A DNA stretch of 32,749 nucleotides, from the NCBI GenBank assembly GCA_947460345.1, contig CANHGM010000029.1:1-32749 (forward strand). Direction: 5' to 3'. Shown here in pieces: positions 1 to 32,749 of the stretch. The position numbers were made by a program, and so were the translations under genes. This stretch comes from Bacteroidota bacterium. Its GTDB lineage: Bacteria > Bacteroidota > Bacteroidia > UKL13-3. Positions within the stretch are counted from its first letter, which is position 1; each line of letters begins with the position of its first letter. The notes under the pieces are model-generated. The model saw nothing but the letters and a program-made list of their open reading frames with translations, was not told where the DNA came from and ran no database searches.

Positions 1-378
1 AATGTTCTTGGGGTAAAGCATATCATTGTTTGTGGCCATTATGGATGTGGTGGCGTTAGAGCTGCTATGACCAATAAAACATATGGTTTAGTAGATAAAT
101 GGCTAAGAAACATTAAAGATGTATATAATCTTCACAAAAATGAACTTAATGCTATCGAAGATTTAGATAAACGTTCGGATAGATTAACGGAGTTAAATGT
201 AATTGAACAGGTACAACATTTAGCTGAAACTAAAATTGTTCAAAAAGCATGGCACAGTGGTCACAAACTTCAGATACATGGCTGGGTATATGGGCTCAAT
301 AGTGGTTTGGTAACAGAGCTTAAAGCTGTGTACGACGACAATGGGGATATAGACCCAATATATAGGTATGAGTTTTAG
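1..378 (+). CDS. Beta-carbonic anhydrase, C-terminal part (5' end outside window)
   Basis: The reading frame is open from base 1, so the gene begins before the window; 125 residues are visible. The stretch HIIVCGHYGCGGVRAA near the start is the second zinc-binding site of beta-class carbonic anhydrases (the His and Cys of CGHxxCGG), which reversibly hydrate CO2 to bicarbonate in the cytoplasm. The later segment with WxxGxxLxxHGWVYGLxSG is the usual last beta strand and helix of the family. The first zinc Cys and the catalytic Asp-Arg pair must lie upstream. An internal ATG at 67 is not the start, because conserved sequence precedes it. The gene ends at a strong hairpin that it shares with the convergent neighbour. 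Family call is firm; physiological role (CO2 supply, pH) is inference. Confidence 0.93.
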   Translation, partial: NVLGVKHIIVCGHYGCGGVRAAMTNKTYGLVDKWLRNIKDVYNLHKNELNAIEDLDKRSDRLTELNVIEQVQHLAETKIVQKAWHSGHKLQIHGWVYGLNSGLVTELKAVYDDNGDIDPIYRYEF

Positions 379-403
379 TTAATTGTTATATATATATTAG
401 ACT

Positions 404-439
404 GGAGCTGTATATTAATTTATATAGCTCCTTTTTTTT
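404..439. terminator. Intrinsic terminator between convergent genes
   Basis: An 11-bp stem (GGAGCTGTATA / TATATAGCTCC, one G-T pair) is followed by eight T on the plus strand. It ends the carbonic anhydrase transcript. The stem could also act on the convergent minus-strand transcript, although the run of T on that side is poorer. Confidence 0.8.
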
Positions 440-452
440 CTTAAATGTAAAA

Positions 453-2258
453 CTAATTAACCAATTCAAACTTATTGCTGATATCATTTAATTCATCAAA
501 TAATGTTTTCAAATCTGAGTTGAATTTTTCCATTTCTTTAAATGAATCTTTTTTGAAATTTTGATAATAAGAAATCCCATCTATAAGGTTATTGCAAAAC
601 GCTGAGAAATACTTTCTTTGTTTAGGATTGGATAATTGAGATTGTTCTAATAGCAATTGTTCTTTTAAATAATCGATATATAACTGTAGTTCATTTATAA
701 AAATATTGGGTCTTGAAGTATCATCCATAATATTTACTTTTCCATATATATGGTCAACCATGGTATGTAATGAAACTACTTTGTCAAAATACTTAATATT
801 CGGACCTGGGCAAATATTAACAGCATGGTTTTTCTTGATAAATGTGGTTTCATATTTTAAAGAAGCAGCATTAGATAAGCCTACACAGAGACATTCTTTT
901 TCTATCACTTGGTTGTACTGCAATTCGTATTCTTCTTTAGTTAAATCAAGTGTTTGAAGTTGTGCAATTTTTAAAGTTTGATATTGCTTAGATGCAGTGC
1001 AGATAGGTTCTACTGTAAACTCTGTATTAAATGAAAGGTGTTTTTCAAAACAGGCACTTCCTGGTTTGCCTTTGTCTATTCTTTCTAATCTTTCTTTTTC
1101 AGCGGTAGTTCCTTTTAAATAATGAAAACGAACACCAAGCGGAGAATGCCTACTTAATTCAATATCCTCTTCTTTGGCTAATCTAAGTAGTTCTAATGTG
1201 TGATTGTCTACTGTTGTAGCTTCAGGTACTAATAAAAATGGGGTGCCCCAGCCTGTGCTTTCTATAGGGTAGTTTTGATGTAAAAAGTCATTTTCTTCAC
1301 TTGTACCTATTCCACCTTGTACAGTAATTTTTATAAGTGGAACTATACTAGGTGTATATACATTTTTTTCAGCCAGTGCTTTTGTATATATATTGTATAA
1401 TTCTGTTTTTAATTCTTCATTTTTAGTTTTAAATTCTTCTAATATGGGGCCTAATAAAAAACCATCTGTTGCAAATGCATGTCCACCACAGTTTAAACCC
1501 GATTCGATTCTGAATTCACTTATCCAAATCCCTTTTTTTGCTAAGTATTTCCCTTGTATCAACGCCGACCTATAATCACTTACTTTAATGGTTATTTTTT
1601 TATCAAAACTACCATCTTTTTTTATATCAAATTGCCTGCATTTCTCAAGATAATTATAGAGTCTTGGGTTCATTCCTGCCGAAAAAACTACTGATGAGTT
1701 TTTTAATTCACTTTTAGCAAATCCACTTAAAGCTGTAACACCATCTGAACCATCTTCTATAATATGGCCATTTTTATCTAAAGTGTTTCTATCTACTTTA
1801 GTCATGATATTTACATCAATGCTGCCTGGCTTTATATGCTCGCGTATATATGATTCGATTTTTTCTTTTTCTACAATATCGCTTATATAGCTTAACTTAG
1901 AATATAGCTGAGATATATAACTGCTTTGTGGCAACATCTCCATATATTTTACTATTTCAGAACCTTTTTCAAATGCTGAATGTTTAAGTTTTTCAAACTG
2001 TGCATTCACAATGGTGTTCACTAAGTTTAGATAGTCAGTAATTCTTTTAGCCCTGTAATCTACTTCTTTGTTAGAAATAGGCGAATATGGTTTGTCTATG
2101 GTAGGATAATAGTAGCTTCTCATCATCTCTAACAATCGGTCTTCGACAATTGGTATCACTGAAGAAATACCATATCTAGCCACTTTAATAGGGGTGTCAA
2201 CAGTATAAGATAATCCCATCACTGGAATATGAAATTGATGCAGTTTGAGTTGATTCAT
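453..2258 (-). CDS. Nitronate-monooxygenase-like FMN TIM-barrel protein, atypical, 601 aa
   Basis: I do not recognise a named gene. Several motifs resemble the nitronate monooxygenase (2-nitropropane dioxygenase) barrel. An N-terminal strand (residues about 10-37, PVMGLSYTVDTPIKVARYG) fits the first barrel strand. GLNCGGHAFATDG sits where the family has AGGH with its catalytic His. KITVQGGIGTSEE is followed by GWGTPFLLVPEAT, matching the family's GGI and GTxFLxxxEA flavin-phosphate signatures. At 601 residues it is much longer than the usual 320-360, with an extra segment of about 100 residues after strand 1 (rich in Tyr and Lys) and a long C-terminal tail. There is no visible signal peptide. 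ATG at 2258 follows a 180 bp divergent intergenic region with two dyads. Substrate is unknown; the family call is by motif only. Confidence 0.55.
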   Translation of the reverse strand: MNQLKLHQFHIPVMGLSYTVDTPIKVARYGISSVIPIVEDRLLEMMRSYYYPTIDKPYSPISNKEVDYRAKRITDYLNLVNTIVNAQFEKLKHSAFEKGSEIVKYMEMLPQSSYISQLYSKLSYISDIVEKEKIESYIREHIKPGSIDVNIMTKVDRNTLDKNGHIIEDGSDGVTALSGFAKSELKNSSVVFSAGMNPRLYNYLEKCRQFDIKKDGSFDKKITIKVSDYRSALIQGKYLAKKGIWISEFRIESGLNCGGHAFATDGFLLGPILEEFKTKNEELKTELYNIYTKALAEKNVYTPSIVPLIKITVQGGIGTSEENDFLHQNYPIESTGWGTPFLLVPEATTVDNHTLELLRLAKEEDIELSRHSPLGVRFHYLKGTTAEKERLERIDKGKPGSACFEKHLSFNTEFTVEPICTASKQYQTLKIAQLQTLDLTKEEYELQYNQVIEKECLCVGLSNAASLKYETTFIKKNHAVNICPGPNIKYFDKVVSLHTMVDHIYGKVNIMDDTSRPNIFINELQLYIDYLKEQLLLEQSQLSNPKQRKYFSAFCNNLIDGISYYQNFKKDSFKEMEKFNSDLKTLFDELNDISNKFELVN

Positions 2259-2310
2259 ATATACTCGTAATTGGACTGCAAATTTAAATGAAGTGTTAAG
2301 CTGTAAATAT

Positions 2311-2388
2311 GACTATTGTCATGAATATCATATAGGATTAGTGATGCTAATATTTTTTCATTAAAAATTACAAACATGACATTTGTCA
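2311..2388. promoter_or_regulatory. Two TGAC-N4-GTCA dyads in a divergent intergenic region
   Basis: Perfect inverted repeats TGACTATTGTCA (2311-2322) and TGACATTTGTCA (2377-2388) have centres 66 bp apart, between the minus-strand barrel protein and the plus-strand coiled-coil protein. This spacing and symmetry suit a dimeric regulator, possibly of the Crp/Fnr class; which protein binds is unknown. Confidence 0.4.
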
Positions 2389-2440
2389 ATTTTTTATTCA
2401 ATTTATTAATCGTACTTTGCATAAAACAATTATATATATC

Positions 2441-2824
2441 ATGACAAATAACAAACACATTACCGACTTACACAAAGAAATTACAGAGTGGAAAAGCAAT
2501 ATCGAGTTTACTAGAGATGAACTTAAAACCTACCAAAACAGATTGGCTGAAGTTGCTGCTAAAAACAACGAAACTGAAGTAATGGCAGAAGTAGAAAAGT
2601 ATCAAAACAAATTTATCCGTCAATTTGAAGTAGCTGATGAGCTTTTTCATGACTTAAAAATTAAAGATGCTAATTATGCAGAATTGGTTAAATCAAATCC
2701 TGTAGCTTCTGATAGAAGATTAACTGATGACCATGTTGAGTTGAGAGATAAAGTTGAAACGTATGTTAAACTTTATTCAGAAGATAAATCGAATTTCAAT
2801 TCATTTATCAGCAAGTGGTTGTAA
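2441..2824 (+). CDS. Small cytoplasmic coiled-coil protein, unknown function
   Basis: I do not recognise this 127-residue protein. It has no signal peptide or membrane segment and is rich in Glu, Lys and Asn, with heptad-like spacing of hydrophobic residues over most of its length (residues about 5-65 and 75-115), so a helical hairpin or coiled coil is likely. I chose ATG at 2441 (MTNNKHITDLHKE). A TTG codon eight triplets upstream is also in frame, but it lies in an AT-rich stretch that looks like promoter or leader DNA. The gene is divergent from the barrel protein and has its own upstream region with dyad sites; it ends 13 bp before the convergent transporter gene. A structural or regulatory binding protein is possible, but this is inference. 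Confidence 0.7.
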   Translation: MTNNKHITDLHKEITEWKSNIEFTRDELKTYQNRLAEVAAKNNETEVMAEVEKYQNKFIRQFEVADELFHDLKIKDANYAELVKSNPVASDRRLTDDHVELRDKVETYVKLYSEDKSNFNSFISKWL

Positions 2825-2837
2825 TCCAATTTGTAAA

Positions 2838-3821
2838 TTAAAAAGAGTCACGCCAAACAATTACAATTACACCTAGAATAGCAACTAAAGCGGCTATCCA
2901 GTTTTTTGTAATGGCTGGTTCTTTTTTGAAAACAGATCCATAAAGCATTACCGTAATAGGTAACATTGAAAATATAGTTTGAGCAATACTCACTTGCAAA
3001 TGACTAATAGTTGAAATACTAAAAGAAACGCCTAAAACAGGTCCGAAAAGGGTGCCTATACATAAATATACAGTGCCCTTTTTATTTTCAATAAAGGGTG
3101 ATATAAATTTAAAATCTTTTTGTCTAAATAGGTCAATAATATAGATGACACAAAATCCAACTAATATTCTGATAAATGTAACATGCACCGGGTGAACTTG
3201 TGTATGATGTATTTGTGATGCGATGTTTTCAGAAATCCAATGGGCTAATTTTCGAGAATATATATAGTCATTAGAAAATCCCATTTTGGTAAAAACCAAA
3301 CCTAATCCTTGTGTCAATGCAGCCATTATTCCTGCTATATATCCAAAAGAAATCAATTGGCTTTTTGCTTCTATAGTTAAAGTTTGCTTTTTATGAACTA
3401 CAGTATATATCACTGCCAAAAGCGTAATACCAATGCCTATTAATCCTATATAATTTAATGATTCATTTAAGAAAAATACACCACCAATTAAAGCGGCGGC
3501 TGGAGCAAAAGTAGATAGCAAACTTGTTTTGGTAGGTCCAATAATTGCAAATGCAGAGAAAGCAAAAAAATCGCCAATCGCTAATCCAATGATACCTGAT
3601 AGCCCAAACCATATATATTGGTTTATACTTATATTCGTAAAAACTTCTTTCGGAGAAATACCAATTATAGTTATGAGTATAATATATAGAACGATACAAG
3701 CAAGCAAAAGCCTGAATTTGTTTACCAAAGATGGCTTAAATATAGCTGATGCAACAGCAAAGTTTCTAACAGCAAGTGTCCAACAAGCCAAAGTGGCAAA
3801 TGCATATATAAATCCTATCAA
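2838..3821 (-). CDS. EamA/DMT-family membrane transporter
   Basis: About 327 residues with ten hydrophobic segments in two similar halves, the layout of two EamA domains of the drug/metabolite transporter superfamily in the inner membrane. The first half holds NKFRLLLACIVLYI and the FGLSGIIGLAIGDFFAFSAF helix with Gly spacing typical of EamA; the second half begins near SFGYIAGIMAALTQGLG and ends IAALVAILGVIVIVW. A hydrophilic insert of about 35 residues separates the halves. No ATG occurs in frame near the N-terminus: an in-frame TAA is 15 bp upstream, so the start must be TTG at 3821 (reading as MIGFIYAFATLACW). Substrate cannot be predicted; family members export amino acids, metabolites or nucleotide sugars. 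Confidence 0.85.
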   Translation of the reverse strand: MIGFIYAFATLACWTLAVRNFAVASAIFKPSLVNKFRLLLACIVLYIILITIIGISPKEVFTNISINQYIWFGLSGIIGLAIGDFFAFSAFAIIGPTKTSLLSTFAPAAALIGGVFFLNESLNYIGLIGIGITLLAVIYTVVHKKQTLTIEAKSQLISFGYIAGIMAALTQGLGLVFTKMGFSNDYIYSRKLAHWISENIASQIHHTQVHPVHVTFIRILVGFCVIYIIDLFRQKDFKFISPFIENKKGTVYLCIGTLFGPVLGVSFSISTISHLQVSIAQTIFSMLPITVMLYGSVFKKEPAITKNWIAALVAILGVIVIVWRDSF

Positions 3822-3880
3822 TTCTAAATTTAATTATTAAATAAATCAATTATCTCATACAAACATAACTTCTAAATGCC

Positions 3881-3888
3881 TATTTTTG
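3881..3888 (+). promoter_or_regulatory. Bacteroidota -7 box before the cyclophilin gene
   Basis: TATTTTTG matches TAnnTTTG and lies 23 bp before the cyclophilin ATG. No TTG stands at the usual distance upstream, so only half of the consensus is present. Confidence 0.4.
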
Positions 3889-3911
3889 TTGGCTTTATTT
3901 TAAAATAATTT

Positions 3912-4343
3912 ATGACTGCAGAATTACACACAGACAAAGGCGTACTTTCAATTGAGTTTTTTGAAAAAGATGCACCTATTACAGTAAAAAATTTTACTGA
4001 CCTAGCTAAAAAAGGTTTTTATGACGGACTAACATTTCACAGAGTAATACCTGATTTTGTGATTCAAGGTGGATGCCCTAACGGAACGGGTGCTGGCGGA
4101 CCTGGCTATAATATTCCATGCGAAACTTCAGGCGGAAATCAACACCACGACAAAGGTGTGCTTTCAATGGCTCATGCTGGTAAAAATACAGGTGGCTCTC
4201 AATTCTTTATTTGTCATAACAGACAAAACACACAACATTTAGATGGTGTGCATACCGTATTTGGTAAAGTAGTCAAAGGTTTAGAAATAATTGACGAAAT
4301 CAATCAAGGCGACAAAATCAATAAAATTGTAGTAATAGACTAA
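3912..4343 (+). CDS. Cyclophilin-type peptidyl-prolyl cis-trans isomerase
   Basis: A 143-residue single-domain cyclophilin without signal peptide, so a cytoplasmic proline isomerase assisting protein folding. The catalytic Arg is in FHRVIPDF (R44, F49), followed by the Gly-rich GTGAGGPGY loop, and the substrate pocket residues are in [15 protein letters not shown] (Q97, F99). At the place of the cyclosporin-contact Trp of human cyclophilin A there is His109 ([13 protein letters not shown]), so weak cyclosporin binding is expected from family knowledge. Length is close to that of short bacterial PpiB proteins. The stop lies only 9 bp before the ABC-F gene, which suggests one transcript. Confidence 0.95.
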
Positions 4344-4352
4344 GTCTAATAC

Positions 4353-6227
4353 ATGAATTATCTTTCAGTAGAAAACATCAGCAAAAGATTTGGTGATAAA
4401 GAATTGTTTTCTAATATATCGTTTGGCCTGAGCAAAGGCGACAAATCTGCTCTGATTGCTAGAAATGGAACAGGTAAAACCTCTTTACTTAGAATACTCG
4501 CAAACTTAGAACAACCTGATAGTGGAAATATTGCTTTTAGAAACAATATTAGAATAGGATATTTAGAGCAAGATCCTGATTTTACAGGCTCTCTTACTAT
4601 ATCTGATTATATTTTTAATGTGTCAGACCCTGTGCAATTAGCTATTAAAGATTATGAAGTGGCTATCGAATCTGGTGATATGGATATAATTTCTAAAGCT
4701 TATGCCCAAATGGATGCTTTACAAGCTTGGGATCATGAGTCTAGAGCCCAACAAGTTCTTTCTAAATTGGGTATAGACCATCTTACTCAATCTTTCGAGA
4801 CTCTAAGTGGTGGTCAAAAAAAGAGAATAGCACTAAGCAAAATTTTAATTGACGAACCTGATTTACTTATATTAGATGAGCCTACCAACCATTTAGATGT
4901 TGATATGATTGAATGGCTTGAAGCTTGGCTTTCTCGTCAAAATGTAACACTGCTTTTAGTTACGCACGATAGATATTTTTTAGATAGAATCTGTACCAGA
5001 ATAATAGAAATGGATAGAGGTAAAATTTTTACCTATGAAGGGAACTACGAATATTTTATTGAGAAAAAAGCAGAACGTGAAATGACCGAAGGGGCTGAAA
5101 TCAGTAAAGCAAAAAATACCTACCGTTCTGAATTAGAATGGGTAAGACGAATGCCTAAAGCCAGAGGAACCAAATCTAAAAGCCGTCTCGACCAATTTGA
5201 AGATATTAAAGAAGTAGCTTTTAGAAAAACTGATAACAAAGATCTTACTTTTAATATTAAAATGAGTAGGATAGGAGGGAAGATTCTAGAGCTTAAAAAC
5301 ATTCAAAAAAAGTATGGTGAAAAAGTAATTATCAAAAGTTTTGACCATACCTTTAAACATGGCGAACGTATTGGTATTATTGGTAAAAACGGAATTGGGA
5401 AAAGTACTTTTCTAAACATCATCACTGGTAAAGAACAAGCCGATTCAGGCAAAATAAATACCGGTGAAACAATTGTTTTCGGCTATTTTACGCAAGAGAG
5501 TTTTAGTATGCATGACGACAAGAGAGTAATTGATGTGATAAAAGATATTGCAGATATAATTCCAACGGCCAAAGGCGGACATATTACAGCTTCACAATTA
5601 CTTACAGCATTCCATTTTCAGCCTGATACTCAGTACAACAAAGTAGGAAAACTGAGTGGTGGTGAAAAAAGACGTTTACAATTGGTAAGGATTTTAATGT
5701 CTAATCCCAATTTCTTAATTCTTGATGAACCTACCAATGATTTAGATATACTCACTTTAAATGCTTTAGAAGAATTTTTAATGAGTTTTACTGGCTGTTT
5801 GTTAGTAGTTAGCCATGATAGATATTTTATGGATAAACTAGTCGAACATTTATTTGTGTTTGAAGGTGAAGGTGTCATTAATATGTTTAACGGAACCTAT
5901 AATGAATATCGCGACCAGAAAAGGTTAGAAGAAAAAAACAGCTCTTCAAATAATGCTTCAAAACCTATCGAAAAACCAATAGCTAAAGTGGTAGAAGTGA
6001 ACACAGATAAAAGAAAATTATCTTTCAAAGAAAAACATGAGTTTGAACAATTGGCTATTCAAATAGAACAATTAAATAAAAATAAATCTACTTTAGAAAA
6101 GAATTTATCAAGCGGCTCTAACAACCATGAAGACATTATAAAATGGGCAGCTGAAATTAAAGAAATTCAAAATGTACTTGATGAAAAAGAACTTAGATGG
6201 CTTGAGCTTTCTGATCTTGATGAATAA
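4353..6227 (+). CDS. uup: ABC-F family ATPase, Uup type
   Basis: A soluble 624-residue protein with two ABC ATPase domains and no membrane segments. Domain 1: Walker A ARNGTGKT (36-43, first Gly replaced by Ala), signature LSGGQKKR (151-158), Walker B LLILDEPTNHLD (171-182). An inter-domain linker (about 235-300, KAEREMTEG and RMPKARGTKSKSR) is the P-site tRNA-interaction motif region of ABC-F proteins. Domain 2: GKNGIGKST (344-352), LSGGEKRR (434-441), FLILDEPTNDLD (454-465). The last 85 residues form a Lys/Glu-rich coiled coil like the Uup C-terminal domain. ABC-F proteins act on the ribosome; Uup is also tied to branched-DNA metabolism. It follows the cyclophilin gene by 9 bp and ends 7 bp from the convergent glycosyltransferase. 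Confidence 0.9.
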   Translation: MNYLSVENISKRFGDKELFSNISFGLSKGDKSALIARNGTGKTSLLRILANLEQPDSGNIAFRNNIRIGYLEQDPDFTGSLTISDYIFNVSDPVQLAIKDYEVAIESGDMDIISKAYAQMDALQAWDHESRAQQVLSKLGIDHLTQSFETLSGGQKKRIALSKILIDEPDLLILDEPTNHLDVDMIEWLEAWLSRQNVTLLLVTHDRYFLDRICTRIIEMDRGKIFTYEGNYEYFIEKKAEREMTEGAEISKAKNTYRSELEWVRRMPKARGTKSKSRLDQFEDIKEVAFRKTDNKDLTFNIKMSRIGGKILELKNIQKKYGEKVIIKSFDHTFKHGERIGIIGKNGIGKSTFLNIITGKEQADSGKINTGETIVFGYFTQESFSMHDDKRVIDVIKDIADIIPTAKGGHITASQLLTAFHFQPDTQYNKVGKLSGGEKRRLQLVRILMSNPNFLILDEPTNDLDILTLNALEEFLMSFTGCLLVVSHDRYFMDKLVEHLFVFEGEGVINMFNGTYNEYRDQKRLEEKNSSSNNASKPIEKPIAKVVEVNTDKRKLSFKEKHEFEQLAIQIEQLNKNKSTLEKNLSSGSNNHEDIIKWAAEIKEIQNVLDEKELRWLELSDLDE

Positions 6228-6234
6228 TTAAATA

Positions 6235-7308
6235 TTATTTTGAAATAACGTTTAATACCGCTTCGAATACTTTTTCTGAACTTAGATTTTCCATACAGCT
6301 TACTCCATCTATGCAACTCCCTTTATAAAAGCATTTACAAGCTTTTTCAGGAGCTACTATCATTCCATTTTCTGCTTTTACATTAAACTCATATGGGTTG
6401 AATATATTGTTCATCAATACTATCTTTTTATCTAGTCCTAATGTGATGTGCATAGCCATGGTAACTTGTGTTACCACTAAGTCGCATTGATAAACCAAGT
6501 TGATAAATTGTTGTAAGGAGAAATATCCTAAATAAGTAGCACCGGTTAGTTTTTGTAATTCAATATTTCTTTCGTCTTCTTGTTTCCCGCCTAAAAGTAA
6601 AACCTCGAAGTTTTGGGTTTGTAAAAGTTTAATTAAACCTACCCATTTCTCTGAGCTCCACAATCGTGTAGTCCATCTATCTCCACAACCAGTATTTAAT
6701 CCTATGATTTTTTTTGTTTTATCAAAATTCCATGTATAACCTTTGTCTTCGTGGTTTTCTAAAAGGTTTTTTTCACCTTCATAGGTCAATCCACATATAT
6801 CAAAAATTTCTTCTGGATAGCTTAATGTATTTGCTTTACTCACATCGTCAAACATGCCTGTTTCAAATTTATGATATGCCAATTCGTTGTATGGAGTAAT
6901 TACGCCATCTTTTAATATATATCCATATTTTTCCTTTGCTTCAACTCGTTTTAATAAAGCTCCTGCCTCTTTCTCTTTATCTAAATTTATAGCAATATCC
7001 CAGGCAGTTTCTTGAATATATAAAATTGATTCAAGTTTAAATGACAATATCTCATGTATATCATTTTTAGGTAAAATATCAGGCGTAAGTGTGAGCCAAG
7101 TTATTTTGCAGTTTGGATATAATTTCTTGTATCTCAGAACTAAAGGTGTAGTTCTAATCACATCTCCCATAGCACCAAGCTTTATAATCAAAATCTTGTG
7201 GGAAACTTTTTGGTACATATCGCAACTATTGCAATGTAAATTACGTTCTTTATGAGGAAGACAAGGAATGTCTCCTCTATAATGAATACAGTCGGGTTTG
7301 TAAAACAT
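6235..7308 (-). CDS. Glycosyltransferase family 9 (heptosyltransferase-like) with Cys-rich ends
   Basis: The segment HKILIIKLGAMGDVIRTTPLV is the N-terminal signature of ADP-heptose:LPS heptosyltransferases (GT9), and GLNTGCGDRWTTRLW fits the start of the sugar-nucleotide-binding half. Such enzymes add a sugar to the lipopolysaccharide core on the inner face of the inner membrane. I chose ATG at 7308 instead of a longer frame from 7368, because a good promoter lies between the two. Before the GT9 domain are about 30 residues with four Cys (positions 7, 16, 26, 29) and His, and near the C-terminus are four more (CKC, SC, SCM), so a metal site is possible. Sugar donor and acceptor cannot be told from the sequence. 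Confidence 0.82.
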   Translation of the reverse strand: MFYKPDCIHYRGDIPCLPHKERNLHCNSCDMYQKVSHKILIIKLGAMGDVIRTTPLVLRYKKLYPNCKITWLTLTPDILPKNDIHEILSFKLESILYIQETAWDIAINLDKEKEAGALLKRVEAKEKYGYILKDGVITPYNELAYHKFETGMFDDVSKANTLSYPEEIFDICGLTYEGEKNLLENHEDKGYTWNFDKTKKIIGLNTGCGDRWTTRLWSSEKWVGLIKLLQTQNFEVLLLGGKQEDERNIELQKLTGATYLGYFSLQQFINLVYQCDLVVTQVTMAMHITLGLDKKIVLMNNIFNPYEFNVKAENGMIVAPEKACKCFYKGSCIDGVSCMENLSSEKVFEAVLNVISK

Positions 7309-7319
7309 ATTGATGGATG

Positions 7320-7352
7320 CAAAAATAACTATCAAATAGATTTGTTTTACAA
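7320..7352 (-). promoter_or_regulatory. Promoter of the GT9 gene
   Basis: On the minus strand TTG (7352-7350), a 22-nt spacer and TATTTTTG (7327-7320) match the Bacteroidota pattern; ATG at 7308 follows 11 nt later. It lies inside the longer possible reading frame and therefore decides the start. Confidence 0.5.
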
Positions 7353-7410
7353 TATTCGTTTTCGGCATAAAATTTTCATTTTAAATGATGTTCTTATCAC
7401 CAATAATGTT

Positions 7411-7418
7411 TAATTTTG
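7411..7418 (+). promoter_or_regulatory. -7 box before the secreted repeat protein
   Basis: TAATTTTG matches TAnnTTTG, 13 bp before the ATG at 7432. The matching TTG at about 20 bp upstream is not clear. Confidence 0.4.
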
Positions 7419-7431
7419 AAGTAGAAAGCAA

Positions 7432-10400
7432 ATGAGGAAAATTTATATTATTTTTCTTTTGATATTGTTTAAAGTATCAAATATGAATGCAACCCATCTG
7501 ATGGGAGGTAACATGAGTTATCAATACATTGCCGATTTGGGTAATGGTAAAGTTAGATATAAGATAATTTTAAAAGTATACCGTGATTGTGGTCAAAGTG
7601 ATGTTCAGTTCGACCAAACAATTGAAGTGGGTGTTTATGAAAATGTGAATGGTAATTTTAAATCTTTTGATGCTGTTTTGAATTTTGTAAGTGAAAAAAA
7701 TGTAAACCCACCCTGGAGTACAAATTGCCCGCAATTCAATAGTCTTAAATTTTGTGTAAAAGAAGGTTATTTTGAAGCAACAATTGACGTAAATAAATCT
7801 ATATATGGATACCACCTATGGTATCAAAGATGTTGTAGAAATTTACAAGCAAATGTTAGAAAAGATGAAGGACAAGGTTATTATGGTTTTATTCCTAATA
7901 CTAACATTAAAAATAGTTCACCTGATTTTGCTAAAATTCCAACTCCAGTAATATGTGTAAATGATACCATAGATATTGAAAACTCTGCTACAGATCCTGA
8001 CGGCGACTCGTTAGTATATTCTGTTGTTTGGCCTTATAGAGGCGGTACAAGTACTGACCCTGCCCCAACGCCTCCCAATCCATTGCCATCACCGCTTCCT
8101 CAAGTTTTTTACAATAGTGGATATTCTAGTACACTTCCATTTGGTGCAGGTGGGGTATGTACAGTAAATTCTAAAACAGGTTTAAGTAAATATTTTATTA
8201 AACAAAAAGGATATTATTCTGTGGCCATAGAAATTGCTGAATATAGAAATGGTGTATATCTAGGAAAAGTAAGAAGAGACGTTCAAATAATTGCTACAGA
8301 CCTTTGTGTTCCTAATGCCGCCCCTAAATTATCAGGTGCCAGTGGTGGTAGTTTTCAAGGTTCTGAATCAAACCCATTTGTCATTACTGAAGGCGATAAT
8401 CTATGCTTTACTGCAACTTTTACTGATTCTTCAGCTCAAACGCTTACTCTTTCAGCATACGGCGACCCAATAAAAGGAACAGGAGGTATTAAGTCACCTT
8501 TAGCTACCATGCCTGATAAAACAGGTCAAGGTACAGTTTCAACTGAGTTTTGTTGGCAAACTGGTTGCGACCATGGCCGTACGTTACCATATATAGTTTA
8601 TCTTGAAGTTAAAGACAATGGCTGCCCTGAAAAGAAAACACTCGTTTCTTATTTTATTAATGTTAAACCATTTGTTGGGAAAGGACAAGTTAGTGGTGAT
8701 ACCATTGTTTGTTTAAATAAAAAAGGAAATATATATTCTGTATTAAATGCTAAACCTAATTATATATATAATTGGATAGTAAACAATGGTACTATAGCAT
8801 CAGGACAAGGCACTTCTTCTATAAGTGTAGATTTTAATAATATAGGTGCAGCCCAAATTATTTTGAATATGAAAAACCAGGCTGGTTGCGATGCAACACC
8901 TGATACTATTGATATAGTTGTGTTACCGCCTACTACAGTTAAGCCTGTCACAGGTGATACTGCTTTGTGTGAGTTTGTTACCGGTAAAGTATATAGTGTG
9001 CCATTTACTGCTGGTTCTAGTTATAAATGGGTTGTAAATAATGGAACCATTCAAAATGGCCAAGGCACCAATCAAATAGCTATAGACTGGGCAACAAAAG
9101 GTATAGGTAATGTTGCTGTTGTTGAAACGTCTAAATATGGTTGCCCAAGTGATACCATGTATTTATTTGTAAATATATATAGAGCTGAACCGGGCCCAAT
9201 GGTCGGAACTCCGTCTGTTTGTCCCAATATTAAAGCAGTTATTTACTATGTACCTAGCTCTTCGGGCTCTCAATATTTTTGGTCAGTAAAAGGTGGAGCT
9301 CAAGTTGCCGGTGGAACTTCCAATAGTATTTTAGTGAATTGGGGAGGTGTTGGAAAAGGAGAAGTAGATGTGGTTGAAATCAATAAATATGGATGTGTAA
9401 GTGATACCCTTAAGTATGTAGTTGATATTAACCATGCTTTAATAGGTGAAGTGCCTGTAGGCGATACCGTTTTATGTGCATTTACAACTGGTGTTCCTTA
9501 TGAAGTTCATAACACCACGGGCTCAACATATACTTGGAATGTGACAGGCGGAACCTTAGTATCTGGTCAAGGTACAAACAAAATTATAGTAGATTGGGGT
9601 ACAGCAGGTAATGCTAAAGTATCGGTTGTAGAAACTAGCTACGACTCTATTAGCTTATTGCCATGTGTGTCTCAAGCCAATGAGTTGCAAGTGAGAATTG
9701 CCCCTTTACCTTCTTCCAAATTTATATTTGGTGAAGTAGATTTTTGTGAATCTAAACTTGAAAAAGCATACGCAACTATTGGCAACTTAAACTCAACATA
9801 TATATGGAAATTAGATGGTAATGTGTTGCCTTCTTCTACCGATTCTGTTTACTTAATTTTCGATACTGAAGGTAGCTATACTTTGTCAGTTCAAGAAATC
9901 ACAGCTGATAGTTGTATAGGTGAAGTGATAGATACTGTTATAGTTGTGCATCCTAAACCTAGAACTACTGATATCATTGGCGATTCATTTATATGTGCTC
10001 CAAATTTCAATAATCATATATATAGCGTTTCAGGTTTTGTAGGGTCTACATTTAATTGGTTCCCTAAGAATGGAAACATCACTTCAGGGGCTAATACTGA
10101 TAATGTGAGTGTTGATTGGCTTGGTTTCAATCCAGCTTATATACAAGTGACAGAAGTATCTCAATTTGGTTGTGTGGGTGATACATTGTTGAAATCAGTT
10201 TACATGGATAAACCTTCAATTGAATTGCAATATATAACTGTAGGCGAACAACAAGAAGAAGCAATTGAAATATATTGGGATATTATAAATGCTCCTTTTT
10301 ATAATAAGAACTTTAAAATATATAGAAGATTGGCAGGTGCTCTTGATTCGTTTCAATTGGTAGGAGAGGTAGATAGTTCTCTTCGTAAATTTACTGATAT

Positions 10401-11031
10401 TAAAGTAGATGTTTTCTCTCATTCATATGAATACTTTGTTGAAGGTTTTGACTTATGTAACCAGCCTATGCGAACAAATGTTCATACTTCTATACTGTTG
10501 AATGGGATGAAAATAGATGGATATGACACAAAGCTTAAATGGTCAAAATATTTAGGTTGGAAAAATGGGGTTCAGAATTATAATGTGGTAAGAAGAGTTG
10601 CAGAAGATGCCATATATAATGGATATGAAGTGACTATTGATACCAACGCATATTATCAAAACGGGTTCGATAGTTGGCAACAATGTTATAGAATTAAAGC
10701 CTCTCAAAGCAACGGAAAATATATAAGTTTTTCTAATAGAATCTGTTTTACATTCGATCCAATATTATGGATACCTGATGCTTTTACACCTAACGACGAT
10801 AGAATAAATGATGTGTTTTTGCTTAAAGGGGGCAGTCTAAAATATTATGAAATTACAGTCTACAACAGATGGGGCGAAAAATTATTCTTTAGCGATGATT
10901 TAAATGTGAGCTGGGATGGTACTTTCCATGATAAACCTTGCCAATCTGATGCATATGTATATATAGTAAAATATTGGGGCTTTGATAATGTTAGAAAATT
11001 AGAAACTGGAAGCTTCCAATTGTTACGATAG
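7432..11031 (+). CDS. Large secreted PKD-like repeat protein with type B T9SS sorting domain
   Basis: A 1199-residue protein of the gliding-motility-associated type, exported by Sec and then the type IX system. Residues 1-20 form a signal peptide ending before THLMGGNMSYQY. That motif, followed by YKIILKVYRDC, opens a Cys-containing N-terminal domain found in many Bacteroidota surface proteins. Residues about 416-925 hold six diverged repeats of about 80 residues with a Cys near the start (GDTxxC), a WxVxxGTxxxGQGT core and VVExxxxGC at the end, similar to PKD-like domains. Residues about 930-1110 look like a fibronectin-III-like region. The final 85 residues (IPDAFTPNDDRINDVF, YNRWGEKLF, WDGTFHDKPCQSDAYVY) are the type B sorting domain. 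Likely a cell-surface or released adhesin; a precise role cannot be told. Confidence 0.9.
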   Translation: MRKIYIIFLLILFKVSNMNATHLMGGNMSYQYIADLGNGKVRYKIILKVYRDCGQSDVQFDQTIEVGVYENVNGNFKSFDAVLNFVSEKNVNPPWSTNCPQFNSLKFCVKEGYFEATIDVNKSIYGYHLWYQRCCRNLQANVRKDEGQGYYGFIPNTNIKNSSPDFAKIPTPVICVNDTIDIENSATDPDGDSLVYSVVWPYRGGTSTDPAPTPPNPLPSPLPQVFYNSGYSSTLPFGAGGVCTVNSKTGLSKYFIKQKGYYSVAIEIAEYRNGVYLGKVRRDVQIIATDLCVPNAAPKLSGASGGSFQGSESNPFVITEGDNLCFTATFTDSSAQTLTLSAYGDPIKGTGGIKSPLATMPDKTGQGTVSTEFCWQTGCDHGRTLPYIVYLEVKDNGCPEKKTLVSYFINVKPFVGKGQVSGDTIVCLNKKGNIYSVLNAKPNYIYNWIVNNGTIASGQGTSSISVDFNNIGAAQIILNMKNQAGCDATPDTIDIVVLPPTTVKPVTGDTALCEFVTGKVYSVPFTAGSSYKWVVNNGTIQNGQGTNQIAIDWATKGIGNVAVVETSKYGCPSDTMYLFVNIYRAEPGPMVGTPSVCPNIKAVIYYVPSSSGSQYFWSVKGGAQVAGGTSNSILVNWGGVGKGEVDVVEINKYGCVSDTLKYVVDINHALIGEVPVGDTVLCAFTTGVPYEVHNTTGSTYTWNVTGGTLVSGQGTNKIIVDWGTAGNAKVSVVETSYDSISLLPCVSQANELQVRIAPLPSSKFIFGEVDFCESKLEKAYATIGNLNSTYIWKLDGNVLPSSTDSVYLIFDTEGSYTLSVQEITADSCIGEVIDTVIVVHPKPRTTDIIGDSFICAPNFNNHIYSVSGFVGSTFNWFPKNGNITSGANTDNVSVDWLGFNPAYIQVTEVSQFGCVGDTLLKSVYMDKPSIELQYITVGEQQEEAIEIYWDIINAPFYNKNFKIYRRLAGALDSFQLVGEVDSSLRKFTDIKVDVFSHSYEYFVEGFDLCNQPMRTNVHTSILLNGMKIDGYDTKLKWSKYLGWKNGVQNYNVVRRVAEDAIYNGYEVTIDTNAYYQNGFDSWQQCYRIKASQSNGKYISFSNRICFTFDPILWIPDAFTPNDDRINDVFLLKGGSLKYYEITVYNRWGEKLFFSDDLNVSWDGTFHDKPCQSDAYVYIVKYWGFDNVRKLETGSFQLLR

Positions 11032-11038
11032 CTTTTTA

Positions 11039-12355
11039 TTAATTCGCAATTTCAATTTTAAATTTTCTACCCTTCATTTTCTCTTCTTTTATTAGGGATA
11101 AAAGTTGCGTTACTTTTTCTCTTTTTACCGCAGCAAATGAGGTGTAATCTTTTACTTCTATTAATCCCAAATCGTCTTTTTCAAGTTTGCCTTTCTGAGA
11201 AAAAAATCCAACAATATCAACTTTGTTCAACTTGTCTTTTTTACCTCCACTGATATATAGTGTTTGAAATTTAGGTGGTTTGGGTAAAGTATATTTGTGA
11301 GCCAACTCAAGTTCTTCCCATTGCTCATCAAAAAACTTAGGAAGCTTTTCTTCTGCATGTATAATGATATAAGCTGTTCCACTATCATTCATTCTTGCAG
11401 TTCTTCCATTTCTGTGGGTAAATTCGTGTTCTAAATTAGGTAAATGATAATGTATCACATTTTTCATTTGTGGTATGTCTAGTCCTCTAGCTGCTAAGTC
11501 TGTTGTGACAATAAAATTGGCACTGCCATTCCTAAATCTGATGAGTGCTCGTTCTCTGTCTTCTTGCTCCATCCCCCCATGATAGAATATAGAAAAAATA
11601 CCTGCATCATTTAGCAATTGACAAGTTCTTTCTACGGCATCTCTGTGGTTACAAAAAATAATCGCCGACTCTGAATGTATAGTGCCTATCAGTTTGATAA
11701 GGGTATTTATTTTGTCTTTTTCTTCAGACTTTACAATATTGATGGTTAATGTTTCTTTGTTTTTCTCTTCTGTTTCATACTTTACTACTGTAGGAAATGT
11801 AACTCCTGTAAATTCAGGTATCTGAACTCCAGCAGTTGCTGAAACCAATACACGCTTTTGTAGTTTTTTGGCTGCTTTAATTATAAAAGACATTTGTTCT
11901 TGAAACCCAAACTCTAATGATTTGTCAAACTCGTCAAGGATAAGTGTTTGTATCTGGTCAAGTTTAAAAGTACGTCTTGTTAAATGATCTGCGATTCTTC
12001 CAGGAGTACCAATAAGCAAAGCTGGCGGCGTTGTTAAGCTCTGAACTTCAACTGACATGGGGTGCCCACCATAAAAAGTGCATACTTTAAATCCAGTTCC
12101 CATTTTACGCCATACTTGTTCAATTTGCATGGCTAATTCTCTAGTTGGTGTTAAAATTAGACATTGAACACCTTCAATATCTTTATTTAATAATTCTAAC
12201 AGAGGTAATAGAAATGCTATTGTTTTACCCGAACCTGTAGGTGATATTAAGAGTATATTTTTGTTTTGCAGTATCGCTTTTTCAGCTTGTAATTGCATTG
12301 AGTTTAATGACTCAATACCCAAATTAGTTAAATATTTTATTGCTGAAGTTTCCAT
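11039..12355 (-). CDS. DEAD-box RNA helicase, DbpA-like
   Basis: 438 residues with all helicase motifs: SPTGSGKT (38-45), PTRELA (70-75), GTPGR (116-120), DEFD in place of DEAD (141-144), SAT (172-174), TTDLAARGLD (about 284-293) and HRNGRTAR (314-321). The Q-motif glutamine is in NSMQLQAE near residue 21, which supports the first ATG. The last 75 residues (TLYISGGKKDKLNKVDIVGFF onward) fit the DbpA RNA-binding domain that recognises 23S rRNA hairpin 92, so a role in 50S ribosome assembly is likely. Length is close to E. coli DbpA (457). The gene lies 52 bp downstream of the biotin carboxylase gene, with its own promoter-like box. The product call is firm; naming it dbpA would need a search. 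Confidence 0.88.
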   Translation of the reverse strand: METSAIKYLTNLGIESLNSMQLQAEKAILQNKNILLISPTGSGKTIAFLLPLLELLNKDIEGVQCLILTPTRELAMQIEQVWRKMGTGFKVCTFYGGHPMSVEVQSLTTPPALLIGTPGRIADHLTRRTFKLDQIQTLILDEFDKSLEFGFQEQMSFIIKAAKKLQKRVLVSATAGVQIPEFTGVTFPTVVKYETEEKNKETLTINIVKSEEKDKINTLIKLIGTIHSESAIIFCNHRDAVERTCQLLNDAGIFSIFYHGGMEQEDRERALIRFRNGSANFIVTTDLAARGLDIPQMKNVIHYHLPNLEHEFTHRNGRTARMNDSGTAYIIIHAEEKLPKFFDEQWEELELAHKYTLPKPPKFQTLYISGGKKDKLNKVDIVGFFSQKGKLEKDDLGLIEVKDYTSFAAVKREKVTQLLSLIKEEKMKGRKFKIEIAN

Positions 12356-12377
12356 CTTACAAAGGTAAGTAAGATGG
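12352..12377 (-). promoter_or_regulatory. Perfect 9-bp inverted repeat over the helicase start, with a -7 box in its centre
   Basis: CCATCTTAC and GTAAGATGG are separated by 8 bp. The minus-strand box TACCTTTG (12367-12360) fills the centre and the ATG (12355-12353) is within the downstream arm. The box ends only 4 nt before the ATG, so the mRNA would be almost leaderless. The dyad may be a DNA operator; if transcription starts further upstream it would hide the start codon in a hairpin. Confidence 0.5.
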
Positions 12378-12407
12378 AAGTTCTTATAGGGTAAATAAAA
12401 GTATAAT

Positions 12408-13895
12408 TTATCTAAGCGTTACTCTCTTTTTCCAGTTAGATACCGTTTGTGTTTCAGAAGATATCTGAATAGCGGTGCGTTCTTTGTTCAAGAAATCAAG
12501 TGAGGCTATAGCAGCTGCTTGCAATTCTTCATCTGTAAATGGCATTTGTAAATCTTCGGGCTTGAAATAATTTTCAATAAATTTAGTATCAAAATTGCCA
12601 CTTCTAAAAGCTTCATGTTTCATCACAAATATTCCAAACGGAAGGGTAGTGGCTATACCTGAAATCTTATAATCGTCTATAGCTTGTAACATCTTGCTCA
12701 TAGCCGCTTCACGTGTGGGTGCATGAACAATCAGCTTAGCAATCATTGGGTCATATTGAATAGGGATTTCTTGACCTTCTTCATAAGCATCATCCACTCT
12801 CACGCCATACCCTTGTGGTATTTTATATGTTTTTAAAGTGCCAATATCTGGTAAAAAGTTATTCGCTGGGTCTTCAGCACATATACGCAACTCTATACTG
12901 TGTCCGTTGATGGTTAAGTCTTCTTGTGTGAAAGTTAGCTTTTCATTCCTAGCTACTTTTATTTGCTCTTTTACTAAATCTATTCCCGTGATTTGTTCGG
13001 TTACGGGGTGCTCTACCTGCAAACGGGTATTCATCTCTAAGAAATAGAAATTCAATTGCTCGTCTAGCAAAAACTCTATTGTTCCTGCACCGCTATAGTT
13101 ACAAGCTTTAGCTGCATTCACAGCTGCTTCACCCATTTTGTTTCTAAGCTCAGGGGTAAGTACGCTACTCGGAGCTTCTTCCACAAGTTTTTGGTGTCTA
13201 CGCTGAATGCTACATTCTCTTTCGAATAGGTGTACCACATTGCCGTGGTTATCAGCCAATATTTGAAACTCGATATGACGGGGTTTGCCTACATATTTTT
13301 CGATAAACACAGAGCCATCTCCAAAAGCTGCAGTAGCTTCGCTTTGAGCCATTTTTATTTGCTCTTCAAATTCGTTGGCTTGGTTCACCACCCTCATACC
13401 TTTTCCGCCACCACCAGCTGAGGCTTTAATCAACACCGGAAAGCCAATACCTTCAGCTATTTTCTTTCCTTCTTCTATATTTGTCAGGGCTTCTTCGGTA
13501 CCCGGTACCATTGGTACGTTAAACTTTTTAACGGCTTGTTTGGCTCCAATTTTACTTCCCATAATCTCTATACTCTCAGCACTTGGGCCAATGAAAATCA
13601 ATCCTGCTTCTTTTACTTTTCTACTGAATACCGAATTCTCACTCAAGAAACCATATCCAGGATGTATGCCATCTGCACCTGATGCTTTGGCAGTTTCGAT
13701 AATCTTGTCCATCAACAAATACGATTGGTTAGAAGGCGGAGGGCCAATACAATAAGCTTCATCCGCATAGCGGGTGTGTAGGGCTTGTCTATCGGCTTCG
13801 CTATATACAGCCACGGTTTTAATTCCCATTTCTTTGCAAGCTCGCATAATGCGTATGGCTATTTCTCCTCTGTTGGCAATCAGTATTTTGTTCAT
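12408..13895 (-). CDS. accC: Biotin carboxylase subunit of acetyl-/propionyl-CoA carboxylase
   Basis: A 495-residue ATP-grasp enzyme that carboxylates the biotin on a carrier protein, the first half-reaction of acetyl-CoA carboxylase (fatty acid synthesis) or propionyl-CoA carboxylase. MNKILIANRGEIAIRIMRA is the invariant N-terminus, KASAGGGGKGMRVV (158-170) the ATP lid, and FLEMNTRLQVEHPVTE carries the catalytic Glu, Asn and Arg residues. It is about 45 residues longer than E. coli AccC; the extra tail (FTDEELQAAAIASLDFL and after) is seen in acyl-CoA carboxylases of this phylum. No accB-like or carboxyltransferase gene is next to it in the window, so whether it serves acetyl- or propionyl-CoA carboxylase stays open. 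A weak -7 box (TAGATTTG) lies about 50 bp upstream. Confidence 0.93.
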   Translation of the reverse strand: MNKILIANRGEIAIRIMRACKEMGIKTVAVYSEADRQALHTRYADEAYCIGPPPSNQSYLLMDKIIETAKASGADGIHPGYGFLSENSVFSRKVKEAGLIFIGPSAESIEIMGSKIGAKQAVKKFNVPMVPGTEEALTNIEEGKKIAEGIGFPVLIKASAGGGGKGMRVVNQANEFEEQIKMAQSEATAAFGDGSVFIEKYVGKPRHIEFQILADNHGNVVHLFERECSIQRRHQKLVEEAPSSVLTPELRNKMGEAAVNAAKACNYSGAGTIEFLLDEQLNFYFLEMNTRLQVEHPVTEQITGIDLVKEQIKVARNEKLTFTQEDLTINGHSIELRICAEDPANNFLPDIGTLKTYKIPQGYGVRVDDAYEEGQEIPIQYDPMIAKLIVHAPTREAAMSKMLQAIDDYKISGIATTLPFGIFVMKHEAFRSGNFDTKFIENYFKPEDLQMPFTDEELQAAAIASLDFLNKERTAIQISSETQTVSNWKKRVTLR

Positions 13896-14026
13896 ATATA
13901 CTCTTTTTTTATCGTGCTCAAAATTGAGCTATTTTCATCATAATTTCAAATCTATGTTGAGAATAAAACTTATTAAAATTCTGATGATTAATTTTTAATA
14001 TTTACTATTATACTATTAATGTCTTT

Positions 14027-14335
14027 TTATAAATTTTTCAAATCATGAACTATAATATGCCTGACAATCTGGTAGTCAATACCCATATAGTCATGAACAA
14101 TTCTATTTCTAAAACCTTTTATTCTATACCAATTTATTTGGGAATAGGTGTCTTTAAATTCTTCAGGTAGCCTGTTGGCTGCTTCGCCTAATATTTCGAA
14201 GTTTCTAATAACCGCATCACAAGTCTTAGAATCATCTATAAAATCCTCGTAAGTATAATTTAAAGTATAAGTGTTAATTTTACTTATAGAACCTAAAATG
14301 TCTTGAAGCAATAAGGTAGATTCTCTTTTAGACAT
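14027..14335 (-). CDS. hepT: HepT-like HEPN RNase toxin
   Basis: A 102-residue HEPN-domain protein of the old DUF86 family, the toxin of the MntA-HepT system. KGFRNRIVHDYMGID holds the RX4HXY motif (Arg, His, Tyr), the HEPN RNase active site whose Tyr is the residue AMPylated by MntA in characterised systems. IRNFEILGEAANRLP is the conserved helix before it. The start overlaps the stop of the nucleotidyltransferase gene by 8 bp, so the two are co-translated with antitoxin first. All key residues are present, so it looks active; the cellular target (tRNA in one studied case) is not known here. Confidence 0.88.
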   Translation of the reverse strand: MSKRESTLLLQDILGSISKINTYTLNYTYEDFIDDSKTCDAVIRNFEILGEAANRLPEEFKDTYSQINWYRIKGFRNRIVHDYMGIDYQIVRHIIVHDLKNL

Positions 14336-14618
14336 AATTGATATCTGGACTGATAACTTGAAAATTAGAAGGTTTTATTCCTTTTAAGGAAACTAAGTCT
14401 ACTTTGTGTTTCAATAAAATTTCTAATTCACCAGCAAGGTCTATAAATTCAATTCCAATGGGCTTGTCAAAATCTACAAGTATGTCTATATCGCTTTCTT
14501 CATTTTGTTCACCACGACTATAAGAGCCAAATACTGCAATGACACTCAAGCCGTACTTTTTTTCTAACATGGGCTTGTTCACTTTTAAAGTATTGGTTAT
14601 GTAATTCAATGAAGTCAT
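14328..14618 (-). CDS. mntA: MntA-like minimal nucleotidyltransferase antitoxin
   Basis: A 96-residue minimal nucleotidyltransferase. AVFGSYSRGEQNEESDIDILVDF contains the GSX10DXD motif with both metal-binding Asp residues, and a third acidic residue is likely the Asp in KHKVDLVSL. In studied pairs it inactivates HepT by adding AMP groups to the Tyr of RX4HXY. It precedes hepT on the same strand with 8 bp overlap. A perfect promoter sits directly upstream, and its box ends 4 nt before the ATG, so the mRNA is probably leaderless. Confidence 0.88.
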   Translation of the reverse strand: MTSLNYITNTLKVNKPMLEKKYGLSVIAVFGSYSRGEQNEESDIDILVDFDKPIGIEFIDLAGELEILLKHKVDLVSLKGIKPSNFQVISPDINYV

Positions 14619-14622
14619 TATG

Positions 14623-14652
14623 CAAATATAAGAGGGTATTTTGTTTATTCAA
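14623..14652 (-). promoter_or_regulatory. Consensus promoter of the mntA-hepT operon
   Basis: On the minus strand TTG (14652-14650), a 19-nt spacer and TATATTTG (14630-14623) match the Bacteroidota consensus exactly. ATG at 14618 is only 4 nt after the box. Confidence 0.7.
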
Positions 14653-14763
14653 ATTTGTATTTATGCAATATGGCTATACTCATGTTTGAATATCCTAAAA
14701 ATATAATTCGATAAATATTAGTAGTACAATATATATATAATCTAAATGTTAAAGCAAAGCTAG

Positions 14764-15117
14764 TTACCTAAGCAACTTCCCCCTCAAATCCTCTTCTATA
14801 CTCAATTTGGTATTGTTTGTATAATCATAAACAACCAGCACATCTTTCCCTTCGGCTACTATATTTTTCTCATGGTCGTAGAGTATATGTTTTAACACAA
14901 AACTTGAGTTTCCTATTTCTGCAACTTGGCTATATATATCAATACTACCCGGGTACTGCAATGGTTTTTTAAAATCGCATGAGGTAGAGGCTACAATAAA
15001 CCCAAAGCCCGACTCCGCATATTGTTTATATAAACCTATAGTTTCCCAAAAATGAATACGTGTTGTTTGTATATATTTTAAATACGCAACATTTTTCACA
15101 TGCTCAAATATATCCAA
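14764..15117 (-). CDS. 4HBT (YbgC/FadM-like) acyl-CoA thioesterase, 5' end truncated by an in-frame TAG
   Basis: The hot-dog fold thioesterase family is recognisable from DIFEHVKNVAYLKYIQTTRIHFWE (compare D-x-x-GHVNN-x-x-Y-x-x-Y-x-E), FIVASTSCDFKKPLQYPG and VAEGKDVLVVYDY. Such enzymes hydrolyse acyl-CoA thioesters in the cytoplasm. The only possible start is TTG at 15117, which omits about ten residues. The same frame continues upstream: it reads IRID, then TAG (15126-15124), then SELDIFEHV, and members often have an aromatic residue there, so a TGG-to-TAG change is likely. The frame is open back to the fbp stop codon at 15175, with a TTG at 15168 as possible old start. The usual Gly before His is Glu here. 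It may be a fresh pseudogene or an N-terminally shortened enzyme. Confidence 0.7.
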   Translation of the reverse strand: MDIFEHVKNVAYLKYIQTTRIHFWETIGLYKQYAESGFGFIVASTSCDFKKPLQYPGSIDIYSQVAEIGNSSFVLKHILYDHEKNIVAEGKDVLVVYDYTNNTKLSIEEDLRGKLLR

Positions 15118-15174
15118 CTCACTCTAATCTATTCTTATATTTAGATGATATGAAGTGTGGGCAGTCAAAAGGTA

Positions 15175-16203
15175 TTATTTTTTATCAGCAAATGGAGTAA
15201 CAAACTCAGCCATATGTTCCTCTGATTTTTCAACCATTTCTTTGCTTCCAATAAAAACAGGCGAACGTTGGTGTAGCTCAGTAGGCTTGATATCCATGAT
15301 TCTTCTAAACCCATCAGAAGCCTTACCACCCGCTTGCTCTATCAAAAAGGCCATCGGATTGCACTCATATATCAACCTCAGTTTTCCGTTAGGGTCTTTA
15401 CTGGTATTTGGGTATATATATATACCACCTTTCATCAAATTTCTGTGGAAATCAGCTACAAACGAACCTATATACCTGCTGTTATAAGGGCGTTTTTCTT
15501 CTTTCACTTCATCTTGACAGTATTTGATGTATTTTTTTACACCATCAGGAAATTTCTTATAGTTCCCTTCGTTTATGCTATAAATACTTCCCATGTTAGG
15601 AGTGGTGATATTGGCGTGCGACAAACAAAATTCACCAATAGATAAATCTAAGGTAAATGCATTTACGCCTTTGCCTGTGGTGTATATAAGCATGGTCGAT
15701 GAACCATATAAAATATATCCCGCAGCTACTTGAGCACTACCTGGTTGCAAACAATCTTCTAAGGTAGCGTCAACGCCTATTGGAGAGATTCTTCTGTATA
15801 TAGAGAAGATAGTTCCAATAGATACATTCACATCTATATTGCTACTACCGTCTAAAGGGTCCATTGCTACTATATATTTTCCTAAAGGATTTACTTTAGA
15901 AATTTCTTCATCTTCTTCACTTATAACGGCTGCACATTCACCACCTCTAGATAAGGCTTTGATAAATTGTATATTGGCGTGAATATCTAGTTTTTTCACT
16001 TCTTCACCTTGCACGTTCACACTTCCAAAGTTTCCAAGAATATCCACCAAACCTGCTTTGTTCACATCTCTGTTCACAATACGAGCAGCTAAAATGATAT
16101 CTCTAAAAAGTCTTGACAATTCGCCAGTTGCATAAGGGAAATCGTTTTGACGGTCTAAAATAAACTGATGAACAGTAGTGAGTTGGGTAACTTTATTTTC
16201 CAT
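15175..16203 (-). CDS. fbp: Fructose-1,6-bisphosphatase, class I
   Basis: A 342-residue class I enzyme that removes the 1-phosphate of fructose 1,6-bisphosphate in gluconeogenesis. [26 protein letters not shown] holds the metal-binding Asp residues and the DGSSN signature. [39 protein letters not shown] and [25 protein letters not shown] are the substrate- and metal-site segments near the C-terminus. I chose ATG at 16203 ([10 protein letters not shown]), because a -7 box stands just upstream at 16225-16232 and within the longer possible frame. A damaged thioesterase gene follows 57 bp downstream on the same strand, in the same frame. Confidence 0.95.
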
Positions 16204-16224
16204 GTGTGTAATTGATAAGGACCG

Positions 16225-16232
16225 CAAAGTTA
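16225..16232 (-). promoter_or_regulatory. -7 box of fbp
   Basis: On the minus strand TAACTTTG matches TAnnTTTG, 21 bp before the ATG at 16203. No TTG is seen at the usual distance. The box overlaps the longer reading frame and supports the shorter start. Confidence 0.45.
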
Positions 16233-16303
16233 ACGCATATTCCTTAGAACTAAAAAACCGATTGACTTTCTCACTACTTCTTTCCCACAGCTAAGCTTCT
16301 TTG

Positions 16304-16548
16304 TCTGAATCACGGATGAAACAGATGACGATGTTTCTCACAGATAGCACAGATTTGATTTCGCAGCTGTGTCTCTAGAAGCAAAGGCAGAGCAAAGCAG
16401 GACGCAGCGTAAATAATAGCTAAGATGTCTGAATCACGGATTAAACAGATAAACACAGATTTACTTCTTCAAACCACCAGCCCCATCACACAACTACGCC
16501 TCTTCGTCTGAATCACGGATTAAACAGATTACGCAGATTTCACAGATT
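16304..16548. repeat. Three copies of a TCTGAATCACGGATtaAACAGAT repeat
   Basis: Copies start at 16304, 16427 and 16506. Each opens with GTCTGAATCACGGATKAAACAG and goes on with a diverging run of CACAGATT-like words. A further partial copy is at about 19033-19051. This type of text occurs as an interspersed repeat in environmental Bacteroidota. No open frame is convincing here. Confidence 0.7.
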
Positions 16549-16800
16549 ATTTTATTGTACCCGCAATCCCATCACACAACTACGCCTAAAACCCCAACAA
16601 CCAATACGGATCAATCGAAGGTCATCCTGAATTTATTTCAGGATCTCACTAATATATATGATAAATGTATCCTATCACCCCTCCGGGGTTTCTGTAGTGC
16701 TTTTAAAAAGAAATATATAGCCACGAATATCACAAATGAGTACAGTTACGCTTAATTGTTTCCCGCAATCCCATCATGCAGCTACGCCTAAAGCCTCAAC
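16480..16800 (+). repeat. Three copies of a CCCATCAYRCARCTACGCCT repeat
   Basis: Copies lie at about 16481-16502, 16559-16605 and 16761-16806. The last two agree over about 45 bp (CCCGCAATCCCATCA..., CTACGCCTAAARCC, CAACAA). They alternate with the TCTGAATCACGG copies, so the region looks like layered insertions. A 66-codon open frame at 16555-16755 is only a by-product of these repeats. Confidence 0.6.
16621..16646. repeat. Palindromic GTCATCCTGAA...TTCAGGATC repeat
   Basis: ATCCTGAA (16624-16631) and TTCAGGAT (16637-16644) form an 8-bp stem with a 5-nt loop. This is a widespread short palindromic repeat of unclear function in many bacterial genomes, single copy here. Confidence 0.6.
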
Positions 16801-16874
16801 AATTAATGCAGCTGAAAGAATGGGACGGGCATTAGGAGCCTTTTCAGTTAATAGGATCCGCATCCCTAGCTGAA

Positions 16875-17035
16875 GCCTGTCCGACCTCTGGCGGTTGCTT
16901 ACTTTTCTTGGCAATGAAAAAAGTGGAAAGCTTAAATAACCCATAAAGCTCTTTTAAAATAGATACTTTATATCAAACCCGGCCAGAGGCCTATCTTTCA
17001 TTACACTCCATCTTAGACGAATGGAGCGGGTTAGG
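16875..17035 (+). repeat. Structured repeat R1, copy left of the peroxidase gene
   Basis: It begins GCCTGTCCGACCTC, contains TTGCTTACTTTTCTTGGCAA with an ACTTTTC/GAAAA hairpin, then GGCCAGAGG, then ATTACACTCCATC and GGAGCGGG. CCTCTGGC (16885-16892) and GCCAGAGG (16982-16989) are a perfect inverted pair enclosing about 90 bp. The second copy is at 18451-18634, same orientation. Confidence 0.65.
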
Positions 17036-17093
17036 CCAAACAAACATTACACCCCAACAAAAACATCAAAGCAAAAAAAACAAACAACAACGA

Positions 17094-18251
17094 TTATTTA
17101 AAAGGTGAACTATACTTAGGGTCTTTAACAATCACCTCATCCGTAAGCGTATGCAAAAACGCCACTACCGCCTCCACCTCAAGCGGACTCAAATTCATCA
17201 CATAAGGTTTATTGGTTCCTCTGTCTTGCAAGTGAGGGTCTAGATTGGGATTGGCTTGTATATTAAAGTTATAATGGTTCACCACATCTTCCAGGCTTTG
17301 CAAAGAGCCATCATGCATAAATCTTTTTCTGAGGGCGATGTTTTTGAGAGAAGGGGCTTTAAACTTCCCAATATCTATAGGGTTATTGGTGTGTTTATAT
17401 ATACCTACATCTGTATTGGTGGTATACAGACCGTTGTTTCTGGGGTTATCCATCACAAAAACGTCGGTGTTGTGGCAACCAAAACAATTGACTTTGGTTT
17501 GGGTCATAAATATCTTTTTACCCATATTTTCTTGAGCGGTGAAATTAGAAAAATTCTCGATATGGTTAGTAGCCTGGCTTCTCCCTATATCATATTTCGA
17601 GTTATACGAAACGATGGACCTCACAAATTGGGCAAGGGCTTTAGAGATTCTTTCTGCATTGATATCTGAGTTCCCAAAAGCATATTTAAACAAGATAGGG
17701 TAGTAGGTGGTGTTTTTCATACGGCTCACCAAAAGGTCTAAGGTCATCCCCATTTCTATAGAGTCTTGTATAGGCTTGAGCACTTGTTCTTCGAGGGTAG
17801 CGGCTCTTTCATCCCAAAAAAAACGACCATTGATATAATAGGTGGCGTTTATCAACGACATAGAATGACGACCAGTAAAGCCTCCACTAAATCCTGTGCT
17901 GAGTTTGGCTGTATCAGTAAAACCAAATTGTTGCAGGTGGCATGAGGCACAGGCAATGGTCTTATTGGCCGAGAGTAGTTTATCGTAATAGATCACCCTA
18001 CCCAAGGTAGCACCCCAGTCTGTAATAGGGTTGGAGGTGGTGGTATTGTTTTGAATATTAACAAACTGACTGTTAAAAAAAGAAGGGGTATTTAGGTTAG
18101 CGTAATTATAAGGTTTTGAAGGGAGGGATAGTTCTTTGTTTAAAATCTCCATTTCGGTGCTAGGCAATAGTGCATCAGTAGAGCACGCCATATAACTAGC
18201 GAGCATGCAGGGTATAAAACATATTTTTAGCAGATATATAATTTTGTGCAT
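17094..18251 (-). CDS. Di-heme cytochrome c peroxidase / MauG-family lipoprotein
   Basis: A periplasmic di-heme protein of 385 residues from ATG at 18251. The N-terminus is hydrophobic and ends ASYMACS, an imperfect lipobox, so membrane anchoring is likely. Heme site 1 is ACASCHLQQFG and heme site 2 NCFGCHNTD. Other family motifs are GRHSMSLINA, FFWDERAATLEEQVLKP and FKAPSLKNIALRKRFMHDGSLQSLEDVVNHY. Such enzymes reduce hydrogen peroxide with electrons from cytochrome c, while MauG-like members modify proteins. The longer frame starting with GTG at 18275 is rejected because a -7 box occupies 18275-18282. The gene stands alone between two copies of repeat R1. Confidence 0.9.
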   Translation of the reverse strand: MHKIIYLLKICFIPCMLASYMACSTDALLPSTEMEILNKELSLPSKPYNYANLNTPSFFNSQFVNIQNNTTTSNPITDWGATLGRVIYYDKLLSANKTIACASCHLQQFGFTDTAKLSTGFSGGFTGRHSMSLINATYYINGRFFWDERAATLEEQVLKPIQDSIEMGMTLDLLVSRMKNTTYYPILFKYAFGNSDINAERISKALAQFVRSIVSYNSKYDIGRSQATNHIENFSNFTAQENMGKKIFMTQTKVNCFGCHNTDVFVMDNPRNNGLYTTNTDVGIYKHTNNPIDIGKFKAPSLKNIALRKRFMHDGSLQSLEDVVNHYNFNIQANPNLDPHLQDRGTNKPYVMNLSPLEVEAVVAFLHTLTDEVIVKDPKYSSPFK

Positions 18252-18274
18252 CCTGATATTGGATTGATTAGCCA

Positions 18275-18282
18275 CAAAGTTA
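18275..18282 (-). promoter_or_regulatory. -7 box of the peroxidase gene
   Basis: On the minus strand TAACTTTG matches TAnnTTTG, 23 bp upstream of the ATG at 18251. It is the same box as that before fbp. No good TTG element is seen. Confidence 0.45.
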
Positions 18283-18450
18283 AGTAATTTAGAAATATAT
18301 TATAATGGAGTTGTTCTATGTTTTTTCTGGAAATAGGGTAAGAATGCACAACCCCATATTTGTAATAAAAACCTCTTGCAAACATTAGCCTTTCGCGGTA
18401 AAAAAATCTTATGTAGTTTTTTTAAGAAGATTTACCGCAGCCCAAGTTAA

Positions 18451-18634
18451 AGCATGTCCGACCTCAGGCGGACTGTGACCGACTGCTGGCGGTTGCATAC
18501 TTTTCTTGGCAATGAAAAAAAGTAAAAAGTATATACAATCAATAAAGCTATTTTAACTAATTATATATATCATCCAAACCTAAAACCTGGCCAGAGGTTT
18601 AACATACATTACACATCGACGAGACGACGGAGTG
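18451..18634 (+). repeat. Structured repeat R1, copy right of the peroxidase gene
   Basis: It matches the copy at 16875-17035: AGCATGTCCGACCTC, GGCGGTTGCATACTTTTCTT, GGCAATGAAAAAAAG, AATAAAGCT, TGGCCAGAGG, CATTACAC and GGAGTGGG in the same order. It has an extra 20 bp (GACTGTGACCGACTGCTGGC) that repeats its own start. CTGGC (18486-18490) can pair with GCCAG (18590-18594), so the long-range pairing is kept. From 18635 to about 19030 I see only AT-rich DNA without genes. Confidence 0.65.
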
Positions 18635-19094
18635 GGTATTTTGAGTGAACTGGATTTTTTATCTAAAGTAATTTAACAAGCAGGTTTAAAATTAATATAT
18701 TAAATTCTATCTAATTCACATTCAAGAATGCACTATTGGATTGGAGGTTCATTTGGAATTAAATTTCCTTAACAATTTTATATTTCTGAAAAGAAATTAC
18801 TTTAACCAGTTGTCGCCATACTTTAGAAACTTTGATACATTAAGTTCATTACCCCAAACCAAGAAAATATAGTTTCTGAAATACTAATTTCTAATTTTGT
18901 GTTGAATTTTTAATCTTCATCTTTTTCAAAATTATATTATAAATTCATTTCCTTTGATAACATATATTTGCGAATATCTTATAAAGTTAATAGCAATCTT
19001 CCTTAAGGTTTTAAGGCAGCTAAGGCCTCTTTATCTGAATCACGGATGAAACGGAAGAGTCAGATAAACTCCTTAAACAAAAGCAGTAAAAAAA

Positions 19095-19405
19095 ACACAA
19101 AAAAACCTCAGTGAATTTCACTAAGGGTTTTAAATTTTTAAGCGGACTTGACGAGTCCATTTCGAACTCAATAAATACTCTGATTGTCAAACTTTTGTAA
19201 CACGTCTTGTCGTGTCGGGGTAACTTCAAATTATAAGATTTCAAACATGGGGATTATTATGTCTTATTTCATATCATTGGGTTTAAATATATATAATTTC
19301 TTTTTAACCATAAAAAAAATCGAAAAATAAATGATATATATTTTAGCTTTTTACAGCATATATATAATTATTTTTGTGGTGAATTTGATTATATATATAA
19401 TTCTA
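19095..19405 (-). repeat. Direct repeat R2, left copy (decayed promoter, hairpin terminator)
   Basis: The core 19144-19405 matches 31443-31713 in the same orientation, with long blocks of identity (for example CCATTTCGAACTC, AACACGTCTTGTCGTGTCGG, GATTTCAAACATGGGGATTA). Read on the minus strand, the place of the right copy's promoter shows TTA instead of TTG and TATATTTA instead of TATATTTG, so it is probably inactive. A hairpin (19102-19131) with AAAACC/GGTTTT and AGTGA/TCACT stems and a minus-strand T-run lies at its downstream end. A 74-codon minus frame across it (19020-19244) is not convincing as a gene. Confidence 0.7.
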
Positions 19406-19640
19406 CTTATATAATTTTTTTGGGTTCAGATTGATAGAAAATTCCCTTCAGGTATACTTCCGTTTATTTAGGTATTCATCCGTGCATGTTTGTATTTGAC
19501 CTTATATGTCTGAATTATTTTCAATCCTATACTGAGGCAAACCATTTTAAAATATAGATTCTTGATTTTTATATAGGTAAAAACAAGATTGTTTTTTTAT
19601 ATATTTAGGGGTTGTGTGTTATTATTGCTTTTGTATAAGA

Positions 19641-19673
19641 TTGGTTTTGTCTCCAATGCAACAAATATTTTTG
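19641..19673 (+). promoter_or_regulatory. Possible promoter before the Uma2-like gene
   Basis: TTG (19641-19643), a 22-nt spacer and TATTTTTG (19666-19673) match the consensus; the ATG is 59 bp downstream. The rest of 19406-19732 is AT-rich without other features. Confidence 0.45.
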
Positions 19674-19732
19674 GCTTGGGGAAGTAATTGTCTTATATAA
19701 GTTAGTTATAAGCAAATTAAAATAAATACCAT

Positions 19733-20161
19733 ATGAAAAAAATATCAGGATATAATATACCACTTCATCAAGAGGTGATTTCAGATTTTATTTATCACAT
19801 CCGAAAATACCTGCAAAGTCGTGGTCTACAATACGAGTTTAAAGTTGCCCCAGAAGTAATATTGAGAAATGAGGATTTAAAAGATGGTTATATAATCCCT
19901 GACGTTTCAGTGAAAAAGTGGGAAAGTTCATGGAATCAACCCGAGATGATTATAGAAGTAACCAGAAATAGAAGCTGGAATACCGACATTAAAAAGGTAA
20001 GAAAAGCTATAAAAGAAGTTAGATCACTTAAAGAGGTATTTGTTTTTAATATTGAGGAATCTGAATGCTGGAGAATCAGTAAACCTGATTTTGATGAGGA
20101 AGATGGAAACTGCTTTTCAGGAGTTCTCAAATTTGATCTTAAAAACTGTTTGAGGGGGTAA
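19733..20161 (+). CDS. Uma2-like PD-(D/E)XK-fold protein
   Basis: A 142-residue protein without signal peptide. IPDVSVKKW (PD at 56-57), PEMIIEVTRNRS (Glu75) and DIKKVRKAIKEVRSLKEVFVFNIE follow the order PDV - E(V/I)xS - DxxxK - EYWxVD of the Uma2 (DUF820) family, which has a restriction-endonuclease-like fold. The Lys of the ExK pair is not evident (EVT here), so nuclease activity is doubtful. Family members are numerous in cyanobacteria and Bacteroidota and their job is mostly unknown. The first 40 residues, with a long helix (EVISDFIYHIRKYLQSRG), lack the usual extended N-terminal strand. It stands alone, next to phage-like small genes. Confidence 0.65.
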   Translation: MKKISGYNIPLHQEVISDFIYHIRKYLQSRGLQYEFKVAPEVILRNEDLKDGYIIPDVSVKKWESSWNQPEMIIEVTRNRSWNTDIKKVRKAIKEVRSLKEVFVFNIEESECWRISKPDFDEEDGNCFSGVLKFDLKNCLRG

Positions 20162-20276
20162 TCTGCTTATAATAGTGTGTCCAATTAATTGCGTTTAATA
20201 CAATTTATAGAACTAAAATTTATAAGTTATTATGTTTAATCTTTTATATAAACTTAGTAAATAATAAAAAACAAAT

Positions 20277-20522
20277 ATGAAATTCGGATTCCGCATACCC
20301 AACCTGAATAAACGAATTGCAGCTCGCACTTCGGTGAAGCGTATGATTCGTCACAACTTAGGTTTTAAAGCTCCAAGAGGCATAGGCTGGATAACCTATC
20401 CTAAGAAAGCATTATATAATAAAGTATATAACAAAACCAGTAGCGGTTGCTTGGTGAATTTAGTTTTCTTATTTGGTGTTCCAATTTTGTTTCTTATAAT
20501 TGTTTGTAAAATATTTATATAA
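20277..20522 (+). CDS. Small basic phage-type protein with C-terminal membrane segment
   Basis: 81 residues. The segment MKFGFRIPNLNKRIAARTS and later GWITYPKKALYNKVYNKTS resemble a family of short proteins I recall from phages and prophages of Firmicutes and Bacteroidota (FGxRxPSxKKxIxARTS ... NPKKAxYNxVYN). Function is unknown. The last 23 residues (LVNLVFLFGVPILFLIIVCK) form one membrane helix, so the protein is probably anchored with its basic N-terminal part in the cytoplasm. Its TAA overlaps the ATG of the next gene by 1 base, so both are translated together. Confidence 0.6.
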   Translation: MKFGFRIPNLNKRIAARTSVKRMIRHNLGFKAPRGIGWITYPKKALYNKVYNKTSSGCLVNLVFLFGVPILFLIIVCKIFI

Positions 20523-20761
20523 TGAAAACTATTTATATATCACTCAGCTTTCTCATGCTATTCGTCATGTCATGCGACATCAAGGAAAAACGAGTGAAGA
20601 CTAAAGGGGCAGTATATATAAAACCAACCGTTGACAGAAGAGGACGTTTTAGAAAAGGGCATATAAGAATGCCGGTGAGTACGAATAAAAACGCAATCAA
20701 AAATCAGAACCGTTCTAGGTATTATTATAAAACCAGAGGAAAATATAGAAAGAAAAAATAA
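20522..20761 (+). CDS. Small, strongly basic lipoprotein
   Basis: 79 residues. MKTIYISLSFLMLFVMSCD is a lipoprotein signal with lipobox VMSC, so the mature protein starts at Cys18. The mature part is very rich in Arg and Lys, ending KTRGKYRKKK, with RRGRFRKGH in the middle. No family is recognised. A basic, membrane-anchored peptide might bind nucleic acid or acidic polysaccharide; this is inference. It starts at the stop of the preceding phage-type gene (TAATG) and ends 7 bp before the convergent WYL regulator. Confidence 0.65.
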   Translation: MKTIYISLSFLMLFVMSCDIKEKRVKTKGAVYIKPTVDRRGRFRKGHIRMPVSTNKNAIKNQNRSRYYYKTRGKYRKKK

Positions 20762-20768
20762 GTATATA

Positions 20769-21653
20769 TTATTTTTTTGTCAACTTCTGTATATATAATA
20801 TAAACTCTTTAGAGCCCAGCACTTCAACATCTTCATAAAAGCCCATCACAAAACGCCCTGGTGCTTTAAAACTTTGAACATTGGCCTTGAAATGGTATTT
20901 ATTTGTTTCAGGTAAATGTATAATAGATACGATGCTCATAGGGTATTCTTCTTTGAGCAACAAATAAGCCCTCATCGACATTTGCCATTCTATTTCTTTA
21001 TTCAAGTTCTTCCCTTGAAAACCAAAAATATCAGGTTTATTGAATTCATGCTGCTCTATATATTGCATTTTTTTATCTAGTACTTCAACAGATGTAATTC
21101 GTTCAATATTGAAATATTTGTTCAATTTTGTACTTATTTCAAAGGCTGAAACTGCATCATAATTTTCAGTAAAACAAGTAGGTTCAACCAAACGATCGGT
21201 GATACTTAGACTATTTGCTGAACTATATCCCTTTATTAAAAGTTGTTTCCCTTCTAAAATAGCTAATGAAATTTGTTCGACAATTTTAGCAAGATGGGCT
21301 TTAAATAAACTATTGGCTCCTATTTCTAACTCTCTAGATTGTTGCACCTTTTTTAATATACTTTGAGCTAATTGATTACTCTTGCCTGCAGACAAAATGA
21401 GTTTTTTAAGATAATCTGCTTCTTGCGGAGTAAATGGAATTTGGTTTGATTCAGTATCGCAAGCTATATATATTTTATTTTTATGATCCTTCACAACTTC
21501 AAAACCGAGGTCTTTTAACAGGTCTAAATAACGATAAACTGTTCGCTCTGATGTTTCTAAAAATGTTTCAATACTTCGTATAGATTTAGGAGGTCTAGCT
21601 TTTAAAAAATTAATCAGCTGAAACAGTCTGTAAATTCTATTTTGGTTGAACAT
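20769..21653 (-). CDS. WYL-domain transcriptional regulator (DeoR/YafY type)
   Basis: 294 residues. RIYRLFQLINFLKARPPKSIRSIETFLETSERTVYRYLDLLKDLGFEVV (about 6-55) is a winged helix-turn-helix of the HTH_11 type, with the recognition helix SERTVYRYLDLL. Residues about 130-230 are the WYL ligand-binding domain: QLLIKGYSSANSLSITDRLVEPTCF, YDAVSAFE in place of the WYL triplet, and FNIERITSVEVLD at its end. A C-terminal domain follows. WYL regulators bind nucleotides or nucleic acids and often control defence or stress genes. The gene is divergent from the first lipoprotein gene. The operator-like array between them overlaps its own -7 box (TATATTTG, 21687-21680), so it is probably self-regulated. 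Confidence 0.85.
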   Translation of the reverse strand: MFNQNRIYRLFQLINFLKARPPKSIRSIETFLETSERTVYRYLDLLKDLGFEVVKDHKNKIYIACDTESNQIPFTPQEADYLKKLILSAGKSNQLAQSILKKVQQSRELEIGANSLFKAHLAKIVEQISLAILEGKQLLIKGYSSANSLSITDRLVEPTCFTENYDAVSAFEISTKLNKYFNIERITSVEVLDKKMQYIEQHEFNKPDIFGFQGKNLNKEIEWQMSMRAYLLLKEEYPMSIVSIIHLPETNKYHFKANVQSFKAPGRFVMGFYEDVEVLGSKEFILYIQKLTKK

Positions 21654-21666
21654 ATGTAAAATATTT

Positions 21667-21720
21667 TGGCAAATAAAGTCAAATATAGTCAGGTAGCCAA
21701 ATGATTGACCTTAGTTGGCA
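21667..21720. promoter_or_regulatory. Helically phased operator-like array X between WYL gene and first lipoprotein gene
   Basis: Half-sites GGCAAA (21668), GTCAAA (21678) and GTCAGG (21688) are spaced exactly 10 bp; GCCAAA follows at 21696. Then the inverse half-sites TTGAC (21705) and TTGGC (21715) are again 10 bp apart. The same arrangement recurs at 23206-23258. Ten bp is about one helical turn, so a multimeric protein bound on one face is likely, most simply the WYL regulator. Confidence 0.6.
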
Positions 21721-21758
21721 AAAACATTTTGCTTCTTTGCACCAATTATAAATAAATA

Positions 21759-21847
21759 AAAAGTGAAGACTAGTAATCACTAAAAAAACGGGGCGGAATC
21801 TGAAAAGCCATATGAGTAGGAATAAAAATAATATATAATAAAACATC
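21759..21847 (+). promoter_or_regulatory. Shared 5' leader, copy A
   Basis: It starts AAAAGTGAAGACTAGTAATC and continues with GGGCGGAATCTGAAAAGCCA and TATGAGTA, ending directly before the ATG. A dyad AGTGAnnACnnGTnnTCACT lies at 21762-21781. It is about 85% identical to copies B (22441) and C (24001). No TAnnTTTG box is inside. Confidence 0.75.
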
Positions 21848-22258
21848 ATGAAAAAACTAAGCATTCATCTTTTTGCAATCATTATTGGATCAATTACATT
21901 TACAGGTTGCTCGCAACGAATTGTTGACTTTACTGTAATAAGTTCTAAAAATGTTTCATTGAAAATCGACAAAGCACAAGGAAAAGTAGTATCAGGCAAG
22001 AGTATGGGGTTTCTCGGACTTGGAGTTAGTATCAAAGACGCTATGGACAATGCTTTACAAAGTGCTGGTCCAGATTATGACCTTTTAGTTGACGGAGTCG
22101 TTAGGCAAGATGATTACTTTTTTGTTGCAGGTTACAGAGTTGAAGGAACGGCAATCAGCACCAGCAAAATGAAAGCATCTTTAGGTTCTAAGGGCTTTGA
22201 AGATTGGTGCAAAGCCAATAATGTTTTTGACCCGACTACTGCAATAGTTCAAAACTAA
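21848..22258 (+). CDS. Lipoprotein of unknown function (first gene of the WYL-linked array)
   Basis: 136 residues. MKKLSIHLFAIIIGSITFTGC is a lipoprotein signal with lipobox FTGC; mature protein begins at Cys21. After SQRIVDFTVISSKNVSLKID comes GKVVSGKSMGFLGLGVSIKDAMDNAL and then DYDLLVDGVVRQDDYFFVAGYRVEG, a pattern of small alpha/beta lipoproteins where a Gly-rich turn leads into a helix and two strands. I do not recognise a named family; similar short outer-membrane lipoproteins occur in Bacteroidota. The leader before it is shared with two other genes, and an operator-like array separates it from the divergent WYL gene. A weak stem (ACCGC/GCGGT, 22269-22310) with a T-rich tail follows. Confidence 0.72.
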   Translation: MKKLSIHLFAIIIGSITFTGCSQRIVDFTVISSKNVSLKIDKAQGKVVSGKSMGFLGLGVSIKDAMDNALQSAGPDYDLLVDGVVRQDDYFFVAGYRVEGTAISTSKMKASLGSKGFEDWCKANNVFDPTTAIVQN

Positions 22259-22440
22259 TATAAAAAACACCGCTATATTTTTTTATTCTGCTCTGGAAGG
22301 AATGTGCGGTTCTTTTGTTAAATGAAGTATTCGATTCTGAGGTTATCAAATACATACTAATCATTATATATTCTTTTGCATATTATATAGTCATGATTTT
22401 GAGGAAAAATCAGCTTTTAAAAAAAAACAATTATACAAAC

Positions 22441-22529
22441 AAAAGTGAAGACCAGTAATCACTTTAAAAAACAGGGCGGAATCTGAAAAGCCAAATGAGT
22501 AAGAATAAAATTAATATATACATAAAAAA
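22441..22529 (+). promoter_or_regulatory. Shared 5' leader, copy B
   Basis: Nearly identical to copy C over about 85 bases, with the dyad AGTGAAGACCAGTAATCACT at 22443-22462. It ends at the ATG of the next gene. It is preceded by 180 bp (22259-22440) without half-sites of the operator array; I see no other feature there. Confidence 0.75.
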
Positions 22530-22967
22530 ATGAAAAAATTATTGACAATTATGGGAGTGGCATTGCTTACTGCCTTTGTTTCAGGATGTGGCAAAAGCGG
22601 ATGCACAGATGCAAATGCGGTTAACTTTGAATCAGGTGCCAAAAAAGATGATGGTTCATGCACTTACAAAGGAAATGTAGTGTTTTGGTATGGAAAAACT
22701 ACTGCAGATAAATTATTAGCCGGTGGATCAACAGCTTTAACTTATTACGTAGACTCTAAACTGGTTGGTTCAGGTGCTGCAAGTGTATATTGGACAGGTG
22801 CTCCTGAATGTAGTCAAGCTCAATCGGTTACAATCACTGAAGATTTAGGAATTGCTAAAAACAAAACTTATTCTTATTCCATTAAAGACCAAGATGGGGA
22901 TGAGATCTGGTCAGGTGTGGTGAACTTCACTGCAAACACTTGCTTGAAAATGGAGTTGACTTATTAA
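22530..22967 (+). CDS. DDGSC-motif lipoprotein
   Basis: 145 residues. MKKLLTIMGVALLTAFVSGCG is a lipoprotein signal (lipobox VSGC, mature Cys20). Directly after it, SGCTDANAVNFESGAKKDDGSC is one copy of the Cys-bounded GCTDxxAxNYxxxAxxDDGSC motif common in secreted Bacteroidota proteins. The rest (GNVVFWYGKTTADKLL, TYYVDSKLVGSGAAS, CSQAQSVTITEDL, YSYSIKDQDGDEIWSGVVNF, CLKMEL) is a beta-rich domain with two more Cys. Function unknown; a cell-surface lipoprotein is likely. It uses leader copy B and ends before a clear terminator. Confidence 0.75.
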   Translation: MKKLLTIMGVALLTAFVSGCGKSGCTDANAVNFESGAKKDDGSCTYKGNVVFWYGKTTADKLLAGGSTALTYYVDSKLVGSGAASVYWTGAPECSQAQSVTITEDLGIAKNKTYSYSIKDQDGDEIWSGVVNFTANTCLKMELTY

Positions 22968-23039
22968 TAAAATTTTAAACTTAACTTTGATACATTAGAC
23001 AGATTTATAACTTCCCAATCTATATAATTTTCAAAAACT

Positions 23040-23072
23040 AAACCATGTATAATTTATGTACATGGTTTTTTT
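23040..23072 (+). terminator. Intrinsic terminator after the DDGSC lipoprotein
   Basis: AAACCATGTA (23040-23049) pairs with TACATGGTTT (23059-23068), 10 bp, followed by a T-run. It is 72 bp after the stop codon and separates the first leader-gene pair from the second. Confidence 0.85.
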
Positions 23073-23158
23073 ATATTTTGTTTTGAGAATAGATTTTATA
23101 GAAATAATATTCTATAAATACTATTCAAAATTCCTTAATTGGATGGAGTTTAAGAAAT

Positions 23159-23204
23159 GAAAACAGCCTGTAAGTTTTATTTTGATTGAAATATGTGAAA
23201 TATC
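23159..23204 (-). pseudogene. Decayed 5' end of a second WYL regulator gene
   Basis: This stretch aligns with the first codons and upstream bases of the intact WYL gene (21617-21660), for example GAAACAGYCTGTAA and TTTTGRTTGAA. The start codon has become ATA and a stop codon follows within six triplets. The rest of that gene is missing to the left. Directly to the right lies the second operator-like array, as in the intact locus. Confidence 0.6.
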
Positions 23205-23205
23205 C

Positions 23206-23258
23206 TGGCAAATAGAGTCAAACATAGTTAGTTGCCAAATGATTGACTTTGATTGTCA
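23206..23258. promoter_or_regulatory. Helically phased operator-like array Y (second copy)
   Basis: GGCAAA (23207), GTCAAA (23217) and GTTAGT (23227) at 10-bp steps, GCCAAA (23234), then TTGAC (23243) and TTGTC (23253) 10 bp apart. The layout matches array X at 21667-21720 except for one base in the central spacing. A -7-like TTCCTTTG follows at 23270-23277 on the plus strand. Confidence 0.6.
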
Positions 23259-23295
23259 AAAAAACATAGTTCCTTTGTTGTCGTTTATATATATA

Positions 23296-23375
23296 AGTGG
23301 TTTCTAGCCAATACTAAAATAAATAGGTCGTAATCTGAAAATCTTTATGATTAAAAATAAAATTTATTCGAAAAT
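23296..23375 (+). promoter_or_regulatory. Diverged leader, copy D
   Basis: It aligns weakly with leaders A-C: AAGTG..., AGGTCGTAATCTGAAAATC, TATGATTAAAAATAAAATT. The dyad is lost. It ends at the ATG of the next gene. Confidence 0.45.
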
Positions 23376-24002
23376 ATGATAAAAATCATTTTTATTTCAG
23401 TTGCATTTCTTTCTATTTTAAATTGTAATGCGGGAGATATTTTAACTTTAAAAACCGAGAAAATATTTGAAAGAAAAGTTCCTAAAATTAAAGATTATTC
23501 AATTGTATTCGAGGCCAAAGGCAAAAAAAATATTGTTTTCTCTTCTCTTATATTTTCAATACATTTAAAAGGCAAAAATGAGGCAGTAACTACCAGATAT
23601 ATGAATCTTGTACTTAGCGATTCCAATAAATATTTAAATGCAAGTGGTGATGCACAAAAATATCATGTTAAAAAAGGTGGGCATTTTGTTTTTGGGGTTT
23701 TGTTTCATTCGTCTGAAATGATTGGAACTACCTTTTCAATTCTTAAACCAGATATAGTAAAACATATCTACATCATCTCTAAAAACAAGGAATTATTTAG
23801 TGAACCTTACTATTTAATATCTAAATTGCTAGAAGAAAAAAGCAAAAAAAAAACTTTTAATAATGGAAGTTTTAGGATGGGTCTATTAGATTTTAACAGT
23901 TCTAGCTTTTTAGTTCAGCATCAAAAAAAACAAAACTTTGATATAAGGTTGTTATTCGGGCAAAATTACATCAAAATATTTTCAATAATTATTAATTTAT
24001 AA
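23376..24002 (+). CDS. Secreted protein of unknown function, 208 aa
   Basis: MIKIIFISVAFLSILNCNAGD is a signal peptide; ILNC could also serve as a lipobox (Cys17). No family is recognised. The mature part is rich in Lys, Phe, Ile and Ser with alternating strands (DYSIVFEAKGKKNIVFSSLIFSIHLKG, GGHFVFGVLFHSSEM, KHIYIISKNKELF) and no Cys, so a small beta-sandwich is plausible. Length and start are set by the leader-like sequence directly before the ATG. Its stop codon TAA (24000-24002) already overlaps the start of leader C. Upstream is the second operator-like array, so it should be under the same control as the first lipoprotein. Confidence 0.65.
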   Translation: MIKIIFISVAFLSILNCNAGDILTLKTEKIFERKVPKIKDYSIVFEAKGKKNIVFSSLIFSIHLKGKNEAVTTRYMNLVLSDSNKYLNASGDAQKYHVKKGGHFVFGVLFHSSEMIGTTFSILKPDIVKHIYIISKNKELFSEPYYLISKLLEEKSKKKTFNNGSFRMGLLDFNSSSFLVQHQKKQNFDIRLLFGQNYIKIFSIIINL

Positions 24003-24089
24003 AAGTGAAGGCTTGTAATCACTCAAAAAAACAGGGCGGAATCTGAAAAGCCATATGAGTAAGAATAAAATTAATATATATATATATAC
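24000..24089 (+). promoter_or_regulatory. Shared 5' leader, copy C
   Basis: It begins in the stop codon of the preceding gene and runs to the ATG of the protease gene. Dyad AGTGAAGGCTTGTAATCACT at 24003-24022; the dyad's inner pair A-T of copies A and B is here G-T. Only a handful of differences from copy B, apart from a longer TA run before the ATG. Confidence 0.75.
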
Positions 24090-25355
24090 ATGAAAAACTT
24101 GTACAAATGTTTTTTATTAGGTCTTGCAATTTTATTTTGTTTGCATACACAAGCACAAAGAAATAAATGCGCAACAATGCAAGTTCTTGAGCAAAGAATG
24201 AAAAAAGATCCTTCAATTCAATTAAGAATGCAACAGTCAGAAATCAAAACGCAAAAATGGATTTCTGCAAATCGTAATGCAAAAAAAGCACAAAAACTTG
24301 TGAGCATTCCGGTCGTAGTTCACGTAATATATAATAACGCAACGCAGAATATTTCAACTGCACAAATTCAATCCCAAATTGACATTTTGAATGATGATTT
24401 TGGACTTTTGAACTCTGATTCATTAGACTATTCTCATCCTTTTTGGCAATATACAGCGGATACCGAGATAGAGTTTTGTTTAGCAACAAGAGATCCCAAT
24501 GGGAAGGCTACATCCGGCATTACACGAACATATACAGATTCTCTTTCATTCGCGGGCGATGGTTACGAAAAGTATACATCAACTGGAGGAAAGGATAATT
24601 GGGACCCAACAAAATATTTAAATCTATGGGTTTGTGATTTAAGTGCTAGTAATGGAACATTGGGTTACGCGTCATTTCCATCTGACTTAGATTCTAATCC
24701 TGATGAAGACGGAGTTGTAATAAACTATACCGCATTTGGTAATATTGGAACAGCTACAGCTCCAAATGATTTGGGCAGAACAGCTACACACGAAGTTGGA
24801 CATTGGTTAAATCTAAGACACATTTGGGGAGACTCTACTTGTGGAGACGATTTTGTAGCAGATACAGAACCCGCAGAAAAAGATAATTATGGTTGCCCCA
24901 TTTTCCCTCATAACGCAAATAGCAACTGTGGGTCTGGTGCTGATGGAGAAATGTATATGAACTATATGGACTACGTCGATGATACTTGTATGGTTATGTT
25001 TACAACTGACCAAGGTATGAGAATGCATGCTGCTTTAAATGTTGAAAGGGCAGGATTGTTGACTTCATTAGGATGTAGCATTTCTTCAACTATTAATGAG
25101 GTTTTATTAGAAAACACATTTGATATTTATCCTAACCCAAATAACGGTAACTTTATAATAAATGCTCAATTAACAAAGAATGAAGTTGTAAGCATTACTT
25201 TATATAACTTATTAGGTTCTAAAATTCAACAATATGACAATGTTAGCACTTATCCATTCCTAATGAGCTTAAACGATTTACCAAACGGTAGTTATTTTAT
25301 AAAGTTCAATAACGGTAACTATACTATAACTAAAAAAGTATTTATCTCAAAATAA
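24090..25355 (+). CDS. Secreted M43 (pappalysin-type) metalloprotease with type A T9SS sorting domain
   Basis: 421 residues. Signal peptide MKNLYKCFLLGLAILFCLHTQA, then a propeptide-like Lys/Gln-rich segment to about residue 70. The catalytic domain holds HEVGHWLNLRHIWGD (about 234-248), the HExxHxxGxxH-type zinc motif of metzincins with third His and adjacent Gly-Asp typical of M43, and the Met-turn MNYMDYVDDTC near 290. The last ~80 residues (FDIYPNPNNGNFIIN ... SLNDLPNGSYFIKF ... KKVFISK) are a type A sorting domain, so the protein goes out by the type IX system and is cleaved and anchored or released. It uses leader C and ends before a strong terminator. Likely a surface or extracellular protease; substrate unknown. 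Confidence 0.9.
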   Translation: MKNLYKCFLLGLAILFCLHTQAQRNKCATMQVLEQRMKKDPSIQLRMQQSEIKTQKWISANRNAKKAQKLVSIPVVVHVIYNNATQNISTAQIQSQIDILNDDFGLLNSDSLDYSHPFWQYTADTEIEFCLATRDPNGKATSGITRTYTDSLSFAGDGYEKYTSTGGKDNWDPTKYLNLWVCDLSASNGTLGYASFPSDLDSNPDEDGVVINYTAFGNIGTATAPNDLGRTATHEVGHWLNLRHIWGDSTCGDDFVADTEPAEKDNYGCPIFPHNANSNCGSGADGEMYMNYMDYVDDTCMVMFTTDQGMRMHAALNVERAGLLTSLGCSISSTINEVLLENTFDIYPNPNNGNFIINAQLTKNEVVSITLYNLLGSKIQQYDNVSTYPFLMSLNDLPNGSYFIKFNNGNYTITKKVFISK

Positions 25356-25362
25356 ATTAATC

Positions 25363-25400
25363 AGAGAAGCAATTTCATCGAAATTGCTTCTCTTTATTTT
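25363..25400 (+). terminator. Strong intrinsic terminator after the M43 protease
   Basis: A perfect 14-bp stem AGAGAAGCAATTTC / GAAATTGCTTCTCT (25363-25376, 25380-25393) with a 3-nt loop and a T-rich tail. It separates the leader array from the small lipoprotein gene. Confidence 0.9.
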
Positions 25401-25411
25401 CTTTAAACAAA

Positions 25412-25819
25412 ATGAAAAACGTAATTTTTTTAATTGCAATGTTTACTTTATTTGCTTGTAATAGCGCTAAAAACGTAACAGACAAAAAAACAATAAATTC
25501 AACAAATCAGGACACAATATCGGCAGATATAAACTATCGCTTTAGTGTTTCATTCATTAGTATTGGTTCAGGTATAGACAAACAATCAAAACATAAATAC
25601 GACCAATACATTACAGAATATGAGCAAAAAAATAAATTGCAATTAAGTTATGAAACAACAAATTGGGGAAGAGAAGGAGAAGTTGATTATTGCTTTAAGT
25701 TAACAGAATTGGACAAAAAAAAACAAAAACTATTTATAATAGAAACAAAAGAAATTCTTAAAACTTCATCATTGGTTCGCTATAAAGAAAATATTACATG
25801 CCGACAAAATAAAAAATAA
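25412..25819 (+). CDS. Small lipoprotein of unknown function
   Basis: 135 residues. MKNVIFLIAMFTLFACN is a lipoprotein signal (lipobox LFAC, Cys16). The mature part starts with a Thr/Asn/Lys-rich linker of about 25 residues, then a domain with SFISIGSGIDKQSKHKYDQYITEY, LSYETTNWGREGEVDYCFKLTEL and KQKLFIIETKEIL. This resembles small alpha/beta lipoproteins in which GSG leads into a helix, but no family is certain. It has no copy of the shared leader; only 11 bp lie between the terminator and the ATG, so it needs read-through or a promoter inside the protease gene. Confidence 0.65.
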   Translation: MKNVIFLIAMFTLFACNSAKNVTDKKTINSTNQDTISADINYRFSVSFISIGSGIDKQSKHKYDQYITEYEQKNKLQLSYETTNWGREGEVDYCFKLTELDKKKQKLFIIETKEILKTSSLVRYKENITCRQNKK

Positions 25820-25949
25820 AATTGCAAACTTAAGAATAAAATAAATGAACGTATTAAATTGCATGCAAAGCTATCAATATAAACACGCCGGGGTCATTAA
25901 GTTTTGAAGACTATTGGCTTTTAAAATATATAGAAGACAATTGGGGCAA

Positions 25950-26339
25950 TTAATAACCAGTTTGAATTATTTTTTGAATCACAGTTTCGTTTAGTGGCTT
26001 TGAAATAAAATCTTTAACAAATATATTTGAATTAGCCTTTTCAATATCTGCAGGATTTATAGAAGAGGATAAAATATAAATCCTAAATTGATTTTGAACA
26101 CGACTGTCAAATTTTTTAAATTCTTCTAAGAATTCCCATCCATTCATTTCAGGCATATTGATGTCAAGAAATAAAATTGTGGGCGGTGGCTCAATAGGGA
26201 TATCTAATAAATGCTCAAGACCTTCTGTAGGTTTTTCAAAACAATTTACTTCTGCGGTTTTAAGTTCTTTCTTTATAATGTAAGAGCTTAATATATTGTT
26301 TAGGGGGTCATCGTCAATAACTAGTATTTTTTGGTTCAT
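25950..26339 (-). CDS. Single-domain response regulator (CheY-like)
   Basis: 129 residues forming only a receiver domain. Acidic pocket Asp9/Asp10 (VIDDD), phosphoacceptor Asp59 in ILFLDINMPEMNGWEF, Ser at 91-93 (ILSSS) at the Thr/Ser position, and Lys114 in FISKPLNE. No output domain, so it must act through protein contacts or as a phosphate relay. It starts 23 bp after the histidine kinase stop on the same strand and is very likely its partner. It is the last gene of the FIST-kinase operon. Confidence 0.93.
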   Translation of the reverse strand: MNQKILVIDDDPLNNILSSYIIKKELKTAEVNCFEKPTEGLEHLLDIPIEPPPTILFLDINMPEMNGWEFLEEFKKFDSRVQNQFRIYILSSSINPADIEKANSNIFVKDFISKPLNETVIQKIIQTGY

Positions 26340-26362
26340 GGCTGTTTTAATTTGTAGTGATT

Positions 26363-29300
26363 TTAATTGTCTAATTCAAATTCGATTATAAACTCGGTTC
26401 CAATATTGACTTCACTTTCGATGTGTATTTTTCCATTCAGTGATTCCACTTGTGTTTTTACCATATATAAACCCATACCCTTACCTTCAACTTTTCTGTG
26501 AAATCTTTTGTATAAACCAAAAACAAGTTCTTTGTTTTTAGTCAAATCAATCCCAGAGCCATTATCTCTCACTGAAAGAATTAATTTATTTTGCAGCAGT
26601 TCACTTTTTATTTGAATGATAATAGGGATATCAACCTGTTTATATTTTATACTATTAATTATCAAGTTGTAAAATATGGAGTGCATGTAACTTCTAATAG
26701 AGTAAAATTCATCTATTGCATCAAAGTTAGTTATAATTTTTACGCCCACTTGGTTTATGGTATCTTGAATACTGTCTATTATATTTTGCATAAGTTTTGA
26801 AAAAACAATCTTTTCCTTTTTTTCATTTATGTCTCTTCTAATTTGCAGTATGTTGTTTAAGTCTAAAATTACTTCGTCTAGTTTTTTAATTGATGTAAAG
26901 AGGGCATTAAAGAATTGTTTTTGGTTTGCCTCGTCTAATTTATCATCGTTTAGTATTTTAGCAAAGCCCATAATATTGGCTACTGGCAACCTGAGATTAT
27001 GAGAAACGATATATGAAAATTGCTCGAGGTCTTTGTTTCTTTGGAAAATATCATTCGTAATTTTCTCATTGTCAATCTCTTTTTGTTTAAGGGTAGTTAC
27101 GTCTACCGCATAGCCCACAACATATTTTTTATCGTCGTAGGCATGGAAACGCCTTTCCTTATATTTTATTTTCCCTGTCGAGTCTGGCATGCTCTCTAGC
27201 CAAAATGACTCCACTCCAGTTTGAATAGTATTGTTGAATTGATTTCTTCTGAACTGGGCAGACTCAGATAAAAAAGGTAACCCTTTCAAATTTGCATATT
27301 CAAAATCATCTCTGCCAATTAGCCATGCTCTTAACTCGTCGTTTTTTACCGCCTCTTTATTCAAATATAAATATTTATGCTGATCATCAAACACAGCTAT
27401 ATCAACAGGTATATTATTCAAAATGTTTTGGTAGAACTCCGTTAATTCGATAACCTTGGCTTCTGCATTTTTTAAGTCTGTGATGTCTATGGCGTATGCT
27501 ATCATCAATTTTTCGCCTTTGTATTCGTGCAGAATTAAATTACTATTTGTGTAAGCGGTTTGGCCGTCTTTATTCTGTCTTTTTTCGACGGAAGAAATTG
27601 CTTTTCCATTTTCACGAAGTAATTTAAATTGATTGTCTCTGTCAATCGCAAGGTCCATCGATAAACCACGGTAGGTGCAATAATCATAATTATTTTTACC
27701 TATCAGCCATTTCCGCAGTGTTGCATCTTTAACCGTATTAGGATTAATAAACAAGTAATTACCTTTTTCATCAAATACAGCAACATTACCGGGTATATTG
27801 TTTAGGATGGTTTCGTAAAATTGTTTCTGTTCCTCTATTTCTAATTTAGCCATAACTTTTTCGGTTGAGGGGTAACGTATGGCCATATATTTTTGCGGCT
27901 TCCCATTTTCCATAAACGGTATTATGGTGCTCTCTACATAGTAAAATGAGCCGTCTTTTGCTTTGTTTTTTATCTCCCCTGTCCATATTTTGCCAGCCGA
28001 AATGGTTTTCCATAAGTCTTCAAAAAATTCTTTGGGGTGGAATCCCGAGTTGATTATTCGGTGGTTTTTTCCTAGTAATTCTTCTCTTGAATATTGCGAA
28101 ATCTCACAAAATTTATCATTAGCATAAGTAATATTTCCTTCTAAATCGGTAATACTAACAATAGCAGATTCATCAATAGCTTGCTTATAGTTTATTAAGT
28201 TTATTTCCGTGATTTTTTTTGCAGTAATATCTTTTGATATTCCAATCATAAAAAATGGTGCACCATGCTCATTTTTTAATACTTTTACGTTATTTAAAAT
28301 CCATTTTACTTCGTTGTGGCCGGTTATAATTCGGTATTCTGAAGTAATTTCACCTACTTCAAAAAGGTTCTCACTTTCTTTTTCTACTCTTGCTCTATCA
28401 TCAGGGTGAATAACTTCTAGCCATAAATTTGAATTGGCATACCAATCGTCGAGAGCCATACCAAAGAGGCCAATAGCTGAGTGACTGATGTATTCTAATT
28501 GGTCAGTTTCAATTGATCGTCCCCAAACTGTTTCGTTGAGTGAGTTCAACACGGTCTCTAGCCTGTTTTTGCTTTCTTGTAATTCTATTGTTTTAGTTTC
28601 TTTATCCAGTTTTAATTTATTGATTTCTGAAACATCCTCCAAAAATGAATTGATGGAAGTGATACTGCCCGCTTCAATAATGCAATGCACCTGTCCTTCA
28701 ACCTCAATAGGCAGGCCGTTTCTAGAAATTAATGAATACTTAACTTCGAGAAAGGACATTTTCTTAGTTTGTATATCTTTAAAGAATGCTGCACAGTGGG
28801 CTTGTGAGGCGGGATGAATATAGCTAAATATATTTGAACCAATCACTTCTTCAAGTTGGTAGTTCATTTTAGTTAGCCACGATTCATTTACAAAAACAAT
28901 ATTACCTGCGGGGTCTAATGCGGTTATTAATTCGTTTGTAATTTTCAGCAGGGTGGAGTATTGTTTCTCCGATTTAGATACTTTATTTAAAGTATCCTCA
29001 ATATAAGATTTTTGATTTTCAAGCTCAATTCTGTTTCTTTCTAATTCAGTAACGTCCTGCTGTATAGATACATAACTTTGCAGTTCGCCTTCCTCATCAA
29101 ATATAGGGCTAAGTTGCACAGCCACTTTGAATTCTTGGCCTTGTTTGGTATAGTTGGTAATCACTACTGAACAAGGTTTTTGCTCTCTAATAGCAACTCT
29201 GAGTTCATTAGTTTTTTCTTCCTCTGTGGCAGGCCCACATAAAAAACTGCCAGGTGTTTTACCTATGATTTCTGAAAGAAGATATCCGGTGGTATTTTCA

Positions 29301-30124
29301 AAATGCTTATTTACCCAAGTTGTTTTTCCTTCAGAGTCAGTATATATAACCTTATTTAAGGTGCTTGTTGCTAATTTTGAGAGCTTTTCATTCTCAGCAT
29401 TTTGTTTTTTTATTAGGTTGTTTTTATAAATGGCATTAAACGTATCGCCAGCTAAGGCAGCAAATACTTTTAAAGTAGCCAAATGTATCGCGGTAAAAGC
29501 ATTCGGGGATTTGCTTTCAATGCTCAATAAGCCAATTACTTTATTAGTAGACTTAATTGGGATGTGTATTATTGACCGTGATTTATTTACATTAAATTTA
29601 GTTTGGATATCTGGTTCCTTGTCTGCATCAGTTATAAACAATGATTGGCCAGTTGAAAGCACATTGTTAAGGTACCCGTTCATCAGGTGTTTTGCAACTT
29701 CCTCTTGGTCTTCTTGCGACAATCCTTTTTGGTAAAATAACTTTAATTTGTTTTCTGATTCGTTTAAAAAATATAAACTAGAAATATCACTTTGGGTAAT
29801 TAATTCAATCTGTACCTTAATATTTTCAATGAGTAAGTCATAACTATTAATATCTTTAAAGCTTTCAACTAATAATTCTGAATCTGATAAGCTTTTAATA
29901 ACTTCCTTATTTAATTGGTCGAAGCTATCATTCAATTTGTTATTAATTGCAATATAATCCTCTTCTACAATTTTTAAAGCTTGTTCAGAAAGCTTCTTAT
30001 CCCTATCATATGAGTTGTAAGATTCATTAACAGATTCTAGCAGTTTTTTTATGGACGGCTCAGCAAGCATCTCCTCGCTAAGCGTCTTTTTTATTTGCCT
30101 TTCAAGTAATTTGTTAAAACTCAT
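26363..30124 (-). CDS. Soluble histidine kinase with GAF and six PAS domains
   Basis: 1253 residues, no membrane segments. N-terminal helical segment (1-85), a GAF domain (about 90-245: LITQSDISSLYFLNESENKLKLF and IIHIPIKSTNKVIGLLSIESK), then six PAS/PAC units (about 255-370, 385-500, 520-640, 645-765, 770-890, 895-1010). Unit 5 and unit 6 (NNIPGNVAVFDEKGNYLFIN, NNIPVDIAVFDDQHKYLYLN) are near duplicates. The kinase core follows: SYIVSHNLRLPVANI with phosphorylated His at about 1041, N box NLIINSIKYK, DNGSGID and GKGMGLYMVK. Overlap of 11 bp with the upstream FIST gene and 23 bp spacing to the response regulator make one operon. No receiver is fused. Which signals the PAS units sense is unknown; haem or flavin binding cannot be told. 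Confidence 0.92.
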   Translation of the reverse strand: MSFNKLLERQIKKTLSEEMLAEPSIKKLLESVNESYNSYDRDKKLSEQALKIVEEDYIAINNKLNDSFDQLNKEVIKSLSDSELLVESFKDINSYDLLIENIKVQIELITQSDISSLYFLNESENKLKLFYQKGLSQEDQEEVAKHLMNGYLNNVLSTGQSLFITDADKEPDIQTKFNVNKSRSIIHIPIKSTNKVIGLLSIESKSPNAFTAIHLATLKVFAALAGDTFNAIYKNNLIKKQNAENEKLSKLATSTLNKVIYTDSEGKTTWVNKHFENTTGYLLSEIIGKTPGSFLCGPATEEEKTNELRVAIREQKPCSVVITNYTKQGQEFKVAVQLSPIFDEEGELQSYVSIQQDVTELERNRIELENQKSYIEDTLNKVSKSEKQYSTLLKITNELITALDPAGNIVFVNESWLTKMNYQLEEVIGSNIFSYIHPASQAHCAAFFKDIQTKKMSFLEVKYSLISRNGLPIEVEGQVHCIIEAGSITSINSFLEDVSEINKLKLDKETKTIELQESKNRLETVLNSLNETVWGRSIETDQLEYISHSAIGLFGMALDDWYANSNLWLEVIHPDDRARVEKESENLFEVGEITSEYRIITGHNEVKWILNNVKVLKNEHGAPFFMIGISKDITAKKITEINLINYKQAIDESAIVSITDLEGNITYANDKFCEISQYSREELLGKNHRIINSGFHPKEFFEDLWKTISAGKIWTGEIKNKAKDGSFYYVESTIIPFMENGKPQKYMAIRYPSTEKVMAKLEIEEQKQFYETILNNIPGNVAVFDEKGNYLFINPNTVKDATLRKWLIGKNNYDYCTYRGLSMDLAIDRDNQFKLLRENGKAISSVEKRQNKDGQTAYTNSNLILHEYKGEKLMIAYAIDITDLKNAEAKVIELTEFYQNILNNIPVDIAVFDDQHKYLYLNKEAVKNDELRAWLIGRDDFEYANLKGLPFLSESAQFRRNQFNNTIQTGVESFWLESMPDSTGKIKYKERRFHAYDDKKYVVGYAVDVTTLKQKEIDNEKITNDIFQRNKDLEQFSYIVSHNLRLPVANIMGFAKILNDDKLDEANQKQFFNALFTSIKKLDEVILDLNNILQIRRDINEKKEKIVFSKLMQNIIDSIQDTINQVGVKIITNFDAIDEFYSIRSYMHSIFYNLIINSIKYKQVDIPIIIQIKSELLQNKLILSVRDNGSGIDLTKNKELVFGLYKRFHRKVEGKGMGLYMVKTQVESLNGKIHIESEVNIGTEFIIEFELDN

Positions 30125-31253
30125 AAAATGAAGTGATTGTCATAGTTTGATTGTGCAGTGAACAGGAAACTTCCTCTTGGATGGGTGATATTTCGCCATA
30201 AGAATAAAAGCCTAAAAGCGGCGTTTTGCCTTCAAATAGTTCATTTACAGATTCCACTTCCTCTTCAATTCGCGAGCCCAAGGTAAGCTTTCTGCCCACA
30301 CAACTTATTAAAAGCGAAAAGTCGGGCTTTCTATCTGCTATAGTTAAGGTTTGCTGAGCGGAATTACTGGCCGCAGTTACCAGCGAGTCAAAGTTTGCTT
30401 TCATAAAACGAACCTTTGAGCCTTCGGGAACATCTCCGGCAAAAGTCATAGACTGCTCGGCTTCCGATATGTTTAGTATGGTTCTAACCACAGCTTTTGT
30501 ATTGTCTGGTGTTATAACTGAAAGCGGGAAAAGCAATGCCGAAGATGGCAAGTGAGCAGCCTCATCACCAAGGAAACGTTTGTATAGGTCCAAACAATTT
30601 TTGTGGTCAAGTTCAAATAAGATATTACCTTTTGCCTTGGTAATTATTTTTTCAGGGCCCAAAATATCCCATCCACCTTTAGATCCACTAGTAACAAGGA
30701 TATTTTTGCCATAAAAAGCTACAGCTACAATTTGGCCCTTCTGCGGTTCATTATTAAGACCTACGAGTGTCGATTCGAAATTAGCCCCATCGCCAGCAAG
30801 GCCACCTGTTATTAATACGTTATTATCTAAAGAATCGTTTAAGCCTTTCACCAGTTCACTTCCATTCACGAGGCTTCCATCGGAGATGATGAGAACATAA
30901 GCTAGTTCTGTCTTTGGCAATTTGTTAACTAGGGCTGCAGCAGCGTCGTAGCTGTTTTTAAAATCTAAGATATTTACGTTTGATGTTTCTATTTTGGTTT
31001 TTTCAAACTGCAGTGCTACAGCCACTAAGGTATTGTCTGTAACCTGGTTGTCGATAATCTCACCACTTGTGGAGCAAATAACAATTTGAGGTGCATTAAA
31101 TTTAGAGGTTATAATTGAATAAAAACCGGGGGTGTTTAAAATTTGTTTAGAGCCAAAACACAGAACTAAGTCAGCAGTAATTTTATCTGTCATCAAAGCG
31201 CCATCGCTGGTGGTCCAAGATGCATCTTCGTATTTTAATGATATTGATTTCAT
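30114..31253 (-). CDS. FIST-domain sensory protein
   Basis: 379 residues of the FIST N and FIST C domains, thought to bind small ligands such as amino acids. N part: ADLVLCFGSKQIL, QIVICSTSGEIIDNQ, LITGGLAGDGANFESTLVGLN and GQIVAVAFYGKNI. C part: GNILFELDHKNCLDLYKRFLGDEA, MTFAGDVPEGSKVRFMKANFDSLV, LLISCVGRKLTLGSR and LLGFYSYGEISP, the usual FIST C end motif. No signal peptide, so it is cytoplasmic. Its stop overlaps the kinase start by 11 bp (ATGAGTTTTAA), so the FIST protein is probably the input partner of that kinase. Promoter box TAAATTTG lies 46 bp upstream. Confidence 0.92.
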   Translation of the reverse strand: MKSISLKYEDASWTTSDGALMTDKITADLVLCFGSKQILNTPGFYSIITSKFNAPQIVICSTSGEIIDNQVTDNTLVAVALQFEKTKIETSNVNILDFKNSYDAAAALVNKLPKTELAYVLIISDGSLVNGSELVKGLNDSLDNNVLITGGLAGDGANFESTLVGLNNEPQKGQIVAVAFYGKNILVTSGSKGGWDILGPEKIITKAKGNILFELDHKNCLDLYKRFLGDEAAHLPSSALLFPLSVITPDNTKAVVRTILNISEAEQSMTFAGDVPEGSKVRFMKANFDSLVTAASNSAQQTLTIADRKPDFSLLISCVGRKLTLGSRIEEEVESVNELFEGKTPLLGFYSYGEISPIQEEVSCSLHNQTMTITSFYEF

Positions 31254-31298
31254 TTAAGCTATTTTGCTAAGTTAATTTTGTTGATTTTAATTTCTGCA

Positions 31299-31306
31299 CA
31301 AATTTA
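31299..31306 (-). promoter_or_regulatory. -7 box of the FIST-kinase-regulator operon
   Basis: On the minus strand TAAATTTG fits TAnnTTTG exactly. There is no TTG at the usual distance upstream; activation by another factor is possible. Confidence 0.4.
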
Positions 31307-31373
31307 AGAGCAAAATTTTATTTTTGTTCTTTTAAAAAAAATATATTGAGTGAACAATTCAAATATATAAAGA

Positions 31374-31607
31374 ACAATAAAAAAGCGTGTAAAGTATTAA
31401 TTTACAAGCTTTTGAACAATTTAGGAATTTTATGAGCAGACCGGACGGGTCCATTTCGAACTCTATAAATACTCTGATTATCGAACTTTTGTAACACGTC
31501 TTGTCGTGTCGGGGCAACCTGAAATTACAAGATTTCAAACATGGGGATTATTATGCCTTATTTCTTATAATTTGGTTCAAATATATATAATTTGTTTTTA
31601 ACCACAA
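31374..31607 (-). ncRNA. Candidate small RNA from the right copy of repeat R2
   Basis: On the minus strand a perfect promoter (TTG 31607-31605, 19-nt spacer, TATATTTG 31585-31578) is followed by about 190 nt without a good reading frame and then a hairpin with a T-run (AAAAGC/GCTTTT and GTAAA/TTTAC stems, 31381-31413). Predicted RNA about 31572 to 31376. It contains hairpins ACACG/CGTGT and GGAC/GTCC. It sits just upstream of the FIST operon promoter. Confidence 0.45.
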
Positions 31608-31713
31608 AAAAATCGAAAAATAAAGTATATATATCATGGTTTTTACAACATATATATATATATAATTATAAAATGATTTTTGTAGTGAATTTAAATTATA
31701 TATATATAATTAT
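31443..31713 (-). repeat. Direct repeat R2, right copy
   Basis: Matches 19144-19405 over about 260 bp in the same orientation. Identity is high in the first 130 bp; the AT-rich second half (TATATA runs, TTTTTGTRGTGAATTT) is looser with small length changes. Both copies have a hairpin with similar two-part stem just outside the left edge. The GGAC..GTCC stem is kept although loop sequence and length differ (TGACG region versus GG). Confidence 0.75.
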
Positions 31714-31856
31714 ATTCTTCAATTTGAAGTAATATATATTGCTAGTATGGTATTTTAAAGGCAATTCTTTTTGTCACAAATTTCGACAAGATTTGTGACA
31801 GAATCTTGAAACAAATATTTATTAAATTATCAGAATTCTAAAAACTATATCTTTTT

Positions 31857-31944
31857 GCATATAAATTAAAATAAAAACATAAAATTATACTCAATTGCAT
31901 ATAATTTGAATTTATTTGCTACTTTTGTATGCTAAAGCATATAA
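31857..31944 (+). promoter_or_regulatory. Three GCATATAA operator repeats at exact 40-bp spacing, with hip promoter
   Basis: GCATATAA occurs at 31857, 31897 and 31937. Each is the right half of an inverted pair: TATAT-N6-GCATA, TATAC-N6-GCATA and TATGC-N4-GCATA (31928-31941). The promoter TTG (31895-31897), 22-nt spacer and TACTTTTG (31920-31927) lies between repeats two and three. HipB-type repressors bind such inverted pairs, so autoregulation is expected. Confidence 0.65.
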
Positions 31945-31946
31945 AA

Positions 31947-32144
31947 ATGATTACAATAACTGAATTTGTTAAAACGAGACGGAAACAATTGAAGCTAACC
32001 CAGGAGGAATTTGCTTTGAAGGCGGGTGTTGCGTTAACTGTTGTAAGAAAAATAGAGCAAGGAAAAGAGAACCTGAGCTTATCAAAAGTAAACCAGGTGT
32101 TGAAGATGTTTGGCCATGTTTTAGGACCAGTAATTGAAAAATAA
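31947..32144 (+). CDS. hipB: HipB-like antitoxin / XRE-family repressor
   Basis: 65 residues from ATG at 31947; a longer frame from 31929 begins inside the operator and is not used. EFVKTRRKQLKLTQEEFALKAGVALTVVRKIEQGKENLSLSKVNQVLKMFG is a complete helix-turn-helix of the Cro/HipB type with the LTQEEFA and VRKIEQGK helices. HipB proteins dimerise, bind the operators of their own locus and, in two-gene systems, hold the HipA kinase inactive. There is only a short tail (HVLGPVIEK) after the DNA-binding domain, which suits a three-gene locus where another protein does the neutralising. The next gene starts 2 bp after its stop. Confidence 0.88.
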   Translation: MITITEFVKTRRKQLKLTQEEFALKAGVALTVVRKIEQGKENLSLSKVNQVLKMFGHVLGPVIEK

Positions 32145-32146
32145 AT

Positions 32147-32482
32147 ATGAGACAAGCTATTATTAAATATAACAATATCTTGGCTGGCTTGCTAAAAGAG
32201 CTAGATACAGGCGAGTATGAGTTCACCTATGATGAACAATATGTAAAAAACCACCCTAAGTTATTTATTGTTTTCCAAATGCCTGTGACCAAAAATTCCT
32301 ATAGAAGCAAGAGGCTTTTTCCATTTTTTGATGGATTAATTCCTGAAGGTTGGCTACTAACAATTGCGGCTGAAAGTTGGAAAATAAATAAAAATGATCG
32401 AATGGGTCTGCTATTGGCTTGTTGTCAGAATACCATTGGAGCTGTAAGTGTTCACCCTGTAATAGAAAAACGAGATGAATAA
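32147..32482 (+). CDS. hipS: HipS-like protein (separate HipA N-terminal subdomain)
   Basis: 111 residues equal to the N-terminal subdomain 1 of HipA: NNILAGLLKELDTGEYEFTYDEQYV, LFIVFQMPVTKNSYRSKRLFPFFDGLIPEGWLL and NDRMGLLLACCQNTIGAVSV. In ordinary HipA these residues are fused to the kinase; here they stop and a new gene begins, overlapping by 8 bp. In the E. coli O127 HipBST system the separate subdomain (HipS) is the antitoxin of the kinase HipT, so the same role is inferred. It is translated directly after hipB. Confidence 0.88.
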   Translation: MRQAIIKYNNILAGLLKELDTGEYEFTYDEQYVKNHPKLFIVFQMPVTKNSYRSKRLFPFFDGLIPEGWLLTIAAESWKINKNDRMGLLLACCQNTIGAVSVHPVIEKRDE

Positions 32483-32749
32483 GTGTTTGTATTGCTATAA
32501 AGAATTAGACATCATTGATACCGGTGATTACCATACCAAATGTATCAATGCTTTCTTTGGTTCTAAGTCTGCTCCAGATTTGCCTTATAGACTAGACGAG
32601 ATGGAAAAATTAGCTAAGGAAGCCGTAGAATTGTCGATAACTGTTCCGGGCGTGCAACCCAAATTATCTCTTGGTTGGATTAAAAACAATTTGAAAGATG
32701 GACATCAGGGACGTTTAACCATCATGGATGCATTAGAGGGATTGTATAT
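32475..32749 (+). CDS. hipT: HipT-like Ser/Thr kinase toxin, 5' part (runs off window)
   Basis: 91 residues are visible, starting at an ATG that overlaps the hipS stop by 8 bp. CLYCYKEL at the start with DYHTKC later gives Cys4, Cys7, His20 and Cys23, a small zinc-knuckle. The next part, LSITVPGVQPKLSLGWIK, is the Gly-rich phosphate-binding segment at the start of the HipA kinase domain. The catalytic loop and the inhibitory Ser sites would lie beyond base 32749. HipT kinases phosphorylate aminoacyl-tRNA synthetases (TrpS in the studied case); the target here is unknown. Confidence 0.88.
   Translation, partial: MNKCLYCYKELDIIDTGDYHTKCINAFFGSKSAPDLPYRLDEMEKLAKEAVELSITVPGVQPKLSLGWIKNNLKDGHQGRLTIMDALEGLY

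Follow-up and report, generated by a model that had tools for sequence, protein, structure and literature searches.

The closest described systems are those built around NosP, namely FIST proteins for which heme binding and control of the neighbouring kinase have been reported in the available portions of the papers concerned (PMC12570481, PMC8846402). As far as these partial texts go, a FIST protein binds the adjacent kinase and alters its autophosphorylation (PMC12570481, PMC8846402, PMC11784011, PMC4398556), and NosP binds NosK, whose N-terminal ~130 residues are without a recognised sensory domain (PMC12570481). In the open-licence papers, as partly accessible, a mapping of the contact and control between FIST protein and kinase was not found. 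Neighbouring FIST and kinase genes are common and of a kind already known, and the three-gene sensor operon presented here, carried by a 32,749-nucleotide stretch of DNA from a Bacteroidota bacterium (the whole stretch being called the window), is a system of this known kind with a variant architecture.

Architecture of the operon

From ORF coordinates and sequence, the genes follow one another on the minus strand in the order FIST, kinase and receiver, from 31253 to 25950 (Table 1). The offset between FIST and kinase genes is identical in a sibling locus, L045, and a 23-nt gap separates kinase and receiver. The original prediction of overlapping genes for a FIST protein, a soluble kinase with a GAF and six PAS units and a receiver without output is borne out by coordinates, Pfam, local profile and hydropathy alike, and the domain content supports the predicted pathway, wholly cytoplasmic, with many inputs and a lone receiver. 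Of the loci read, L045 alone shows the same GAF, six PAS units, kinase and lone receiver, its FIST protein being 75% identical to that of the window (partial, 320 columns).

Table 1. Coordinates of the operon features in the window, with the basis of each assignment.
Feature	Position	Strand	Basis
FIST sensor protein, 379 aa	30114..31253	-	Pfam FIST + FIST_C; AlphaFold model; FBXO22 best structural match
FIST stop/kinase start overlap, 11 nt	30114..30124	-	ORF coordinates, sequence
Soluble histidine kinase, 1253 aa	26363..30124	-	ORF, Pfam, hydropathy
N-terminal FIST-partner module, kinase residues 3-70	29915..30118	-	Local profile; adjacency to FIST
GAF domain, kinase residues ~98-227	29444..29833	-	Pfam
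PAS1, kinase residues 241-370	29015..29404	-	Pfam and local profile
PAS2, kinase residues 381-505	28610..28984	-	Pfam and local profile
PAS3, kinase residues 516-640	28205..28579	-	Pfam and local profile
PAS4, kinase residues 641-765, NifL N-terminal likeness	27830..28204	-	Pfam and local profile; TIGR02938
PAS5, kinase residues 766-895	27440..27829	-	38% identity to PAS6
PAS6, kinase residues 894-1020	27065..27445	-	PAS5/PAS6 comparison
HisKA + HATPase_c core, kinase residues 1033-1252	26369..27028	-	Pfam; H, N and G boxes by eye
Lone receiver, 129 aa	25950..26339	-	PF00072, 54 bits; output domain absent

The FIST protein, the one FIST match in the source genome (3.0 Mb, 76 contigs), passes both Pfam cut-offs (PF08495, 150.1 bits for a cut-off of 23.2; PF10442, 117.6 bits for a cut-off of 28.5). 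Its AlphaFold model (pLDDT 89, pTM 0.86) resembles FBXO22 most closely (Z 22.9 over 262 residues, rmsd 3.2), followed by chorismatase (Z 15.4) and cyanuric acid hydrolase (Z 12.3), and a search by sequence at E 0.01 returned no solved relative. Given this fold likeness at Z 12-15, FIST and the chorismatase/cyclic amide hydrolase fold may share descent.

Regarding the kinase, Pfam recognises GAF_2, PAS families, HisKA and HATPase_c, the last two constituting an orthodox HisKA-type core with both domains above cut-off (31.5 bits for 26.9 and 61.9 bits for 26.4, respectively). The highest 19-residue Kyte-Doolittle mean is 1.27, which suggests no membrane span, and transmembrane sensing was ruled out as a hydrophobic stretch is absent from the protein. 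Of the loci compared, L045/L203, which belong to one genome, alone gave a blastp match to the GAF domain at E 1e-5. PAS4 bears the NifL likeness, TIGR02938 giving 185 bits for the whole kinase, below its cut-off of 242, with the best stretch at residues 646-797 aligned to NifL 6-159; NifL binds flavin. This unit is also 52-59% identical, over ~110-126 aa, to PAS units of some Pseudomonadota FIST-linked kinases. The receiver is a single-domain response regulator, Response_reg alone being found and spanning residues 5-125 of 129, and the acidic pair, the phospho-acceptor Asp (FLDINMP), the Ser and the Lys were recognised by eye.

PAS5 and PAS6 are mutual nearest units (38% over 119 aa, score 217, the best other pair scoring 90) and, on sequence comparison, an old tandem duplication. 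They had been called near duplicates, a label that overstates their likeness because the corresponding pair of the L045 kinase is 39% identical while orthologous units of the two kinases are 70-78% alike. The proposed growth of the kinase by internal duplication accordingly holds for one old PAS pair. Elsewhere in the window, toxin-antitoxin-like genes were observed, namely a HepT-like/nucleotidyltransferase pair (14027-14618) and a gene with a HipA N-terminal domain at the window end (32147-32749).

Kinship and origin of the operon

In the 15 nearest rows, L045 aside, FIST proteins are 54-62%, modules 34-51% and kinase cores 18-30% identical to those of the window. Core identity has a median of 0.22 in the 27 pairs that involve the window and have a FIST identity of 0.52-0.64, whereas 1314 other pairs of that FIST band have a median of 0.39 (5-95% range 0.19-0.58). 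Because its core identity is low for its FIST identity, the kinase core of the window looks exchanged relative to its FIST kin, the module having been retained, a difference in catalytic core that the original prediction had overlooked; a median of 0.22, low as it is, falls within the 0.19-0.58 spanned by other pairs. Descent from the second kinase present in L050 was rejected (21% identity over 1080 residues, different start).

The operon was also proposed to have been acquired separately, on the grounds that TATATA is rare in it (about two occurrences) compared with the secreted repeat-protein gene (about twelve). Counted with overlaps, the motif occurs 3 and 19 times, respectively, and the operon stands at the 2.6th percentile (median 20) of 96 segments, each 5.3 kb long, taken from 320 kb of its genome, so that this wider sample shows a real deficit and a trivial scarcity was rejected. 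Ranked by TATATA among 158 genes, the single genes of the operon fall between the 6th and 16th percentiles, and codon use is somewhat atypical, with scores at the 5th percentile for the FIST gene and the 13th for the kinase gene. The k-mer comparison with the genome is nonetheless mixed as evidence for transfer: TATATA is scarce but the tetranucleotide distance (49th percentile, or 85th by observed/expected ratios) and GC (63rd) are ordinary. As a side observation, the whole window holds 132 TATATA vs ~26 expected from dinucleotides, and the stretch just upstream of the operon (31254-32146) has 15 in 893 bases, with a short minus-strand ORF at its far end.

The FIST tree is the better support for separate acquisition, which is plausible. 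A single clade of same-family FISTs is rejected (AU p 6.8e-7, for a group named after the tree was seen, and with 13 long-branch or other-phylum rows and L041 left out), and the FIST of the window is placed with sequences from outside the family, among them Ferruginibacter, Pedobacter and Fibrivirga. An old FIST paralogy with loss is a possible alternative that could also account for this tree. The stronger reading, of the operon as a foreign block of recent acquisition, appears doubtful: the conflict between FIST tree and family, the TATATA deficit and the low FIST codon score speak for it, but tetranucleotides and GC are ordinary and a same-family genome, G004, has a related FIST (L041) close to the end of a contig and broken by a stop, so that acquisition need not be recent.

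An N-terminal module tied to FIST genes

The proteins encoded right after FIST genes are alike over their first ~70 residues while their remaining domains are diverse. This conserved N-terminal module, overlooked in the original prediction, was captured in a local profile of 68 positions. Residues 3-70 of the window kinase match it at E 1.7e-23, as the single match in the genome, a score partly due to construction since the window sequence is one row of the profile. For 31 module representatives, no credible match was obtained in Pfam (best E 0.0037, single members), NCBIfam (best E 0.0047) or among PDB sequences (best E 0.36), and no description of such an N-terminal module was found in a search of open-licence papers. 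Judged by its sequences, the module is an uncatalogued helical 68-residue family in the libraries searched, and a new element of the operon. Two helices are predicted for it, a short one (LLxRQI(K/R)K) and then a long one running on toward the sensor domains; its conserved positions include L7, Q10, Y36 and D42 of the kinase. Helical content is supported by an AlphaFold model of a read-through fusion of the L058 FIST and module, with helices at 387-396 and 405-463 (pTM 0.78, set beside the 0.86 of the window FIST alone, a different protein); the fusion gives no confident prediction of docking.

Among at least 585 confirmed FIST relatives obtained by scanning named genome contigs, 80 were used. 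The product of the gene following FIST is in most cases a hybrid kinase, which may or may not have PAS units, and occasionally a plain kinase or a signalling protein of another sort. The profile matches 86 of 95 such first genes, drawn from 101 loci (not de-duplicated, window included, L025 and L055 being the same place). Six loci are outside this count, namely L039, L041, L094, L119 and L120, with no same-strand ORF >200 aa in reach, and L044, with no FIST ORF. The 86 carriers comprise 52 hybrid kinases, 25 kinases without visible REC, 8 SpoIIE-type proteins and 1 HisKA_2/HWE kinase (L040). The SpoIIE-type partners were assigned by a common motif, confirmed by Pfam in the three checked, and the eight FISTs linked to them come together in the FIST tree as a single group with support 95. 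Besides, the FIST gene of L094 is followed by a free-standing 114-aa protein made only of the module and a charged, helical-looking tail. As for the exceptions, the module lies on the next gene after an intervening, different hybrid kinase in L036 and L038, and on the gene after a second, intervening FIST in L110 and L117, and the N-termini of L043 and L086 are unmatched by the profile. The module is absent from L047 and L049, two close FIST relatives in which an H-NOX gene and an HNOBA-headed kinase follow (Pfam); L051 encodes a kinase of like appearance, no H-NOX ORF being listed between it and FIST. In these two H-NOX operons (L047 11159-11701, L049 11146-11688), two stand-alone sensors thus adjoin ahead of an HNOBA-PAS kinase; a sigma-54 response regulator gene (Pfam) precedes the FIST gene of L047, and a similar-looking ORF precedes that of L049.

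Genome surveys point the same way, on the assumption that within each phylum the FIST and module searches ran over one genome set, as their equal totals and the handles shown indicate. Of 247 Bacteroidota genomes, 58 have FIST and 189 do not; the module was found in 30 of the former and in none of the latter, and 29 of its 31 matches adjoin a FIST gene of the same strand, starting 482-539 bases beyond the FIST-N match. Of 249 Pseudomonadota genomes, 121 have FIST and 41 have the module, the two being found together in 40; 46 of 52 module matches adjoin FIST among the matches listed (spacing 488-667 bases), or 48 with two cases where the FIST gene is cut at a contig edge, and the remaining four score 33-36 bits, FIST being absent from the stretch examined. 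The tally used 72 Bacteroidota and 49 Pseudomonadota FIST rows, the latter nearly all from module-bearing genomes and part of a longer list. Many Pseudomonadota matches span only the second half of the profile, the first-helix motif standing farther upstream at the protein start in the cases examined. Genome-level co-occurrence gave Fisher p values of 8e-23 (Bacteroidota) and 2e-13 (Pseudomonadota), uncorrected for kinship, which overstate independence because genomes within each set share ancestry. The tie is not reciprocal, 28 of 58 FIST genomes in Bacteroidota and 81 of 121 in Pseudomonadota being without the module.

In a set of relatives comprising 58 genomes with that of the window, 21 gave a FIST match, and 15 of 24 module matches lie directly after FIST, 2 one gene later, 1 after a degenerate FIST (G021) and 6 without adjoining FIST (G029 near a contig end). 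In the G021 locus (L044), the FIST degenerate with stops lies upstream of an intact module kinase. Module kinases without adjoining FIST occur in G033, G036, G018, G007, G017:C6 and G204, as well as in G191, G412, G364:C78, G309:C5 and G301:C331, mostly at 25-52 bits, with 74 bits in G204. The module is strongly tied to a FIST gene directly upstream, in two phyla and whatever the output domain.

The module is not the sole N-terminus of this kind. FISTs above the NosP cut-off were found in 15 of 249 genomes, and the kinases encoded behind these and related FISTs (30 loci, 24 readable neighbours) have a conserved N-terminus of another type. A third type heads the partners of the tandem FISTs of three genomes: in L187, L190 and L191, kinases flanking the tandem FIST genes have a common N-terminal helix-like stretch unlike the module. 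Profile comparison detected no kinship among the three types (hhalign probability at most 6%), and a common origin was rejected on this ground. On a tree of 110 FISTs, whose loci were retrieved via FIST, module or NosP queries and which includes a random draw of 45 from the 139 other module-linked FISTs, the type labels need 1, 2 and 1 changes without the 37 rows of no recognised type, and 9, 6 and 2 with them (17 in total, shuffled mean 51), the tool having issued a long-branch warning. This suggests that each FIST clade keeps its own adaptor. It is somewhat more probable than its converse that FISTs address their partners via dedicated N-terminal adaptors of at least three types with no detectable relationship to one another, each tied to a clade, the present one being portable between kinase, phosphatase and free-standing forms. 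If true, this would be a plug-and-play sensor coupling system whose module lies outside the families of the searched libraries.

Proposed pathway and known systems

Because the module stands mostly on the protein encoded right after the FIST gene, it may be the plug, i.e. a FIST-coupling element through which sensors control their partners. Consistent with this, pairwise identities of FIST correlate better with those of the module (0.67) than with those of the kinase core (0.55), the difference being 0.12 (95% 0.03-0.22) over the 84 loci, among 141 unique pairs, that had a full module and kinase core. This reading is also favoured by L047 and L049, which have an H-NOX/HNOBA pair in place of the module, and by the binding of NosP to NosK, whereas the FIST genes lacking the module, the module kinases away from FIST and the other N-terminus of NosP-type kinases speak against it. 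The operon probably encodes a soluble FIST two-component system in which contact with the candidate module lets FIST control the kinase and phosphate passes to the lone receiver. The FIST protein would bind a small ligand and control the kinase by contacting the 68-residue N-terminal module; the GAF and six PAS units would supply further inputs, the kinase would autophosphorylate and hand its phosphate to the lone receiver, and the latter would work through a partner not encoded in the operon. From this arrangement we infer docking of the two proteins, the direction of control and phosphotransfer, and heme or NO as the ligand would be a guess by analogy.

A nitric oxide pathway of the NosP-NahK type, with heme on the FIST protein, is an unlikely reading of the locus. 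It shares the gene logic of a FIST beside the kinase that it controls, as described in the available portions of the NosP papers, and the two close FIST relatives in operons with H-NOX lend it some colour; but the FIST of the window scores 61.2 bits with the NosP model NF041558, far below the curated cut-off of 450, on which membership was rejected, and its partner kinase has an N-terminus of another type than NosP partners. Less probable still is that the module is a dimerisation or signalling-helix segment, with FIST contacting the kinase elsewhere and adjacency reflecting operon inheritance, as its second half predicted as one long helix and the recognisable copies kept by some orphan kinases would allow, but its presence at the head of SpoIIE phosphatases and in the free 114-aa protein, its absence from FIST-less Bacteroidota genomes and its retention in the window, although the kinase core there is unlike that of FIST kin, all argue against it.

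With the module as coupling element, the candidate FIST interface would be small, testable, portable and confined to 68 residues, in the two surveyed phyla and with several output types. It would serve to recognise FIST partners in genome sequences, and it suggests components with which FIST sensors could be connected to outputs of choice.

Compared with known systems, the operon resembles NosP-NahK/NosK-NarR/NosR in its stand-alone FIST beside a kinase and a receiver, the FIST controlling the kinase there according to the partial texts, but differs in a kinase N-terminus unlike the NosP type (hhalign probability 0.4%) and in a receiver without c-di-GMP domain. With the FIST - multi-PAS hybrid kinase operons of Bacteroidota it shares the FIST, the short or negative spacing, the module, the PAS units and a HisKA core, whereas its GAF, other kinase core and detached receiver are, among the loci read, common only to the window and L045. 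H-NOX/HNOBA, as present in L047 and L049, likewise pairs a stand-alone heme sensor with an associated domain at the partner N-terminus; the window operon lacks an H-NOX gene, and no HNOBA was found in its kinase at E up to 1 by the same search that detects it in L047 and L049. By analogy, the best reading of the module is that it would be to FIST what HNOBA is to H-NOX.
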